Program-made: the position numbers and the translations under genes | Assembly: GCA_035529855.1 (NCBI GenBank) | Contig: DATKVX010000079.1 | Location: 1-64,000 of the forward strand | DNA: 64,000 nt | Direction: 5' to 3' | DNA from: a bacterium | GTDB lineage: Bacteria > RBG-13-66-14 > B26-G2 > WVWN01 | Notes under the pieces: generated by a model | Seen by the model: only the letters and a program-made list of their open reading frames with translations | What the model was told of the DNA's origin: nothing | Databases searched by the model: none | In this document: positions 1 to 64,000 of the stretch, in pieces | How positions within the stretch are numbered: position 1 is the stretch's first letter | How the letters are laid out: each line of letters begins with the position of its first letter

Positions 1-31
1 GGCGCGGAGGTCAACGGGGGAGGGGGAATAA

Positions 32-55
32 AAAACCGGCCGGGAGGCCGGTTTT
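32..55. terminator. Bidirectional intrinsic terminator
   Basis: A perfect 10-bp stem (AAAACCGGCC / GGCCGGTTTT) around a GGGA loop, with A and T runs built into the arms, can terminate transcription on both strands. On the minus strand it closes the operon that ends with the TolB-like lipoprotein gene. It lies directly beyond the left copy of the 34-bp amrS 3'-end repeat, as expected if it was the original amrS terminator. Confidence 0.8.
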
Positions 56-70
56 CGTTTGAACTCAAAA

Positions 71-104
71 CACCCACCGCACGTCCCCCGGCGGCGGGGC
101 CCAG
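71..104 (-). repeat. Left copy of 34-bp direct repeat (orphan amrS 3' end)
   Basis: These 34 bases are identical to 1199-1232, which encode the last residues of the AmrS protein. Read on the minus strand, this copy still encodes WAPPPGDVRWV followed by F and TGA, where the right copy has L and TGA, but it is attached to no open gene. The lipoprotein gene 127-1131 lies between the two copies. The arrangement resembles a gene 3' end that was duplicated or regenerated when the lipoprotein gene arrived. Confidence 0.85.
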
Positions 105-126
105 CCTTCGAACTAACTCGGGAGTA

Positions 127-1131
127 CTAATCGGCTTCGGGAGCGGCTATCCGCCAGAGTGACGCCGGGGTATTTTCTTGGTTCGTAGGCCGCGATTCGA
201 ATACTATCCATTTACCGTCGGGGGACCAGGAAGGCGAGCGGTCATCGTAATCCGGGTCGTTCGTAATGCGCACCGGGGTTCCCCCTCCGGCAGAGATGGT
301 AAAGATCCTTTTTACCGTTAAGCCTCCTTCACCGCTTGCGTAGACGATACGGGAACCGTCCGGCGACCAACTACCGTCTATATCTTGTCCCTCGTTGTCG
401 GTTAGAGCCTTAACATCGGATCCGAAAAGGTCCATCGTATATATGTCCCAATCCGCTTCATCTTCTCCGTACTCCCGGCGTTGGAATACGATAAGGTTCC
501 CCGTAGGGGACCAATTCGGCGACGCGTCCTGCCATTGTCCTATGGTGTTTTTCGAAATTATATCAAAACCCTCTCCCGTAACGCTTACGCGGCAAACGAC
601 GCGATTAGCGTATTTCCCTTCCCCGGAGTAATACTCGAAAACAACCGATTGGCCCATAGGGCTAAAACCGGGGCTTACGAAGGAGACCGTTTTCTCGGCG
701 TGAGTTATTACGTGCTCCAATTCCTTTCCGTTGCGCCGAATCGTCCAAATGCCGTACCCCGGGGTGAAATTCGACGAAAAGACAACCTTGTCGGAGTCCG
801 CGGTCCAACATATCCCCGACCTATTTATGGCGTTGAAGTCTTCGTCGTCTAATAGGGCGGTTGCCGACCGGTATGTATTCGAGTAGAGGTACAGACCCGC
901 TGGGCCTTTTTGGTAACCGTGGTGGAACAGAGTGAAAAGTATGTATTCACCGTCCGGCGAGATAGCGGGGTTTTGCGCGCTCGCCCCATCCGGCGGCGAG
1001 TAGACCAACGTAGCCCCGTCTTCACGCGAGGGCTTTTCGCTATCGTCTTCACCGTCTCCGCAGTTAAGTATTGGTAAAGAGAGTAGTACGGCGAAGACCG
1101 CTATACTTTTTTTCAAGTTCGTTTGCGCCAT
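127..1131 (-). CDS. TolB-like beta-propeller lipoprotein
   Basis: A 334-residue predicted lipoprotein. The N-terminus (MAQTNLKKS, hydrophobic core, LPILNCG) is a signal peptide with a lipobox-like Cys near residue 24. The rest holds WD40-like/PD40 repeats of the TolB type: AISPDGEYILF, CWTADSDKVVF, GFSPMGQSVVF, NWSPTGNLIVF, SWSPDGSRIVY and SWSPDGKWIVF, i.e. about six blades. Such propellers usually act as periplasmic or surface protein-binding scaffolds; the partner is unknown. An AGGAGG Shine-Dalgarno eight bases upstream fixes the ATG at 1131; an in-frame extension to 1368 would run into amrS. The gene has visibly lower GC than its neighbours and is flanked by the 34-bp repeat, so it looks like a late arrival in the operon. 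Confidence 0.85.
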   Translation of the reverse strand: MAQTNLKKSIAVFAVLLSLPILNCGDGEDDSEKPSREDGATLVYSPPDGASAQNPAISPDGEYILFTLFHHGYQKGPAGLYLYSNTYRSATALLDDEDFNAINRSGICWTADSDKVVFSSNFTPGYGIWTIRRNGKELEHVITHAEKTVSFVSPGFSPMGQSVVFEYYSGEGKYANRVVCRVSVTGEGFDIISKNTIGQWQDASPNWSPTGNLIVFQRREYGEDEADWDIYTMDLFGSDVKALTDNEGQDIDGSWSPDGSRIVYASGEGGLTVKRIFTISAGGGTPVRITNDPDYDDRSPSWSPDGKWIVFESRPTNQENTPASLWRIAAPEAD

Positions 1132-1192
1132 GTTATCCTCCTTCCGGTATTTCTCAATAAGTGTATAGGCTTCTAAGTTGCGGCGTGCGATG

Positions 1193-2203
1193 TCATAGCA
1201 CCCACCGCACGTCCCCCGGCGGCGGGGCCCAGACGCCGGCGACCGTTGCGCCGCATTTGGCGCACTTGTCGCCGTCGAGGCGGTACGCCAAAATCTGGTA
1301 GCCGTGGCGCTCGACGACCGGCTGGCCGCAGCCCGGGCAATACGTATTGTTGCCCGGGTGGCCGGCAACGTTCCCCACGTACGGATATTTCAACCCTTCC
1401 TCGAGAGCAACGTTGCGGGCCATCGTCAGCGTCGCCACCGGCGTCGGCGGGAGGTTAGCCAGCTTGTACATCGGGTAGAAGCGCGAGAAGTGCAGCGGCG
1501 TCTCGGCGCCTAAGTTATCGCGGACCCATCGCACGAGCGCCGCGACGGCCGCCGGCCCGTCGTTGAGGCCCGGCACAAGAAGGTTGGTCACCTCGAGCCA
1601 GAGGCCCTCCTCGCGCATTATCTTGAGCGAGCGGAGGACCGGCTCGAGCCGGCCGCCGCAGACGTCGCGGTAGAAGTCGTCCGACATCGACTTCAAATCG
1701 ACGTTGGCCGCGTCGGACACCTTACATAGTTCGCGCAGCGGCGCCGGTTCGATATACCCGGCGGTGACGAGGACGTTCTTCAGGCCCCGCCGCCGGCCGA
1801 GCCGCGACGCCTCCAGCGTATACTCGTAGAATATAATCGGGTCGGAGTAGGTGTAGGCGACGGAGATGCAGCCGGTGCGCTCGGCCTCGGCGACGACGCG
1901 CGCCGGCTCGAGGTCGACGTTGCGCGCGTCCTCGGGGTCCGTTTGGCTTATCTCCCAGTTCTGGCAGTACTTGCAGTGGAGGTTGCAGCCGGCGGTGGCG
2001 ATGGAGTAAATCGCCGTCCCGGGGAGAAAGTGGAACAGCGGCTTCTTCTCGATGGGGTCGACGTGGGTAGTGCAGGGCTTGCCGTAGACCAGCGTGTAGA
2101 GGGTCCCGTCGACGTTCACGCGGACGCGGCAGTCGCCGCGCTGGTAGTTGGCGAGGACGCAGCGCCGCGGGCACAGCTCGCACTCTACCGCCGGCGCCGT
2201 CAC
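1193..2203 (-). CDS. amrS: AmmeMemoRadiSam-type radical SAM enzyme (first copy)
   Basis: A 336-residue radical SAM protein of the AmrS / pyruvate-formate-lyase-activase-related family. The [4Fe-4S]-binding CX3CX2C motif is C73, C77, C80 (GCNLHCKYCQNW). An N-terminal Cys set (CELCPRRC, then C25) and a C-terminal zinc-ribbon-like pair (CPGC, CAKC) are typical of this family. The physiological reaction of AmrS is not settled. Its usual partners, AMMECR1 and MEMO homologues, are not adjacent. It starts at a GTG that overlaps the stop of the preceding membrane-protein gene (GTGA), indicating translational coupling. The last 34 coding bases are duplicated at 71-104. A paralogue lies at 25341-26345. 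Confidence 0.85.
   Translation of the reverse strand: MTAPAVECELCPRRCVLANYQRGDCRVRVNVDGTLYTLVYGKPCTTHVDPIEKKPLFHFLPGTAIYSIATAGCNLHCKYCQNWEISQTDPEDARNVDLEPARVVAEAERTGCISVAYTYSDPIIFYEYTLEASRLGRRRGLKNVLVTAGYIEPAPLRELCKVSDAANVDLKSMSDDFYRDVCGGRLEPVLRSLKIMREEGLWLEVTNLLVPGLNDGPAAVAALVRWVRDNLGAETPLHFSRFYPMYKLANLPPTPVATLTMARNVALEEGLKYPYVGNVAGHPGNNTYCPGCGQPVVERHGYQILAYRLDGDKCAKCGATVAGVWAPPPGDVRWVL
1199..1232 (-). repeat. Right copy of 34-bp direct repeat (functional amrS 3' end)
   Basis: This copy lies inside amrS and encodes its C-terminal WAPPPGDVRWV. It matches 71-104 base for base, and the similarity stops abruptly on the upstream side. Confidence 0.85.
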
Positions 2204-2436
2204 GGCGGCGTTCCCTCGTCGGCCGGGGGCTCGAGGCGGTGCCAGTACTTGGCCTCCTCGAAGGAGAGGTTGCCCTCGGCCTGGGCTTTCTCGAACGCCT
2301 TCTTGCGCGCGGCCTCGTCCGCGGCGCCGGGCGCGCGCGCGGATATAATACCCTGGATGCCGATATAGGTCGCGACGGCGAGGCAGGCCGCGACGATTAT
2401 CGTCACCGCGACGTTAGCTTTCCTCGGCTTCTTCAT
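2200..2436 (-). CDS. Small single-pass membrane protein, unknown function
   Basis: A 78-residue protein with one N-terminal transmembrane segment (about residues 9-31, VAVTIIVAACLAVATYIGIQGII) after a basic MKKPRKAN start, followed by a charged Ala/Glu-rich tail likely in the periplasm. I recognise no family. It overlaps the HAD gene upstream by 23 bases and the amrS start by 4, so it is translated as part of this operon. Being locked between two conserved enzymes suggests the frame is real. Confidence 0.65.
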   Translation of the reverse strand: MKKPRKANVAVTIIVAACLAVATYIGIQGIISARAPGAADEAARKKAFEKAQAEGNLSFEEAKYWHRLEPPADEGTPP

Positions 2437-3109
2437 TTAACTCGTCGACGATGCGGACGACGTCGGCTATGTCGTCGACGGCGTAGTCCGTCTCGGCGCA
2501 GCGTTCGCCGCTGGTATCGCCATAGCGGGCGTAGACGGTTCTGATGCCCAGCGCCCGCGCCCCCTCGACGTCGCGGGCCGGCCAGTCGCCCACCATCAGC
2601 GCTTCCTCGGCCGCGACGCCCAGCTCGTCCAGGATGAGGCGGAAGGGCTGGGGGGCCGGCTTCCGCACGCCCGTATCTTCGAACGTGACGACGGCGTTGA
2701 AGATGTTGTGCAGCTGCAGATAGGCGAGCCGGAGCCAGGCCTGGAGCCGCGGCGCGTCGGAGAGGACCCCCAGCTTGATTCCGCGGCGGAGCAGCTCGAG
2801 CAGCGTTACGTTGACGTGGGGGTAGAGCGTCAGCGCCCCCTCCCGGGCGCGCCGGTACGCGACCACCGCGGCGGCGTGTATGCGCGGCTCGAGCTTCCCG
2901 TACGCCGCGATGAGGTAGCGGTCGAAGACGCGCTGGTACTCGATCCCCTCGGCGTCGTAGACCTCTTTTATGCCGGCGATAATTTCGTCTTTGGGGCGGG
3001 GCAGGCCGGCGTCGATCATCGCCTCCGCCGCGGCCTCTATCGCCCGCTCCTTCATCTTCATGAAGTCGTTGAGCGTGTTATCGAGGTCAAATATGACTGC
3101 GCGTATCAT
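2414..3109 (-). CDS. HAD-superfamily hydrolase
   Basis: A 231-residue haloacid-dehalogenase-like phosphatase. Motif I is FDLDNTL (D8 nucleophile, D10 acid), the motif III lysine is in VRKPAPQPF near residue 150, and motif IV is VGDWPARD near 173. A helical cap lies between motifs I and II, as in subfamily I enzymes that act on small phosphorylated metabolites such as phosphoglycolate or sugar phosphates. The substrate cannot be read from sequence. It lies 12 bases downstream of purine nucleoside phosphorylase, so a role in nucleotide or sugar-phosphate salvage is plausible but inferred. Confidence 0.85.
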   Translation of the reverse strand: MIRAVIFDLDNTLNDFMKMKERAIEAAAEAMIDAGLPRPKDEIIAGIKEVYDAEGIEYQRVFDRYLIAAYGKLEPRIHAAAVVAYRRAREGALTLYPHVNVTLLELLRRGIKLGVLSDAPRLQAWLRLAYLQLHNIFNAVVTFEDTGVRKPAPQPFRLILDELGVAAEEALMVGDWPARDVEGARALGIRTVYARYGDTSGERCAETDYAVDDIADVVRIVDELNEEAEES

Positions 3110-3121
3110 GTATATATTATA

Positions 3122-3931
3122 TCACTTCTCGCCGAGGGTAGGAAGTAGAGCCTCGAGCAAGGTTTTGATTTGCCGGCCGGGTTCCTCGGCGCCGAGCAGG
3201 ACGTCGTCGTGGCTCGCGGCGCCGCCGGCGACGTTGGCGACCGCGCACAGCGCGAGAACGCGCAGGCCCGCCTGGCGAGCGACCAGCGCCTCGTTGGGAA
3301 TGGACATGCCGACGACGTCGCCGCCCAGGCTCGCGAGGGCGTGCGCTTCGGCGGCGGTCTCGTATTGCGGCCCGGGGACGCCGACGTACACGGCCTCTTT
3401 GAGCATGAAACCCAACGGTTCGGCGACCTCTTCGGCCCGTTCGCGAATGTCCGCGTCGTACGCGTCGGCGGCGGCGACGAAGCGGGGCCCGAACTCGTCG
3501 TCGTGGCGGCCGGCGAAGGGCGACGCCGCGGCGAAGTTTAAGTGGTCGCGAACGACGGCGACGTTGCCCGGGCCAAACTCCTCGCGCAGCGAGCCCACGG
3601 CGCCCGTGAGGATGACGGTCCGGCAGCCCAGCCGGGCGAAGAGGCGTATCGGCAGCGTCGCGACGTCGGCGGGAATCCCCTCGTAGAGGTGGAGGCGGCC
3701 TTCGGCGACGACGACGTCGACGTCGCCGGCACGGCCGAAGGCGAATAGGCCGCGGTGGCCTTCAACGCTCGGTTTCGCCAAGTGCGGGACTTCGGCGAAC
3801 GGGACCTCGCACACGACGTCGAACGCGGGGCGCGGCAGGCCGGAGCCGAGGACGACGGCGACCTCCGGCTCGAGTTCACACTTGCGGCGGAGGTAGCGGT
3901 ACGATACGTCTACGTCTTTGGGGGTTAGCAT
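3122..3931 (-). CDS. punA: Purine nucleoside phosphorylase
   Basis: A 269-residue trimeric-type purine nucleoside phosphorylase, which splits purine nucleosides with phosphate into base and ribose-1-phosphate in the salvage pathway. Visible family motifs: the phosphate loop VVLGSGL (27-32), GRLHLYEG (78-85) with the active-site His, ILTGAVGSL, GPQYETAAE, and GMSIPNEALVARQAG followed by the N of CAVANVAGG. The length is normal. A GGAAGG Shine-Dalgarno precedes the ATG. It is the first gene of the minus-strand operon driven by the promoter at 3953-3981. Confidence 0.9.
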   Translation of the reverse strand: MLTPKDVDVSYRYLRRKCELEPEVAVVLGSGLPRPAFDVVCEVPFAEVPHLAKPSVEGHRGLFAFGRAGDVDVVVAEGRLHLYEGIPADVATLPIRLFARLGCRTVILTGAVGSLREEFGPGNVAVVRDHLNFAAASPFAGRHDDEFGPRFVAAADAYDADIRERAEEVAEPLGFMLKEAVYVGVPGPQYETAAEAHALASLGGDVVGMSIPNEALVARQAGLRVLALCAVANVAGGAASHDDVLLGAEEPGRQIKTLLEALLPTLGEK

Positions 3932-3952
3932 TAGGGCGTCCCTTCCGTAACT

Positions 3953-3981
3953 AATATAAAATAAATTCGGGGTTTTGGCAA
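3953..3981 (-). promoter_or_regulatory. Sigma-70-like promoter of punA operon
   Basis: On the minus strand TTGCCA (3981-3976) and TATATT (3958-3953) are separated by 17 bases. The promoter faces away from the one at 4054-4082, so the two units are divergently transcribed from this AT-rich gap. Confidence 0.6.
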
Positions 3982-4053
3982 ATATCGTTTACGCGTCCGA
4001 TGCTACGGTAGACGGGAAAATAAACTAGGGAATGAGTATTTTTAGGTTCATCG

Positions 4054-4082
4054 TTGACACGATGGTAACGATATGTTATATT
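4054..4082 (+). promoter_or_regulatory. Near-consensus sigma-70 promoter of two-gene island
   Basis: A perfect TTGACA (4054-4059), a 17-base spacer and TATATT (4077-4082). The -10 box lies just after an in-frame ATG at 4073, so transcripts starting near 4089 cannot use that ATG. This is the main evidence for the later start chosen for the next gene. Confidence 0.75.
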
Positions 4083-4165
4083 ATTATCAGGCCGTTCGGG
4101 TAAAACTGCCGTGCTGGAATAAAGCTTTAATAATTACTATTCGGCTCCTTACGAGTTTTAAAATT

Positions 4166-4185
4166 ACCGACTTAAAAAAGTCGGT
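4166..4185 (+). promoter_or_regulatory. Leader hairpin just before the RBS
   Basis: A perfect 8-bp inverted repeat, ACCGACTT-AAAA-AAGTCGGT, in the predicted 5' leader. It ends right at the G-rich Shine-Dalgarno (GGGAGGGAGGG, from 4186). It could limit ribosome access or stabilise the mRNA. No T-run follows it, so it is not a classical terminator. Confidence 0.5.
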
Positions 4186-4201
4186 GGGAGGGAGGGCTGT
4201 C

Positions 4202-4927
4202 GTGCACTTAAATCCCTTCACTAATTTTTTGAAACTCCTCTACGGGACAGTGATGGAACAACCCGTAGTCGAGAGCGACCTCGCCGGGACCAGCGGCCCG
4301 GCGATTGCGTGGTTGGAACGCGAGCTCGGCGAAGAGCGCGATAAGTATGACCTATACATAATCGCCGGCGAGTTGAGCCTAGCTTTGGCCGGTAAGGAGT
4401 TTTTCGAATCTCTAGAACGCGCCATTGGACGAGGGAAGAACGTCTGGATTTTTTGCGGCCCCCGGATAATGATTTCCGACAAATCCGGCGAAAACGGCGG
4501 TAGTAACCGTATAATCGATTTAATAGGAAAATACGGGACGGAAAGTAGTCTCCACATTTTGTATATAGAAGACCTCGAGGCCACGCCTCCGTTCCACTTT
4601 TGCTTATGCGGGGATAACGTTATAATCGAGAAGCCGCACCTGCCGAACGCCGGTTGGGGTTCCCTGGAAGTAGTCCCTATTAGAGACAGCGTCCTTTGGA
4701 GCTTCAGGCTAAGAAAATACCTCGGCATTTTGTTTAATGATAATAGAATCAAGATCGTGAAAAGGGTTGACGATATAAAACCGTACTTCAGGGACGAAAA
4801 AGGGCTTTTGGCCTACACGGAAGAGTTGGTTAATAGCGGTTGGTACGACGGTTTCCCAAGGTTTTTCCAGGAAATGAATTTGCAATCTTTGGATAAACGA
4901 AGAGAGTCGGCTTGTGAAAGACGGTAA
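4202..4927 (+). CDS. Protein with degenerate PLD-like fold (tentative)
   Basis: A 241-residue soluble protein counted from GTG 4202, which sits 6-7 bases after a strong G-rich Shine-Dalgarno and downstream of the promoter at 4054. The open frame reaches back to an ATG at 4073, but that overlaps the promoter. The alternating pattern LYIIAGE (51-57), KNVWIFCGP, HILYIED, then HFCLCGD (132-138) resembles one phospholipase-D-like repeat. The catalytic HxK would be HxC here, so it is probably inactive or a binding domain. I do not recognise a family with certainty. GC is well below the neighbours. The stop overlaps the next gene by 14 bases, so the two are co-translated. Confidence 0.6.
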   Translation: MHLNPFTNFLKLLYGTVMEQPVVESDLAGTSGPAIAWLERELGEERDKYDLYIIAGELSLALAGKEFFESLERAIGRGKNVWIFCGPRIMISDKSGENGGSNRIIDLIGKYGTESSLHILYIEDLEATPPFHFCLCGDNVIIEKPHLPNAGWGSLEVVPIRDSVLWSFRLRKYLGILFNDNRIKIVKRVDDIKPYFRDEKGLLAYTEELVNSGWYDGFPRFFQEMNLQSLDKRRESACERR

Positions 4928-5375
4928 TTCCTACGGTTTTATTTGCGGGGAAGCGCCCCCCTTTATAATTATTGCGGTATATGCGGGGTTTATTAGTTTA
5001 ATTTTCACAGTGTTAGAGAAGTTTGGCTCTAAGTCGCCTCGGGTGAAGAGGAAAATTAACGAGGTATTCCTTATTCGCGTTGACAAGGAAGCAGCTTGGC
5101 GCCCAAGGATAAATACGGAGCTTATATATAAATACTTGAAGGTTTTGGTTTTCGGCGGTTTCTTGGTCGAGTTGATAAGGGTGTTTTTAATTAAGTCTAC
5201 CGCCCTTATGGAAAAGTTTTTTTACTTTTACGACTCCGTAGTAGTTTTTTTGTTATTAACGAATACGGTTCTAATATTCTTTTTGGGCATATATTTCTGG
5301 AAACGAGAAACTGAAGACGTATCTACCCTAGATAGATTCGTCCCGGCACGCGTTGATAATCCAGGCGGGGGCTAA
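4914..5375 (+). CDS. Three-pass membrane protein, partner of preceding gene
   Basis: A 153-residue protein from GTG 4914 with three hydrophobic segments (about 16-36, 73-93 and 104-128) and a basic loop between the first two. No family is recognised. It overlaps the preceding gene by 14 bases and shares its low GC, so the two form one transferred unit: a soluble protein coupled to a membrane protein. The C-terminal 25 residues are polar. Function is unknown. Confidence 0.6.
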   Translation: MKDGNSYGFICGEAPPFIIIAVYAGFISLIFTVLEKFGSKSPRVKRKINEVFLIRVDKEAAWRPRINTELIYKYLKVLVFGGFLVELIRVFLIKSTALMEKFFYFYDSVVVFLLLTNTVLIFFLGIYFWKRETEDVSTLDRFVPARVDNPGGG

Positions 5376-5400
5376 GCCGTTTCGAACGAAATCGAGTAAA

Positions 5401-5425
5401 TTATACTTACCCATTCGAAGTATAA
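5401..5425. promoter_or_regulatory. Perfect inverted repeat upstream of rpsT
   Basis: TTATACTT and AAGTATAA flank a 9-base spacer. The AT-rich symmetric arms could be an operator site or a weak transcription-stop hairpin for the preceding membrane-protein gene. It lies about 45 bases upstream of the rpsT -10 box. Confidence 0.4.
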
Positions 5426-5470
5426 GTTGATTACGAAAACCGGGCGTCGGAAGCGTTCTTAAATAAAGTA

Positions 5471-5476
5471 TATAAT
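5471..5476 (+). promoter_or_regulatory. Probable rpsT -10 box
   Basis: An exact TATAAT 70 bases before the rpsT start. No good -35 hexamer lies 16-18 bases upstream, so the promoter may depend on an activator or an extended -10. Confidence 0.35.
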
Positions 5477-5545
5477 CCCCCAGCTAGGCTCTTAACGGCG
5501 CCGCTATTTTGTTAGTTCAACGGTCCCCGGACGCGGAGGCACGAC

Positions 5546-5821
5546 TTGGGAACGAAGAGACACGCGAAGAAGAGACATCGGCAATCCGAGCGGCGCCGCG
5601 ACCGCAACCGCGCCGTCCGCAGCGCGACGCGTACGGCGGTAAAGAGAGCCGTGGTCGCCGTCGAGGCCGGCCCGCCGGAAGAAGCGAGCGAGGCGTACCG
5701 CCGCGCGCAACGCGCCATCGACGTCGCCGCGCGCAAGGGCGTAATTCACAAACGCGCCGCCGCGCGGAAGAAGTCCCGCCTGGCGCGGCGGGTGCAAAAA
5801 GCGGCCGCGCCCAAGGAATAA
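5546..5821 (+). CDS. rpsT: 30S ribosomal protein S20
   Basis: A 91-residue, very basic protein with the bS20 pattern: KRHAKKRHRQSERRRDRNRAVRS, then two long helices, RAIDVAARKGVIHKRAAARKKSRLARRV. It binds 16S rRNA early in 30S assembly. The start is TTG at 5546, six bases after a GGAGG, giving MGTKRHAKK. A non-AUG start in rpsT is also known in E. coli, where it limits expression. An intrinsic terminator follows 26 bases after the stop, so the gene is monocistronic. Confidence 0.93.
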   Translation: MGTKRHAKKRHRQSERRRDRNRAVRSATRTAVKRAVVAVEAGPPEEASEAYRRAQRAIDVAARKGVIHKRAAARKKSRLARRVQKAAAPKE

Positions 5822-5846
5822 AAAATAACTATTTCGGTGAAACGAG

Positions 5847-5872
5847 AAAAGCCCCCGCGGGGGGCTTTTTTA
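5847..5872. terminator. Terminator between rpsT and holA
   Basis: A 10-bp stem, AAAAGCCCCC / GGGGGCTTTT, with a 3-base loop and a T-run. The A-run on the left arm makes it usable for the converging holA operon too; holA stops at 5873. Confidence 0.85.
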
Positions 5873-6865
5873 TTATGCGGCGGCGCGGGCGGCGAAGAGC
5901 TCGAGCGCGAGGGCCGCGGGCACGCGGCCCGTCTTGACGCCGCGGTCGAGCTCGGCCAGGAGGTGGTGCAGCTCGGCCAGGCGCTCGGCGTCGAGCCGTC
6001 GGGCGGCGTCGACGTACTCGCTGACGTACAGCGGCGGGACCTTAAGCCGCGCCGCGATTTCGGAGGAGCCGAGGCCGGCGGCGTAGAGTTCCTTGGCGAG
6101 CCAGATGAATCGGATTTGGCGCGCGAACAGGCCGATTAACGACTCGGGCCGCTCGCCGGCCAGCATCAGGCGGCGCAGCGCCTCCAGCGCCGGCCCCAAC
6201 CTGCCCTCGCCGACGTAGCGGACCATGTCGTAGGCTTTTTCGACGCGGCTCGCCGCGACGACGTCGGCCACGGCGTCGGCCGAGAGCTCCTCGCCGCCGG
6301 CGTACGCGCCCAGCTTCTCCAGCTCGCGGACGACGGTGAAGAGGTCCGGCGCCAGCGCGTAGTCGAGGTACGCGGCGGCCTCGTCCGACAACTTGACGCC
6401 CAGCCGTTTCGCCTCCGCGGCGATGCGGGCGCGGCGAGCGTTACCTGTCAGGTGCTCGAACGTGTAGACGGAGCCGAGTTTGTCGAAGAGCTTGAACAGT
6501 TTTTTGCGCCGGTCCAGCTTCCCCTCGGCCCAGAAGACGACGACCGCGGAGGGAGACGGTTCCGCGGCGTACTCGGCCAACGCGGCCAGGTCGGCGTCGC
6601 CGTACTTCTCGACGCCGGTGCCGACGAGCAGCCGCCGTTCGACGAAGAACGGCGCGGTGCGGGCGCGTTCGCACAGTTCGGCCGCGGCGGCGTTCTCGAG
6701 CCGCTCGAACGCCATCTCGGCCGGCGATTCGCCCACGACGATTTTCTTCAACGCCTCGAGCGCGCGGAACTTTCGATACTCGTCGTCGCCCTCGAAGACA
6801 TAGGCCGGCTCGAGCCGGCCTTCCTTGATGTCGCGCGCTAAGGCCTTCAGTCGTTCTTCCGACAT
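5873..6865 (-). CDS. holA: DNA polymerase III delta subunit
   Basis: A 330-residue clamp-loader delta subunit, which opens the sliding clamp for loading on DNA. It matches the HolA layout: N-terminal AAA+-like domain without a Walker A motif (PAYVFEGDDEYRKFRALEALKK, where functional delta also lacks ATP binding), the middle WAEGKLDRRKKLFKLF segment, the acidic-to-helical PDLFTVVRELEKL, and a C-terminal collar domain (LFARQIRFIWLAKEL). Length is normal. It lies 6 bases downstream of the lptE-like gene in the same operon. Confidence 0.9.
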   Translation of the reverse strand: MSEERLKALARDIKEGRLEPAYVFEGDDEYRKFRALEALKKIVVGESPAEMAFERLENAAAAELCERARTAPFFVERRLLVGTGVEKYGDADLAALAEYAAEPSPSAVVVFWAEGKLDRRKKLFKLFDKLGSVYTFEHLTGNARRARIAAEAKRLGVKLSDEAAAYLDYALAPDLFTVVRELEKLGAYAGGEELSADAVADVVAASRVEKAYDMVRYVGEGRLGPALEALRRLMLAGERPESLIGLFARQIRFIWLAKELYAAGLGSSEIAARLKVPPLYVSEYVDAARRLDAERLAELHHLLAELDRGVKTGRVPAALALELFAARAAA

Positions 6866-6871
6866 GGCGGG

Positions 6872-7381
6872 TTACCAGCCTTGGAGCGTTCGGTTGACGA
6901 TCTTACGGGCCAGCTCCTCGGCCAGGCGGTCCAGGGCTTCGTCTTCGGTCTCGGCTTTGGTCGCTATGGCGTAGTACGATACCGATTCGTACATCGAGGG
7001 TTCCTGCCACAGGACCTGGTTGTTTATCAGGTCCGTGAAGGTGACCGAGACGACGACGGCGAGGTTGTACTCTTTGACGACCTCCTGGACGTCGTAGCTC
7101 AGGGCCTCTTTCTTGTAATTTACGATTTCTACCTGGAGCTTCGAGTCGGCGACGTCCTCGCCGGCGACGTCGAGGGTGCCGTCGGCGACGAACTCGTCGA
7201 TGACGGCGTCGGTCAATACGCGCTCGGCGCCGTACTTGAAGGTCCGGGGGTTTTTAAACAGCGGTATGGCTACCGATTTGATGTAGCCCGGGACGTTGGG
7301 GTTGAAGGTATACGGGCCGCAACTTAGGAAGGCCGCGGCCATAATGGCGAGCACGAGTGCCGTGGCGTTGGCTTTACGCAT
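6872..7381 (-). CDS. lptE: LptE-like LPS-assembly lipoprotein
   Basis: A 169-residue lipoprotein with signal peptide and lipobox FLSCG (Cys 21). The pattern is that of the LptE family found outside proteobacteria: YTFNPNVPGYIKSVAIPLFKN, the ERVLTDAVIDEF helix, ADSKLQVEIVNYKKEALSYD, and VSVTFTDLINNQVLWQE. LptE plugs the LptD barrel that delivers lipopolysaccharide to the outer leaflet, so the host probably makes LPS. The linkage with holA is also seen in proteobacteria. Confidence 0.8.
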   Translation of the reverse strand: MRKANATALVLAIMAAAFLSCGPYTFNPNVPGYIKSVAIPLFKNPRTFKYGAERVLTDAVIDEFVADGTLDVAGEDVADSKLQVEIVNYKKEALSYDVQEVVKEYNLAVVVSVTFTDLINNQVLWQEPSMYESVSYYAIATKAETEDEALDRLAEELARKIVNRTLQGW

Positions 7382-7394
7382 CTCGGCATCCCCC

Positions 7395-7913
7395 TTAATC
7401 GAGGAAAAGGTATTTTCGCCAGTGAACGTTGCCGGCGAGGTCCGCGGCGTAGATTTTTTGAAGGTAGGGGAGGAAGGCGGGCTCCTTGGGCCGGCTGAGC
7501 AGCTTCATCCTCGCCTCCTCCGGCGTGCGGTCCGCCTTGAGGTTGTTGCAGCGCTGGCAGCACGCGACGACGTTTTCCCAGGCGTGCTTGCCGCCGACCG
7601 CGACGGGTATCACGTGGTCGATGGTGAGGTCCGACTTTTGGCGGCCGCAGTACTGGCAACTGAAGCCGTCGCGGCGGAGTACGTTTTTACGGTTAAACTT
7701 AATCCGGCGCCGGGCCGGATTTATGTATTGCATGAGGCGCAAGACCGACGGCGCGGGGAACTCGGCGCTGGGCGACCGCAGCACGACGCCGTTGGTCTCG
7801 ATCGTCTCGGCCTTCTCCAGGTACAACAACCCCACGGCACGCCGGAGCCCTACTATGGCCATAGGCTCGTAGCTGGCGTTGAGTAACAGGACGTTGGCGT
7901 TCAAGTCGGCCAT
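7395..7913 (-). CDS. HNH endonuclease family protein
   Basis: A 172-residue protein with a complete HNH/zinc-ribbon core: CQYCG, SDLTIDHVIPVAVGGKHAWENVVACCQRCN (DH dyad, Asn, second CxxC) and the structural N of CNNLK. The N-terminal region VLLLNASYEPM is typical of the widespread stand-alone HNH proteins annotated as endonucleases, whose biological role is poorly known. It is first in an operon with lptE and holA and is transcribed from the promoter at 7928-7956 with a very short leader. Confidence 0.85.
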   Translation of the reverse strand: MADLNANVLLLNASYEPMAIVGLRRAVGLLYLEKAETIETNGVVLRSPSAEFPAPSVLRLMQYINPARRRIKFNRKNVLRRDGFSCQYCGRQKSDLTIDHVIPVAVGGKHAWENVVACCQRCNNLKADRTPEEARMKLLSRPKEPAFLPYLQKIYAADLAGNVHWRKYLFLD

Positions 7914-7927
7914 AATTTATAATACAC

Positions 7928-7956
7928 AATATAATACCTGACCGCCGGAAAATCAA
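7928..7956 (-). promoter_or_regulatory. Sigma-70-like promoter of HNH-lptE-holA operon
   Basis: Minus strand TTGATT (7956-7951), 17-base spacer, TATATT (7933-7928). Only 14 bases separate the -10 box from the ATG, so the transcript leader would be about 8 bases and there is no room for a normal ribosome-binding site. Confidence 0.65.
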
Positions 7957-7989
7957 GGCTTTTTTCGCTGGACGCGGTTTACCCCGGCC

Positions 7990-8018
7990 TTGACATCGTG
8001 GTTGGAACCGGTTACGAT
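7990..8018 (+). promoter_or_regulatory. Sigma-70-like promoter of NHL-repeat gene
   Basis: TTGACA (7990-7995), 17-base spacer, TACGAT (8013-8018), leaving a leader of about 118 bases before the GTG at 8143. Confidence 0.6.
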
Positions 8019-8142
8019 ATAGGTGGACGGTAGGCGCCGGCGTTCGTTATAAATAAGGTGTAAGCGTCGTCGCCTTGCGGCGTGAGACCGGCTTTCCCAA
8101 AGGGTTTATTAATGGGAAAAACCGAGAGAGGATGAGTACGGC

Positions 8143-9105
8143 GTGAAAAAAATAATAGCTTATACGGCGTCGGCGTTTACGGCCGCGGCCGCGTGGGGCA
8201 TCTGGGTATACGAAGGCGGTTGGGGTAGCGAAGGGCGCGGCGACGGCCAATTCTACTTCCCGCGCAGCGTGGCTTGCGCCCCGGGCGGGAACGTCTACGT
8301 GGCCGATACCAGCAATAACCGGATACAATATTTCACCGCCGACGGTTCGTTCTTGGGTAAGTGGGGTAAGGTCGGGTCCCTCGAAGGCCAGTTCAAAAAC
8401 CCGCGCCACCTCGCCGTAACGTCGGGCGGTCGCGTCTACGTGGCCGACGGCGGCAACAGCCGCGTGCAATATTTTACGGCGAACGGTTCTTTTCTCGGCG
8501 CTTGGGGCTCGAGCGGTACCGGCGACGGCGAGTTCGATATCCCGCGCGGGTTGGCGCTGGCGTCCGACGGAAAAGTTTATATAGCCGATACCGACAACTT
8601 CCGCGTTCAGTACTTTACCTCTTCGGGCTCGTTCCTGGGTAAATGGGGCTCCGAGGGTAAAGGCGACGGCCAATTCAACCTGCCGCGTGCCATAGCCGTC
8701 GCCCCCAACGGCGACGTTTACGTGGCGGATACTCAGAACCACCGGCTCCAGTACTTCACTCCCGCCGGTTCTTTTCTCGGGAAATGGGGCAGCCTCGGCG
8801 CCGCACCCGGGAAATTCCAAGTTCCTACGGGTGTCGCCGTGGCGCCCGACGGCACCGTCTTCGTGGCGGACCTGGCCAACTTCCGCATACAATATTTCAC
8901 GCCTACCGGCTCGTTCCTTGGGACGTGGGGGAAGAGAGGGAGCGGCCCCGGCGAGTTCAATTATGCGTACGGCGTCGCCGTTGCGCCGGGCGCGGTTCGC
9001 GTCTATACGGCCGAAATGCGTAACCACCGGATACAGTATTTCCGGGAGTCCGAACCCGCCGTCTTGCCGACGTCGTTGGGCCGCGTTAAAGCTTTGTTCG
9101 ATTAG
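8143..9105 (+). CDS. Secreted NHL-repeat six-bladed propeller with C-terminal tail motif
   Basis: A 320-residue exported protein: short signal peptide (MKKIIAYTASAFTAAAAW), then six NHL blades of about 47 residues. Each has the pattern GDGQFxxPRxxAVAPxGxVYVADTxNxRxQYFTxxGSFLGKWG. NHL propellers bind proteins, glycans or RNA; here the signal peptide implies a periplasmic or surface role. The last residues, PTSLGRVKALFD, fall outside the propeller and recur almost unchanged at the end of the next gene. The start is GTG 8143, preceded by a GAGAGAGGATGAG stretch. The near-identical blades suggest recent internal duplication. Confidence 0.85.
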   Translation: MKKIIAYTASAFTAAAAWGIWVYEGGWGSEGRGDGQFYFPRSVACAPGGNVYVADTSNNRIQYFTADGSFLGKWGKVGSLEGQFKNPRHLAVTSGGRVYVADGGNSRVQYFTANGSFLGAWGSSGTGDGEFDIPRGLALASDGKVYIADTDNFRVQYFTSSGSFLGKWGSEGKGDGQFNLPRAIAVAPNGDVYVADTQNHRLQYFTPAGSFLGKWGSLGAAPGKFQVPTGVAVAPDGTVFVADLANFRIQYFTPTGSFLGTWGKRGSGPGEFNYAYGVAVAPGAVRVYTAEMRNHRIQYFRESEPAVLPTSLGRVKALFD

Positions 9106-9149
9106 ATGTTCGCGGGGCGGTCGGGAAAACAGCGGCCGCTATTTTTGTC

Positions 9150-9177
9150 TTGACAATAGGAATTATTTGGTTATAAT
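9150..9177 (+). promoter_or_regulatory. Consensus sigma-70 promoter
   Basis: Exact TTGACA (9150-9155) and exact TATAAT (9172-9177) with a 16-base spacer, the best promoter in the window. The predicted leader to the GTG at 9332 is about 148 bases and holds a small inverted repeat (ACGTTC ... GAACGT, 9230-9252). Confidence 0.75.
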
Positions 9178-9331
9178 CGGTATTAGAGGAGGGGGATTCC
9201 GCGTTTCGACCGCGCGTATCTACGGGAAGACGTTCTTAGTGCGCGGGAACGTTTGCGGGTAGAGGAAGGGCTCCGGGATGTTTTGAAGTTACGGACTAAC
9301 TGGCCCTTTACCAAAACCTAGGGGGTGATTC

Positions 9332-10156
9332 GTGATCATTAAACGTGCGATAATAGCCGCGGTGGTTTGCACGGCAAGCGTGGCGTTCGCCGGAATGGGG
9401 TCGTTGATAGCGTCGTTCCCCAACGCCGGTAAAAGTACCCATTACGGCATGGCCGCGGACCTCGAATACCTATATTCGTTCCATAACGACATCGTCCGGG
9501 ATTACCCCATAAACGTCCTCCGGCGGTCCGACGGGTTCTTTGTACGGTCGATAGAGGTCCCGTTCCCGCCGTTGGAGAAACCGTACGTCCGGGGGGTTGG
9601 TTACGAGGGCGACGGGACGTTGGGGCAGGGCTACCTCCACCTGAATAACTACGGGTACCGGTACGTCGCGAAGGTCCGGGTGGCCAACGGGAAGCTGGTC
9701 GGCTCGTGGCAATGGAGCGGCGGCGACAACAGGTACGGCTTATGCGCCGAGAACGACAAGACCCGGATCGGGACCCTTAAGGGTTTCTACCAGAGCTACT
9801 TGAGCGGCGTCTGGTGGCACTCCGATAAAAAGGGCAGCTTGATATCGTCGTGGCGGTCGCCGGTGACGAATTACGCGTACGACCTCGCCTGGGATTACCG
9901 CAACAACTTTATCTGGTACGCCAACTCCAGCACGAATTGGGTCTTCGGTATGACGACCGCCGGGTCCATCCGGGAGTCTTGGCCTTTGAAAAGCGGCGTT
10001 CGGTACGCGTACGGCATCGCCTATTACGCCCACCGCTTGTACGTGAGTACTTCCGGCGGCTCTCCGGACGAATACATCTGGGTTTACGATTGCCCGGTGT
10101 CTACGGCCCGCGTCGAGCCGGCTTCCCTGGGCCGGGTCAAGGCCTTGTTCGAATAA
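9332..10156 (+). CDS. Secreted protein of propeller-like composition, same C-terminal tail motif
   Basis: A 274-residue protein with a clear Sec signal peptide (IIKRAIIAAVVCTASVAFAG). The mature part is rich in Trp, Tyr and Gly with repeated strand-like units (LYSFHNDIVRDY, YVAKVRVANGKLVGSW, FIWYANSSTNWVFGMTT, LYVSTSGGSPDEYIWVYD). This fits a beta-propeller, but no family is recognised. It ends VEPASLGRVKALFE, matching the tail of the NHL protein upstream in 9 consecutive residues with different codons. The GTG start follows an AGGGGGTG Shine-Dalgarno. Its own strong promoter suggests high expression. Confidence 0.75.
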   Translation: MIIKRAIIAAVVCTASVAFAGMGSLIASFPNAGKSTHYGMAADLEYLYSFHNDIVRDYPINVLRRSDGFFVRSIEVPFPPLEKPYVRGVGYEGDGTLGQGYLHLNNYGYRYVAKVRVANGKLVGSWQWSGGDNRYGLCAENDKTRIGTLKGFYQSYLSGVWWHSDKKGSLISSWRSPVTNYAYDLAWDYRNNFIWYANSSTNWVFGMTTAGSIRESWPLKSGVRYAYGIAYYAHRLYVSTSGGSPDEYIWVYDCPVSTARVEPASLGRVKALFE

Positions 10157-10312
10157 GTTAGGTCGCCGGGGGGCCGGTCGGCGAACGCCGCCCAGGCGCG
10201 GCGGGCCGTTAAGTCGCCGTGTTTGGAAGGGCGCCCGGTAAGCGGAGGTGAGTGCGTCCGCGTAGGGGCGTTACTGTACGGGTAGTTGTGCATTTTGTTT
10301 GGCTAATTAGCT

Positions 10313-10345
10313 CGGCGCCGCGAAGGGGCGCCGGGCGGTTTTTTT
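10313..10345 (+). terminator. Intrinsic terminator
   Basis: CGGCGCC / GGCGCCG stem with a 7-base loop, then GGCGG and seven T. It ends transcription from the preceding secreted-protein gene. Confidence 0.7.
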
Positions 10346-10348
10346 CGC

Positions 10349-10377
10349 TTGACACGCTTCCGAGGCGTATGTTAGGT
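10349..10377 (+). promoter_or_regulatory. Possible promoter of surface cassette
   Basis: Exact TTGACA at 10349-10354; 17 bases on, TTAGGT (10372-10377) is a weak -10. It starts just after the terminator T-run, the usual place for the next unit's promoter. Confidence 0.35.
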
Positions 10378-10591
10378 TTTTGAGCGAAGGAAGTAACTAG
10401 ATTGGGTAGATTAGGCGTGCGGCCGGGGCGGTAAGGCCGGCTGGGCGCCCCGAAGGTATATTGCGAATCGGCGCTAGGAGGTGAACGAGGGTTTTAAGGA
10501 ATAAGATATACGGTTTTCTAAACAACGTACGACAACAACGGCGCTGGACGCCAACGTTCCCTAAACATCCGAAAGGGGGTGTCCTCTTAGC

Positions 10592-13252
10592 GTGCGCGTA
10601 AAATATTTAAAGAGAAATCTCGCCGGGGCAGCGTTGATATTGCTCGCGGCGAACGTAGCGGGCGCTGCCGACACCGGGACGATTTCCGGTTTGGTAACGG
10701 GCCAGAACGGCGAGCCCTTATCCGGGGTTTTTATCGTCGTAAAGGGTGCGCAGCGATTTGCCACGTCGAACGCTGACGGGTATTACGTCATCACGCCGGT
10801 CCCGGTAGGTATATTCGAAGTTAAAGCGTCGCGTATAGGCTATACCGAACAGGTTAGGACGGGCGTTAAGGTCATCGCCGGCTTGAGGACCAATGCTTCG
10901 TTCCAACTGCAGTCCGGCGGGGCGACGGGTACGGTCTACATCCAATCGGAAGAACCTCTCATCAAGTGGACCGAGACCTATACCGAGGTCATTATCGGCA
11001 GAGAGCAGCTCGATACCCAGGTAGTCGATGAATTCGCCGACGTGCTTGTTCGGACGCCCGGCATCGTTTACGAGACCAGCGACGCGTCTACGTTGAACCT
11101 CCACATCCGCGGCGGCCGCGGAAGCGAAATCGCGTACATCGTAGACGGCGTGAACATTACCAACCCCATCGTCGGCGGCGCCGGCATGCAGATCCCGGTC
11201 GACGCCATAGAGCAGATGAACGTCATCACCGCGGGTTGGGACGCCGAATTCGGCGAAGCGCAGTCCGGGATTATCAACATCCAAACTAAAGAGGGCCGCG
11301 ACAAGTACACCGGCGAGGTAGGCGTAACCCAGGAGATTTACACCGCCAAGCGGGAGTGGGATTCGCACAAGGCGCTGGAGTCGACCGGCCTGGAGGACCC
11401 TGCCAGCCCGCTCATATCTTGGCACACCGCGACCCGCGAGACCAAGTACTCCAAGTACCGCGGCTCGTTCGGCGGCCCCATTTGGCCGGGCGTCGACGAA
11501 CTCGGCTACTTCGCCGCCGGTGACTACACCCGCGACTGGAGCGTATACCCGCTACCGGAGCCCGCTATTCAGTGGAACGCCAACGGCAAGCTCTCCATCA
11601 GGCCTACCGGCCGGGTGCGTATGGTCGTGAGCGGCGGCCGGGCGTGGGAAGAACGCCAGCTCTTCAAGAACGAGTACCAGTACAATCTCGACGGTTACTA
11701 CTACCGCAAGGAAGGGTCCAGCCGGTTGAGCGCGAACGTTACGCATAACGTATCGGACCGCTTCTATTACAGCGTTACCGGCGCGACCTTCAAGAACAAC
11801 CGTTCGCTCATAACGGGCGGGAAGCACTGGACCGATTACGACCTCAACCGTGTTAAAACCGACCCCACCGGGTGGTTCGTAACCTCCGGCGACTTTCCCA
11901 TCTACGAGACGCGGGACCAGGTCTACTTCGACGGCAAGGCCGACTTCCAGTACGAAATAGCCCGTGTCGGCGACAACCGCGCGTTGTCCTTGAACGTCAT
12001 CAAGGGCGGCGTGGGGTTCAAGAACCAAGACGTCAACTTCTACCAGGTTCAGACCTATCCGGCCAACGTCTACACCAACATCTTCCACGTCTATCCCTTC
12101 GAAAGCCACGCCTACCTCCAGGATAAGCTGGAATACTCGGGTATGGTAATTAACATCGGGTTGCGTTTCGACGTCTTTGCCCCCAACGCGTCGTACCCCG
12201 ACGACCCCTTCAACTACCGGTGGGGTTTCGCTCACAGCCCGACCTCCGGCGAGGAATTGGTAGGAGTCAACTCCGCATCGCCGTACCGCTTCTATTGGGA
12301 TATGCCGCGGCTCGAGGCGAAGAATTCCTATCAGGTGAGCCCGCGCGTGGGCGTCTCCTACCCGATCTCGGACCGCGATAAACTCCACTTCTCGTACGGC
12401 CACTTCTTCCAAGTACCGCCGTTGATCTACCTCTACCAGAGTACGCAGACGCAGTTGACCGGCGCGTACCCCATTATGGGTAACCCGGACCTCGCGCCCC
12501 AGAAGACGGTGCAATACGAGATCGGCGTCGAGCACCTCTTCACCGACGACCTCAAAGCCAAGGTCTCGGCGTACTTCAAGGACATCCGGGACCTCATCGA
12601 CACCGACCGTATCAACTACGCGCAGGGTTGGAACTACACCAAGATCGTGAACGCCGATTTCGGTTCGGTGCGCGGCATGGAGCTCACCATCGATAAACGG
12701 ATGACGAGGCACTTCTCCGGTAATCTCGGATATACCTTCTCCGTGGCCAAGGGCCTCGCGTCTAACTACTATCAGGGCTATAACTACGCGTACCGCGGCT
12801 GGAACGTTCCTAACCAAGAGAACCTGCTCAACTGGGACCAAACCCACAAGCTCGACCTGACCTTGGACTACCGGACTAATTTCAGCATCCACAACTTCGG
12901 CGCCAATACCACCGTCTCCTACGGGTCCGGTATGCCTTACTCCAAACCGCCGTCGGGAGCCGGCCAGCCCGAGATTAATTCCGAGCGTATGCCCTGGACG
13001 TTGAACTGGAACGTGAAGGGCGAGTACTCGGTAACTTATTGGGGCTTGACCTACACCGCCTTCTGCGAGGTTATCAACCTCCTCAACCGCGAAAACGTTT
13101 TCAACTTCGGCGAGGACGAAGGAGACGGCGCGGGCTCCGACTGGCTGCCGTGGTACTACCGCTACGGCGACCCGAACGGCCCGTACGACGATATGGAATG
13201 CTTTGGCGACCCGTTGCGCTTGCGCGTCGGGTTGGACATAGGGTTCCTCTAA
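10592..13252 (+). CDS. TonB-dependent receptor with carboxypeptidase-regulatory-like N-domain
   Basis: An 886-residue outer-membrane receptor. Signal peptide 1-25 (ends VAGAAD). Then a CarbopepD_reg/CNA-B-like beta-sandwich (GTISGLVTGQNGEPLSGVFIVVKG, about 28-110), a plug domain (DEFADVLVRTPGIVYE, LHIRGGRGSEIAYIVDGVNITNP, about 140-250) and a beta-barrel ending LRLRVGLDIGFL. The plug signature IRGGRGSEIAYIVDG is typical of FCB-type receptors. It imports or exports large ligands using TonB energy; the substrate is unknown. GTG start after GAAAGGGGGTG. It heads a cassette with the next two genes. Confidence 0.88.
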   Translation: MRVKYLKRNLAGAALILLAANVAGAADTGTISGLVTGQNGEPLSGVFIVVKGAQRFATSNADGYYVITPVPVGIFEVKASRIGYTEQVRTGVKVIAGLRTNASFQLQSGGATGTVYIQSEEPLIKWTETYTEVIIGREQLDTQVVDEFADVLVRTPGIVYETSDASTLNLHIRGGRGSEIAYIVDGVNITNPIVGGAGMQIPVDAIEQMNVITAGWDAEFGEAQSGIINIQTKEGRDKYTGEVGVTQEIYTAKREWDSHKALESTGLEDPASPLISWHTATRETKYSKYRGSFGGPIWPGVDELGYFAAGDYTRDWSVYPLPEPAIQWNANGKLSIRPTGRVRMVVSGGRAWEERQLFKNEYQYNLDGYYYRKEGSSRLSANVTHNVSDRFYYSVTGATFKNNRSLITGGKHWTDYDLNRVKTDPTGWFVTSGDFPIYETRDQVYFDGKADFQYEIARVGDNRALSLNVIKGGVGFKNQDVNFYQVQTYPANVYTNIFHVYPFESHAYLQDKLEYSGMVINIGLRFDVFAPNASYPDDPFNYRWGFAHSPTSGEELVGVNSASPYRFYWDMPRLEAKNSYQVSPRVGVSYPISDRDKLHFSYGHFFQVPPLIYLYQSTQTQLTGAYPIMGNPDLAPQKTVQYEIGVEHLFTDDLKAKVSAYFKDIRDLIDTDRINYAQGWNYTKIVNADFGSVRGMELTIDKRMTRHFSGNLGYTFSVAKGLASNYYQGYNYAYRGWNVPNQENLLNWDQTHKLDLTLDYRTNFSIHNFGANTTVSYGSGMPYSKPPSGAGQPEINSERMPWTLNWNVKGEYSVTYWGLTYTAFCEVINLLNRENVFNFGEDEGDGAGSDWLPWYYRYGDPNGPYDDMECFGDPLRLRVGLDIGFL

Positions 13253-13266
13253 TAACGAATACGTTG

Positions 13267-13290
13267 GGGGTCGCCCAGGCCGGCGACCCC
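13267..13290 (+). promoter_or_regulatory. Intercistronic hairpin
   Basis: GGGGTCGCC / GGCGACCCC, a 9-bp perfect stem with a 6-base loop, in the 77-base gap after the receptor gene. A C-run rather than a T-run follows, so it is more likely an mRNA-stability or partial-attenuation element than a terminator. Confidence 0.5.
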
Positions 13291-13329
13291 TCCCCCCCCG
13301 AATCTCTTCCGAGAAAGGAGAGGGGAGAG

Positions 13330-15519
13330 TTGAGGATAATAAGACGAATAGGGCCGATACCACGTCTAATCTTGACGGGTGTAGTGGCCGCGGGCGCGGT
13401 TGTACTCTTGACCGCGGCTATGAAGAACGGCGTTCGCGCCGGGCCCGGCGGATTGGACGTACGGGTGTTTGACTACCTGGACGTCAATAACTTCTGGATG
13501 AAGATCTGGAACCAGCAGATGATCGGCGACAGCACGAGCGATACCAACGGCGAGTGGCCCGGCGGTTCCGGCGTCCATTACGTCTACGCCGGTTACACGT
13601 GGTTCGGCACCTTGATAAGCGGCGAGATTTACGTCAGCGGCGCTATGGCCATCGGCAGCGGCTCAGACCCCGAGTGGCACGAGCTCCCACCCACGGAGAA
13701 CGAGCTGCTGATGAGCGACAAGGGCAACTGGGAGGAGAAGAAGCCGTCGTACGTCAAGACCACCGGCGACCTTGACTCCTACGCCATATGCGACGACTCC
13801 CATGCGGGCGAAAGAGGCCCCATCCCGTGCCAGCTCGAGTACCACGGCATCTGTTGGTCCGCGCCCGGCCACGACGACTGGATCGTCCTCGAGTGCTGGC
13901 TCACCAACAAGAACTCGAGCACTCTCGATGATTGCTACATCTCGCTGGCGTACGACATCGACATCGGCGGCTCGCTCGACTACATCGACGACCTCGTCGG
14001 TTACGAGGGCAACGAGGTCTACGACCTCTGGACGAACCCGACCAGGGCGGGCGCCGACTGGACGGAGGAATTCCCCGACGGCATACCGGACGAATACGAC
14101 GCGGTTAACTTCACCTCCACTTCCGCCACTAAGCCCATCGACAAGGAAATGAACGGCTGGCCCCGCATGATGGCCTACATGTACGACGAGGGCGGCGAAG
14201 CCCGCGACACGCCGGGCTATTGCGGCGTCCGCGTCATGGGCTGGATGGACGACGCCGAAAAGGTCGACAGCCTGATCGAGATCTCGAGCCAGCACTCCTG
14301 GGACATCATGAACGACCCCGATACCGACGCCTACAAGTACGGCTACATGATCGACGTCGGCACCTTCGAGGAGATCAACACCGCCTACGACTGGCGCATC
14401 GACCCGGCTTTCGGGCCCTTCGAGATGGAACCCGACGAGGTCCTCCACTGGTGGACCGGCGTAATTATGGGCCCCGACCTCAACGGCCTGCGCAAGAACT
14501 CGGATGCGCTGTACGCCGACTTCCTGGGCCCCGACGGCCTACCGGGAACCGGCGACGACTGGGAAGTGGTATCGCCGCCGACGTCGCCCCGTTTGGTGGG
14601 GGTGCGCGGCGACAACCAGGTAACGATTCGCTGGAACCCGCGTTACAAGGCGGGTAAAAATACCGAGACCGACAGAGACCCCCGTTCCGACTTACGGGAT
14701 TTCGACGGCTACATCGTGTGGCGCTCCGACGTCGGCTTCGACTCCGGCTGGACACCGGTCCTGTGGGTAGACAAGCTAAGCCAGAAAGGCCCCGATAACC
14801 CGGACGCCGACAAGAGGTTCTACGCTTGGGGCTGGCGCGTAAAGAACCGGCCTAAGCTTTTTCTTAACGAGGTTGTCCCCACCGGTCAGGGTAACGAACC
14901 CGATTTACAAGGAAAGACGGCCGTAGCTCTCGAGGATATCGGTGGGTCGTTCCCGACGAATACCCGCGGGGGCGGCGCGGTGCGGTTGCGCAAGGTTTCC
15001 GGCTATTACGAGTTGGTGGACGGCGTGGACGCGACCGGCGTCGTCACGGGTGACCTGAATAACGGTACCCGCTACTACTACGCCGTCGTGGGGTACGATT
15101 TCGGTAGAAAAACCGAAAAGGGCGGCGACCGCCCGACCGCGGGCGGTAGGAACGTCAACGCGCTAGAGGTTATTCCCTTACCGATGGCGCGCGACGTAAT
15201 GGACGATATCCGTGTAGTTCCCAACCCGTACAAGGGCAGCGCGGATTGGGAGGAGTGGACCGGTTCCGGCGTACGCCTCGGCAAGATCTACTTCATGAAC
15301 TTGCCGGAAAAGTGCACCGTCCGGATCTACACCATCGCGGGAGATCTCGTCCGTATGTTGGAACACAACGACGTCACCTTCGGCGCCTTAGGCTGGGACC
15401 TCACCGGCGAAGCGGGCGTCCAGGTGGCGAGCGGTATCTACATCTATCACGTTGATGCGCCCGATTACGGCGAGAAGCTTGGGAAGTTCGCCATCTTAGT
15501 CGGTCGCCAAAGCCAATAA
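13330..15519 (+). CDS. Large secreted protein with Fn3-like and FlgD-like C-terminal domains
   Basis: A 729-residue exported protein. Start TTG 13330, after AGGAGAGGGGAG; the frame continues upstream over the receptor 3' end but without a better start. N-terminal hydrophobic segment LILTGVVAAGAVVLLTAAM acts as signal or anchor. The central part is rich in Asp, Trp and Tyr. A fibronectin-III-like region follows (PTSPRLVGVRGDNQVTIRWNP). The C-terminal about 100 residues (VVPNPYKGSADWEEW, LPEKCTVRIYTIAGDLVRML, GVQVASGIYIYHV) are the FlgD Ig-like fold that in Bacteroidetes relatives serves as a type IX sorting domain. With a receptor before and a PorV-like gene after, surface display is likely. 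Confidence 0.75.
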   Translation: MRIIRRIGPIPRLILTGVVAAGAVVLLTAAMKNGVRAGPGGLDVRVFDYLDVNNFWMKIWNQQMIGDSTSDTNGEWPGGSGVHYVYAGYTWFGTLISGEIYVSGAMAIGSGSDPEWHELPPTENELLMSDKGNWEEKKPSYVKTTGDLDSYAICDDSHAGERGPIPCQLEYHGICWSAPGHDDWIVLECWLTNKNSSTLDDCYISLAYDIDIGGSLDYIDDLVGYEGNEVYDLWTNPTRAGADWTEEFPDGIPDEYDAVNFTSTSATKPIDKEMNGWPRMMAYMYDEGGEARDTPGYCGVRVMGWMDDAEKVDSLIEISSQHSWDIMNDPDTDAYKYGYMIDVGTFEEINTAYDWRIDPAFGPFEMEPDEVLHWWTGVIMGPDLNGLRKNSDALYADFLGPDGLPGTGDDWEVVSPPTSPRLVGVRGDNQVTIRWNPRYKAGKNTETDRDPRSDLRDFDGYIVWRSDVGFDSGWTPVLWVDKLSQKGPDNPDADKRFYAWGWRVKNRPKLFLNEVVPTGQGNEPDLQGKTAVALEDIGGSFPTNTRGGGAVRLRKVSGYYELVDGVDATGVVTGDLNNGTRYYYAVVGYDFGRKTEKGGDRPTAGGRNVNALEVIPLPMARDVMDDIRVVPNPYKGSADWEEWTGSGVRLGKIYFMNLPEKCTVRIYTIAGDLVRMLEHNDVTFGALGWDLTGEAGVQVASGIYIYHVDAPDYGEKLGKFAILVGRQSQ

Positions 15520-15533
15520 GGGAGGTAAGACAG

Positions 15534-16493
15534 ATGCGTAAGATCCTAATGGCGTATGCGGCTTTGGCGATGGTTTGTGCGTCGTGCGCTTTCGCCGCCG
15601 GCAAAGAGGGCACCTCCGGCGCCAAGTTCTTAAACGTCGGGGTTGGCGCTCGCGCCGCGGCGATGGCCGATGCATACGACCCGATAGCGTCAGGGCCGGA
15701 AGCCATATTCTGGAACGCCGCCGGCCTGGTCAACGTTGAGAACCAGGGCATTACGGTCAGCGACAACGAGTGGGTAGTCGATACCCGTATGGTCGCCGGC
15801 GCGTACGCTCGCAGGTTCGGCTTCGGCACGGTCGGTTTTATGGTTGAATCCTTGATGTACGGCTCGATGGATGAGACCACCGTCCAACATCCCGACGGCA
15901 CCGGCAATACCTTCGGCGCGATGGATATGGCCGCCGGCGTCGCTCTGGGACGGCGACTGACCGACCGCTTCTCCGTCGGGGGAACGGTCAAGATGGTTCG
16001 TCTGTCGTTCAGCGACGTAGAGGGTGTCGACCCGGCGATGGGCGTCGCCTTCGACGTGGGGACGCAGTATATGACCGGCTTTCGTACCCTCCGCATGGCG
16101 ATCACGCTGCAGAACCTAGGGCCGGAAATGCAATACGGCGGAACTTATCGCGAGCTTCAGCGGACCCGCGAGAGTTACGAAGAGGAAGAATTCGAATCCT
16201 TCAGCTTGCCCGTCGTCGTCCGCTTAGGCGTGGCTTACGACCCGGTAGAGAGCATGACGTTATGCGTGAACGCCGCGCACCCCAACGACGGCGACGAGAC
16301 GTTGGATTTCGGCGGCGAGTGGTGGCCGCTGAAGATGGTCGCCATCCGGGGCGGCTATAAGCTCAACTACGACGAGGCCAAGTACACGGGCGGCGTAGGC
16401 TTCAAATTTAGCGGCTTCCGCCCCGACCTGGCATACAGCAACATAGGTCGGTTGGGTTACTCGCTCAAGGCCACCCTCAACTACGACTTCTAA
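15534..16493 (+). CDS. PorV/PorQ-family outer-membrane protein
   Basis: A 319-residue protein with signal peptide (MAYAALAMVCASCAFAAG). The family hallmark is seen at the start of the mature part: SGAKFLNVGVGARAAAMADAYDPIASGPEAIFWNAAGLV. A FadL-like beta-barrel follows and ends LGYSLKATLNYDF with the C-terminal Phe of barrels. PorV is the shuttle that takes type IX cargo from the translocon to the attachment complex; other PorV/PorQ relatives occur in phyla with no proven type IX system. It lies 14 bases after the FlgD-domain protein, in the same cassette, with GGGAGG as Shine-Dalgarno. Confidence 0.82.
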   Translation: MRKILMAYAALAMVCASCAFAAGKEGTSGAKFLNVGVGARAAAMADAYDPIASGPEAIFWNAAGLVNVENQGITVSDNEWVVDTRMVAGAYARRFGFGTVGFMVESLMYGSMDETTVQHPDGTGNTFGAMDMAAGVALGRRLTDRFSVGGTVKMVRLSFSDVEGVDPAMGVAFDVGTQYMTGFRTLRMAITLQNLGPEMQYGGTYRELQRTRESYEEEEFESFSLPVVVRLGVAYDPVESMTLCVNAAHPNDGDETLDFGGEWWPLKMVAIRGGYKLNYDEAKYTGGVGFKFSGFRPDLAYSNIGRLGYSLKATLNYDF

Positions 16494-16513
16494 AGAGCCG
16501 CGGTACGCAAGCA

Positions 16514-16545
16514 AACCCCGGGCCCTCGCGGCCCGGGGTTTTTTA
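16514..16545 (+). terminator. Intrinsic terminator after surface cassette
   Basis: AACCCCGGGCC / GGCCCGGGGTT, an 11-bp perfect stem with a 5-base loop, then TTTT. A strong terminator closing the receptor-FlgD-PorV unit. Confidence 0.9.
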
Positions 16546-16581
16546 TGGCCCCCGTTGGGAGCCGGCGGCGCCACTTACGGG

Positions 16582-16610
16582 TTGCGTCGGGGGCGGCGAT
16601 ATTTTATAAT
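16582..16610 (+). promoter_or_regulatory. Promoter of GWxTD-bamD-nadD operon
   Basis: TTGCGT (16582-16587), 17-base spacer, exact TATAAT (16605-16610). The ATG at 16623 is only 12 bases beyond the -10 box, so the mRNA leader would be about 6 bases. Confidence 0.65.
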
Positions 16611-16622
16611 ATATATAGGATT

Positions 16623-18014
16623 ATGTTGGGCAAGACGTTTGGGAAAGCGGGGCGGTGGGCCGCCGCTTGGGTAGGTGTGCTTGCCGCGGCCGCCACGGCG
16701 GACGATGCCTTCTATTTCGATTATGCCTTCTTCTACCCGCGCGCGGGCGAGAAGGTCGTCATCGATTTTTACGTAGCCGTTCCGCTCGAGCGGCTGGAGG
16801 GCGTCGAGACCGCCGAAGGGACTACGTACGATTTTAACGTCGGCGTCCAGGTAACCCGCCCTTCGGACGGCGTCGTGGTCGCGAACCGCTTGAAGAACAA
16901 GAAAGCTTGCATACCCCCGGCCGAAGAGGTTCGTTCGCCGCTATCGGTAAGCCAATTGGACGTCGCCGTCCCTCCCGGCGACTACCGCTTCGAGGTGGGC
17001 GTCGGGGACTTGGACGGCGGCAGCTCGCGCGTGAGTACGCTCGACGTCAACGTACCCGCGGCCCCGGACGGGCCCTTTGCCTCCGGCATCGAGTTGGCCA
17101 GTTCGATAGCGCCGGCGGATGCGGACGTCGTCGGCGAATTCGTTAAGGGCGGCCTAACCGTCGTCCCCAACCCCACAAAACTTGTAAGCGACGGGGACGG
17201 GTTATTACCAATATATTACGAGCTTTACCGGCTCCCGGTAGGGGAGGAGGGTAAAACGAGTTTCGTGATAGTGTACGAAGTGTCGCAACTCAACGGCCGT
17301 CGTTTCGCCAAAGTGGAGCGGGCGTTGGAGACCGCGGCGCCGGACGTGGTGCGCGCCGAGACGTTGGACTTGAAGGGCGTACCGCCCGGTAGTTACGAGT
17401 TATCGTTACGGCTCGAGAACCGCGACGGCGGGGAGATACTGCGGGCGCGAAAAGAATTTATGGTTTTGCACCAAGTGACGGACAGGGAATTGGTCGAGAT
17501 CAAAGGGAAGTTCATGCCTTATTCTCTCGAGGAGGAGAAACAGAAACGTCGGGAACTGTCGCTGATCGCGAGCGACGCCGAACTGGCCGCCTTCGACGCC
17601 CTGCCCGCGGAAGAAAAACCTATATTCGTAGACAACTTCTGGGCCCGGCGGGACCCCGACCCGAATACGTCCGTCAACGAATTTAAGAACGCTTTTTACC
17701 ACCGTTACTATTACGTTCAGGAGCGTTATACGACGCCCTTTCGGGAGGGCGTTGACACCGATATGGGGCGTATATATTTGAAGTACGGCGAGCCGGACGA
17801 AGTTATGCGTTCGCCGATGGGCATGAGGTCCGAGGTAGACATTAACACGTCGACGTGGCAGTCGAAACCTTTCGAGGCCTGGGAGTATTTCACCACGGGC
17901 GGCGTTGGTAATCAATACATAATGTTCGTATTCATAGATTACGACGGCGACGGTTCTTTCGAGCTCGACGCCTCGACCGTCCCCGGCTACGGCCGGTTGA
18001 TACGCTCGAACTAA
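16623..18014 (+). CDS. GWxTD-domain protein
   Basis: A 463-residue exported protein (signal peptide MLGKTFGKAGRWAAAWVGVLAAAATA). The N-terminal half is beta-sandwich-like (YRFEVGVGDLDGGSSRVSTLDV). The C-terminal about 140 residues hold the GWxTD domain: EEKPIFVDNFWARRDPDPNTSVNEF, then GVDTDMGRIYLKYGEPDEV, where the namesake GWxTD reads GVDTD. These proteins are common in Acidobacteria, FCB and related phyla; their function is unknown. ATG 16623 is chosen because the promoter ends at 16610. First gene of an operon with two lipoproteins, nadD and yqeK. Confidence 0.85.
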   Translation: MLGKTFGKAGRWAAAWVGVLAAAATADDAFYFDYAFFYPRAGEKVVIDFYVAVPLERLEGVETAEGTTYDFNVGVQVTRPSDGVVVANRLKNKKACIPPAEEVRSPLSVSQLDVAVPPGDYRFEVGVGDLDGGSSRVSTLDVNVPAAPDGPFASGIELASSIAPADADVVGEFVKGGLTVVPNPTKLVSDGDGLLPIYYELYRLPVGEEGKTSFVIVYEVSQLNGRRFAKVERALETAAPDVVRAETLDLKGVPPGSYELSLRLENRDGGEILRARKEFMVLHQVTDRELVEIKGKFMPYSLEEEKQKRRELSLIASDAELAAFDALPAEEKPIFVDNFWARRDPDPNTSVNEFKNAFYHRYYYVQERYTTPFREGVDTDMGRIYLKYGEPDEVMRSPMGMRSEVDINTSTWQSKPFEAWEYFTTGGVGNQYIMFVFIDYDGDGSFELDASTVPGYGRLIRSN

Positions 18015-18065
18015 AAGCTTCGGGCGGCTTAACGCGGTACGGAACCAACCCGGAGGTAATACGTA

Positions 18066-18713
18066 ATGCAGAAGTTAAGGCGCGATCTGGCTCCGATATC
18101 GACGCTGGTAGGGCTGGCCTTCCTGGCGGCCGCTTGCGGGGAAGTCGCCTATAAGGTCCCCGACGAGTACCTGGGCGACGGCGAATTGCTGGCCGGTTCG
18201 ATGAAAGCCGCCGCCGCCCGGTTGGGCGAGAATCGGATGCTGCTGGCCGAGAACGGCCCCTTCGTACTGGAGAGACTCGACGAAGAGGGCGGCGAGTACG
18301 ACTGGCTGTATAACCGGTTCGAGGACGAAGTTGCCCACGAATTATCGAGCCGGGGTTTGGATGTTTTGCCCGAAGCGGGCGGTGGAGAGACCGTTATCAA
18401 ATACCGCCTTATCGAGTCGCGCATCGTCAACGCCAAAGCGGGGCGGGGTAACGTTAAACGCATAGGCCGCACCGTCGCCCATATCCGCATATACGGCGTA
18501 GACGGCGAACTGTTTTGGGCCGGCGAGTACGAGGGCGAATTCGAAAACGTCGTGCCGAAGAAAGTAATCAGCAAACTCGCGGACGAGCGGATAGAGCAGA
18601 TCGGGCCCCAACGTCCGGAGGCCGGCCAGAATCCGTTCGTGGAGCCCCTACTGGTAACCGGTATTACGGGCGCGCTGATTTACCTCTTCGCGATTTCGGC
18701 CTCCGCCGAGTAA
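18066..18713 (+). CDS. Predicted outer-membrane lipoprotein, unknown function
   Basis: A 215-residue protein with signal peptide and lipobox LAAACG (Cys about 24). The mature region is mixed alpha/beta (DWLYNRFEDEVAHELSSRGLDVLPE, TVIKYRLIESRIVNAK, IGRTVAHIRIYGVDGELFWAGEYEG). This pattern resembles lipoproteins that assemble in the periplasm around a conserved strand-helix-strand, but I cannot name a family. A hydrophobic stretch near the C-terminus (VTGITGALIYLFAI) may insert in membrane. It lies between the GWxTD gene and bamD, 6 bases from the latter. Confidence 0.7.
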   Translation: MQKLRRDLAPISTLVGLAFLAAACGEVAYKVPDEYLGDGELLAGSMKAAAARLGENRMLLAENGPFVLERLDEEGGEYDWLYNRFEDEVAHELSSRGLDVLPEAGGGETVIKYRLIESRIVNAKAGRGNVKRIGRTVAHIRIYGVDGELFWAGEYEGEFENVVPKKVISKLADERIEQIGPQRPEAGQNPFVEPLLVTGITGALIYLFAISASAE

Positions 18714-18719
18714 ACCGAT

Positions 18720-19463
18720 ATGATGCGCAGGTCCGCTACATTAGGTATGTTGGGCGCGGTGTTGGTCTTGGCCGCCTGCGCTTCCAAGAAGGTCGGCCCG
18801 GAGTTGAGCGTGGAACAGCTGCGGGCCGCGGGGTTGGCCAAACTGGAAGCGGGCGACGAACCCGGGGCGCGGGAGTTTTTCGAGGACATGATAACGCGCT
18901 CGAGCGCCGCCGCGGCGGAAGCGTTGTACTATATCGCCCTGTCGTACTACCGGCAGGGATTGTACGAGGAAGCGTTCGTTCGTTTCGAACAGCTCATCGA
19001 CCGGTACCCCGCTAGCGAGTGGTGCGACGACGCGCAGTATATGAAGGCTGAGTCGCGGTTGGCCTCCGCGTTACCCCTCGACCGAGACCAGACCGCGGTG
19101 GACGAAGCTCTCGACGAGTTCGTGACGCTCATCGAGGAGTACGAGAACTCGCCGCTCGTGCCGAAAGCGCAGGAGGGGATTGCCGAAGCGCGCCGTTTAA
19201 AAGCCGCGAAGATGTTGGCCATCGGGGAATTTTATAAGAAGACGGGCGAACGGCGGGCGGCGGTTGTCTACTTCGAGAACCTCGCGGCCGAGTATCCGGA
19301 ATACGACCGTTTGGACAAGGCCACGTTCCTGGCGGCCGAATGTTACCGCGGATTGGGGGAAACCGAGGCCGCCTCGCGGAATTACCGCGCGCTTTTGAGC
19401 CGCTTCCCGGAGAGCCGTTTCGCTGCGGCCGCGGCCTCCCGCCTTGCGTCGCTGGAGGGTTAG
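18720..19463 (+). CDS. bamD: BamD-like TPR lipoprotein
   Basis: A 247-residue lipoprotein, lipobox LAACAS (Cys 20), followed by five TPR-like repeats: AEALYYIALSYYRQGLYEEAFVRFEQLIDRYPASEW, QYMKAESRLASAL and ATFLAAECYRGLGETEAASRNYRALLSRFPESRF. This is the BamD/YfiO/YbgF-type arrangement: a periplasmic TPR partner of the BamA insertase for outer-membrane barrels. The size is normal for BamD. BamD against CpoB/YbgF cannot be fully separated by eye; the lack of an N-terminal coiled coil favours BamD. Confidence 0.75.
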   Translation: MMRRSATLGMLGAVLVLAACASKKVGPELSVEQLRAAGLAKLEAGDEPGAREFFEDMITRSSAAAAEALYYIALSYYRQGLYEEAFVRFEQLIDRYPASEWCDDAQYMKAESRLASALPLDRDQTAVDEALDEFVTLIEEYENSPLVPKAQEGIAEARRLKAAKMLAIGEFYKKTGERRAAVVYFENLAAEYPEYDRLDKATFLAAECYRGLGETEAASRNYRALLSRFPESRFAAAAASRLASLEG

Positions 19464-19485
19464 CGAAAACGGGAAAACCGTCTGC

Positions 19486-20094
19486 GTGCAGAACCATCTA
19501 GCCAGACTCGACCGCGAAAAGACGGTCGTTATATTCGGCGGTACGTTCGACCCGCCTCACCTCGGCCACCTCGTCGTGGCCGACGACGTTTATTATCGGC
19601 TAAGGCCGGGCGCGGTTTTATTCGTCCCCGCGGCGACGCCTCCCCATAAACAGGGCGAACGCCACACGCCGGCCGAGACGCGGCTCCACATGGTGCGGCT
19701 GGCCGTGGCCGGCGACCGCCGCTTCGTCGCGTCGTCGTTGGAAGTGGAGCGCGGCGGCGTTTCGTACACCGTGGATACGGTAGCGGCATTGCGCGACGCC
19801 GGTTTTTCCCGGATCGCGGTAGCGGTAGGAGCCGATAACCTCGTCGAGGTACCGACCTGGAAGGATTGGCGGCAATTGCTCGAGGAGGTGCGCCTGGTCG
19901 CGTTGACGCGCCCGGGCTACGACCTGACGGATGCCCCGGCCGAACTCAACGGCCGGTTCGAGGCGCTGGAGGTTACGCCCATACCCGTTTCGTCGACGAT
20001 GGTGCGCGCCCGCGCCCGCGCCGGCGAACCCTTCCGCTACCTCGTGCCGCCCGCGGTCTTCGATTTCATTTTATCGTCCCGGCTTTATCGATGA
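19486..20094 (+). CDS. nadD: Nicotinate-nucleotide adenylyltransferase
   Basis: A 202-residue NadD, which joins nicotinate mononucleotide and ATP into deamido-NAD. The nucleotidyltransferase signature is GGTFDPPHLGH (18-28), and the second motif is SSTMVRARARAGEPF near the C-terminus. The start is uncertain: GTG 19486 is chosen because it precedes the core by a normal distance, but it has no clear Shine-Dalgarno, and the frame stays open back to TTG 19444 inside bamD. It overlaps yqeK by four bases (ATGA), a pairing that is very common in bacteria. Confidence 0.88.
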   Translation: MQNHLARLDREKTVVIFGGTFDPPHLGHLVVADDVYYRLRPGAVLFVPAATPPHKQGERHTPAETRLHMVRLAVAGDRRFVASSLEVERGGVSYTVDTVAALRDAGFSRIAVAVGADNLVEVPTWKDWRQLLEEVRLVALTRPGYDLTDAPAELNGRFEALEVTPIPVSSTMVRARARAGEPFRYLVPPAVFDFILSSRLYR

Positions 20095-20732
20095 CGGGCC
20101 GCTGTGATTTTGACGGCCTGGTGGCGACGTTGCGCGGCGCCGAGGGCTTGTCCTTGGCTTTGCGCGAGGTTATGCCGGCCGAGAGGCGGGGGCACAGCGA
20201 GGCCGCGGCGCGTCTCGCCGCGGAGTTGGCGGCGCGGTACCGTTATCCGGCGGTAGACGCGGCCCGGCGGGCGGCGCTCCTCCACGACGTAGGCCGTATT
20301 TTGACGCCCTCGGCTTGGGCGGCGGTCGTCGATTGGCGGGCGTGGCCCCCGGACGACGAGGAACGGGCCGCGGGGCCGGATTTGACGCACGGGCCGGCGG
20401 GGGCGGCGGTCGCCGCGGCGTCGGGCCTGGCTGCGGAAGGCGCCGCGGCTATCCGCTACCACGTCACCGGTCGAGCGGACCTTACGTTGTTAGATAAAAT
20501 AATAATGGCCGCGGACGCCGCGGAGGAAACGCGGCAGTACCCGTGGGCGGCGGCGGCGCGGCGGGCGTTGGAAGTTTCGCTCGAGCTCGCGGTCGCCTTT
20601 TGGATAACGCTCAAAGCGGAGCAGGTTCGCGCGGTCGGCGGCGTGCTCCATCCGCGCTCGAGCCAAACGCTCGCCGCCCTCGGCTCGGAGACGGCAGCCG
20701 AAGCGCGGCGGCTCGTTACTCCCTTTCTATAG
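20091..20732 (+). CDS. yqeK: YqeK-family HD hydrolase
   Basis: A 213-residue HD-domain protein with metal ligands H35 (GHSEAAA), H65-D66 (LLHDVGR), a later His in LTHGPAGA and Asp in LLDKIIMAADAAE. YqeK enzymes hydrolyse the alarmone Ap4A symmetrically. Coupling to nadD by an ATGA overlap is the classical context and supports the call. The C-terminal about 60 residues extend the domain as helices. The stop lies three bases from the convergent flippase gene's stop. Confidence 0.85.
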   Translation: MTGRCDFDGLVATLRGAEGLSLALREVMPAERRGHSEAAARLAAELAARYRYPAVDAARRAALLHDVGRILTPSAWAAVVDWRAWPPDDEERAAGPDLTHGPAGAAVAAASGLAAEGAAAIRYHVTGRADLTLLDKIIMAADAAEETRQYPWAAAARRALEVSLELAVAFWITLKAEQVRAVGGVLHPRSSQTLAALGSETAAEARRLVTPFL

Positions 20733-20735
20733 CCT

Positions 20736-22190
20736 CTATTGGTGTCGTGGGCGCCGGCGCAGCAGGACGGCGACGTCGTCGCGGCGAATCGCGCCCGTTA
20801 AGAACGCGCAGCCGGCGTAAATGACGGCGAGGACCGGTATCTCGGCGTAGAGCGGCAGCGCCCGGGTGAGGTACGTCGCGAGCCCCATAGCGGCCGCGGC
20901 GGGAACGATACGCGCGAGGCTGGTTAGGAGGCCGAGGCGGCCGAACCAAAGGCGCAGCAACGCCAGCCGCGCGACGCCTTGGGTTGATTCCGTCGCGAGG
21001 AAGGTCACCGCCGCCCCGAGGGCCCCCAACAAAGGGACCAGGATAAGATTGACGGCGACGTTGACGGCCGCGCCGCCGGCCGCCACCGCGGTATTGGCGC
21101 GTTCCTTGCGTACGGCGTTGAGGGCCACCGCCGCGGGGTAGGAGGCGAAGACGAACGGCAGCGTCAGCGCCAGGACCGCGAGGAGATGCGCGGCCTCGCC
21201 GTACCCGGCGCCGTAGGCCAGGTCGACGATGGCGCCGGCGCGCAGGAATATGTATATCGCCGTCGGGAACGATAACAGCGCGAGGTAGCGAATTGACCGG
21301 GCCGCGACCTTGCCGGGATCGGCGTTTGCGTTGGCCGCGAGCCGCGATAGGTACGGGTAGAGGGCCTGCGTCAGCGCCGACGGGATAAAGCACAAGAACG
21401 TGACGAGCTTGGCCGCCGCGGCGTAAACGCCGGTGGCGGCGTCTCCCTCGAAGAAGGATAGAAGCGAGTAGTGGAGCTGCATGTAGACGGTGATGAAGAT
21501 GCCGTTAAGGCCGAAGGGTAAGCTTCGCCAGAGGAGGGAAGAAAAGGCGCGGGCTGGCGGCCGCGTGAAGCGTATGCCCACGCGCCGCCGCACCCAATAT
21601 AAGGCGAACGCCGCGACCAGCGTCTCGACCGCCAGGAACCCCCACAGTATGCCGCGGGCGCCGAAGCCGGCGAGCGCGGCGCCGATGCCGACGACGGCGT
21701 TTAACGTAACCTTGAGGACGCCCAGCACCAGCACGTACGACATCCGCTCGTACGCGTAGAAGAAGGCTACCACGACGGTTTCCACGCCGGCGACGAAGCT
21801 CGTCGTAAGCGCCGCGGCCAGGACGAGCTCCTGCACCGCGGTGGGCTTACCGCTTACGCCGATGGTGATCGCCGTCGCGGCCGTAATCAGTACGCCCATG
21901 ACCAACTTGACGGCGACGGCCACGGTGAAGTAGAGCGGGCCGTCGTCCTTATTGACGGCTACCTGGCGGATGATGAGGTCGTTAAGGCCGAGGTGTACGG
22001 CTACCGAGAAGAGGGTCGCGTACGAGAGCGCGAAGGCGTACCGCCCCAGCTCCTGCGCGCCGAGGACGCGCGCGATGACGAAGAATATCGCCATGTTGAG
22101 GAGGATGCGGTAGGCGTTCGTCGCCAGAAGGTACGCGGCGTTCGCGGCGACCCTTCTTCGGCCGGTTCCGTTTTCGTCGGGTTCTTCCAT
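20736..22190 (-). CDS. Polysaccharide flippase (Wzx/MATE-like)
   Basis: A 484-residue integral membrane protein with about 14 transmembrane helices, from AAYLLATNAYRILLNMAIFFVIARVLGAQELGRYAFALSY onward. The opening pattern and internal symmetry are those of the MOP-superfamily flippases that move lipid-linked oligosaccharides across the inner membrane. No glycosyltransferase cluster is adjacent, so the sugar is unknown. The gene is set apart from upstream pmbA by a terminator and probably has its own promoter. Confidence 0.85.
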   Translation of the reverse strand: MEEPDENGTGRRRVAANAAYLLATNAYRILLNMAIFFVIARVLGAQELGRYAFALSYATLFSVAVHLGLNDLIIRQVAVNKDDGPLYFTVAVAVKLVMGVLITAATAITIGVSGKPTAVQELVLAAALTTSFVAGVETVVVAFFYAYERMSYVLVLGVLKVTLNAVVGIGAALAGFGARGILWGFLAVETLVAAFALYWVRRRVGIRFTRPPARAFSSLLWRSLPFGLNGIFITVYMQLHYSLLSFFEGDAATGVYAAAAKLVTFLCFIPSALTQALYPYLSRLAANANADPGKVAARSIRYLALLSFPTAIYIFLRAGAIVDLAYGAGYGEAAHLLAVLALTLPFVFASYPAAVALNAVRKERANTAVAAGGAAVNVAVNLILVPLLGALGAAVTFLATESTQGVARLALLRLWFGRLGLLTSLARIVPAAAAMGLATYLTRALPLYAEIPVLAVIYAGCAFLTGAIRRDDVAVLLRRRPRHQ

Positions 22191-22201
22191 TATCGGCGGT
22201 A

Positions 22202-22226
22202 CAAAAGCGCCACCCGGAAGGGTGGC
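22202..22226 (-). terminator. Terminator of the tldD-pmbA run
   Basis: Minus strand: GCCACCC / GGGTGGC, a 7-bp perfect stem with a four-base loop, then GC and TTTT. It lies just past the pmbA stop and before the flippase gene. Confidence 0.65.
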
Positions 22227-22247
22227 ATGCGGCGAAGGCGGGGCGCG

Positions 22248-23561
22248 TTAGCCTTTCGCCGTTATCGTTTGGTCGGCCACGACGACCGTGGGCGCGAGGT
22301 AGCGGCCGCCGGCGCGGCGGGCGTCGCTAGAGACCGCACGCAACCTTTGTTTCAGCATTTCGAATACGTTGCCGCTGAAGATGCAGTCTTTGACGCGCCC
22401 TACCACTTCGCCGTTCTCGATCTTGAGCGCGTACGCCGCGGTCGCGCTTAGCTCGCCGCTGCGGAGGTTGCCCATACCGCCGCCCGCGGAATGGATCAAC
22501 CGTATTCCGTTTTTAACGTCGGCTACGAGCTCGGCGGCGGTTTTTTCGCCGGCCTCTACGATAACGTTCGAAGCGCCCGGGCTTGGCGGCTGCGTTAACG
22601 CGCGGCGGGCGTGGCCGGTGGGAGGGGTGCCGAGCCGCCACGCCGTCGCGAGGTCCGTCAGGTACGACGCGAGTACGCCGCGTTCGATAACGGCCGTGCG
22701 CCGGGCCGGCGTACCCTCGCCGTCGAAGGCGCCCGCCATATAGCCGAACGGGTCGGTGGCGTCGTCGACCATAGTGAAACGCGGGTCGGCTACCTCTTCG
22801 CCCAGCCGCCCGGCGAGCGCCGACGAGTTGTCGACGACGTGCGCGCCGTTGACGCAGGTGAGGACCGGGTAGAGCAGCGTCGGCACTTCGCCCGGGTCGA
22901 ATATCAAATCCATCTTCCCGGTCTGCGCGTCGACGACGTTGTCCGCCCATTTCAGCGTTTCCAGCAGCCGCCGCGCGATCGCCATCTCGTCGAAATCTCG
23001 TGACGTCGAGGCGTCGTAATCGTAATGGTAGAACAGGTCGTCCTCGGCGGTGCGCTGTACTATAACGGCGAAGTCGTAGCCGGTTCTATCCTGCGAGAGG
23101 TCCAGGCCGGCGGTATTGGCGATGCGCGTCCGGCCTACGACGCGGTCTACCTCGACGTCCACGACGTAACGGCGGTCGGCGCTCTTTAACATATCTACCG
23201 CTTGTTCGCCCAGCGCGACCATTACCTCGGGCGTAACCTTCGCCGCGGCGTCGTCGAAAGTCTTAACGTCGCCGTACGCGGCGGTTCCGTCGGGGAGGTC
23301 GTACGGCGCTTGTCGGCCGAACCTCGCCGCGGCCAGCGCGTTTTCTACGACGGCGTCAACGTCGCCTAAGTCGGTGGTGCTGGCGTAGCCGACGCGGCCG
23401 CCGACGAAAGCGCGCAAACCGACGCCCCGGCCGTTTACTATCGCCGCCTGGTGCAGCTCGCCGGCCTTGAATTCCACGCGGGTGGTCTCGTGCTCGCTGA
23501 AGATTACTTCCGCCCTATCGGCTTTGCGGCCGACGCGTTCCAGTATTTCTTCTACGACCAC
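22248..23561 (-). CDS. pmbA: TldD/PmbA-family peptidase subunit (PmbA/TldE)
   Basis: A 437-residue member of the TldD/PmbA family, without the zinc motif, as expected for the TldE partner. Hallmarks: an N-terminal AEVIFSEHETTRVEFKAGEL region, GVGLRAFVGGRVGYASTTDL and the C-terminal GNLRSGELSATAAYALKIENGEVVGRVKD. TldD/E heterodimers degrade unfolded peptides in their inner cavity and mature certain peptide toxins such as microcin B17. It follows tldD directly (2 bases), so the pair is intact. Confidence 0.9.
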   Translation of the reverse strand: MVVEEILERVGRKADRAEVIFSEHETTRVEFKAGELHQAAIVNGRGVGLRAFVGGRVGYASTTDLGDVDAVVENALAAARFGRQAPYDLPDGTAAYGDVKTFDDAAAKVTPEVMVALGEQAVDMLKSADRRYVVDVEVDRVVGRTRIANTAGLDLSQDRTGYDFAVIVQRTAEDDLFYHYDYDASTSRDFDEMAIARRLLETLKWADNVVDAQTGKMDLIFDPGEVPTLLYPVLTCVNGAHVVDNSSALAGRLGEEVADPRFTMVDDATDPFGYMAGAFDGEGTPARRTAVIERGVLASYLTDLATAWRLGTPPTGHARRALTQPPSPGASNVIVEAGEKTAAELVADVKNGIRLIHSAGGGMGNLRSGELSATAAYALKIENGEVVGRVKDCIFSGNVFEMLKQRLRAVSSDARRAGGRYLAPTVVVADQTITAKG

Positions 23562-23563
23562 CC

Positions 23564-24925
23564 TTATCGCCCTCCTATCTGGACGTCTTTGACCAGCATA
23601 TGCGGGCCGCCGCTGGAGACGGGCAGCGGCGATTGCCCCCCCTTGCCGCAGCCGCCCATGCCTTCTTCCGGCACGGTGAAGTCGTTCGCCACCGCGACGA
23701 TGTTCTCCAGCGTGCGAAAGAGGTTGCCCTGGAGCTTGAGGTCGCGGAGGTGTTTCGTCAACTTCCCGTTTTCTATTAAGTAGCCGTCTTCGGCGGTGAA
23801 AGTGAAGGTCTCGCCGCCGGTGCCGCCCTTCGCCCGGCGGGCGTATATCCCTCGCGGCACCGACGCCAGCATTTCGTCGAAGCTTATCTCGCCGGGTTCG
23901 ATATAAGTGGAGGTCATCCGAACCAGCGGCGCGAAGCGATAGTCGAGCGCCCGGGCGTTGCCGGTGGGTTGAACGTCCATGCGCGTCGCCGTCTCGCGGT
24001 CGTGCAGCAAGCCCGTCAAAACGCCGTCCCGGATGAGGTATTTTTTTCGGCCGCGGACCCCCTCGTCGTCGTACGGGACGTAGCCGTAATGGCCCTCGTA
24101 GTTTGCGTCGTCGACGATGGAGAGGACCTCCGAGCCGAAGCGGCGCCCCGGCGTCATTATCTCGCGCAGCTTTTCGTCTTGGGCCACGTCGTCGGCCTCC
24201 GCGGCGTGGCCGAACGCCTCGTGCGCGAAGACGCCGGTGAGGACCGGGTCGGTAATGACGTCGTACGTACCTCCCGTTACCGGTTCCGCGTCGAGCAACG
24301 TCGCGGCGTGCGCCGCCAGCTCTTCCACTTCCGCTTCGCGCCCCAGTACGTGGTCGAAGCCGACTACGCCGCCGTAGTTGTGGATGGCCATTTGGACTAC
24401 GCCGCCTTCGCTGGCTATGGGCCTGAGCGCAAGGCCGAGGCGCGGCGTTTTTACGGATACCGCCGCACCCTCGGTATTGGCGAAAACGCGGTGGTCGTAG
24501 AAGTCGCGGTACCGCGTATCGGTGGACGGGATGCGGTCGTGGCTCAGCAGGATGTCGTTATACTTGGAGACGACGGCGACCTTTTCGTCGAGGTCGACGC
24601 GGTGCGCGGGCCGGGGCACGTCGACGTCGACGTCGTCAACGTTGACTTCCGCCGGCGCGAACCCGCCGAAGGTCCCGGCTTTGACTTTCGCCAAGGTTAC
24701 GGCTTTCTCGAGATACTCGGCCGCGCGCTCGAGGTCTTCGAACGACGCGACGCCGAATTGGCCTTTCACCAGCACCCGTACGAAGCCGCCGCGGCCGTTG
24801 TTCAGCGCTACGTCCTTCAAGCCGTCGCCGTCGAAGACGAGCAGCGTGGACGTGAATTCCTGGTAGCGGAATTCGGCGTAGTCGCACGGTGCGTTCGCGA
24901 GTACGCTTTGCAAATAGGATTTCAT
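23564..24925 (-). CDS. tldD: TldD metalloprotease
   Basis: A 453-residue TldD, the catalytic subunit. The zinc site is visible: HEAFGH at 235-240 (HExxxH) and a Cys near the C-terminus in EEGMGGCGKGGQ. The typical GGEXFTF-like segment (GTGGETFTFTAEDGYLIENGKL) is present. Natural substrates here are unknown; no peptide-toxin precursor gene is seen nearby, so housekeeping peptide turnover is the cautious reading. Confidence 0.92.
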   Translation of the reverse strand: MKSYLQSVLANAPCDYAEFRYQEFTSTLLVFDGDGLKDVALNNGRGGFVRVLVKGQFGVASFEDLERAAEYLEKAVTLAKVKAGTFGGFAPAEVNVDDVDVDVPRPAHRVDLDEKVAVVSKYNDILLSHDRIPSTDTRYRDFYDHRVFANTEGAAVSVKTPRLGLALRPIASEGGVVQMAIHNYGGVVGFDHVLGREAEVEELAAHAATLLDAEPVTGGTYDVITDPVLTGVFAHEAFGHAAEADDVAQDEKLREIMTPGRRFGSEVLSIVDDANYEGHYGYVPYDDEGVRGRKKYLIRDGVLTGLLHDRETATRMDVQPTGNARALDYRFAPLVRMTSTYIEPGEISFDEMLASVPRGIYARRAKGGTGGETFTFTAEDGYLIENGKLTKHLRDLKLQGNLFRTLENIVAVANDFTVPEEGMGGCGKGGQSPLPVSSGGPHMLVKDVQIGGR

Positions 24926-24931
24926 ACGCCG

Positions 24932-25312
24932 TCAGTTCTCCTCGTCCGGGGTAGCCTCTTCGCCGCCGGGGGGTTTATATTCCCACAGGTGCGCGTCGGT
25001 GAACTCGCGGAGGTTCCGGCGGTAGGTATCGTTACCCGGGTCTAGTTCCGCCGCTTTGCGGTATTCGTCGTACGCCTCTTCAAGCTTACTCTGCGCTTCT
25101 AATGCTACGGCGAGGTTGTTATGAAGGCGAGCGTCTTCCGGGTCTTCGGCCAGCGCTTGGCGCAGCCGGTACTCCGCCTCGCGCCAGAGCCCTACTTCCT
25201 GGGCTTTAATCGCGAAGCGGTTGTAGTCGCGGGTCGTTACGCGCCACGGAGATTTACAGCTCGCCCCGGCGATGACAAGCGTTGCCGCCAACGTCAAAAA
25301 ATATATTCTCAT
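24932..25312 (-). CDS. Small TPR lipoprotein
   Basis: A 126-residue lipoprotein: signal peptide MRIYFLTLAATLVIAGASC with the lipobox Cys about residue 19. Two to three TPR units follow: AEYRLRQALAEDPEDARLHNNLAVALEAQ and LEEAYDEYRKAAELDPGNDTYRRNLREF. Such small TPR lipoproteins act as periplasmic adaptors. It lies between the second amrS and tldD in the same run. Confidence 0.75.
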   Translation of the reverse strand: MRIYFLTLAATLVIAGASCKSPWRVTTRDYNRFAIKAQEVGLWREAEYRLRQALAEDPEDARLHNNLAVALEAQSKLEEAYDEYRKAAELDPGNDTYRRNLREFTDAHLWEYKPPGGEEATPDEEN

Positions 25313-25340
25313 ATCATCCCTGCGCGGCCGAACGTCGCAG

Positions 25341-26345
25341 CTATAATACGATCTCGCTGGGTCGGCCGCAATTATTACAATTCCCGTCTTTCAGGCCGAC
25401 GACCTTTACGCGGTAGCCTTCGCGGTTCACGAGGAGGTTTCCACAACGGGGGCAGTTCGTATCGGTCCCGCCTATCCCGGCGACGTTGCCCAGGTACACG
25501 TAGTAAAGGTCGCGGTCGGCTATTTCCTTGGCGCGGAGGAGAACGTGGGTCGGCGTGGGCGGCACGTCCATTTTGTAGTGAGGGAAGTACCGGGATAAAT
25601 GCACCGGCGTATCGCGCCCCAGGTTATCGGCAACCCACTTGACGAAGGCGGCGACGTCGTCCTCGCCGTCGTTTAGGCCCGTTACCAGGAGGTGGGTGAT
25701 TTCCAAATGAAGCCGTTCTTTGAAGACGACGGCGGTGCGTAGAACGGGTTCCAATCTCCCGCCGCAGTAGTCGCGGTAGAATTCGTCCGACAGCGATTTG
25801 ACGTCGACGTTCGCGGCGTCGAGAAAAGTTGCTATCTCGCGGGCAGGTGCTTCTTCCAGGAAGCCGTTGGTCACGGCGACGTTGTATAGGCCGCGGTCGC
25901 GTGCCGCTTGGCAGGCGTCGCGGACGTATTCCCACCAGACGAGCGGTTCGGTGTAGGTATACGCGATTCCGGGCGAATCGTGAGCCGCGGCCAGTTGGGC
26001 TACGGCTTCCGCGGAGAGGTAGTGGACCGCCGTTTTATCCTGGGATATCTGGTAGTTCTGGCACCCGCGGCAGCGCAGGTTGCAGCCGTTGGGGCCGATC
26101 GACAACACGTAATCGCCGGGGTGGAAGTGATAGATGGGTTTTTTCTCGATGGGGTCGATAGCGGTCGAGGCGAGCTCGCCGTAGGCCGCGGCGTAGAGGA
26201 CCCCTCCCCGGTTTTGCCGCAAGTTACATTCTCCGCGGTCGCCGTCGCTTATCACGCAACGTTGGGGGCAGAGGTCGCATTTTACGCGACCGTCGCTTAC
26301 GGCGTGCCAGAACGACGCCTCGACTGCTTGCCGGTTCGGTTTCAT
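25341..26345 (-). CDS. amrS: AmmeMemoRadiSam-type radical SAM enzyme (second copy)
   Basis: A 334-residue paralogue of the protein at 1193-2203, with the same layout: N-terminal CDLCPQRC (C23-C30), radical SAM CX3CX2C at C88, C92, C95 (GCNLRCRGC), and a C-terminal CPRC / CNNC zinc-ribbon-like pair. Both copies share IDPIEKKP and FYRDYCGGRLEPVLR-type segments. ATG 26345 overlaps the preceding stop by four bases; a longer open frame to 26522 would lie inside that gene and is rejected. No AMMECR1 or MEMO gene is adjacent. Confidence 0.85.
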   Translation of the reverse strand: MKPNRQAVEASFWHAVSDGRVKCDLCPQRCVISDGDRGECNLRQNRGGVLYAAAYGELASTAIDPIEKKPIYHFHPGDYVLSIGPNGCNLRCRGCQNYQISQDKTAVHYLSAEAVAQLAAAHDSPGIAYTYTEPLVWWEYVRDACQAARDRGLYNVAVTNGFLEEAPAREIATFLDAANVDVKSLSDEFYRDYCGGRLEPVLRTAVVFKERLHLEITHLLVTGLNDGEDDVAAFVKWVADNLGRDTPVHLSRYFPHYKMDVPPTPTHVLLRAKEIADRDLYYVYLGNVAGIGGTDTNCPRCGNLLVNREGYRVKVVGLKDGNCNNCGRPSEIVL

Positions 26346-26842
26346 TTCGTCAGCGTCTCGTAGTACGGTTGGGCCCACCTTTTGCGTTCCGGGTCGAGCA
26401 TGTTCGCGAAAGCTCGTTCCGCCTCTTTTCGGGCGTACGCCATTTCGTCTCGCATGTCGCCTCCCCCTTCGCGGCCGGACAGGTATATGACGCGGGAGTA
26501 CGTTTGGTAGACGGAGTACCACAACAGAAAAGCTACGAGGTTATCGCCGCGCCCGGCGAAGTAAGGAGCGTACTGCTGCGACGTACCGATGTCGGTATTG
26601 GCGGCCAGCGCCTCTACGACCCGGGCTTGTACGTCTTCCGACGCGTCGTCTACCGCGGCCGCCAGCGCTTCGATATCGTCGCCCGACAACCCTTGGGCCA
26701 AGGCTTTCGTCAATAGCTCTTGGGCCGCCCGCGCCCTCTTCTCGGCGTCTCGGCTGTCGAGCTCTTTGGCCCAGTTTTTTGCCCCGGCCCACGTCGCCGC
26801 GAGGACGCTGAACGCGAGTACGGCCATAATACACCTTCTCAT
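26342..26842 (-). CDS. Exported HEAT-like protein, unknown function
   Basis: A 166-residue protein with signal peptide (MAVLAFSVLAATWAGA, from the second Met). A HEAT-repeat-like stretch (LDSRDAEKRARAAQELLTKAL, IEALAAAVDDASEDVQARVVEALAAN) is followed by a Tyr/Trp-rich helical end. No family recognised. Coupled by ATGA to amrS copy 2. Confidence 0.65.
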   Translation of the reverse strand: MRRCIMAVLAFSVLAATWAGAKNWAKELDSRDAEKRARAAQELLTKALAQGLSGDDIEALAAAVDDASEDVQARVVEALAANTDIGTSQQYAPYFAGRGDNLVAFLLWYSVYQTYSRVIYLSGREGGGDMRDEMAYARKEAERAFANMLDPERKRWAQPYYETLTK

Positions 26843-26889
26843 TCCACGACTCCCGAATAGTTTAATTACCGGGGTTACTTTTCGCCGGC

Positions 26890-28332
26890 TCAGAGGATAT
26901 ATTTCGCGAGGTCTTCGTCGCCCGCCAGCGCCGCCAGCTTCCGGTCGACGTACTCCTCGTCGACGGTGGCGCGTAAAACTTTCTTTTCGGGCGCGTCGAA
27001 GGAGAGGTCCTCCAAGAGCGTCTCCATCACGGTGTGGAGCCGGCGCGCCCCGATATTCTCTAACTTCTCGTTGAGCGTTTGTGATATCTCGGCTATTTTA
27101 CGTAGTGCGGCGTCCTCGAAGTGCAGGTCGACGCCCTCCGTCGACAGCAGCGCCCGGTATTGTTTTACGAGGGCGGTCTTGGGTTGCGTTAGGATCTTAT
27201 AGAAGTCGTCGGCCGTTAAATTCTTCAGCTCGACGCGTATGGGGAAACGCCCCTGCAGCTCCGGCACGAGGTCCGACGGTTTGGCCACGTGGAAAGCGCC
27301 GGCGGCGATGAAGAGGATGTGGTCGGTACGCACCATCCCGTACTTGGTGTTTACGGAGCAACCCTCGACGATGGGCAGGAGGTCGCGCTGGACGCCCTCG
27401 CGCGAGACGTCCGGGCCGGTGGTGGTTTTGGGCCCTACGATTTTATCGAGCTCGTCGACGAAGACGATCCCCGATTGCTCCATACGCTCCAGGCCGAGGT
27501 TAACGGCCTTATCCATGTCTACCAGTTTCGCCGCCTCTTCCTCGGTTAGGATATCCAGGGCTTCGGCCGCGGTCACTTTACGGGTAGCGGTTTTTTTGGG
27601 CAGGAATTGGTTGAATATCTCGCCGAGGTTCATGTCCATCTCTTCGAAACCCTGGCCGGTGAAGACTTCGACGGTGGGCGATATTTTGGCTTCGACTTCG
27701 ATTTCGACGGTCCGCTCGTCCAGTTCGCCGCTGTGCAGCTTCTGCCTAAGGACCTCGCGCGCGCGTTCGTACTTGCGCCGTTCGGCCTCTTTCTTCTGCT
27801 CGAGCTCGGGCGGGGGCCCTACCGGGATGGCGGCCGTCCCCCCGAACGTGCCGCGCGTTTTCATAGCGGGGCCGGGTTCGCCCGGGGGCGCGGGCGGCGG
27901 CGGCAACAATATATCGAGTAGGTGCTCCTCGGAGACGTCCGCCGCCCGTTCTTCCACCTCGGCCATGAGTTCTTCGCGGACGGCGGACACGGCGACGTCC
28001 GCCAGGTCGCGGATGATGGCGTCCACGTCGCGTCCCACGTAGCCCACTTCCGTGAACTTCGACGCCTCGATCTTGACGAAGGGCGCGTTGGCGAGGCGCG
28101 CCAGCCGGCGTGCGATCTCGGTCTTGCCTACGCCGGTGGGGCCTATCATAATGATATTTTTCGGCGCGATGTCTTCGGCGATTTCGGGGGGGAGTTGGCG
28201 CCGCCGCCACCGGTTGCGCAACGCTATGGCTACCGCTTTCTTGGCGGCATCCTGGCCTACGACGTACTTGTCGAGTTCTTCGACGATTTGACGCGGGGTA
28301 AGTTCCCTTTTTTTTCCGTCGTGTGTCGTCAT
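26890..28332 (-). CDS. hslU: ATP-dependent protease ATPase subunit HslU
   Basis: A 480-residue AAA+ unfoldase of the HslUV protease. Walker A GPTGVGKT (64-71), pore loop GYVG (97-100), Walker [11 protein letters not shown], sensor regions and a long I-domain (about 110-240) are all seen. The C-terminal end EDLAKYIL is the tail that docks into HslV and activates it, so a HslV must be expected, yet no hslV lies next to it. In most bacteria hslV directly precedes hslU; here the barrel gene does. Confidence 0.93.
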
Positions 28333-28338
28333 TTCTTT

Positions 28339-29961
28339 TTAGAAGACCAGGTTTAAGCCGGCGTTGAAAGACCTTCCCGGCGCCAATACGCCGGCGGCGT
28401 CGTAATACTTTACGTCCGTGACATTGTAGGCCGCGGCCGTGACCGATATGCCCGGGTTGAGCCGCAAGACCATACGCGCGTTGGGGACCCACGCCGCGGC
28501 GAGCGGCGCGGCCGCGCTCGGCGCGGCGTAACGTTCGCCCAGGAACGTCCCCTCCACCGAAGCGGCGTGGCCCGGGCCGAATTTAAACGTCAAGCCGGCC
28601 GTCCCTTCGTACGCCGGCAAGTACGGGAAGTGGCTTCCCGCCTCGCCGCGGAGGCGTGCGGTTTTGTATTCGGCGCCGGCGTAGTGCTCGACGCGCGCCA
28701 GCGTTATACGGTACGACGCGTCGGCGCCGCGGATAAGGCCCCGGCCGGGGTCGTAGTACGTTATACCGCCGAAGTGCGAGTCTGCGGCGGCGTACGCCCG
28801 ACGGAAACGGTCCTCGTACGCCGCGGCCGTCAGGCGGACCAGGTTTCGGAAATGATAGCTCAGGCCTGCCCGTACGGCGAAGTATTTGTCCTCCACCGGG
28901 CGGAAGTCGGTAGGTACGGCGTAATCGCGGTGTACGTAAAGAGCGCGGAAACCCGGTACGTTCAGCTGCGGCCGGTAGTTGACGAAGCAGCCCCAACGCG
29001 ACGTAAGGCGCAACAGCAGGCGGCCCCGCGGGTAGAAGCGGAATTCGGGTTGGTCGCCGCGGAATAGATACCCGCCGAAACCGCCCTGTAAATAAAGCCG
29101 GTCGGCGATGGGGAAATCGTTTTCCAAACTCAGCTTGCCCGTAAGGAATCCTTGTTCGCGTCCTTCGACCTCGTAATTCTCTTGGCTTATCGTGAAGAAG
29201 CCGCGCGACAGGTTTTCGCCCAGCCAGAAGAAGTCGTAGCTCGAGTCCGCCTTTATTACCTGGTCGACGGCGTTCCGCGCGCCGTATTCGCCGTCCGTGA
29301 AGGTGCCCGAGACCTTGGTCGCGAATTTGGCCTTACCCCACAGATTGCTCCGGAAACCGGCCGAGCCCTCGCCGCTGCGGGTCACGTTATCGCCCGCGTA
29401 GCCGGCGAAGCCAGCGTCGTTTTGGCGTAATTTTTCGGCGTTGCCTTCGTAATTGGCGGTGAAGCCGACGGTCGTGCCGGCCTGGTCCGAGAAAGCTACT
29501 TCGGCGTCGGCGCGTGTGTCGTCCTTATCGTACGCGCCTTCGCCGCTGGTTACACGTTTTTCGTCGAACGACGCCGCGGCGTCGACGAACTTTATTTCCC
29601 ATCCCTGGAAGGCCGCGAGCTCCAGGCGACGGGCGGTCCCGCCGCTAACCTCGATTTCGGTGAGAGACCTCGAGCCGGTACGTCCGCCTTTGTGGTCCTG
29701 GGGGGCGGGGGTCGCTCCCCCTTCGAAAAGTTGCGGCACGGCTTCTCTAAACGCTTCGTTCCGCGCCGCGACGTAATCGTCGAACGACGGCGTCACGAAG
29801 CTCGGCGTGCTTTCTTCCCAGGCCAACCTTAAGTCGGCGTCCGCGAACGAGAACGGCGTCGTCGCGGCCGCGGCGGCAGAAGCGGCCAACGAGATAGACA
29901 CCGCGTACGCCCGCGCGGTACGCGTCAGCGTCCGAGCTCCGCTTTCGCTTTGCGAACCCAT
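28339..29961 (-). CDS. Outer-membrane beta-barrel protein (TonB-receptor-like barrel, no plug)
   Basis: A 540-residue protein from ATG 29961 with signal peptide (RAYAVSISLAASAAAAATT). No plug domain is present. From about residue 130 it shows alternating strands with Tyr/Phe girdles and ends APGRSFNAGLNLVF, a classic C-terminal barrel strand. The closest likeness is the barrel half of TonB-dependent receptors. It overlaps the end of the large TPR gene by 37 bases, so the two are translated together, resembling TPR-scaffold/barrel export pairs. The ligand is unknown. The frame upstream of 29961 is inside the TPR gene and is not used. Confidence 0.7.
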   Translation of the reverse strand: MGSQSESGARTLTRTARAYAVSISLAASAAAAATTPFSFADADLRLAWEESTPSFVTPSFDDYVAARNEAFREAVPQLFEGGATPAPQDHKGGRTGSRSLTEIEVSGGTARRLELAAFQGWEIKFVDAAASFDEKRVTSGEGAYDKDDTRADAEVAFSDQAGTTVGFTANYEGNAEKLRQNDAGFAGYAGDNVTRSGEGSAGFRSNLWGKAKFATKVSGTFTDGEYGARNAVDQVIKADSSYDFFWLGENLSRGFFTISQENYEVEGREQGFLTGKLSLENDFPIADRLYLQGGFGGYLFRGDQPEFRFYPRGRLLLRLTSRWGCFVNYRPQLNVPGFRALYVHRDYAVPTDFRPVEDKYFAVRAGLSYHFRNLVRLTAAAYEDRFRRAYAAADSHFGGITYYDPGRGLIRGADASYRITLARVEHYAGAEYKTARLRGEAGSHFPYLPAYEGTAGLTFKFGPGHAASVEGTFLGERYAAPSAAAPLAAAWVPNARMVLRLNPGISVTAAAYNVTDVKYYDAAGVLAPGRSFNAGLNLVF

Positions 29962-32516
29962 TCCGGGAAGTCGCGATAGTTGGTTAATACTTTCGTGAAA
30001 TTGTTTCGGCTCGCGGCGTCGTTGCCCAAGTCGCGTTGGCATACGCCGAGGTAGTAATACGCCTGGGCGGCGACGGCGCGGTCCCCCGCGGCGCTCGCGG
30101 CGTCGAAGTACTCGAGCGCCTCCCCCGGGGCGCCCGCTTCCAGGAAGTTAAGGCCGGTATAGAGCGCGGCCCGGGGCCCGTATTCATTAGCCGGCCATTC
30201 GCGCGCCAGCTTCGTCAGGGCGGTGTTGGATTCCTTGTACAGCTTCGCCGCGCGGAGGTTTTCGCCGACCTTGAATTGGGCTTTGGCCGTGGCCCGAGTT
30301 TGGCCGAAGCGGCTAACGATTTCGCCGTACGTCTCTATAGCGGCGCTCCTGTCGCCGGCGCGGTCGTAAGCGTCCCCGGCCTTGTATAGGGAGGAGAGCG
30401 CGACGTCGTCGTCCTGGGTAGTCGCGGCGACGGCGAGGTATTCCGCAATCGCTTTCGACGTATCGCCCCGCGCCAAGTATACTTCGGCCAGTTTAATCCG
30501 AGCGGCGTCTAAGGTTTTTTCGTCGGCCTTGACCTCCGCGACCGCGGCGAGGTATTTCCGGGCCTGGTCGTAATCGCGTCGATGGTAGTAGTACTCACCC
30601 AATAGGATTAAAAGTTCGCCGTTGAGGCGGCTTTGGGGATACATCGCGATGTAGGATTTGGCGAGCTCGATCTGCGACTCGTATTTACCCTGTTTGAAAT
30701 TACATAGTTCAATCTCGTAGCGGGCCTCGTCCAACCGGGGCGAGTTGGCGTATTTTTCGACTAGTTCGGCGTATTTCTCTTTGGCCCGTTCGTAACGCCT
30801 CTGGTTGAGGAAGCACTCGCCCAACGTGAAGAGCGCGTCGTCGGCGATACTCGCGCGCGGGTAATGGCTCAGTAGCGCCGTCAACGTTTCAGCCGCGGCC
30901 GCGAATTCGTGTTCCGTAAATTCCGCTTGGGCCAGATTATATAAACCGTGCGGCGCGTACGGGCTTGCCGGGAATTCCCGGACCAGGTCCCAGAATGCGG
31001 CCGACGCGGCTCCGCGGTTCTTTTCATCGAGTAAGCTGACGGCGTAGAGGTACGCCGCGTCGTCGGCCAGGTCGCGGTCGGCGTAACGACCGGCTAGTAG
31101 GGCCAACGTCTCGCGCCCGGCGGTACCCGTACCGGTGGCGAGCTGTAATTTGCCGAGCCGGAATAACGCGTTGTCGGCTAAGGAATGGTCCGGGAAGTCG
31201 GCGGCGAACGCCGCCAGGGCGTTGCGCGCCTCCGCGGTATTACCCACCCGGGCGGCCGCTTCGGCTCCCCAGTATCGCGCGTAGGGAACCAATTCCGCGT
31301 CGGTCGTATTGGCCGCCAAGTTCTCGAACGTCGCCTGCGCTTCGGCGTAGCGCCCCGATACGAAGTGACACCACCCGAGCCAATATTCGGCCCGGGCCGC
31401 GGGGCGCTCGCGGGCGGCGAGTTCTCCGAAGAGCGTAGTGGCTTCGTCGACGTCGCCTTCCTCGAGCAACAGCCGGCCGGCCCAGAGCTTGGCCGGCGTA
31501 GCGTAAGGGCTGGTCGGGCAGATTTCGATTAGTTTTAAGAAAGTACTGCGGGCGCCGGGGCGGTCGCCGTTCTCGAGCCGGGCCAACGCCAGTACGTACA
31601 GGACCTCCGCCTCGGTCGCGGCGTCGAGCCGGTCGGGGCGTTTAACGGTCAGCGTTTCTTCGAGTAATTCCGCTCCCCGGCCTGCGTCGCCCGCGGCGAC
31701 GTAGCTCACCGCGCGCGCCAGGTCGTACCGGAGCGTATCCTCCCGCGCCTCGGCGAGGCACCGCCCGAAAGCCGCGGCGGCGCCGTCCGCGTCGCCCGCG
31801 GCCAGTAGCGCACGACCGTACGCGTCTTCTACCGCGACGACGTCGACGTCTTCCGCCTCCCCTGCCGCGACGAAATGGGCGGTGCTTCGCTCGAAGTCGC
31901 CGTCCAGGAAGTAGAGCAACGCCAAGCGGAAGTGCACCGTCCCGGCGGTTCGCTGGGCTGGGAATTCTCGCAGGGAAGTTTCATACGTTTCCTCGGCCCG
32001 GGCGGCGTCGCCGACGACGTAATACGTTTCGCCCAGTTTTAGGTAAACCCTGACCAGATTGGCGGGGTTCTTCGTGGTGCCGAGGGCCCGTTTGTAAGTC
32101 GCTATCGCTTTATCGTATAGGCCGAGGGCGGCGTAACATTCTCCTTTATCGATGAGAGCCGGTGCTACGAAGGGAGAAGTAGGGTAGTTGTTTATGACCC
32201 TTCGGTATTCGGCGATAGCTTCGTTATAGCTATCCATTTCCTGGAGCGACCGGCCCAGATAGAATTGGGCTTCGTCGGCCCATTCCCCCCCGGGGTTTCG
32301 GTCTAAGTAATCGTCAAAGTCGCGATATGCGGCTTTGTACAGGCCCCGGTCGAACATTTTACGGCCGAGCGCGAATGCCTCGTCTTCCACCACGGCGTAA
32401 GCCGCGCCGGCGGCGAACGCGGCGCCCGCAATTACGACCGCGCTTCGGACTGTCGTTTTTATTTGTACGCCCGTAGTCCTCCGGCCCCCTGATTTATTCA
32501 CGCGGCGATACGACAT
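29925..32516 (-). CDS. Large periplasmic TPR protein
   Basis: An 863-residue exported protein: N-terminal signal (VRSAVVIAGAAFAAGAAYA), then about 20 or more TPR-like units covering nearly all of it, of the BamD/YbgF subtype (AQFYLGRSLQEMDSYNEAIAEYRRVINNYPTSPF, ALFTLGECFLNQRRYERAKEKYAELVEKYANSP, YYLGVCQRDLGNDAASRNNFTKVLTNYRDFPEW). Such solenoids scaffold envelope complexes, e.g. the TPR subunits of exopolysaccharide exporters. Its start overlaps panD by 23 bases and its end overlaps the barrel gene. Function is inferred from architecture only. Confidence 0.82.
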   Translation of the reverse strand: MSYRRVNKSGGRRTTGVQIKTTVRSAVVIAGAAFAAGAAYAVVEDEAFALGRKMFDRGLYKAAYRDFDDYLDRNPGGEWADEAQFYLGRSLQEMDSYNEAIAEYRRVINNYPTSPFVAPALIDKGECYAALGLYDKAIATYKRALGTTKNPANLVRVYLKLGETYYVVGDAARAEETYETSLREFPAQRTAGTVHFRLALLYFLDGDFERSTAHFVAAGEAEDVDVVAVEDAYGRALLAAGDADGAAAAFGRCLAEAREDTLRYDLARAVSYVAAGDAGRGAELLEETLTVKRPDRLDAATEAEVLYVLALARLENGDRPGARSTFLKLIEICPTSPYATPAKLWAGRLLLEEGDVDEATTLFGELAARERPAARAEYWLGWCHFVSGRYAEAQATFENLAANTTDAELVPYARYWGAEAAARVGNTAEARNALAAFAADFPDHSLADNALFRLGKLQLATGTGTAGRETLALLAGRYADRDLADDAAYLYAVSLLDEKNRGAASAAFWDLVREFPASPYAPHGLYNLAQAEFTEHEFAAAAETLTALLSHYPRASIADDALFTLGECFLNQRRYERAKEKYAELVEKYANSPRLDEARYEIELCNFKQGKYESQIELAKSYIAMYPQSRLNGELLILLGEYYYHRRDYDQARKYLAAVAEVKADEKTLDAARIKLAEVYLARGDTSKAIAEYLAVAATTQDDDVALSSLYKAGDAYDRAGDRSAAIETYGEIVSRFGQTRATAKAQFKVGENLRAAKLYKESNTALTKLAREWPANEYGPRAALYTGLNFLEAGAPGEALEYFDAASAAGDRAVAAQAYYYLGVCQRDLGNDAASRNNFTKVLTNYRDFPEWVRKAKAELGR

Positions 32517-32841
32517 CGTTATTTTCGTCGAGCTCGATTTTACGGGGCGTCGGGGGCTCTTCCGCCAGACCGTAGGCCAGGACGATGAGGCGGTCGCCCA
32601 CCTGGCCCAAACGTGCCGCGGCGCCGTACAGCGTTATATCTTTCGAACCGCGCGGTAACGGTATGGTGTATGTCTCCAGGCGATGGCCGTTATTGACGTT
32701 GAAGACGTGCACTATCTCGCCCGCCAGTAGGCCGACGGCGTCCATAAGGTCCTCGTCTATCCCCAGGCTACCCTCGTACGATAGCTCGGTCGCGGTAACC
32801 GTCGCGCGGTGTATTTTCGCTACCAGGAACCGTCTCAACAT
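32494..32841 (-). CDS. panD: Aspartate 1-decarboxylase
   Basis: A 115-residue PanD proenzyme, which makes beta-alanine for pantothenate. The self-cleavage site is G24-S25 in YEGSLGID, leaving the pyruvoyl cofactor on Ser25. Length matches the family (about 115-130). It overlaps panC by 7 bases and completes a folK-panB-panC-panD set. Confidence 0.93.
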   Translation of the reverse strand: MLRRFLVAKIHRATVTATELSYEGSLGIDEDLMDAVGLLAGEIVHVFNVNNGHRLETYTIPLPRGSKDITLYGAAARLGQVGDRLIVLAYGLAEEPPTPRKIELDENNDVVSPRE

Positions 32842-33710
32842 GTGCTTACCTCAGCTCGGAGGTCTTCTTCGCCGAGTATGGTATTGTCGATGAGCCGGGT
32901 TTCGTTAACGAAAGCGGCGACGGCGGCCACGGCTCCCTTTTCCACCGTCGTTACCGGCGTCAGCTCTTGGGGGTGGATTACCTCGGCGTAGTCGACGCGG
33001 GCCGCCGGTTGCGCCGTTATGGTAACCGTCAATTCGTCCACGATTTTCGCCGGCCTCGTTTCCCCCGCGGCGAAGAGCTCTTGCGCCCGGGCCAACGCCC
33101 GAAAAAGGCACGTCGCCTGGCGCCGTTCTTCCGGCGTAAGGTATTCGTTGCGCGACGACATCGCCAGGCCGTCGGCCTCCCGGACGGTGGCCAGCACCTC
33201 GACCTCGACGTCGAAGTCCAGGTCGGCGGCCAGCTTTTTGATGACCTGCGCCTGTTGGTAATCCTTTTGGCCGAAATAGGCCGCCGTAGGTCGGCAGATG
33301 TTGAAGAGCTTCGCGACGACGGTCGCGACGCCGCGGAAGTGGCCCGGCCTTAGCGCGCCGCACAACCCGTCCGTGAGCCGTTCGACGTCGACGTAGGTGG
33401 CGTAACCTTCGGGGTACATATCTTCCGTCGCCGGGGCGAATATTATGTCCACGCCCTCCGCCGCGGCGAGCTCGCGGTCCCGCTCGAAGTCGCGCGGGTA
33501 GCGCTCGAGGTCTTCGCTCGGGCCGAACTGCGTCGGGTTTACGAAGAGGCTCACGACGACCCGTCGGCAATCGGCGCGCGCCCGCCGCATAAGCGAGAGG
33601 TGGCCTTCGTGGAAGTACCCCATAGTCGGTACCAGGCCGAGGCTGAAATTCCTACGGCGAAATCCCTCCGCCGCGGTCCGCATTTCGCGGGGCGATTTTA
33701 AGATTTCCAC
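32835..33710 (-). CDS. panC: Pantothenate synthetase
   Basis: A 291-residue PanC, which joins pantoate and beta-alanine with ATP. The nucleotidyltransferase motif PTMGYFHEGHLSL has HEGH at 34-37, and the KMSKS-equivalent is LAMSSRNEYL. Normal length. It lies three bases after panB. Confidence 0.94.
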   Translation of the reverse strand: MEILKSPREMRTAAEGFRRRNFSLGLVPTMGYFHEGHLSLMRRARADCRRVVVSLFVNPTQFGPSEDLERYPRDFERDRELAAAEGVDIIFAPATEDMYPEGYATYVDVERLTDGLCGALRPGHFRGVATVVAKLFNICRPTAAYFGQKDYQQAQVIKKLAADLDFDVEVEVLATVREADGLAMSSRNEYLTPEERRQATCLFRALARAQELFAAGETRPAKIVDELTVTITAQPAARVDYAEVIHPQELTPVTTVEKGAVAAVAAFVNETRLIDNTILGEEDLRAEVSTC

Positions 33711-33713
33711 GTT

Positions 33714-34571
33714 TTAATCCTCGGTGGGCTTTTCGAGCCGGGATATTTCTTCCCAGACGTCTTCGGCCAAGGCCACGGATTCTTCCTGGGCCGGATATCG
33801 ACGCCCGCGGACCAGCTCGCCGTATTCCTGGACCGCGGCGCGCATGGAGGCCGTTACGTCCGCCAGCTTCCGCACGAACTTCGGGCTGTAGCCGCGGTAG
33901 AAGCCGACGAGGTCGTGGAGGACCAGGATTTGGCCGTCGCATTCGACGCCGGAACCTATGCCGATGGTGGGGATGTGCGACGCCCGGGATATCAGGCCGG
34001 CGAGTTGCCAGGGGACCATCTCCAATACGATAGCGAAGCATCCGGCCTCTTGGAGCGCGAGGGCATTCTCCAACAGGACCCTCGCTTGCGCCGCCGTTTT
34101 GCCCCGGACGATGCGGCGGCCGAAGTAATGCACGCTCTGCGGCGTATAGCCGAGGTGGCCCATTACCGGGATGCCGGCGCCGATTATTTTTCGGATTCGG
34201 GCCAAAGTCTCGGGTTGGGCGCCCTCGAGCTTGACGGCTTCGGCGCCGCCGTCTTTGACCATTCTCCCCACGTGGGCCATCGTCTTTTCGTCGCTCTCCT
34301 GAAAAGACATGAACGGCATGTCCCCAACCAACAAAGCCTGCTTAATAGCGCGGCGGACCATCGAGAGGTGGTAGACTAAGTCGTCGACGGTGACCGTTAG
34401 CGTTGTATCGTGGCCCTGGACCACCATCCCCAGCGTATCGCCGACGAGGATGAGGTCCACGCCGGCCTCCTCCACCGTCGCCGCGGTGGGGAAGTCGTAC
34501 GCCGTAAGGCAGACGATGGGCTTGCCTTCGTGCTTCAGTTTGACGATGTCGTTGGCGGTAATTTTGGCCAT
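33714..34571 (-). CDS. panB: 3-methyl-2-oxobutanoate hydroxymethyltransferase
   Basis: A 285-residue PanB, which uses methylenetetrahydrofolate to make ketopantoate. Family signatures: CLTAYDFPTA near the start, LILVGDTLGMVVQGHDTTLTVT, GAEAVKLEG and GHLGYTPQSVH. A folate cofactor links it to folK, the gene six bases upstream. Confidence 0.94.
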   Translation of the reverse strand: MAKITANDIVKLKHEGKPIVCLTAYDFPTAATVEEAGVDLILVGDTLGMVVQGHDTTLTVTVDDLVYHLSMVRRAIKQALLVGDMPFMSFQESDEKTMAHVGRMVKDGGAEAVKLEGAQPETLARIRKIIGAGIPVMGHLGYTPQSVHYFGRRIVRGKTAAQARVLLENALALQEAGCFAIVLEMVPWQLAGLISRASHIPTIGIGSGVECDGQILVLHDLVGFYRGYSPKFVRKLADVTASMRAAVQEYGELVRGRRYPAQEESVALAEDVWEEISRLEKPTED

Positions 34572-34577
34572 GAGACG

Positions 34578-35081
34578 TCAGTATTTTTTTTCGTACGACG
34601 TGAGTTCGTAGGGCGCGAGCGCGGCCAATAAGTTGCTCGTGAAAACCCCTTCGCCCGGTATCATAACGTCGCCGGCGACGTCCATCAACGGCTTTAAGAA
34701 AAAAGGCCTGACCTTTAAAGCTTCGTGCGGGATTTTCAGGTCCGGTTCGTCGATTACCAAGTCGTCGTATAACAGGATGTCGACGTCGATGACGCGGGGG
34801 CCTTCCCGGTCCTTAAGCTTGCGGCCCAGATCCCGTTCGATTCGTAGGCACGTCTCGAGCAGTTCGCGCGGCCCGAGCCAGATTTCGACGACGAGGACGC
34901 GGTTGAGGAAATCGGGTTGTTTCCCCGGCCCGGCGGCCGGGGATTCGTACGTGGGGGACGCGCGGTCGAGGTATATACCCCGGGCGCTTGCCGCCGCGGC
35001 CTCGCCGGCGTCGAGGTTGGCGAAGCGGTCGCCCACGTTCGAGCCGAGGGCGAGGAAGGCTCTGATTTTGTCTCGCAACAT
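34578..35081 (-). CDS. folK: 2-amino-4-hydroxy-6-hydroxymethyldihydropteridine pyrophosphokinase
   Basis: A 167-residue FolK, which pyrophosphorylates the pterin before dihydropteroate synthesis. It has FLALGSNVGDR at the N-terminus and the signature REGPRVIDVDILLYDD. ATG 35081 is chosen because a longer frame to 35129 overlaps the promoter at 35101-35129. First gene of the folK-panBCD operon; the leader would be about 13 bases and lacks a clear Shine-Dalgarno. Confidence 0.92.
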   Translation of the reverse strand: MLRDKIRAFLALGSNVGDRFANLDAGEAAAASARGIYLDRASPTYESPAAGPGKQPDFLNRVLVVEIWLGPRELLETCLRIERDLGRKLKDREGPRVIDVDILLYDDLVIDEPDLKIPHEALKVRPFFLKPLMDVAGDVMIPGEGVFTSNLLAALAPYELTSYEKKY

Positions 35082-35100
35082 AAAGATTTTTTGTGGTATT

Positions 35101-35129
35101 ATTATAACACCGGGTAAACGGAGCGTCAA
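35101..35129 (-). promoter_or_regulatory. Sigma-70-like promoter of folK-panBCD run
   Basis: Minus strand TTGACG (35129-35124), 17-base spacer, exact TATAAT (35106-35101). Only 19 bases separate the -10 box and the folK ATG. Confidence 0.7.
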
Positions 35130-35157
35130 TTAAAACGGTTCCCCGGGCCGTATCGCG

Positions 35158-35187
35158 TTCGAGGAAAACGCCGGCCCGCCTTATAAT
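35158..35187 (+). promoter_or_regulatory. Possible promoter of DegT-family gene
   Basis: Exact TATAAT at 35182-35187 with a weak TTCGAG 18 bases upstream (35158-35163). It faces away from the folK promoter. Confidence 0.4.
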
Positions 35188-35258
35188 ATCGGCAACCGTC
35201 GGCCCGGCGTATCCCGGAATGGCCCGGGGCCTAACTTTCGACGCGTGGGTTACCAGCT

Positions 35259-36485
35259 ATGGTTGAAGAAAAAAAGCCGACGCCGGAACGCCGTATTACG
35301 GTCGGCACGGTGGCCGTGGGCGAAGACGGCAAAAAGCGCGTTATGGAAGCGCTCGAGCGAGGCCGGATATCGGGCGGCAAATTCGTCCAGGAATTCGAGG
35401 AGGCGTTCGCGGCATACCACGGCCTGAAATACGGCGTCGCGGTTTCGACCGGGACCGACGCCGACGCCGTCGCGGTTGCGGCGCTTCTCGAGCGCGGGGC
35501 GAACCGCGGCGACGAGGTCATAGTGCCCGCGGTGACGTTCATATCGGTGGCGAACGCCGTCTTGCACGCCGGCCTCGTGCCCCGATTCGCCGACGTCGAC
35601 CGCGTCAGTTACAATCTGGACCCGGCCGCGGTCGAGGCCGCGGTTACGCCGCGGACGCGGGCGATATTCGCGGTGCATAACTTCGGCCGGCCGGCGCCGT
35701 TAGCCGAGCTCGAGGAGCTGGCCGTCCGCCACGATTTGACGCTGCTCGAAGACGCCGCGGAGGCCCACGGCGCGCGGTACCGCGGCCGCCTCGTCGGGAC
35801 CTTTGGCGCTATGGCGACGTACTCTTTCTACGTCGCGCACATATTGACCACCGGCGAGGGGGGGATGGTGATAACCGACGACGGCGAGCTGGCGCGGCTT
35901 TGTCGCAGCCTACGGGCCCACGGCCGCGCTTGCGACTGCAAGGTCTGCGTTTTGAACGTTGACTCGAGCTACTGTCCCCTCCGCTACAAGTACGGCGAAG
36001 ATACCGACATCCGCTTCCACTTCGAGCGGGTGGGGTTCTCGAGCAAGATGAACGAGATGGAGGCGGCGCTCGGCCTCGAGCAAGTCGCGAGGATGGACGA
36101 CATCGTCCGCGCGCGGCGGGCTCGCCTTGAATACTTCAACGAACATTTGGCCCGGTACGAAGATATCCTCGCGCTCTTCCGCGCGGGCCCGGGCGAAGAG
36201 ATAAGCCCCCTCTGTTACCCGATCGTGGTCCGCCCGGAAGCTCCCTTCAAACGGTTCGAACTTACGAAGTCCCTGGAGCAACACGGCGTCGAGACCAGGC
36301 CGGCTTTCGGCTGCATACCCACCCAACAACCGGCGTACGCGTGGATGGGGTATCGGGAAGGCGACTTCCCGGCCGCGGAGTACGTGGGTTCGCGCGGGTT
36401 TTACATCGGCTGCCACCAGAATATCACCGACGACGACGCGGCGTACGTCGTCGGCGTATTCGACGACTTCATGAAACGGTTTTAA
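35259..36485 (+). CDS. DegT-family PLP enzyme, likely NDP-hexose 3-dehydratase with Fe-S cluster
   Basis: A 408-residue protein with the DegT/DnrJ/EryC1 fold (STGTDADAVAVAALLERG, DEVIVPAVTFIS, LLEDAAEAHGA with D165). Where sugar aminotransferases carry the PLP lysine, this protein has His194 (SFYVAHILTTGEGG). The same replacement is known in ColD and in the E1/RfbH dehydratases of 3,6-dideoxyhexose synthesis. Just after it comes a Cys cluster C225, C227, C230, C239 (CDCKVC), placed as in the [2Fe-2S] insertion of E1/RfbH but with different spacing. So a C3-deoxygenating dehydratase of a nucleotide sugar is more likely than an aminotransferase. A reductase partner (E3-like) is not adjacent. 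Confidence 0.75.
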   Translation: MVEEKKPTPERRITVGTVAVGEDGKKRVMEALERGRISGGKFVQEFEEAFAAYHGLKYGVAVSTGTDADAVAVAALLERGANRGDEVIVPAVTFISVANAVLHAGLVPRFADVDRVSYNLDPAAVEAAVTPRTRAIFAVHNFGRPAPLAELEELAVRHDLTLLEDAAEAHGARYRGRLVGTFGAMATYSFYVAHILTTGEGGMVITDDGELARLCRSLRAHGRACDCKVCVLNVDSSYCPLRYKYGEDTDIRFHFERVGFSSKMNEMEAALGLEQVARMDDIVRARRARLEYFNEHLARYEDILALFRAGPGEEISPLCYPIVVRPEAPFKRFELTKSLEQHGVETRPAFGCIPTQQPAYAWMGYREGDFPAAEYVGSRGFYIGCHQNITDDDAAYVVGVFDDFMKRF

Positions 36486-36538
36486 ATGGCGCTTAGCGGC
36501 CGTACGCTCCACCCGGGGTGTCCGGCGCGCGCCGCATT

Positions 36539-37276
36539 ATGCCACCGGAAATATTAGTCGTTATTCCCACGTACAACGAGCGCGATAATATCGGCGCGCT
36601 GTGCGACGAGCTGCTCTCCCGGCCGGAGCGCCCGGACGTGCTGGTAGTTGACGACAACTCGCCCGACGGCACCGCCGCGGAAGCGGAGGAGGTAGCGCGG
36701 CGCTATCCCGGGAGGTTGCACGTCTTACGCCGGAAGGGAAAGGGCGGCCGGGGGGGTGCGGTCCTCGACGGTCTCGCGTGGGGTCTGGGTGGCGGGTACG
36801 AGTTTTTTTTCGAGATGGACGCCGATTATTCGCATCGCCCGGGCGAGCTCCCGCGCTTTTTGGAGGCGGCGCGCGGGGCGGACGTCGTCGTCGGCTCGAG
36901 GTACCTGCCGGCCTCGCGGATCGTCAACTGGCCGCGCGCCAGGCGGTTCTTCAGTAAGCTCGCCAACAGCTACGCGCGGTTCTTCTTGCGGATACCCATA
37001 ACCGACTACACCAACGGCTACCGGTGCTATAGCCGGGCCGCGGTGGAGGCGCTCGACGCGGGCGCCGTCGACGCGTCGGGGTACGTCGTGTTGAGCGAGG
37101 TCGCGTACCAACTCTACCGGAGGGGGTTCCGTTTCGCGGACGTACCCACCGAATTCGTAAACCGGCGGCGGGGCGAATCCAACTTGTCGCCGGGCGAGAT
37201 ACTCTCGGCCTTCGTGGGCGTATTACGCCTTCGCGCCAAGGGCGGCCGCTTTACCCCCCGCGCCGATAGGCCTTGA
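36539..37276 (+). CDS. GT2 glycosyltransferase (dolichol-phosphate-mannose-synthase-like)
   Basis: A 245-residue enzyme of the polyprenyl-phosphate hexose synthase type. It has VVIPTYNERDNI, VLVVDDNSPDGT, the catalytic FFEMDADYSHRP, DVVVGSRYLP and TDYTNGYRCY motifs. It loads a sugar from a nucleotide onto a lipid phosphate, the donor form used by GT39-like transferases such as the two at 45577-48858. ATG 36539 fits the family; GTG 36518 is also possible. The last bases overlap the next gene's TTG (TTGA). Confidence 0.9.
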   Translation: MPPEILVVIPTYNERDNIGALCDELLSRPERPDVLVVDDNSPDGTAAEAEEVARRYPGRLHVLRRKGKGGRGGAVLDGLAWGLGGGYEFFFEMDADYSHRPGELPRFLEAARGADVVVGSRYLPASRIVNWPRARRFFSKLANSYARFFLRIPITDYTNGYRCYSRAAVEALDAGAVDASGYVVLSEVAYQLYRRGFRFADVPTEFVNRRRGESNLSPGEILSAFVGVLRLRAKGGRFTPRADRP

Positions 37277-38241
37277 CGGGACGGCGATTTTTCGGTAACA
37301 TACTCGACGCTGTGGCACGTAAAGAAAAAAAACCCAAACCGAGCAAAGCGCCTCGACGGCGCGTAAACGTTATGGTAGTGCCGCACGGCGGCGGCCGGAG
37401 CCGGAACTTATTCGTCCACGGCTTCGTGCTGGTCTCGCTGCTGGTTGCGAGCGGCGCGGTGTTGGTGTTCGCGGGTCTGATGGTTTCGGATTACTGGAAG
37501 AACATCATCAAGCTGTCGCAGCTGGTGGCGTACGAACGTCGAGATCGCGAAGAGAGTTATAAGCTCAAGGTAATGGAGAAGGGCATACGCGAGCTGAATT
37601 CCAAAGTCGACGACGTCTCCGGGCAGTACGATACTTTGGTAAACGGCCACCGTTTAAAGGAAGTTAGCCCGCCGGAGGCGTTACTTCCCGAACGGGCGCC
37701 CGAAAGCCGGACCTCGCTCGAGGGTATAGAGCGGCGCGTCGCGCGGTTGGAAAAGAACCTGGCGCTCGTGCGGCTGCGCTTCGACGAGGACCCGGGTTCG
37801 CTCGCCGGCGTCCCCTCTATCCTTCCGTGCAAGGGTTGGTTGTATCGCGATTTCGGCAACACCGTTTCGCCGTTTACGGGCCGCGTCGAGATGCACCGGG
37901 GGTTGGACCTGGCCGCGCCGCGCGGGACGCCTATAGTCGCCGCGGCCGGGGGCGTGGTGACCGCCGCCGGCCTGGAGGAATACTACGGCCTAACGGTCGA
38001 GATCGACCACGGCAACGGCTACGTTACCCGCTACGGGCACAATATGAGGAACGCGATCCGCGCCGGCACGCGCGTCAAACGCGGCCAGATTGTCGCGTAC
38101 GTGGGCAGTACCGGCCGCTCGAGCTGCACGCATCTCCATTACGAAGTGTTGAAAAACGGCGTGCCGCTGAACCCGCGTTATTTTGTACTCCGCGAGCCGT
38201 CCTCACCGTGGCCCGATAAAGTTTTCGAAACAAAAATATAA
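37273..38241 (+). CDS. M23 peptidase with membrane anchor (first copy)
   Basis: A 322-residue envelope protein: cytoplasmic basic stretch (RKEKKPKPSKAPRRR), transmembrane helix about 49-72, coiled-coil stretch (about 85-160), then a LytM/M23 domain with HRGLDLAAPRGT and HLHYE zinc ligands intact. It probably cleaves peptidoglycan cross-links or activates amidases. TTG start overlaps the previous stop. The second M23 protein at 61710 has the same design. Confidence 0.85.
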   Translation: MTGRRFFGNILDAVARKEKKPKPSKAPRRRVNVMVVPHGGGRSRNLFVHGFVLVSLLVASGAVLVFAGLMVSDYWKNIIKLSQLVAYERRDREESYKLKVMEKGIRELNSKVDDVSGQYDTLVNGHRLKEVSPPEALLPERAPESRTSLEGIERRVARLEKNLALVRLRFDEDPGSLAGVPSILPCKGWLYRDFGNTVSPFTGRVEMHRGLDLAAPRGTPIVAAAGGVVTAAGLEEYYGLTVEIDHGNGYVTRYGHNMRNAIRAGTRVKRGQIVAYVGSTGRSSCTHLHYEVLKNGVPLNPRYFVLREPSSPWPDKVFETKI

Positions 38242-38266
38242 AAAGCCGACCGTCAGGTCGGCTTTT
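38241..38266. terminator. Bidirectional terminator
   Basis: An 11-bp perfect stem, AAAAGCCGACC / GGTCGGCTTTT, with loop GTCA, between the M23 gene and the converging thioredoxin-fold gene. Confidence 0.85.
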
Positions 38267-38286
38267 AAGTCGGGGGCGTAGAAGGG

Positions 38287-39189
38287 TTATTCCGTCTCGC
38301 GGGCTTCCGGGCCCTGGGTAAAGGCCTCCACCGTGTCCTCAAACATCGTCAGCTTGCCGAGTTTCTTCTGGGCTTCGTCGGCCTCGGGGGTGCCGACGTA
38401 ATCGGCCACGACTTTACGGTACGCTGCGGCGGCGTTTTCGCCGTCGTCCAGCAGTTGGTAGGCGTCTCCCATATACACGTAGCATTTAGGGGTTTCCGGC
38501 GCGTCGGGGTATTTCTCGGCGACCTCCGCGAAGATGGCCACGGCGTCGTCCGCCCGCTGCGCCGTCAGGTCAATAAAGCCCATTTGGGTCAGCGCGCCCG
38601 GGGCGAGGCCGGTCTCGTTTTCGGGGTCTTGGGCGACGATTTTATCGAAGCGCGGCCGCGCCTTTTCGTACCGACCCGTCTCCACGTACATCGTACCGAC
38701 CTCGTACGCCAACTTCGAGTCGTCGGGGTTCGCCTCTTCCCGCGCCAGTAGTTCGCGTACCGTCTCGACGCGGCCCGCGACGACGTCGGCTACCAGTTTC
38801 GAAAATTCTTCCGCCGTGACGGCGCCGACGACGCGCGTTATCTCCTCGCCCTGGGGCGTGTAGAATATCGTCGTCGGGTACGCGCCCACAGCGTACGTTT
38901 TGGGGGTATCCTCGTCTACGTCGGAGTCAATATGGACCGCGACGAAATCGGCGAGCTTCTGCTGGACTTCGGCGTTCTCCAATACGTCGTACTCGAACTG
39001 CTCCGACATCTTACTCCAGTCCGCGCTATAGTACACGACGAGGTTTTTGCCTTCGTCCACCGCTCGTTCCTTGCCCTCGTCCATTGAGGTTAACCACTTT
39101 ACGCCCTCGCCGCCTTTTTTACCGCAGGCCGCAAACAGGGCCACGGCGCAGACGAGCGACGCGACAGCGAACGTTCGAACCCGTTTCAT
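38287..39189 (-). CDS. Thioredoxin-fold / TPR lipoprotein lacking CxxC
   Basis: A 300-residue lipoprotein (lipobox LFAACG, Cys 22). Residues about 30-140 are thioredoxin-like (KNLVVYYSADW, VHIDSDVDEDTPKTYAVGAYPTTIFYTPQGEEI with the cis-Pro segment). The active-site WCxxC reads WSKMS, so both redox cysteines are gone. Three TPR-like units follow (TMYVETGRYEKARPRFDKIVAQDP, CYVYMGDAYQLLDDGENAAAAYRKVV). It may be a chaperone-like adaptor rather than an oxidoreductase. AAGGAG Shine-Dalgarno eight bases before the ATG. Confidence 0.78.
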   Translation of the reverse strand: MKRVRTFAVASLVCAVALFAACGKKGGEGVKWLTSMDEGKERAVDEGKNLVVYYSADWSKMSEQFEYDVLENAEVQQKLADFVAVHIDSDVDEDTPKTYAVGAYPTTIFYTPQGEEITRVVGAVTAEEFSKLVADVVAGRVETVRELLAREEANPDDSKLAYEVGTMYVETGRYEKARPRFDKIVAQDPENETGLAPGALTQMGFIDLTAQRADDAVAIFAEVAEKYPDAPETPKCYVYMGDAYQLLDDGENAAAAYRKVVADYVGTPEADEAQKKLGKLTMFEDTVEAFTQGPEARETE

Positions 39190-39193
39190 ACTA

Positions 39194-39556
39194 TCACTCC
39201 TTACGTCGGAATATATAAGAGACCAGAGCGCCGATCGTTCCTAACGTTATTAGCACTCCCGCTAAAATTAAGTACGCGGAGGAGATGTTGACGTGGTACT
39301 TATTATGGTACCCGCGCGCGAACCAGAGGATCGCTATCCCGGTGGCCACGGCCGCGGCGCTGAAGCCGAGTCGTTGTAAGAAAGCGCCCTGGTTAACGAG
39401 ACGTTCCAGCGCCGGGTCGCGTATCTTGCGGGCGCGCCGCAATATCCCCCGGCGTTCCTTAATCGTGCTATTATAAATCCACAGTACGGCCAGCAGGCCG
39501 CCCACTATGGCCGCGCCGTACGTGAAGACGTCCAAAGCCTGGAATAACGCCTCCAT
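39194..39556 (-). CDS. Small three-helix membrane protein
   Basis: A 120-residue protein with three hydrophobic segments (about 11-29, 64-82, 92-114) and a basic loop (KERRGILRRARKIRD). No family recognised. Its ATG is nine bases beyond the -10 box of the promoter at 39566, so it may be read from a nearly leaderless mRNA. Four bases separate it from the thioredoxin-fold gene. Confidence 0.65.
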   Translation of the reverse strand: MEALFQALDVFTYGAAIVGGLLAVLWIYNSTIKERRGILRRARKIRDPALERLVNQGAFLQRLGFSAAAVATGIAILWFARGYHNKYHVNISSAYLILAGVLITLGTIGALVSYIFRRKE

Positions 39557-39565
39557 AGCCGCATA

Positions 39566-39594
39566 ATTATCGGCACGCCGCCCGCGAAAGTCAA
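39566..39594 (-). promoter_or_regulatory. Sigma-70-like promoter, nearly leaderless
   Basis: Minus strand TTGACT (39594-39589), 17-base spacer, GATAAT (39571-39566). The ATG at 39556 would lie only about 3-4 bases after the transcription start. Confidence 0.6.
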
Positions 39595-39625
39595 GGCTAA
39601 ACGGCGCGCCGGTTTCGAATTTACG

Positions 39626-41233
39626 GTGGACGAGTTAACGCTGAAAGTACTGTTGGCCGAGTTGGGGCCCGTTCTCGCCGGTGCGAGGGCGTTGTCCGCG
39701 TACCGGCCCGCGCCCGGCGTCTTCGCGTTGGAACTCTTAACCCGGGACGGCCGGCGGGGCGTGCTCACGTTAATCCCGCGGGACGGGGGCGCTATGTTTT
39801 TCGACGCCGCCCCGGGCAAGCGCCGCGGCGAGCGGGCCCGTACGGGCTTCGAGGACGCGGAGCTGGTCGCCGCGGAGCAGTGGCAGAACGACCGCCTCGT
39901 CGTCTTCGACTTCGCCGGGGGCGGCGGCCGGCGGCGGTTAGTGGCCGAGTTCTTCGGGCGGGCCGGCGGCCTGTTCGTCTTGGAGGGCGACGCCGTGGCC
40001 GCCGTTTTATCCGGCCGACCCCTCGCGACCGCCGAGAAATACCCCTGGCCGGAGGGTAGGCAGCGGGCGCCGTCCGGGAGCCTTTCGGCCGACGATATAT
40101 CGCGGTACGCCGCGGCTCGCGACGCCCGGGCGCTCACGCGGGAAGTCGCGTTCATGTCGCCGTGGGCGGCGCGGGCGATAGTAGGCGACGGCGACGCCGA
40201 GGCCGCGGCGCGGCGGCTGGGCGTGTTTGCCCGAGCCGCGGCGGGCGACGACGTTCGGCCGGTGGCCGCGTTGGCGGACGGCGTATGGCGCCCTTTTACC
40301 TGTGATATCTTCGACGGCGTCGGCGTCGACGACGTGCGGCCTTTCGAGAGCACGAACGCCGCGGCGGCGTTCGCGTACGCCGAGAACGAACGCGCCGGGG
40401 AACTCGTCGCCGCGCGTAACGGGTTGGAGCGCCGTTTGCTCGCCGGCGCCAAGAGGCTCGAGCGACAGCGGAAAGCGCTCGAGCGCAACCGCGACGAATA
40501 CGCCGAATACGACGAGTACCGGCGTATGGGGGAAGCGCTCAAGTACAACCTGGCCGCGGTGCGAAAGGGCGCGACGACGGCGACGCTGCCGGACCCGTAC
40601 GGCGAAGGGGATATCGAAATCGAGTTGAGGCCGGAGCTTTCGCCGGCGGTTAACGCGGAACGGCTCTTTACCCGTTATAAAAAGGCCAAACGGGGCGTCA
40701 CGGCGGTGGCTAGGCGCCTAAAGGCCGTCGACGAGGAACTCGCCCGCGTACGAGACGACCTGGAAAGGGTGCGGGTCGCAATGGGTATGGTCGAGCTCGA
40801 GCCGTGGTTGGGTGCGACGAATGAGGGGGATAAGTCGAAGCGCGAACCCGCAGCCAAGGCCGGCCCGGGCCGCCGGTTTTTATCTTCCGAAGGCCTGCTG
40901 ATTTTGGTCGGCAGGAGCGCGGCCGAAAACGACGAGCTGACGTTCGAGTACGCCCGGCCGCACGACCTCTGGCTCCACGCCCAGCAGGCCCACGGCTCTC
41001 ACGTTATAGTACGCCGGCCGGATAAGAATAAGGCGGTACCGCGGCGCACGCTCGAGGAGGCCGCGGCGCTCGCGGCGTTTTACTCGTCGGACAAGCACGC
41101 CGGCGTGGTCCCGGTGGTCGTCGTGGAGCGACGCCACGTGCGGCGCGCCAAAGGGCCGGCGGGCCGCGTTACCCACCGCGGCGGCGACGTCGTCTTCGCC
41201 GAGCCGCGGGCGAATTTAAAACCCGCGTCTTAA
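39626..41233 (+). CDS. rqcH: NFACT/RqcH family ribosome quality-control protein
   Basis: A 535-residue NFACT protein. It has the N-terminal NFACT-N domain (about 1-200), a coiled-coil middle (GLERRLLAGAKRLERQRKALERN, about 265-390) and the NFACT-R domain (SEGLLILVGRSAAENDELTF, HDLWLHAQQAHGSHVIVR, about 415-510). RqcH binds stalled 50S subunits and recruits tRNA-Ala to add alanine tails. Older annotation calls it fibronectin-binding protein. GTG start 39626 with a weak ribosome site. Confidence 0.88.
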   Translation: MDELTLKVLLAELGPVLAGARALSAYRPAPGVFALELLTRDGRRGVLTLIPRDGGAMFFDAAPGKRRGERARTGFEDAELVAAEQWQNDRLVVFDFAGGGGRRRLVAEFFGRAGGLFVLEGDAVAAVLSGRPLATAEKYPWPEGRQRAPSGSLSADDISRYAAARDARALTREVAFMSPWAARAIVGDGDAEAAARRLGVFARAAAGDDVRPVAALADGVWRPFTCDIFDGVGVDDVRPFESTNAAAAFAYAENERAGELVAARNGLERRLLAGAKRLERQRKALERNRDEYAEYDEYRRMGEALKYNLAAVRKGATTATLPDPYGEGDIEIELRPELSPAVNAERLFTRYKKAKRGVTAVARRLKAVDEELARVRDDLERVRVAMGMVELEPWLGATNEGDKSKREPAAKAGPGRRFLSSEGLLILVGRSAAENDELTFEYARPHDLWLHAQQAHGSHVIVRRPDKNKAVPRRTLEEAAALAAFYSSDKHAGVVPVVVVERRHVRRAKGPAGRVTHRGGDVVFAEPRANLKPAS

Positions 41234-41240
41234 CGCGGGT
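41214..41240 (-). terminator. Terminator after argS
   Basis: Minus strand ACCCGCGT / ACGCGGGT, an 8-bp perfect stem with a 4-base loop, followed by TTTAAATT. The rqcH stop codon falls within the hairpin. Confidence 0.65.
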
Positions 41241-41265
41241 CGGGGGCGCTAATCGAATTCCGCGG

Positions 41266-42894
41266 CTACATCTGCGACGGCGCGCTCACGCCCAACAGGC
41301 GGAGCGCGTTTTTCGTCGTCCGGCCTACGGCGCGCGTGAGGACGAGGCGGGCGCGTACGGCGGCCTCGCTCGGCGCCTGTAGAATGCGGTGGTGTTGATA
41401 ATAATTATGAAACAAGGCAGCAAGGGCGGTGGCGTAGGCCGTAAGGCGGTGGGGCTCACGCCGCGCCGCCGCGGCCGCGACGACTTTGGGAAATTCCCAT
41501 ATCGCCCGGGCCAGCAACCTCTCTTCGGCCTGGTCCAGCGCCGCCAGGTCGGCCTCCTGGGGCGGGGCCGCCGCCGCTTCGGCGCCGGCCTCCCGCTTGA
41601 TACTCTCGACGCGGGCGTGGCAATACTGCGCGTAGTATACGGGGTTCTCCGGCGTCTGGGTACGCGCCAGCTCGAGGTCGAAGTCGAGGTGGGCGGCCGG
41701 CGTCCTCATCAAAAAGAAGAACCGGGCCGCGTCGACGCCGATGTTATCCATGACTTCGCGCATCGTGACGAGGCTGCCGGCGCGCTTGGACATCTTGACC
41801 TTTTCGCCGCGCTCGAGCAGGTTGACCTGTTGCGATATGATGACCTCGAGCCAGCCGGCGGGCATCCCCAGCAATTCCGCCATGGCGTATAACTTTTTAA
41901 CGTGGCCGTGGTGGTCCGGGCCCAGCACGTCTATCGCCTTCGTGAAACCGCGTTCGTGTTTATTGAGGTGATAGGCTATGTCGGCCATGAAGTACGTAGG
42001 CCGGCCGCCGGCGCGGACGATAACGCGGTCTTCGTCGTCGCCCGCGGCCGTGGTCTTGAGCCACAGTGCGCCGTCTTTCTCGTATACCGCCCCGCGTTCC
42101 TCGAGCAGGCGCCGCGCGGCGTCGACGTCGGCGGGGTACAGCGAATCCTCGCGGAACCAGCGGTCGAAGGAAACGCCGAAGTCGGCCAGGTCCGCCTTCT
42201 GCCGGGCGACGATTTCGTCGGCCGCGGCGGCGGCGATTTTACCCGCGTCGTCGCCGTCCGATATTCCAGTTTCTTCGTGCAGCCGCCGGGCGAGGTCGAC
42301 GACGTATTCGCCGCGATACCCGCCTTCCGGGATTTCCGCTTCTTCGCCGCGTAGTTCGGCGAGGCGGGCGCGCACCGATTGCCCCAGCAGGTCCATTTGG
42401 GTACCGACGTTGCAGACGTAGAACTCGCGTTTGACGTCGTACCCCGTAAACTCCAGGAGGCGGGCGAGGGCGTCGCCGTAAGCGGCGGCGCGCGCGTTAA
42501 CGGCGTTCAGCGGGCCGGTGGGATTAGCGGAGACGAACTCGACTTGTACCCGGGCGCCGCGGCCTTCGTCGCCGCGGCCGTAATCGTCCCCCCGCGCCAG
42601 CGCCTCGCGCAGCGAATCGAATATCACGGCGTCGGCCAGGCGGACGTTGACGAAACCCGGCCCGGCGACGTCTACGACGGCCGCCCCGGGCGCTTTACGC
42701 AGCTCTTCGGCCAAGTCCTGGGCCAACGTACGCGGGTCGCCGCCCAGCTCTTTGGCGAGCGCCAATGCGGCGTTCGTCGTCAAGTCGCCGTGCTTCGGGT
42801 CGGGGGGGACCGTGAAGTCGGCCGCCTCGTCGGCGGCCTGGGCGCCGAGCTTGGCGAGGGCCTTACGTAGGTGTGTTCGGAGTTCTTCTTCCAT
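41266..42894 (-). CDS. argS: Arginyl-tRNA synthetase
   Basis: A 542-residue class I synthetase that charges tRNA-Arg. It has the N-terminal additional domain (1-75), VEFVSANPTGPLN at the active site, KMSKRAGSL in place of KMSKS, and the C-terminal DALR anticodon-binding domain. The HIGH box, usually HVGH in ArgS, reads NAVN (130-133), so both histidines are missing. I believe related sequences with NVVN-type variants exist in other bacteria, which argues against a sequencing error. It begins immediately after rsfS. Confidence 0.9.
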   Translation of the reverse strand: MEEELRTHLRKALAKLGAQAADEAADFTVPPDPKHGDLTTNAALALAKELGGDPRTLAQDLAEELRKAPGAAVVDVAGPGFVNVRLADAVIFDSLREALARGDDYGRGDEGRGARVQVEFVSANPTGPLNAVNARAAAYGDALARLLEFTGYDVKREFYVCNVGTQMDLLGQSVRARLAELRGEEAEIPEGGYRGEYVVDLARRLHEETGISDGDDAGKIAAAAADEIVARQKADLADFGVSFDRWFREDSLYPADVDAARRLLEERGAVYEKDGALWLKTTAAGDDEDRVIVRAGGRPTYFMADIAYHLNKHERGFTKAIDVLGPDHHGHVKKLYAMAELLGMPAGWLEVIISQQVNLLERGEKVKMSKRAGSLVTMREVMDNIGVDAARFFFLMRTPAAHLDFDLELARTQTPENPVYYAQYCHARVESIKREAGAEAAAAPPQEADLAALDQAEERLLARAIWEFPKVVAAAAARREPHRLTAYATALAALFHNYYQHHRILQAPSEAAVRARLVLTRAVGRTTKNALRLLGVSAPSQM

Positions 42895-43302
42895 CTACGG
42901 CGCTTCCGGCTCGTACGGCACTTGAGGCGCGTCGCCCCACAGGCGCTCCAGTTCGTAGAATTCGCGCGTCTCAGGGTCGAAGATGTGGACGACGATGTTA
43001 TTGAGGTCCATCAGGACCCACCGCCCCAGCGCGTACCCTTCGGCGTGGTGTACGCCGCAGCCGTGTTCGCCGGCCGCTTCCTCCAAGCGGTCCGCGATGC
43101 CCCGGAGATGCCGTTTCGTTTCGCCGGTGCATATTACGAAATATTCCGCCAACGCCGGAAAAGCCCGAACGTCCAATATTACGACGTCGCGGGCTTTCAA
43201 TCCGTACGCTTCCCGAGCGGCCAGAACGGCTTTTTGACGGGAGTTTAGTTTTTCGCCGCCGAAAGTAGTCCCCTCCATCGTGCGTTGTCTACGTTGGGCC
43301 AC
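42895..43302 (-). CDS. rsfS: Ribosome silencing factor RsfS
   Basis: A 135-residue RsfS, which binds uL14 and blocks subunit joining in starvation. It shows the DUF143 pattern: KARDVVILDVRAFPALAEYFVICTGET, GYALGRWVLMDLNNIVVHIFDPETREFYELERLWGDA. The GTG 43302 directly follows the aminotransferase stop; an ATG at 43278 is the other choice and gives a more usual N-terminus. Confidence 0.9.
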   Translation of the reverse strand: MAQRRQRTMEGTTFGGEKLNSRQKAVLAAREAYGLKARDVVILDVRAFPALAEYFVICTGETKRHLRGIADRLEEAAGEHGCGVHHAEGYALGRWVLMDLNNIVVHIFDPETREFYELERLWGDAPQVPYEPEAP

Positions 43303-44517
43303 TTACGAAATCCGCCCGGGGTACTGGTTCAACCCTTCGGCCAGGCAAACCATAGCGAGGGCCAGCTCGTCCTCGTTGAGGACGTACGCGATGCGGGCCT
43401 CGCGCAGGCCCAGCCCCGGCGTCGAGTAGAAGCCGGCGGCCGGGGCCAACATCGTCGTCGCGCCGTCGAGGTCGAAATCGGTCAACATCCACGAGACGAA
43501 CTTCTCGGCGTCGTCCACCGGGAACTCAGGCGCCATGTAGAAAGCCCCCGCGGGTTTGTAACCCACTACTCCCGGCATCTTCGTCACCGCGTCGTGGACG
43601 ATGTCGCGCCGTCGCCTGAAGTGCTCTATCATGGGTTGGACGTAATCCTCGGGTGCTAGTTTGAGCGCGGCGACGGCGGCGAATTCTTCCACCACCGGCG
43701 GCGACAGCCGCGCCTGGCCCAGCTTGAGCGCGGCCGCGACGACGTCGGCGTTGCGCGAAACCAGGCAGCCGATGCGCGCGCCGCATACGTTGAACCGCTT
43801 GGAGAGGCTGTCCGTAACTATTACCCTGTCGGCGACGGCGGGCATGCTCAACATCGACGTATGGGTCAGGCCGTCGTAGACGAACTCGCGGTAGACCTCG
43901 TCGGCGATTATAAAGAGGTCGTGTTTTTCGGCCAGCTCGGCGACCATGCTTAGCTCGTCTTCGCCGTAAACGGTCCCGGTGGGGTTGTTGGGGTTGCAGA
44001 TGGCTATGGCGCGGGTCTTCGGGCCGACGGCGGCCTCGACGACCTCGCGCGGCGGCAGGCGGTAACCGGCGAGCGGTTCCGTCGCCAGCGGCTTGAGCGT
44101 GACGTCGACGACGGCGGCGAAGCCTTTGTAGTTGGTGTAGAACGGCTCGAGGACCAGAATCTCTTCGTCGACGCCGGCCACGCAGAAGAAAGCGAAAAGC
44201 AGCGCTTCGGAGCCGCCGGTCGTAACCAGGATCTCGTCCCGCGACAGCCCGAGGCCGAAGCGGCCGTAATATTCGCGGTAGGCTTCGCGGAGCGCCACCT
44301 CGCCCTCCGAGCGGCCGTACGCGACGACCTTGGCCGGATACTCGCCGAGGGCTTTCAGGAACGCCTCCGGCGACGGCAGGTCCGGTTGGCCGATGTTGAG
44401 GTGGTAGACGTGGACGCCCCGTTTTTTGGCGCCGTCCGCCAGCGGTATTAATTTACGGATGGGTGACGCGGGCAACGCGCCGGCCCGGGCCGAAAGAGCC
44501 GGTTTTGTTTTTGGCAT
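43303..44517 (-). CDS. Class I/II PLP-dependent aminotransferase
   Basis: A 404-residue fold-type I aminotransferase of the aspartate/aromatic group: HLNIGQPDLPSPEAF, TTGGSEALLFAF, ICNPNNPTG, ADEVYREFVYDG and the PLP lysine in SLSKRFNVCGARIG. The substrate, e.g. aspartate, alanine or aromatic amino acids, cannot be fixed by eye. GGAGGACAAG precedes the ATG. First gene of an operon with rsfS and argS. Confidence 0.9.
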   Translation of the reverse strand: MPKTKPALSARAGALPASPIRKLIPLADGAKKRGVHVYHLNIGQPDLPSPEAFLKALGEYPAKVVAYGRSEGEVALREAYREYYGRFGLGLSRDEILVTTGGSEALLFAFFCVAGVDEEILVLEPFYTNYKGFAAVVDVTLKPLATEPLAGYRLPPREVVEAAVGPKTRAIAICNPNNPTGTVYGEDELSMVAELAEKHDLFIIADEVYREFVYDGLTHTSMLSMPAVADRVIVTDSLSKRFNVCGARIGCLVSRNADVVAAALKLGQARLSPPVVEEFAAVAALKLAPEDYVQPMIEHFRRRRDIVHDAVTKMPGVVGYKPAGAFYMAPEFPVDDAEKFVSWMLTDFDLDGATTMLAPAAGFYSTPGLGLREARIAYVLNEDELALAMVCLAEGLNQYPGRIS

Positions 44518-44565
44518 CTCTTGTCCTCCGCTCGGGGAGCTTGAGAAAGGAGCGTTTACCGTGAG

Positions 44566-44594
44566 AATATAACCGATATCGGCACGCCGGTCAA
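44566..44594 (-). promoter_or_regulatory. Promoter of aminotransferase-rsfS-argS operon
   Basis: Minus strand TTGACC (44594-44589), 17-base spacer, TATATT (44571-44566). Its -35 box lies 33 bases from that of the divergent promoter at 44628. Confidence 0.7.
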
Positions 44595-44627
44595 GCCTTA
44601 CCGGCGAGGCGCGGGGCCGCGACGTCC

Positions 44628-44656
44628 TTGACCGCTGATGGGCGGGCTGCTATAAT
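44628..44656 (+). promoter_or_regulatory. Promoter of DUF4388 gene
   Basis: TTGACC (44628-44633), 17-base spacer, exact TATAAT (44651-44656). Confidence 0.7.
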
Positions 44657-44702
44657 CCAAAATAACGGTCGTATTTATACCAACTAAGGCGGTCCGAATT
44701 CT

Positions 44703-45449
44703 ATGGCGGTCATAGGGAACATAAGAGACCTGACGCTGGTCGACCTCTTCCAGATAGTGCAATTGGGGAGGCGCACGTGCGTTTTGACGGTGGACGACGA
44801 GCACGGCGTTTGGTATCGCACCTACTTCGCCGACGGCTTCGTCATCTACGCCGATTCCAACAAACGGTACGCGCCGTTGGGCGAAGACCTCGTAAATGCC
44901 GGCGCGATTACGCGCCGGCAACTCGAGGCGGCGTTAGCGGAGTACGAAGCTATGGGCACCGACCGCCCGCGGTTCGGCACGTTCCTCCTGTATCGGGGCG
45001 CCATCGACCGCGAGACGCTGGTGGAGTTTATTCAACGCAAGATTAAGATAAAGCTGTTCGATATGTTCCTCATCGAAGACGGGACGTTCACCTACGAGCT
45101 CGCGCCCTACCGCTTGGACGAGGACATTACGGTCTCGATATCCGTAACCGAGATCGTAATGGAATCTACCAAACGGATAGACGACTACAAGCGGTTGGGC
45201 AAGAGGATACCGTCGGTGGACCTCGTCGTCCGGAAGGAGACCAGGCCCTTGGCCGAGCTTTTACGGGGCGACTACGAATTTTCCGGCGTCGAGAAAGAGA
45301 TATTGGGGATCGCGGACAAAGGCTTGACCATCCGGGAAATGGCGAAGGCCCTCAACATCGACGACCAGCTGCATCTATTGAAGATCGTGAACGGCTTTTT
45401 AAACCTCGGCCTCGTTCGGCTAGGGATGCCGGAGCCGGCCTTCGATTGA
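44703..45449 (+). CDS. DUF4388 (PatA-N-like) protein
   Basis: A 248-residue protein. The N-terminal about 130 residues match DUF4388: GNIRDLTLVDLFQIVQLGRRTCVLTV, WYRTYFADGFVIYADSNKRYAPLGEDLV, and a GspE-N-like RRQLEAALAEYEAMG helix pair. The domain occurs in gliding and signalling proteins, often near GTPases or response regulators. The C-terminal region (EKEILGIADKGLTIREMAKALNI) looks like a winged helix. A small regulatory adaptor is likely. The gene is alone between its promoter and terminator. Confidence 0.8.
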   Translation: MAVIGNIRDLTLVDLFQIVQLGRRTCVLTVDDEHGVWYRTYFADGFVIYADSNKRYAPLGEDLVNAGAITRRQLEAALAEYEAMGTDRPRFGTFLLYRGAIDRETLVEFIQRKIKIKLFDMFLIEDGTFTYELAPYRLDEDITVSISVTEIVMESTKRIDDYKRLGKRIPSVDLVVRKETRPLAELLRGDYEFSGVEKEILGIADKGLTIREMAKALNIDDQLHLLKIVNGFLNLGLVRLGMPEPAFD

Positions 45450-45469
45450 GGGAAACGTCGACGCGCGCA

Positions 45470-45495
45470 GGGCGCTCCCGGGGAGCGCCCTTTTT
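45470..45495 (+). terminator. Intrinsic terminator after DUF4388 gene
   Basis: GGGCGCTC / GAGCGCCC stem with a 5-base loop (extended by possible CCC-GGG closing), then TTTTT. Confidence 0.85.
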
Positions 45496-45576
45496 CATCG
45501 TCGGTGCTCTTCGCCGTGGCGGCGCCGGAAAAACCTCGACCGTCCCTCGGTTCGGCTCGAGCCCGCGATTCGGCCT

Positions 45577-47151
45577 TTACTTACGTATGACTCTGCATTC
45601 TTCCGGGACTATCGCCGACGAAAAGTCCGGGACGCCTTCGCTCCAGGGCGCGCGGCGTACGACAATGGTATGGCCGGGGTTCTCGTATATTACGGCGAAT
45701 TTCTTATAGGCACGGTAAAACGGTTTAATATGGCGACGGGTCTTGCCGTTTACGAAGATGGCTACCCGGATTTTATTCCTTTGTAGTATGTACTTCAGGT
45801 ACCACAGGTCATCCTCTATTTCCCCGGCCGGGCACACATAAAAATTGAGCGGGTGGTTGCTGTACGCCCGAACGGAGTAGTTGCTGTAGTTATCGGTATT
45901 TTCCTCCATATAGATTATGTCGTCCGGGCCCAACTCGCCCCGGCGCCACAAATCGCGCAATTTTAACGCAAGCTCGGCTTCTAAGGTGTGGCACGTATAG
46001 CACGGCCCCGGATAACCGTAACCGTAGTCCTTGATGGCGGCGTCGAAGTATGCGGTATAGGCGGCCGCGGCCGCGAACAATATTGATACGGTTATTTTTA
46101 ACGCACGCCCGCTCGCCCGCCGCCATATCTCTACCGCGGCCAGCCCGGCGAAGGGGAAAAGAAGTAATAGGACGATCGAAAAGTAACGTTCGGGACATAG
46201 GCCGCAACCGACGGCGACGACGAGAACCGTAAGGCCGACGAATAGGGTTACGGCGCCGCCCCAAATAAGGAGGCGGCTTTCGTTGCGGATGTGACGGCGC
46301 CATACCAAAACCGCGCCGAGCACGCCGAAGGCCGCGGCCACCCGACCGTCAAGCCACAGGCGCTCGAGGCCGTAGTAAGTACGCCGGTACCAGTGTAGGT
46401 TGGTGAGTACGTTAGCCATATCCGCTTTTAACGCCGGCATTAACGGCCAAATGCCGCCGCCCCCCACAGCGAATGCTTTATGGCCCAATAGGACGCCCGC
46501 CAAAGCGGGTGGCGCCCCCCATAGTAGCCATCCGGCGACGCCGCGCGGGCGCGACCTGAATGGACGGTACGCGGCGTAGAGTATTAACGGCAGCGCGCCT
46601 TCGTAACGGGTGAGGGCGGCCGCGGCGAAGAGGAACCCCGCAGCCGCGGCGCCGCGTCGGCCCGCCGCGGCCCGGCTCGCGGCGTATACGCCCGCCGCCG
46701 TCCAGAAAAAGAACAGGCTGTCCGCCATCCCCTCGGAGAGCGTTACGTTGTGGTGAACAGGCGAAAAGATGAAGAGGACGGCGGCAAAGCTCCCGGCTAC
46801 CGGCCCCGCTAGCTCGCGGCCGAGGAGATACAAAAGGGCCGTCGTGCCGGCCGCGGCCGCTATGTTCAACGCCGTCCCGGTCCAGTATATATCCGGATAG
46901 ATTTTAAGCAGGCCGGCCCAAAGCCAAAGCTGAAGAGGTAGGAATTGATAGGTTTGGAAAACGCCGAAGTCGCCGAACGCCAAGTTATAGGCCTCTATAC
47001 CGCGCGCGGGGCCGTCGGCGATGTACGTGAGCCTTATGTAGCGCGGGATGTAAGCGTGGAGGGCGTATATCGAGACCAGTACCTTTAGCGCGAAGAAACC
47101 CCAGGGCGCGAAGGCGCCGAACCACGTCGTCTTTGTGCGTCGCGAGCTCAT
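45577..47151 (-). CDS. GT39/ArnT-like membrane glycosyltransferase (second of tandem pair)
   Basis: A 524-residue protein with about 10-12 transmembrane helices followed by a soluble C-terminal domain (about 390-524). The first periplasmic loop carries the conserved acidic region (YIADGPARGIEAYNLAF), and the PDIYWTGTALN helix follows, as in GT39/GT83 transferases that take sugars from polyprenyl phosphate. It ends VIYENPGHTIVV ... VPDFSS, as does its neighbour at 47239, showing tandem duplication. The acceptor is unknown. Confidence 0.8.
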   Translation of the reverse strand: MSSRRTKTTWFGAFAPWGFFALKVLVSIYALHAYIPRYIRLTYIADGPARGIEAYNLAFGDFGVFQTYQFLPLQLWLWAGLLKIYPDIYWTGTALNIAAAAGTTALLYLLGRELAGPVAGSFAAVLFIFSPVHHNVTLSEGMADSLFFFWTAAGVYAASRAAAGRRGAAAAGFLFAAAALTRYEGALPLILYAAYRPFRSRPRGVAGWLLWGAPPALAGVLLGHKAFAVGGGGIWPLMPALKADMANVLTNLHWYRRTYYGLERLWLDGRVAAAFGVLGAVLVWRRHIRNESRLLIWGGAVTLFVGLTVLVVAVGCGLCPERYFSIVLLLLFPFAGLAAVEIWRRASGRALKITVSILFAAAAAYTAYFDAAIKDYGYGYPGPCYTCHTLEAELALKLRDLWRRGELGPDDIIYMEENTDNYSNYSVRAYSNHPLNFYVCPAGEIEDDLWYLKYILQRNKIRVAIFVNGKTRRHIKPFYRAYKKFAVIYENPGHTIVVRRAPWSEGVPDFSSAIVPEECRVIRK

Positions 47152-47238
47152 TTTAGCAATTAGTAATCCTTCCCGAAATGGGGCGCCGTTCCCTGAGTCG
47201 TCGAAACGTACGCGCCGAATTCCGGGAGCCGACGACTT

Positions 47239-48858
47239 CTAAGGCCGGAGGTCGTAGACTTTTGCCAAGTGTCGACACACCTCGGACGAGAAATCGGGGA
47301 TATCTCGCCACCCCTCGCGTAGTACGACTACCGTTTGATTGGGGTTTTCGTAGATTACCGCTCCCTTACCGATTTCGCCGTAGTACCGACGGGCCCGTTC
47401 GCGGTTTTCATCGCTTAGGATTATCGCGACCCGAACGTGATTATTACGCATAAAGGGGACGAAGGATTTTAATTTTTTGCGGATTTTCTTCTGCGGGGCG
47501 AGCGTGAAATTTAAGGGGTGGTCGCTAAACGCCCGCAACGGGTATTGTTCGAAGCGCCATTTGCCCTCCGAGCCCTCTCCGCCGATTTCTATGAGGACTT
47601 GTTCCTGAGGGCCGAGCTCGCCTTCCCGCCAGAGGTCCCTTAAAACCACGGCGGTTTCCGCGGCGTATACGACCCCCGTATTGCAGGGCCCGTGGAAGCC
47701 GTAACCCGGCGTTAAGATAACGGCGTCCCATCCGGCGGTTATGACGGCCGCCGTCGTCAACACTACGCCGACGACGACCGTCCTGGCGGTTGACGTCGCG
47801 AAAGCGACGAGTTCGGCCACGGCCAGGCCGGCGAAGGGGAAGAGGAGCAGAAGCGGCGTCGCGAAGTAGCGCTCCGGGCAGAACCCCAACCCTATGGCGA
47901 CCGCGACCACCGTTAGCGCCCCGAAAATTATCGCCCAGCTGCTCCAAATCAGGAGGCGGTCGGCCGTACGCCACCGTTGGCGGAAGACGAGCGCCGCGCC
48001 CGCCAACCCCAAGGCCGCGGCGGCCCGGCCGTCGAACAACATCCGGTAGAAACCGTAGCCTAAGCGGCGGTACCATTGGGCGTTGGTAAGTATGCGCGCC
48101 ATGTCGGCTTTCAAGGCCGGCATTAAGGGCCAAAGGCCGGCACCCGCGGGCTGGAACGCCTTGTGGCCGACGAACACGCCTGCTACGGCCAGCGGCGCGG
48201 CCCACAGGAGCCATCCCCCCAAGCCCCGCGGCCGGTGGCTAAAGACGCGATAACCCGAGTATAACAGTAGGAACAGCATCCCCTCGTAGCGGGACAGCGC
48301 CGCGGCCGCGAAACAGAAGGCCGCGGCCCGCGAGCCGTGCAGGCCGGTTTCGGCCCGCGCGGCGAAGAAAACGCCGGCGACAAGGCCGAGATAAAATACG
48401 CTCTCCGCCATACCCATCGAGACGGTTACGTTGTGGTGCACGGGCGAGAAAGTGAAGATGAGGGCGGCTACGACGCCCGCCGAGGGCCCGGCCAGTCTTT
48501 TCCCCAAGAGATATAAGAACGCGGCGACGCCTGCGCCCGCGACTACGTTAAGCGCGGTTCCGGTGAAGTAGATATCCGGCCAAATCTTAAGCAGGCCGGC
48601 CCAGATCCAAAGCGGCAACGGCGCGAACTGGTGCGTGGGGAAGAGCTCGAAACCGGCGTACGCCAGGCGGTAGGCCTCGATGCCGCGGGCCGGGCCGTCG
48701 GCGATGTACATTATACGCACGAAGCGTTCGACGTAGTAGTAGACGAAGCCGGCGCTCACCGCGATTTTCAGCGCCGCGAAGCCGAACGGCGCCAGCCGCT
48801 CGAGCCATACTCGGGCCGTAACCCAGTAACCGGAATAGTCTTTGTTCGTAACCGCCAT
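47239..48858 (-). CDS. GT39/ArnT-like membrane glycosyltransferase (first of tandem pair)
   Basis: A 539-residue paralogue of the protein at 45577-47151. The same loop (YIADGPARGIEAYRLAY), same helix order, and the same C-terminal signature (VIYENPNQTVVV ... IPDFSS) are present. The two differ enough to suggest an old duplication with separate acceptors or sugars. Transcribed from the promoter at 48963-48991. The GT2 enzyme at 36539 could supply the lipid-linked sugar. Confidence 0.8.
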   Translation of the reverse strand: MAVTNKDYSGYWVTARVWLERLAPFGFAALKIAVSAGFVYYYVERFVRIMYIADGPARGIEAYRLAYAGFELFPTHQFAPLPLWIWAGLLKIWPDIYFTGTALNVVAGAGVAAFLYLLGKRLAGPSAGVVAALIFTFSPVHHNVTVSMGMAESVFYLGLVAGVFFAARAETGLHGSRAAAFCFAAAALSRYEGMLFLLLYSGYRVFSHRPRGLGGWLLWAAPLAVAGVFVGHKAFQPAGAGLWPLMPALKADMARILTNAQWYRRLGYGFYRMLFDGRAAAALGLAGAALVFRQRWRTADRLLIWSSWAIIFGALTVVAVAIGLGFCPERYFATPLLLLFPFAGLAVAELVAFATSTARTVVVGVVLTTAAVITAGWDAVILTPGYGFHGPCNTGVVYAAETAVVLRDLWREGELGPQEQVLIEIGGEGSEGKWRFEQYPLRAFSDHPLNFTLAPQKKIRKKLKSFVPFMRNNHVRVAIILSDENRERARRYYGEIGKGAVIYENPNQTVVVLREGWRDIPDFSSEVCRHLAKVYDLRP

Positions 48859-48962
48859 TTAATCGCTTTAGCGAGTCCGGTCCGGCGCGGCCTTGCGCCG
48901 CCGGCGCGCGCTCCTCTTTGGGTTTATTAAACCGCGGAAGCTCGGGCGAAGGACGTCCGGCG

Positions 48963-48991
48963 ATTCTATCACGACGTAATCTCCTACTCAA
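48963..48991 (-). promoter_or_regulatory. Promoter of tandem glycosyltransferase genes
   Basis: Minus strand TTGAGT (48991-48986), 17-base spacer, TAGAAT (48968-48963). Confidence 0.55.
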
Positions 48992-49217
48992 GCCTGACTT
49001 TCCGGGCTCGTTCGTTTCATAAACCGCTTTAACGGCGGCGCGGGGTATAGGCCGCGGGAGGCGAGCTCGGCAAGAGGGGGTTGGCGCGCGGGGCCCTCGC
49101 GACTTACGCGGGGTCCTTCGCGTACGCCGCGTACGCCGGGCGGTTTATACCGGTATTTCCGCGTGGCGCGCGGCGGCCGCCCCGCTAACGTTAATTTGTG
49201 CCAATTATCACAAAACG

Positions 49218-49236
49218 CTTGACTTCGACGGTCAAG
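49218..49236. promoter_or_regulatory. Candidate operator palindrome upstream of nuoA
   Basis: CTTGAC and GTCAAG, 6-bp perfect arms around TTCGACG, extendable to ACgCTTGAC / GTCAAGtGT with one mismatch. It covers the -35 box of the nuo promoter, the place expected for a repressor site. Confidence 0.4.
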
Positions 49237-49247
49237 TGTGTTATCGA
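49219..49247 (+). promoter_or_regulatory. Probable nuo operon promoter
   Basis: TTGACT (49219-49224), 17-base spacer, TATCGA (49242-49247, weak). It places the transcription start near 49254, which argues against the in-frame GTG at 49236 as the nuoA start. Confidence 0.45.
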
Positions 49248-49274
49248 GAGGAAAATTTCAGCGAGGTACGGGTT

Positions 49275-49631
49275 TTGCTAACCGATTACGCGTTCGTTGC
49301 GTTCTTCATTTTCTTCGGTATTTTCTTCGTCGCCGCGGCCCTTATCGGCGCGTGGTTTATCCGTCCGCAGCGGCCCAGCCGCATAAAGGCCGACATTTAC
49401 GAGTGCGGCGAGACCACCCGCGGCACCGCGTGGGTTCAATACAACGTCCGGTTTTACCTCGTCGCTTTGGCGTTCGTTGTCTTCGACGTCGAAGCGGCTT
49501 TTCTTTTACCCTGGGCCGTCGCCGCGAAGAAGCTGGGGTTGTACGCTTTCGTCGAGATGATGATATTCATCGGCATCCTACTCGTGGCGTTGGCGTACGC
49601 GTGGCGTAGGGGGGGCCTGAAGTGGGTGTAA
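49275..49631 (+). CDS. nuoA: Complex I subunit NuoA
   Basis: A 118-residue membrane subunit with three helices and the conserved [36 protein letters not shown] segment (ECG loop and FDVE motif). TTG 49275 is chosen since the promoter lies upstream and a GAGG precedes it; GTG 49236 would give 131 residues. It overlaps nuoB by ten bases. NuoA helps form the quinone entry site. Confidence 0.88.
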
Positions 49632-50191
49632 TAGCCAGGCTGCCGGTTTACTGGGAGAAGCTGCCCGGCGGCGGCATCGTCACGACGAACCTCGAGAAGC
49701 TCCTCAACTGGTCGCGGGCCTCGAGCATCTGGTACATGATATTCGGCCTCGCCTGTTGCGCCATCGAGATGATGGCCGCGGGCGCGTCGCGCTACGACTT
49801 CGACCGCTTCGGCATGATGTTCCGGGCGACGCCGCGCCAGTCCGATTTGATGTTCATCTCCGGGACCATCACGCTCAAGATGGCGCCGCGCATCCGCCGC
49901 CTGTGGGAGCAGCTGGCGGAGCCGCGTTACGTCGTCGCGATGGGCTCCTGCGCCATCTCCGGCGGCGGCTTCTACTACGACGCGTACAGCGTCCTCAAAG
50001 GCATAGACAAAATAATCCCGGTGGACGTCTACGTCCCCGGCTGCCCGCCCCGGCCCGAAGCCCTTATGCACGGCTGCCTGAAGTTGCAAGAGAAGATAAA
50101 GCGCGAGAGCCTGGTACAAGCCTTCGGCAGCTTCGACGAAGAGCACGCGCCTCGCGAGCGCCTCGACGGCCGGTGGATTCTGGCGAAGTAA
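49622..50191 (+). CDS. nuoB: Complex I subunit NuoB
   Basis: A 189-residue subunit that carries the terminal N2 [4Fe-4S] cluster. Ligands are visible in [10 protein letters not shown] (tandem Cys), [11 protein letters not shown] and [12 protein letters not shown] start 49622. The C-terminal tail of about 30 residues is charged. Confidence 0.94.
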
Positions 50192-50251
50192 CCAAGTCGG
50201 CTTAATCCTCTTTCTCACCGTTCTTTCGGCTGGTTGAGATTCGGACCGCAC

Positions 50252-50746
50252 ATGGCCGGATTACCTCTCGAGCAGATAGCAGACAAGGTCAAGGACGCGG
50301 TAGGCGACGTCGTCGTCGACGTGAACGAGGGCGACCGGGTCCCGTTCCTGCGGGTGGAGGCGGGCGCCGTCGCCCGGCTGGCGCGCTTCCTCCGCGACGA
50401 CGCCGAGCTGGCCTTCGATTTCTTGATGTACATAACCGCGGTCGACTTCCCGGACGAGGACAAGCTCACGCTCGTATATCATTACTTCTCCTACCGGAAC
50501 CAGCAGTCGTTGATGGTGAAGGCCGACGTGCCGCGCCGGGGCGGCGCGGCGCGGTCGATAGCCCACATCTACGCCGCCGCGGATTGGCTCGAGCGCGAGG
50601 TCTACGACCTCTTCGGCGTGACCTTCGAGGGCCACCCCAACCTCACGCGCATCCTGACGCCGGAGGGCTTCGAGGGCCACCCGCTCCTCAAGGATTTCGC
50701 GAGCGAGGACTACGTGCCGTTCCCGGACAAGATGCCGGGGAAATAG
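50252..50746 (+). CDS. nuoC: Complex I subunit NuoC
   Basis: A 164-residue 30-kDa-type subunit: [75 protein letters not shown]. It is separate from NuoD, not fused as in E. coli. ATG 50252 fits; TTG 50234 would add six residues. Confidence 0.92.
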
Positions 50747-50769
50747 CCCAAGGCTGCCAAGCCGGTCTT

Positions 50770-51885
50770 ATGCCCACCGATACCGCGATACATACCCAGG
50801 AGTTCCAGGTCAACATGGGGCCGCAGCACCCGTCGACGCACGGCGTCTTCCGTATGGTGCTGACGATGGACGGCGAGCGCGTCGTCGACAGCGAGCCGCA
50901 CGTCGGCTTCCTCCATCGCTCGATGGAGAAGATGGCCGAGAACCGCCTCTACATCCAGTTCCTGCCGATGGCGGACCGCATCGACTACCTGAGCTCGTTG
51001 TTCTGCGCCGCGGCGCACTGCGAAGCGGTCGAGCAACTGATGGAGATAGAGGTGCCGCCGCGGGCCAAGTACCTCCGCACGATGTTCATGGAGCTCAACC
51101 GCATCGCCTCGCACTGCATCTTCTTCGGCGTCTTCGCGCTCGACCTGGGCGCGGTGACGCCCTTCCTCTACGGCTTCCGCGAGCGCGAGCTCACTATGGA
51201 CCTGTTGGAGATGACGACGGGCCAGCGGATGACGTTCAACTACCTACGCTTCGGCGGCGTGGCCGCGGACCTGCCGGATTCGTTTTTCCCGGCGGCGGAG
51301 AAGTTCCTGAAAGTTTTTCCGGGCAGAATTACCGACTACGAGCGCATCCTGAACGAGAACGAGATCTTCCTGGCGCGCACGAAGGGCGTGGGCGTAGTGG
51401 AAGGCGCCCGGGCCGTCAACTACGGCTGGAGCGGCCCCAACCTCCGCGCCTCGGGCGTGGACTTTGACCTTCGCCGGAACATGCCGTACGAGGCGTACGG
51501 CGAGCTGGGGTACGAGCCGGTGGTGCTCACGAGGGGAGATTGCTACGACCGCTACCTGGCCCGCATCCTCGAGATGCGCGCCTCGCACGCGTTGATAAAG
51601 AAGTGCCTGGAGGGATTGCCCGACGGGCCGACCGTGAAAGAGAAAGTGCCCAAGTTCCCCAAAGTCCCGGCGGGCGAGGTCTACGCGCGCGTCGAGTCGC
51701 CGCGGGGCGACTACGGCCTATACCTCGTCTCGGACGGTGCCGACAAGCCGTACCGCTACAAGCTGCGGACGCCGTCGTTCAACAACCTCTCCATGATACG
51801 GGAGATGCTCCGGGGCGTATACCTGGCGGACATCGTGCCGATATTCGGCTCGCTGGACGTCATCTTGCCGGACGTCGACAGGTAA
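50770..51885 (+). CDS. nuoD: Complex I subunit NuoD
   Basis: A 371-residue 49-kDa subunit forming the quinone cavity with NuoB. It has FQVNMGPQHPSTHGVFR, EPHVGFLHRSMEKMAE, MELNRIASHCIFF and the C-terminal TPSFNNLSMIREMLRG / DVILPDVDR end. The end reads DVDR as in true complex I NuoD, not the DPC of [NiFe] hydrogenases. ATG 50770 lies 23 bases after nuoC. Confidence 0.94.
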   Translation: MPTDTAIHTQEFQVNMGPQHPSTHGVFRMVLTMDGERVVDSEPHVGFLHRSMEKMAENRLYIQFLPMADRIDYLSSLFCAAAHCEAVEQLMEIEVPPRAKYLRTMFMELNRIASHCIFFGVFALDLGAVTPFLYGFRERELTMDLLEMTTGQRMTFNYLRFGGVAADLPDSFFPAAEKFLKVFPGRITDYERILNENEIFLARTKGVGVVEGARAVNYGWSGPNLRASGVDFDLRRNMPYEAYGELGYEPVVLTRGDCYDRYLARILEMRASHALIKKCLEGLPDGPTVKEKVPKFPKVPAGEVYARVESPRGDYGLYLVSDGADKPYRYKLRTPSFNNLSMIREMLRGVYLADIVPIFGSLDVILPDVDR

Positions 51886-51901
51886 ATACCGCGCGAAGCG
51901 T

Positions 51902-52930
51902 ATGATAATTCACCCCGTACTCTCTTGGCTTAATGAATGGTGGAAGGGCGTCGTAGCGAGCTACGGCCTGCCGTCGTGGTTCGTCCCCGCGGCCCAAATG
52001 GTCGTCCACGCAATATTAATAGCCGGCTTCATCGCGGTATTGGTCCTGTTCCTCATCTGGCTCACGCGCAAGGTTTCGGCACACATCCAGCAGCGCTTCG
52101 GGCCCATGCGCGTGGGGTGGCACGGCGCGGTCCAGACCGTCGCCGACGCGCTGAAGCTGGTGCAGAAGGAGGATACGACGCCGCGCAGCTGCGACCGGCC
52201 GGTCTTCAATATAGCGCCGTTCCTGGCCTTCGCGCCCACCGTCGTGGCCTTCGTCGTTATCCCGTTCGGCGACGGCGCCATCATCCGCGACCTGAACATC
52301 GGCGTACTGTTCCTTTTCGCCATTACGACCATAAACGTTATCGCCGTCATTTCGGGCGGCTGGGCGTCGGGCTCGAAGTACTCGTTGTTGGGCGGGTTTC
52401 GCTCCGCGGCGCAGCTCGTCTCGTACGAGGTTCCGCTGGTGCTCTCGGCGCTGGGCGTCATCATGCTCGCCGGCTCGATGAAGATGGGGGCCATCGTCGA
52501 CGCGCAGAGCGGAATCTGGTTCGTGGTGTATCAACCGCTGGCGTTCGCGATCTACGTCATCGCCGCCACGGCGGAGGTGAACCGTACGCCGTTCGACATC
52601 CCCGAGGCCGAGCAGGAGCTGGTGGCGGGGTTCAACGTCGAGTACTCCGGTATGAAGTTCGCGATGTTCTTCCTGGCGGAGTTCGCGAACATGTTCCTGG
52701 TCTCGGCTATCGCGGCGACGCTCTTCCTGGGCGGCTGGCGGGGCCCTTGGCTGCCGGGCGAGTTCTGGTTCCTCATCAAGTCTTTCGCGATCGTATTGTT
52801 GTTGATGTTCTTCAGGTGGACCTATCCCCGGCTGCGCGTCGACCAGCTGATGTCGTTCGCTTGGAAGTTCCTACTGCCGCTCGCGTTCCTGAACATAATA
52901 ATAACCGGCCTTATAATCGTTCTGATATAG
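51902..52930 (+). CDS. nuoH: Complex I subunit NuoH
   Basis: A 342-residue membrane subunit with 8 predicted helices that links the quinone site to the pumps: QQRFGPMRVGWHGAVQTVADALKLVQKED, YEVPLVLSALGV, AEVNRTPFDIPEAEQELVAGFNVEYSGM. All the conserved acidic segments are intact. Confidence 0.95.
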   Translation: MIIHPVLSWLNEWWKGVVASYGLPSWFVPAAQMVVHAILIAGFIAVLVLFLIWLTRKVSAHIQQRFGPMRVGWHGAVQTVADALKLVQKEDTTPRSCDRPVFNIAPFLAFAPTVVAFVVIPFGDGAIIRDLNIGVLFLFAITTINVIAVISGGWASGSKYSLLGGFRSAAQLVSYEVPLVLSALGVIMLAGSMKMGAIVDAQSGIWFVVYQPLAFAIYVIAATAEVNRTPFDIPEAEQELVAGFNVEYSGMKFAMFFLAEFANMFLVSAIAATLFLGGWRGPWLPGEFWFLIKSFAIVLLLMFFRWTYPRLRVDQLMSFAWKFLLPLAFLNIIITGLIIVLI

Positions 52931-52933
52931 AGT

Positions 52934-53395
52934 ATGGTGATTTTCCGGGCTATCGCGAGGTTGGTAAAGGGTACGTGGTGGCTGCTCGTCGGCTTGGCCA
53001 CGACGACCAAGCACTTGCTGCGCCGCGCCATAACGGTCCAGTACCCCAAGGAGCGGTTCGAGCAGTGGCCGCGGTTCCGGGGCCGCGTCGCGATGGTCCC
53101 GGACGACGAAGGCGGTCATAAATGCACGGCGTGTGCCCAGTGCATTCGCGTTTGCCCGGCGGCTTGCATCACGCTCGAGCGCCACAAAGAGGAGGGCGTC
53201 AAAGGGTTCGTCGTCGACGGTTACTTTATAAACCTCGGCCTGTGCATATACTGCGGCTTGTGCGTCGAGGCTTGCAACTTCGGCGCGCTGGCGATGATAC
53301 CCGAGTACGAGATGTCGGTTTACGATAAATCGGAGTTGGTATACGACATTACTAAGTTGTTGTCGCGCCAGCTCGAGCCGGAGTTTAAGAAATAG
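52934..53395 (+). CDS. nuoI: Complex I subunit NuoI
   Basis: A 153-residue 2x[4Fe-4S] ferredoxin-like subunit with clusters N6a/N6b: CTACAQCIRVCPAACI and CIYCGLCVEACNFGAL. It is the likely electron entry point here, since nuoEFG are absent; a ferredoxin or other donor could dock on it. Confidence 0.94.
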   Translation: MVIFRAIARLVKGTWWLLVGLATTTKHLLRRAITVQYPKERFEQWPRFRGRVAMVPDDEGGHKCTACAQCIRVCPAACITLERHKEEGVKGFVVDGYFINLGLCIYCGLCVEACNFGALAMIPEYEMSVYDKSELVYDITKLLSRQLEPEFKK

Positions 53396-53475
53396 GTCGC
53401 GGCGTTCGCCCGGAGATAAAAAGTAAAAGGTTACGGGGTCAAAAGTTAGGGGAAGAGGTCGGCACAGGTATCGCG

Positions 53476-53997
53476 ATGGAAGTACGGGGAATATTCTACC
53501 GGGCTTTAAAGCAAGTGTTCCCGCATATCGGCGAGATCGTGGGGGAGGGACTAGGTAAATATTTCGAGGATATCGACGGCGCGGGTTGGTACGAAGCCGC
53601 TCCGTATCTCGCGACGGTGGAGTACCTTCGCGACCGCATTTCGCCGCAAGTCATGGTTTTAATAGGAAACCAACTGGTGGAAACCATTAGGGAGTATATG
53701 CCGGATTTCGACGTCGATTCGCCTGCGGAGTTGGCCGAAAAGCTACCGGAGTTGTACCGTAATTTCGTACGCGGGGAAGGGACGGGAGACTGGCACGTCG
53801 AGGAGTTCGCGGCCGGCCGGGCCGTAATCCGCGAAACGGGCATCACCGGGAGCGTGGATTTTAGCGTAGGCGTTATTAAGAGCAGCCTCGAGGCGGTCGG
53901 CGCGTATAACGTCCGGGTAGCCGTCATCGACGATCGCGCAGAGGGTGCCGACGCCAACCGCTACCTGGTGGAATGGCTCGAGCCCGACGCGGATTAA
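53476..53997 (+). CDS. Unknown protein inserted between nuoI and nuoJ (possible sensor)
   Basis: A 173-residue soluble protein. It starts MEVRGIFYRALKQVFPHIGEIVGEGL and ends with a strand-rich module (GRAVIRETGITGSVDFSVGVIKSSLEAVGAYNVRVAVIDD). The shape recalls DUF2378/TIGR02265 and V4R/heme-NO-binding-type small sensors, but the resemblance is weak. It is set off by an 80-base AT-richer gap with no good Shine-Dalgarno. The position in the respiratory operon hints at redox or energy sensing. Confidence 0.6.
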   Translation: MEVRGIFYRALKQVFPHIGEIVGEGLGKYFEDIDGAGWYEAAPYLATVEYLRDRISPQVMVLIGNQLVETIREYMPDFDVDSPAELAEKLPELYRNFVRGEGTGDWHVEEFAAGRAVIRETGITGSVDFSVGVIKSSLEAVGAYNVRVAVIDDRAEGADANRYLVEWLEPDAD

Positions 53998-54020
53998 ATA
54001 CCGCGGGGCCGCGTTAAAAT

Positions 54021-54527
54021 ATGACGGATTGGATATACATAATGGCTTTTTACGGCGTCGCCGGCGTGGCGTTGCTCGGCGGCCTGGGCGTGCTCTTCTT
54101 CCGAAACCTCTTCCACGCCGGCCTGAGCTTGATTCTGTCGCTCTTCGCGGTGGCGTCGCTGTTCGTCCTCTTGGGCGCGGAGTTCCTGGCGGGCGTGCAG
54201 GTCCTCATCTACGTGGGCGCGGTGGCGGTGCTTATACTCTTCGCGGTTATGTTGACGCAGCGCATTACGGCCCGGCGCGTCAGGCGGTATACCCGCGCCC
54301 TCGTACCAGCGGCGTTGGTAATACTCGGCTTGGCGGCGGTAACGGCGCTCGTGATGGTTAGGGTCGAGCTGCCGCCGATGGCGCCCATACCCGAGGCCGG
54401 CGCCCTCGACGAGCTCGCCGACCTGCTGCTCTCGACGTACCTGTTGCCGTTCGAGGTTATATCGCTGCTTCTCCTGGGGGCGCTCGTCGGCGCCATCGTG
54501 CTGGCGCGGAAGGAGGAGCGGCGATGA
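54021..54527 (+). CDS. nuoJ: Complex I subunit NuoJ
   Basis: A 168-residue five-helix membrane subunit. The pi-bulge helix region is LLGAEFLAGVQVLIYVGAVAVLILFAVMLTQ, strongly conserved. It overlaps nuoK by four bases. Confidence 0.93.
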   Translation: MTDWIYIMAFYGVAGVALLGGLGVLFFRNLFHAGLSLILSLFAVASLFVLLGAEFLAGVQVLIYVGAVAVLILFAVMLTQRITARRVRRYTRALVPAALVILGLAAVTALVMVRVELPPMAPIPEAGALDELADLLLSTYLLPFEVISLLLLGALVGAIVLARKEERR

Positions 54528-54835
54528 TGATAACGCCCCTCCACTTCGTCGGCGTGTCGGTGCTCCTCTTCGGCGTTGGCCTGCTCGTCGTCCTGACCCG
54601 GCGCAACGCCATCGGTATCCTTATGGGCATCGAGCTCATGCTCAACGCCGTCAACGTGGCGCTGGTGACGTTCGACCGCGTTTACGGGCCCGAGCGCCTC
54701 GACGGCCAACTCTTTTCGTTGTTCGTGATAACGGTCGCGGCGGCCGAGGCCGTCGTGGGCCTGGCGTTGATCCTGGCTATCTACCGCTCGCGCGGGACCG
54801 TCGCCGTCGACGACCTGCACGAGCTACGCGGCTGA
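54524..54835 (+). CDS. nuoK: Complex I subunit NuoK
   Basis: A 103-residue three-helix subunit homologous to MrpC. Conserved acids are in GILMGIELMLNAVNVALVTF and VAAAEAVVGLALI, both needed for proton pumping. Confidence 0.94.
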   Translation: MMITPLHFVGVSVLLFGVGLLVVLTRRNAIGILMGIELMLNAVNVALVTFDRVYGPERLDGQLFSLFVITVAAAEAVVGLALILAIYRSRGTVAVDDLHELRG

Positions 54836-54841
54836 GTTTAC

Positions 54842-55444
54842 GTGGGGCGGATAATCGCAGCGGCGGTCTTGGGGGCGTCTTGCCTTGCGGCGAGCGCCGT
54901 CGCGGGCGAGTACGAGCCGTTTACGCACGACGCGCTCGGCGTAACGCTTAACGTCCCGCCCGGGTACGAGGCGGAGGAGGCCGCGCCGGCCGAAGGAACC
55001 ACGGTTACCGCGGTTCGCTTGAGTTGGCCCGAGGGCCCGCACGCCGGCTTGGAGGCATTAATAACGCGCCGCGAGGCCGCGTACGCGAACGTCGTAATCT
55101 GGGCCGGCTTTTACCAGCGCCGGCTGGGGGCGTCGAGCTCGTTCGAAGTGGACGGCGAGATTTTAGGAGAAGCCGAACTCGCGGCGGCGGGCGCGGACGA
55201 CGGTTTAAGAAACTCTTACGTAGTAGGGGAGCAAGAGGGGAGGCGCCGCCTCGAGGTGCTATTTTTAACTTCGGGGAATAATTTATACGTGGTAGAGCTC
55301 TCGCACCCGGAAGTCGTCGAAAATCGCCTCGCGGCCGCGGCGCGGGAAATGCTAAGTTCTATTGAGATATTACCGCCGGTGGAAGACGAACCGCCCGAGG
55401 TACGCGACAGCCGCGACGCCGGGATGGAGCCGCCCCCGGAGTAG
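54842..55444 (+). CDS. Exported DUF1795/PsbP-like protein within nuo operon
   Basis: A 200-residue protein with Sec signal (RIIAAAVLGASCLAASAVAGE). The mature part looks like the PsbP/DcrB fold: DALGVTLNVPPGYEAEE ... AVRLSWPEGPHAGLEALITRRE ... VVELSHPEVVENRLAAAAREMLSSIEIL, then a proline-rich tail. It lies six bases from nuoK and nine from nuoL, so it is a firm part of the operon. Role unknown; periplasmic. Confidence 0.65.
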   Translation: MGRIIAAAVLGASCLAASAVAGEYEPFTHDALGVTLNVPPGYEAEEAAPAEGTTVTAVRLSWPEGPHAGLEALITRREAAYANVVIWAGFYQRRLGASSSFEVDGEILGEAELAAAGADDGLRNSYVVGEQEGRRRLEVLFLTSGNNLYVVELSHPEVVENRLAAAAREMLSSIEILPPVEDEPPEVRDSRDAGMEPPPE

Positions 55445-55453
55445 ACTCGAGCT

Positions 55454-57382
55454 ATGGTCTGGTTAGCGTCGATAATTAATTTCGCGCCTCTGCTGGGCTT
55501 CCTCATCGCCGTCCTGTGGGGTAGGCGGATGGGCGAGCCCAAGGCCGCGATCGCGCCGGTCGCGGCGCTGGGCGTCTCGTTCGCCGCCGCGATAGCGCTA
55601 TTCGTCCGCATCCTGCTGGGCCACGGCGGCGACTTCTCCTATACCTGGTTCCAGGTGGGCGACTTCACGCTGCACGTCGGCTTCCAGCTCGACCGCTTCG
55701 GCGGCGTAATGGCCCTCGTCGTCGCGACCGTCTCGTTCATGATCCACATTTACTCGACCGGCTACATGGCCGGCGACAAGCTCTACGGCCGCTACTTCGC
55801 GTACCTGAACCTCTTCTCGGCGGCGATGCTCGGGTTGGTTTTGGCCAACAACTTCCTGCAGGCGTTCATCTTCTGGGAACTGGTCGGCCTTACGTCTTAC
55901 CTCTTAATCGGTTTCTGGTTCGAGAAGCCGGAAGCGGCCAACGCCGGAATGAAGGCGTTCATAACGACGAGGCTGGGAGACGTCGGCCTGTTGGTGGGCA
56001 TTATACTCATCTTCACGCTGACCGGGACGTTCCACTTCGGGACCGTCTTCGGCCTCCTCGAGTACGGCGCGCTGGCGCCGGCGATGGTAACCGCCATCGC
56101 GCTCCTCATCTTCGCGGGCGCGGTGGGTAAGTCGGCGCAGATTCCGCTGCACGTCTGGCTCCCGGACGCGATGGAGGGCCCGACGCCGGTCAGCGCCCTG
56201 ATCCACGCCGCGACGATGGTGGCCGCGGGCGTCTACCTCGTCGCGCGCTCGTTCCCGATATTCGTCGCCGCCGCGGGCGCCTCGGAGGTCGTGGCGTACG
56301 TGGGGGCGACCACGGCCCTCATGGCCGCGACCATAGCCGTAGTCCAGATCGACATCAAGCGCGTGCTGGCGTATTCCACCATAAGCCAACTCGGCTATAT
56401 GATGCTCGCGCTGGGGTGCGGCAGCCAGGCCGCGGGTATATTCCACCTCTACACGCACGCGTTCTTCAAGGCGCTGCTGTTTTTGGGCGCCGGCGCCGTC
56501 ATCCACGCGTGTCACACCAACGACATGCGCGAGATGGGCGGCCTGGGCCGCCGGATGAAGTGGACCGCGGCCACGTTCGTGCTGGCGGCGCTCGCGCTGG
56601 CGGGCGTGCCGCCGTTCTCGGGCTTCTTCTCCAAGGATGAGATCCTGGCGGCGGTCGTCGACCACGGCGGCTGGTACCTGGCCTTCGCCGCCTTCTTCAC
56701 CGTCTTCCTGACGGCGTTCTACATGTTCCGCGCCATATTCATAACCTTCGGTGGCAAGGCGGGCGAAAAGGCGGAGCGCGCCCACGAAGCGCCCTGGAAT
56801 ATGCTGGGGCCGATGGTGTTCCTCTGCATATTCTCGGTGGCGGCCGGATGGGTCGGGATACCGGGGGTAACGAAGGGCTTCGCCTGGTTGGCCGGCTTCC
56901 ACGTGTACGGCGGGCACCACGGCGTCAACGTCGGCGCCGCGGGTGCGTCGCTCGCGCTGGCGGCGGGCGGCATCGCGCTCGCTTGGGCTTTGTACAGGTT
57001 GAAGGTGTACCCGGTCGAAAAGATCTACCGGGCCTTCCGGCCGGTAGCGTTCGTGCTCGAGCGTAAATACTTCTTCGACGACGTGTACGGCTTTTTGTTC
57101 GTCAAGGGGACCGTGTTCGTCGCGCGGCTGTGGGGCCTGTTCGACAATTACGTGATCGACGGCGCCGTTAACGGCACCGCCTGGCTCACGGTCCTGTGGT
57201 CGAAGTTCAAGGGTTGGTTCGACCTCGCCGTCGTCGACGGCGCGGTTAACTTCACGGGCTGGATTACGCAGGCCTTCGGTAAAATTTTCCGCCGCGTCCA
57301 GACGGGCTACGTCCAGGAATATTTAATCGTCCTGGCGTGCGGCGTCGTCGCGATACTGGTCGCGGTAATCGTTATTCTTTAG
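55454..57382 (+). CDS. nuoL: Complex I subunit NuoL
   Basis: A 642-residue antiporter-like subunit with its typical lateral helix. Conserved Lys/Glu/His sites are in FIFWELVGLTSYLLIGFWFEK, VGKSAQIPLHVWLPDAMEGPTPVSALIHAATMV and DIKRVLAYSTISQLGYM. The C-terminal part repeats an (I/V)DGAVN(G)T segment twice (VIDGAVNGTAWLT, VVDGAVNFTGWIT) before RRVQTGYVQEY. Confidence 0.95.
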   Translation: MVWLASIINFAPLLGFLIAVLWGRRMGEPKAAIAPVAALGVSFAAAIALFVRILLGHGGDFSYTWFQVGDFTLHVGFQLDRFGGVMALVVATVSFMIHIYSTGYMAGDKLYGRYFAYLNLFSAAMLGLVLANNFLQAFIFWELVGLTSYLLIGFWFEKPEAANAGMKAFITTRLGDVGLLVGIILIFTLTGTFHFGTVFGLLEYGALAPAMVTAIALLIFAGAVGKSAQIPLHVWLPDAMEGPTPVSALIHAATMVAAGVYLVARSFPIFVAAAGASEVVAYVGATTALMAATIAVVQIDIKRVLAYSTISQLGYMMLALGCGSQAAGIFHLYTHAFFKALLFLGAGAVIHACHTNDMREMGGLGRRMKWTAATFVLAALALAGVPPFSGFFSKDEILAAVVDHGGWYLAFAAFFTVFLTAFYMFRAIFITFGGKAGEKAERAHEAPWNMLGPMVFLCIFSVAAGWVGIPGVTKGFAWLAGFHVYGGHHGVNVGAAGASLALAAGGIALAWALYRLKVYPVEKIYRAFRPVAFVLERKYFFDDVYGFLFVKGTVFVARLWGLFDNYVIDGAVNGTAWLTVLWSKFKGWFDLAVVDGAVNFTGWITQAFGKIFRRVQTGYVQEYLIVLACGVVAILVAVIVIL

Positions 57383-57391
57383 GGGGGCGGG

Positions 57392-57952
57392 TTGAAGACG
57401 TTGCCGTTGAACCGGGCGCACGTGAAGGGGGCCGTCGCGCTCCACCGGGCGACGCGGCCCTGGTGCTACCGGGGCAAAACCGCCCGAAGCGTGCTGCGCG
57501 CGTTCTACGACGCGTACGCCAACCGCGACTTCACCGTCGGGACGGTGGCGTTGGAAGAAGAGGGCGTAGCGGGCGTTATGTGCGGCGCGACGGACCCGGC
57601 GGGGCCGGCGCGGTGGCTGCGGCGGAGGAGGCGGTGGCGTTCTCTCCGGCCTCGGCTCGTGGGCGGCGCCGATATGGCGCTCGGCGGTTGGGACGCGGTA
57701 ACGTTGGCCCGGGCGGCCGAGGGGCTCGAGCGGCCGTCCTACCTCGTCGCCGCGGCGACGGCGGAAGAGTTAACGGAAGACGGCCTCGCGGCTTTAAGCG
57801 ATGCGTTCGCGGCGGCGACGGCCTCGCGCGGCGCGACGCATATAGTGGCTCCCAGCGCGGCGCCGGACGAACGGTTGGCAATAGCGGGATTCGAGACGGT
57901 TAAGGCCGATATAGCCGGCGAGGGTTTCGCCCTTTACGTGAGGAAATTATGA
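57392..57952 (+). CDS. GNAT-like acetyltransferase, divergent
   Basis: A 186-residue protein with a GNAT-type outline (LNRAHVKGAVALHRATRP, FTVGTVALEEEGVAGVMCGATD, TASRGATHIVAPSAAPDERLAIAGFETVKADI). The acetyl-CoA pyrophosphate loop (Q/RxxGxG/A) is not clear, so activity is doubtful. TTG start after GGGGGGCGGG. It lies between nuoL and nuoM and is coupled to the TPR gene by ATGA. Confidence 0.6.
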   Translation: MKTLPLNRAHVKGAVALHRATRPWCYRGKTARSVLRAFYDAYANRDFTVGTVALEEEGVAGVMCGATDPAGPARWLRRRRRWRSLRPRLVGGADMALGGWDAVTLARAAEGLERPSYLVAAATAEELTEDGLAALSDAFAAATASRGATHIVAPSAAPDERLAIAGFETVKADIAGEGFALYVRKL

Positions 57953-58548
57953 CGTTGGCGCGTAAGAAATTAATCGGGGTATTGATAGTCGTGGTCGCGG
58001 CGACGGCCGCCGCGGCCGACGACGCCATGCCGTACAAGGAGATAATTTCGGCCGACGCCGGCTGCCGCGAGTACTTCTGGGAAGGGATCGACGCGATCGG
58101 CGGCGGTAAGATGAAGGGCGCCCGGGATAAGCTGGATAAAGCGGTCAAAGCGGACGCCGATTGTTTCCTGGCGTACTTGCTTTTAAGCCAGCTCGAGTAT
58201 GCCGAGGGCAACGATGAGAAGTCGACCGAATACTTGCAGCGGGTCGCGGCCGAGCCGCCGGAGCTGTCCGCGCTGTACGAAGAGGTCGCCGTTGCGCTGC
58301 GCGCCGACGACTACGAGGCCGTGGCGTCGCAGGCGAAGAAGCTGGTGGCCGCGTATCCCCAGACGATGCGGGCCATAGCGGCCCTGCACCTGCTCGGCCG
58401 GGCGCAGTACTATTTGGGCCGGCGGGCGGAGGCCTTATTGGCGCTGAAAGCGGCCTACATGTACTCGGACCTCGCGCCGGGCACGGTGCCGGCGTACGGT
58501 TCGGAGGCCGAGGCGGAAGAATTGGAGGAATTCGCGGGCGTGCGTTAA
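57949..58548 (+). CDS. Exported TPR protein within nuo operon
   Basis: A 199-residue protein with signal (KKLIGVLIVVVAATAAAADDA). About four TPR-like units follow: ARDKLDKAVKADADCFLAYLLLSQLEYAEGNDEKSTEYLQRV, ALHLLGRAQYYLGRRAEALLALKAAYMY. Likely a periplasmic adaptor. Its link to respiration is only positional. Confidence 0.7.
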   Translation: MTLARKKLIGVLIVVVAATAAAADDAMPYKEIISADAGCREYFWEGIDAIGGGKMKGARDKLDKAVKADADCFLAYLLLSQLEYAEGNDEKSTEYLQRVAAEPPELSALYEEVAVALRADDYEAVASQAKKLVAAYPQTMRAIAALHLLGRAQYYLGRRAEALLALKAAYMYSDLAPGTVPAYGSEAEAEELEEFAGVR

Positions 58549-58583
58549 CGGCGGGCCCGCGCGTACATATTGTTTAGGAGGCT

Positions 58584-60068
58584 ATGGCGATGGCGTTTCC
58601 TATTTTAACAGCAACCGTCTTTACGCCGGTGGTGGGGATGGTGGTGGTCTTGCTCCTGCCCGAGCGGTGGGTGACCGGCATCCGGGCCGTCGGCGTTGCG
58701 TTCACCGCCGTCGCGATGGGTTTCTCGGCGTGGGCGCTCGCCGTATTCGACCCGGGTATCACCGGCGCGATGCAGCTCGAGGAATTGCACCGCTGGATTC
58801 CTTCGGTAAATGTTTTCTATCATCTCGGCATCGACGGCCTCTCGATACCGTTGTTTATTCTTACGACGCTGTTGTCGTTTTTAGCCGCCATCGCCTCTTT
58901 CTCCATAAAGGAACGGGTCAAGGAATATTACGCGCTGTATTTATTGCTCGTAGCCGGGATGTTGGGCGTCTTCGTCTCGCTAGACCTCTTCCTGTTCTAC
59001 GTCTTCTGGGAAGTCATGCTGGTGCCGATGTACTTCCTCATCGGCATGTGGGGGGGCGAAAGGCGCGAATACGCCGCCATAAAGTTCTTCCTCTACACGT
59101 TGTTGGGAAGCGTGATAATGCTCTTGGGGATATTGGCGCTGTACTTCACCGCCCAGCCCCATACCTTCGACATGCTCGAGCTCATGCGGCAGCAGGGGAC
59201 CTTCCTGCGGACGTTCCAGATCGTCGTTTTCCTGGCGTTCTTCGTGGGCTTCGCGATAAAGGTGCCGGTCTTCCCGTTCCATACGTGGTTGCCCGACGCC
59301 CACGTCGAGGCGCCCACGGCGATATCGGTATTGCTGGCGGGCGTGCTGTTGAAGATGGGCGGGTACGGCTTGCTCCGCGTCTCGTTCCCCATCCTGCCGC
59401 AGGGCGCCCACTGGTTCGCCTGGCCGCTGGCGATACTGGGCGTGATTAACATCGTTTACGGCTCGCTGGTCGCGATGGCGCAGAAGGACCTCAAGAAGCT
59501 CATCGCGTACTCGTCGGTGGGCCACATGGGGTTCGTGCTGCTGGGCGCCGCGGCTATGACGCCGACGGGCCTCAACGGCGCCGTGATGCAGATGTTCTGC
59601 CACGGCATCATAACGGGCGCGTTGTTCCTCTTGGTGGGCGTCCTCTACGACCGCGCCCACGTCCGCGACATCGACGCCTTCTCGGGCCTCGCCGTCCGCG
59701 TGCCGGTGTACGTCGGCATAATGTCCTTTACGATGTTCGCTTCTCTCGGGTTGCCCGGCCTCGCCGGTTTCGTAGCGGAATTCTTGTCGCTCGCCGGGGC
59801 CTTCCCGGTATTCCCGGTGCTGGTCATCATCTCGGGCGCCGGCATAGTCATAACCGCGGCGTACTTCCTGTGGACCATACGGCGTATGTTCCTGGGGAAA
59901 TTAATGCCGCGGTGGGAGAATTTACCCGACATCAACTTCCGCGAACTCGTGACGGTGGTGCCGCTCATGATACTCATGGTTCTCATAGGTGTCTATCCGT
60001 CGGTTTTGATTAAATTAATGAACCCGGCGCTCACCGAGCTCTCGCGGGTTATGATGGCCCTCAAGTAG
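58584..60068 (+). CDS. nuoM: Complex I subunit NuoM
   Basis: A 494-residue antiporter-like subunit: FLFYVFWEVMLVPMYFLIGMWGG (key Glu), KVPVFPFHTWLPDAHVEAPTAISVLLAGVLLKMGGYG, QKDLKKLIAYSSVGHMGFV. TAGGAGG precedes the ATG. Confidence 0.95.
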   Translation: MAMAFPILTATVFTPVVGMVVVLLLPERWVTGIRAVGVAFTAVAMGFSAWALAVFDPGITGAMQLEELHRWIPSVNVFYHLGIDGLSIPLFILTTLLSFLAAIASFSIKERVKEYYALYLLLVAGMLGVFVSLDLFLFYVFWEVMLVPMYFLIGMWGGERREYAAIKFFLYTLLGSVIMLLGILALYFTAQPHTFDMLELMRQQGTFLRTFQIVVFLAFFVGFAIKVPVFPFHTWLPDAHVEAPTAISVLLAGVLLKMGGYGLLRVSFPILPQGAHWFAWPLAILGVINIVYGSLVAMAQKDLKKLIAYSSVGHMGFVLLGAAAMTPTGLNGAVMQMFCHGIITGALFLLVGVLYDRAHVRDIDAFSGLAVRVPVYVGIMSFTMFASLGLPGLAGFVAEFLSLAGAFPVFPVLVIISGAGIVITAAYFLWTIRRMFLGKLMPRWENLPDINFRELVTVVPLMILMVLIGVYPSVLIKLMNPALTELSRVMMALK

Positions 60069-60081
60069 ACGGCCGCGCGTT

Positions 60082-61593
60082 ATGGAATACGACTGGCTTA
60101 GCCTCTTACCTCATTTGATACTCGCCGGCGGCGCGGTATTGCTGGTGGCGGCGAGCGCGGCCTCGCGGCGGTTCGCCGGCGCCGTGGCGCCCTATTTCAC
60201 GGTCGCCGTCGCCGCGGCCACGGCCGTCGCGGCGCTGGTGCTGTGGCGCGAGCCGGCGGTTTCGTGGTTCGGCGCGCTTACCGTCGACCCGTTCTTCGTT
60301 ATATTCGCGGTCATCTTCTGCGCGGCGCTCGCGCTCGTGGCGCTGTTGTCGGCGCGTTACGCTCCGCTCGAGGGCAGCGACCGGCCCGAGTACTACGCCC
60401 TCCTCATAATGGTGACGTGCGCCGTATCGTTTATGGCGTCGGCCACCAACCTCGTCCTCATCTACGTCGCGATCGAGTTCTCCAGCATACTCTCGTACGT
60501 TCTGGTCGGGTATATCCGCGGCGACCGGTTCTCGGCCGAGGCCGGCCTGAAGTACTTCCTCTACGGCGCGGCCGCCTCCGCCGTGATGCTCTTGGGCTTC
60601 GGCCTCCTCTACGGTATGACCGGCGCCACCGACCTGGCCGCTATCGCCCGGAGTTTACCGCGGGTGGAATGGGCGTTCGGGTCGTGGGGCTACCTGACGT
60701 TCCTCGCCCCGGTGACCGGAGCCGCGGCGACGCTGCCGCCCGAGTTCGTATTCCTGGCGTTCGCCCTGATTCTTGTAGGCCTGGGTTATAAAATCTCGGC
60801 CGTTCCCTTCCATATGTGGGCGCCGGACGCGTACCAGGGCGCGCCCACGCCCATCGCGGCGTTCCTGTCGGTCGCGTCCAAGGCGTCGGGGTTCGCCGTA
60901 ATCCTACGGCTCGTTCTGACGCTGCACGCGCCGCTGGACATGGTTTACGGCGGCTGGACCAAGTACCTGGCGGCGCTGGCGGTGGCGTCGATGGTCTTCG
61001 GCGTCCTGGTCGGCATCGTCCAGAAGGACGTGCGGCGGCTGCTGGCCTATTCGTCGATCGCTCACGCCGGCTTCGCGTTGTTGGGCGTCGTCGCCGATAC
61101 CCACCTCGGCTTCGCGTCGGTCCTCGTATATCTTGCGTTGTACGCGGCGATGAACATCGGCGCTTTTGGGACGGTGGCCGTTATAGGCCACGTTACGGGC
61201 GGCTATGACTTGAAGGATTACGCCGGTATGGGGAAGCGGCACCCCATCCTCGCCGCGGCCCTCGCGGTCTTCCTGCTCGCGCTCGCCGGTATCCCGCCGC
61301 TGGCCGGCTTTTTCGCCAAATTCTATATATTGGCGGCGTTGATCGCGCGGGATTATATTTTCCTCGCCGTGGTCGCGATTTTGGCCAGCGTCGTCGCGCT
61401 TTTCATGTACGCGCGCGTGCTAAAGCCGATGTACTTCGGCAAGGCGGAGGGCGAGGACATGCGGCGGGTTTCGCCGGCCGCGGCGGTGGCTCTCCTCATA
61501 TGTTTCATCTTTACGGTACTCCTCGGCGTTTGGCCGCAGCCACTGGTAGCGTGGGCTAAGGCCGCGGTGGTACCCCTTTTACCGCGAATATAA
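60082..61593 (+). CDS. nuoN: Complex I subunit NuoN
   Basis: A 503-residue antiporter-like subunit: NLVLIYVAIEFSSILSYVLVGYIRGDRFSAEAGLKYFLYGAAASA, KISAVPFHMWAPDAYQGAPTPIAAFLSVASKA, QKDVRRLLAYSSIAHAGFALLG. Last gene of the nuo operon, followed by a terminator. Confidence 0.95.
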   Translation: MEYDWLSLLPHLILAGGAVLLVAASAASRRFAGAVAPYFTVAVAAATAVAALVLWREPAVSWFGALTVDPFFVIFAVIFCAALALVALLSARYAPLEGSDRPEYYALLIMVTCAVSFMASATNLVLIYVAIEFSSILSYVLVGYIRGDRFSAEAGLKYFLYGAAASAVMLLGFGLLYGMTGATDLAAIARSLPRVEWAFGSWGYLTFLAPVTGAAATLPPEFVFLAFALILVGLGYKISAVPFHMWAPDAYQGAPTPIAAFLSVASKASGFAVILRLVLTLHAPLDMVYGGWTKYLAALAVASMVFGVLVGIVQKDVRRLLAYSSIAHAGFALLGVVADTHLGFASVLVYLALYAAMNIGAFGTVAVIGHVTGGYDLKDYAGMGKRHPILAAALAVFLLALAGIPPLAGFFAKFYILAALIARDYIFLAVVAILASVVALFMYARVLKPMYFGKAEGEDMRRVSPAAAVALLICFIFTVLLGVWPQPLVAWAKAAVVPLLPRI

Positions 61594-61619
61594 TTTTAGT
61601 TTTATTATACCGACGTAAC

Positions 61620-61642
61620 CCCGGCCGCGAGCCGGGTTTTTT
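61620..61642 (+). terminator. Terminator of nuo operon
   Basis: CCCGGC / GCCGGG stem with loop CGCGA, then TTTTTT, 26 bases after the nuoN stop. Confidence 0.75.
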
Positions 61643-61656
61643 AATTTTTCGAGGCG

Positions 61657-61685
61657 TTGATTTAGGGAACGGTTTCTGATAAGAT
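61657..61685 (+). promoter_or_regulatory. Promoter of M23-thiDN unit
   Basis: TTGATT (61657-61662), 17-base spacer, TAAGAT (61680-61685), 24 bases upstream of the M23 ATG. Confidence 0.6.
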
Positions 61686-61709
61686 TTAAATTAGTCGGGT
61701 GGAAACGCT

Positions 61710-62858
61710 ATGTTTAAACGCGATTACACATTAATGATAGGTTCGCATTCGTCGGGGCGCGTACGGTCGGTCCATTTATCACGGCGTATTATTACCGCGC
61801 TGGCCGTATTCTCGTGCAGCCTCGCCGTAAGCGCGGGCGGCGTCGCGGTGACGTTGTATTACAACTACCGCGCGATGGACCACGCCGTCCGGCCTACGTT
61901 CGAACGGAACCGCCGGTTGACGGGCGAGAACCGTCATCTCGGCGGCGAGCTCGGCCGGCGGGACGAGGTCATATCCGATTTGAGCTTCCGACTCCAAAAG
62001 GAACGCGACGACTACGCGCTCCGGTTGGAGGAGCTCGACGCGGCTTTGAAAAAGCTCGATAAGTTCTACACCGACCTCAGGATAATGGCGGGATTTAAGT
62101 TAGACGCTAAATCGGCGAAGAAGCTCAGCGCCGGGGGGCCGACGATAAGCGAGGCCGAGTATTTCGACGCGCTCTACAAACTGGACGAGGAACGCTTCGG
62201 AACCGAAGCGCGGCGGCACGAGCGAACGCTGCGCACCTTTTGCGTAGGTTGCGAAAAGGAGTTTCTGGTCCTGCGGCGCTTGCTGGAACGCCGCAAATCC
62301 CTCTTGGCGGACGTTCCCGATATGCCGCCGGTGAAGGGTATTATAACGTCGTACTTCGGCGCGCGGCGTTGGCGAGGCCGCATCCACGGCGGGTTGGACA
62401 TCGCGGCGCCCGCCGGTACGCCGATAGGCGCTCCGGCCGAGGGCGTAGTGGTGGTCGCGGGCCCGTATCCGTACTACGGAAACGTCATCTTCCTCGACCA
62501 CGGCGGCGGGTTTTCGACGCGTTACGGCCACCTGGCCAAAGCGGACGTCAAGGTCGGCGACCGCGTCGAACGCGGGGACGTAATAGGCAAAGTTGGCGCC
62601 ACGGGCCTGGCTACCGGCAACCACCTCCACTACGAGGTACGCATTAATAACGTGCCGGTCGACCCGTACAACTACCTCAGCGCCAAATTGCCGGTTCACA
62701 TCGTCGACGGCAGCAAACTAAAGGTGGTCGAGATTCCCGACGACGCCGACCTACTTATCCCGGACGAGGTTTTCGAAGAGTACGAGAAGAAAGCCTCGGC
62801 GGAGGCGGCGAAAGTTCCCGTTAAAGCAGTTCGCGAAGAAGCGGAGCCGAATAAATGA
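61710..62858 (+). CDS. M23 peptidase with membrane anchor (second copy)
   Basis: A 382-residue protein: short cytoplasmic start MFKRDYTLMIG, transmembrane helix about 28-50, coiled coil (about 60-115), then an M23 domain with IHGGLDIAAPAGT and HLHYEVR zinc ligands. A CVGC pair lies before the domain. The MFKRDYTLMI ... SSGRVRSVHLSRR opening is common in M23 proteins placed near bactofilin genes, but no bactofilin gene is within the window. Overlaps thiDN by ATGA. Confidence 0.85.
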   Translation: MFKRDYTLMIGSHSSGRVRSVHLSRRIITALAVFSCSLAVSAGGVAVTLYYNYRAMDHAVRPTFERNRRLTGENRHLGGELGRRDEVISDLSFRLQKERDDYALRLEELDAALKKLDKFYTDLRIMAGFKLDAKSAKKLSAGGPTISEAEYFDALYKLDEERFGTEARRHERTLRTFCVGCEKEFLVLRRLLERRKSLLADVPDMPPVKGIITSYFGARRWRGRIHGGLDIAAPAGTPIGAPAEGVVVVAGPYPYYGNVIFLDHGGGFSTRYGHLAKADVKVGDRVERGDVIGKVGATGLATGNHLHYEVRINNVPVDPYNYLSAKLPVHIVDGSKLKVVEIPDDADLLIPDEVFEEYEKKASAEAAKVPVKAVREEAEPNK

Positions 62859-64000
62859 AGGCTAAAGTGGCGTTGACTATAGGAGGGCTCGACCCTTCGG
62901 GCGGCGCCGGCATAACCGCGGACGTCGTTACTTTTTCGGTTATCGGCGTGTACGGCGCCGCGGTCGCGACGGCTATCACGTACCAAAATACGCGCGGCGT
63001 CTCCGGATTTTGGGCCGTCGGCGAGCGCGACCTGAAGGCGCAGTTGGACGCGGTGTTGGACGACGTCGACGTAGCCGCGGTGAAACTCGGCATGTTGGCG
63101 TCCGACCGCTTGGCGTACGAGTTAGGGCCGTACTTGTCCAAGTTCAAGGACGGCGGCGTCCCGGTGGTATTCGACCCCGTAATGAAGGCCGGTGCGGGTC
63201 AGCCGTTATACGAGGGCGTACCGGAGAAGGCGTTTGCGGACGTCATCCTGCCGCAGGTATCGTTGGCGACGCCCAACAGCTTCGAACTCGCTTACCTCGT
63301 GGACGACGAGCCGGCGCAAAATCACGGCGAGCTGCGGACGCAGGTGCGGGTGTTCCACGGACGGTACGGCCTGTCGGTCCTGGCCACCGGCGGCCACGTG
63401 GGGAGCAAAGCCGACGTAGTGGATATTCTCTTTACGGGCGCGGAGATGCGCGAGTACCGCCGGGCCCGGGTGGAGGGGCCCATCCACGGGACCGGTTGTC
63501 TGGTCGCGGCCGCAGTAACGGCCTATTTGGCGTTCAACGCCGACGTCCTGGAGGCCTTCGAACGCGGGGAGGAATACGTAAGCGCCGCGGTGACGGGCGC
63601 GGTCACCCCCGGGAAGGGCGCCTCGGTACCCGGTCGGACGGCCGCGGTGTTCGGCGACGCCGAGCGGTGGCGCGTATACAACAATTTGCTCCGCGCGGTC
63701 AACGTCTTCGAGGCGGCCAGCGGGACGTACAAGTTGATACCGGAGGTCGGGACCAATATCGCGTACGCAATACCGGACGCGCGTTCGGTGGATGAGGTGT
63801 GCGCGGTGTCGGGGCGGGTCGCGCGGGTGGGCGCCGCCGTACGCGCGTGCGGGACGCCGGCGTTCGGCGCGAGCCGCCATATGGCGCGCGCGGTGCTCGC
63901 GGCGATGAAGCACGACGCGTCGGCTCGAGCCGCTATGAACGTCCGTTTCGGCGACGACGTACTCGCCGCGTGCTCGGAGCTCAATTACCGCGGGGCGGGT
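62855..64000 (+). CDS. thiD: ThiD-ThiN fusion: HMP-phosphate kinase / thiamine-phosphate synthase (partial)
   Basis: An open frame of 382 codons from ATG 62855 that runs off the window. Residues 1 to about 250 are ThiD: LTIGGLDPSGGAGITADVVTF, AITYQNTRGV, VFDPVMKAGAG and the catalytic IHGTGCLVAAAV. From about residue 275 the sequence is ThiN-like: KLIPEVGTNIAYAIPDARS, GRVARVGAAVRACGTPAFGASRHMARAVLAAMKHD. ThiN replaces ThiE as thiamine-phosphate synthase, mainly in archaea and some deep-branching bacteria. The 3' end is missing. Confidence 0.85.
   Translation, partial: MKAKVALTIGGLDPSGGAGITADVVTFSVIGVYGAAVATAITYQNTRGVSGFWAVGERDLKAQLDAVLDDVDVAAVKLGMLASDRLAYELGPYLSKFKDGGVPVVFDPVMKAGAGQPLYEGVPEKAFADVILPQVSLATPNSFELAYLVDDEPAQNHGELRTQVRVFHGRYGLSVLATGGHVGSKADVVDILFTGAEMREYRRARVEGPIHGTGCLVAAAVTAYLAFNADVLEAFERGEEYVSAAVTGAVTPGKGASVPGRTAAVFGDAERWRVYNNLLRAVNVFEAASGTYKLIPEVGTNIAYAIPDARSVDEVCAVSGRVARVGAAVRACGTPAFGASRHMARAVLAAMKHDASARAAMNVRFGDDVLAACSELNYRGAG

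Follow-up and report, generated by a model that had tools for sequence, protein, structure and literature searches.

The locus lies in a 64,000-nt stretch of DNA (the window) from a genome of 2.62 Mb, which we infer to belong to the phylum Candidatus Coatesbacteria. Two adjacent genes on the forward strand encode exported proteins. The first ORF (8143..9105, +) encodes a six-bladed NHL propeller protein of 320 aa with the signal peptide MKKIIAYTASAFTAAAAWG; it matches the NHL family in Pfam (1.3e-43), and its propeller is modelled by AlphaFold with pLDDT >90. The second ORF (9332..10156, +) encodes a 274-aa protein with a signal peptide, which had no match in Pfam or NCBIfam and has a look-alike gene elsewhere in the genome (L040 rc 3283-4092). 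The two proteins end in similar tails that abut the stop codon, VLPTSLGRVKALFD (9061..9102, +) and VEPASLGRVKALFE (10112..10153, +), and both tails fit the genome-wide consensus described below. A prediction made from the sequence alone had described this shared tail at 9004-10156, a range that spans both tails but not all of the first gene. The shared ends held, as did the codon differences at synonymous sites between VLPTSLGRVKALFD and VEPASLGRVKALFE. The claim that the remainder of the two proteins is dissimilar also held, save for one marginal 74-residue piece that includes the tail (BLASTP, E=6e-4, single comparison).

The downstream genes provide the context. They encode a TonB-dependent receptor-like protein with a CarboxypepD_reg domain (10592..13252, +), a large protein (13039..15519, +) with a FlgD/PorZ-like type A C-terminal domain of the type IX secretion system and not the short tail, and a PorV-family outer-membrane protein, a candidate type IX shuttle (15612..16490, +; NF033709, 6.5e-49, over cut-off). 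The large protein matched the PorZ C-terminus model NF052228 at residues 718-808 (8.9e-7), and its real start is likely within the ORF. A profile search for TIGR04183 or the Ig-like type A domain of ~80 aa found no match in either of the two tailed window proteins.

The original prediction also placed the tail after the folded domain, and would have been refuted had the tail been part of the closing strand of the propeller. In the AlphaFold model of the NHL protein, the last strand occupies residues 296-302 and the propeller is closed at residue 302, and the tail (residues 308-320) is disordered, mostly with pLDDT <50. The placement therefore held, and the closing strand was rejected as an identity for the tail because the tail forms no strand in the model.

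The pattern G-x-[VI]-K-x-x-[FY]-x-stop gave 107 sites in the genome versus 0 for the reversed control pattern, and the strict tail motif occurred 6 times. The consensus of 99 inspected tails was V-x-P-[AT]-S-[LVFI]-G-[RK]-[VI]-K-A-[LI]-[FY]-[RKE], with V at 76%, P at 95% and S at 98%. The G and K were invariant in 99/99 tails, and the last residue was usually charged; the search pattern had fixed G, [VI], K and [FY], while the other consensus positions were free. Across the 99 copies, the 30 nt that encode the last ten residues came in 92 different versions, so that it is the peptide, not a DNA repeat, that is conserved. A signal peptide was detected in frame by a simple hydrophobicity rule for 77/99 tailed proteins. 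Most of the remaining genes were at contig ends or had the missing part in another frame, and the latter therefore look frameshifted; three had no recognisable upstream part. As far as this simple rule can tell, nearly all tails are probably borne by proteins with a signal peptide. After removal of signal and tail, the proteins fell into ten BLAST groups, representing about ten unrelated families. The largest group (46, propeller-like) and the second (20) are both expansions, and six are single. The tailed proteins have a median length of 256 aa and are almost only 200-330 aa long. Separately, tailed genes at L043, L057, L059, L063, L065 and L081 are split by frameshifts or have shrunk to short open frames in which the tail is still intact; such split or shortened genes could be assembly errors or decaying copies.

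A side observation concerns in-frame UGA codons in some tailed proteins. Ten proteins of one family have a UGA at the same site (PF-x-GCU, CGSU, CGTU or CAGU), with frame and signal peptide intact (L060 at G000:C82:11940-21200, - strand; L063, 2520; L075, 610; L080, 598). The hairpin 3' of the UGA has a conserved CAGG...CTGG core and outer stem positions that are changed but pairing, and a search of Rfam gave no match for these SECIS-like hairpins. Among the homologues from another species of this genus (L320, L321), five keep the UGA and the hairpin, and one without the UGA is also without the Cys. Homologous tailed proteins at L053 and L082 (TGA at 290 and 286), beta-helix-like by eye, have ...YFCPGU-GG, which contains a CxxU motif and has a hairpin behind it, and a tailed thioredoxin-like protein with a signal peptide (L038, 714) has VVLGELTTSTSU-AACPAAEAQF with a UxxC site (UAAC). 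Judging from the UGA codons, the hairpins and their conservation, and with no data on the selenocysteine machinery, we regard these as likely exported selenoproteins with Sec-Cys pairs.

The tail pattern was present in 14/14 genomes of the phylum examined. Copy numbers were 107-171 within the genus, 33 at the level of the order, 15 and 22 at that of the class, and 1-7 in the other group of the phylum, versus 0-2 in controls. In the other class the motif is shifted to [ST]-[WF]-G-x-[IV]-K, the residue ahead of Gly being mostly W/F (e.g., SSWGRVKALYQ, TSFGYIKALFR), and the tails are likewise mostly on signal-peptide proteins. Ends resembling TWGxIKxxYR occur in FCB phyla, and this was tested by a scan. 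The scan of 84,980 species genomes with the [ST]-[WF] form returned at least 116 stretches, with an estimated seven or so chance matches in the whole collection, of which Pantoea is the one clear case. These stretches were almost only from FCB-group bacteria or from records named just 'bacterium', and covered Eisenbacteria, Krumholzibacteria, Ignavibacteria, Zixibacteria, KSB1, Cloacimonadota, Delongbacteria, Calditrichota and Hymenobacteraceae; Candidatus Coatesbacteria (CP070633.1) was among them, with an NHL protein ending APASWGLIKALYR. The CP070633.1 genome and a same-genus relative gave identical counts (60 and 72), and the phylum assignment of the window is inferred from this. The peptide is kept across phyla while the neighbouring residues change. 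We conclude that a short C-terminal tag, conserved as a peptide, is carried by about 100 exported proteins of this genome and occurs phylum-wide and in many FCB phyla. The original prediction had pointed to similar tails in FCB-like phyla, and this held. Absence of the tail from other exported proteins would have refuted it, and instead the tail was found on about 100 of them here, in all relatives and across FCB phyla: the observation was correct but far larger in scale than had been said.

An exported protein of ~135 aa with one FN3-like domain and the tail at its end was found in Ignavibacteria, Hymenobacteraceae, KSB1, Calditrichota and Delongbacteria, and matched no family in Pfam or NCBIfam. 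Its TWGSIKAMFR end is nearly invariant and the attached FN3 domain weakly conserved, the scan pattern having demanded part of TWGSIKAMFR. The AlphaFold model shows a confident sandwich, with likeness to FN3 and other Ig-like domains; the tail lies outside the sandwich and is modelled as a helix of low confidence (pLDDT ~53). In both models, of this carrier and of the NHL protein, the tail is thus predicted to be a free extension of ~13 residues past a complete domain. The carrier gene often adjoins maf in Ignavibacteria and the XTP/dITP pyrophosphatase gene in Hymenobacter; such neighbourhoods were seen at L141, L152, L164, L190, L194, L196 and others. A dedicated partner gene beside the carrier was ruled out, the neighbours being maf and other housekeeping genes. 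Ignavibacteria and Hymenobacter apparently have a single tailed protein each, with no adjoining secretion gene. In the literature searched, we found neither tail peptides such as TWGSIKAMFR or GRVKALFR nor any description of C-terminal signals of Coatesbacteria or Eisenbacteria.

The prediction had suggested looking for a co-occurring transpeptidase or translocon. No sortase (PF04203) was found in the 14 phylum genomes and no exosortase (PF09721) scored over the cut-off in any of them, with one weak match in one relative, and both were rejected as partners. The type IX secretion system was the sole C-terminal-signal machine found, with homologues of SprA and of PorU in 14/14 phylum genomes. 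In this genome, SprA is a 1145-aa frame, SprA and PorU both score below the curated cut-off, and there are ten PorV-family matches, one directly behind PorU (C49) and one in the window. SprA scored over the cut-off in 29/34 tailed genomes from the scan, the exceptions being Pantoea, Reyranella, 'Verrucomicrobia B12_G4', one Cloacimonadota and one Eisenbacteria MAG. The Pantoea tail is a chance match, and the last two MAGs may be incomplete. Reyranella and 'Verrucomicrobia B12_G4' are likely, though not proven, to be mixed bins. We doubt the latter as a SprA-free tailed genome because no tail was found in 400 kb of its contigs 1-20 and the contig with the tail carries a type A-like domain as well, which is not conclusive. 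The co-occurrence of SprA with the tail is confounded by common FCB ancestry. Reviews call the type IX system Bacteroidota-specific; we observed SprA homologues well outside Bacteroidota, in Coatesbacteria, Eisenbacteria, Krumholzibacteria, Zixibacteria, KSB1 and others.

A review (PMC10202324) names only domains of types A, B and C as type IX signals, those of B and C being described over the last ~100 residues. Like types A (TIGR04183, PF18962), B (TIGR04131) and C, the tail ends Sec-exported, unrelated cargo of FCB bacteria that have SprA and PorU, and it shares with type A a lysine near the end, which matters in type A. In contrast, the known domains have ~70-100 residues, type A being an Ig-like sandwich, whereas the tail has ~13 residues and is predicted to be free. 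There is no detectable similarity between the tail and these domains, nor any evident likeness to the type A end (..ATKKMVVVR), and no Pfam or NCBIfam model covers the tail in the proteins tested. In this genome, none of 29 type A matches (TIGR04183) coincided with a tail, and the type A proteins have a median length of 731 aa versus 256 aa for the tailed proteins (p=5e-13). With fragments excluded, type A domains were observed only on proteins of >=417 aa. In one pair, a tailed 534-aa protein (C102) and a type A protein (C60) have a common region of 159 residues (29%, E 1e-13), past which the former has the tail, whereas the latter continues through an additional stretch into the type A domain. 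In another, on L181, the start of a 749-aa type A-like protein aligns with a tailed protein of 190 aa at 41% identity (E 4e-23). These exchanges on homologous proteins suggest that tail and type A domain are equivalent, alternative signals for one destination, though two cases are no proof. According to published work (PMC10202324), the final 22 residues of the HBP35 type A domain are enough to export GFP, and secretion is efficient only with the final 13 residues of a type A domain, which include conserved lysines.

Other C-terminal signals fit less well. PEP-CTERM/exosortase/rhombosortase-type signals are likewise short motifs on many exported proteins of one genome, but no transmembrane segment or basic cluster lies behind the tail and no exosortase scored over the cut-off in the phylum. 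LPXTG sortase signals are also C-terminal tags, but the tail has neither LPXTG nor a transmembrane segment, and the 14 genomes have no sortase. The beta-signal of the BAM complex is likewise at the extreme C-terminus with an aromatic residue near the end; in its consensus, positions Gly+3 and Gly+5 of the last barrel strand are hydrophobic. Gly+3 of the tail is Lys in 99/99 (Lys being in the search pattern) and the modelled carriers are not barrels, and the beta-signal was rejected by the Lys position.

Because the same peptide closes secreted proteins of many related phyla, the tail is likely an undescribed address label acting at or near the outer membrane. Its breadth, position, conservation and exposure make an envelope sorting or docking tag very likely, an inference without any experiment; the sorting or anchoring role originally proposed is thus supported, yet still inferred. 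For the full chain, with the type IX system reading the tail as a sorting peptide on small exported proteins, we estimate a probability of ~0.45; the route is inferred, with no experiment, from co-occurrence, exclusion of other machines, the size split, the swaps and the published export of GFP by 22 residues. In this model, the protein would be exported by Sec and then fold in the periplasm, with the tail staying exposed, perhaps folded into a short helix that is N-capped by S/T; hydrophobic-moment tests of helical amphipathicity were not above chance. A receptor in the envelope would bind the two residues that never vary, Gly and Lys, together with the hydrophobic positions W/L, V/I, L/M and F/Y. 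The likeliest receptor would be the type IX system, through the SprA translocon and a PorV-family shuttle, and the tail would serve small proteins as the type A domain of ~80 aa serves large ones. A bolder reading, which we hold more tentatively, sees in the tail a fourth class of type IX signal, only a peptide in size, which replaces the ~80-residue domain on small cargo, is carried by more than 100 proteins per genome in Coatesbacteria and is common to the FCB group.

The strongest rival is docking or retention independent of type IX: small exported proteins would be held in the periplasm or at the surface through binding of the tail to a dedicated receptor of the envelope, associated with the outer membrane, peptidoglycan or LPS. 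In its favor, the tail is short and free and its Gly and Lys never vary, as is typical of a linear binding motif; the tailed protein of Ignavibacteria and Hymenobacter stands singly, with no secretion gene linked to it; and a few tailed genomes have no detected SprA. On the other hand, no receptor gene was identified, SprA is present in nearly all tailed genomes, and the exchange of tail and type A domain suggests equivalence; on balance, we consider this rival possible without preferring it. Alternatively, the tail could mark proteins for quality control by a chaperone, folding factor or protease of the periplasm, with no bearing on location. Exposed C-terminal hydrophobic residues are a usual recognition site of periplasmic proteases and chaperones, which speaks for this. 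However, the motif is long, has invariant Gly and Lys and usually a charged last residue, and is FCB-restricted whereas such proteases are universal, so this is unlikely.

Two further readings set aside any signalling role. In one, the tail belongs to the structure of the attached domain, for instance as the closing strand of a propeller. The possibility that both window proteins are propellers supports this, but the reading is very unlikely given that the same tail is on unrelated families and lies outside both the closed propeller and the FN3 domain in the AlphaFold models. Spread at the DNA level by a repeat or gene conversion, without peptide function, would fit the tandem paralogues and the few orphan or frameshifted copies. 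It is all but excluded, rejected by the diversity of the coding sequences and by the retention of the peptide across phyla with altered neighbouring residues.

If the type IX sorting-peptide reading is true, the surface and secreted proteome of many uncultured phyla would be predictable from a short motif, and the minimal signal for cargo recognition at the FCB envelope would be defined. The FN3 carrier is present in cultured Hymenobacter and Melioribacter, so that the tail can be tested in lab-grown organisms.
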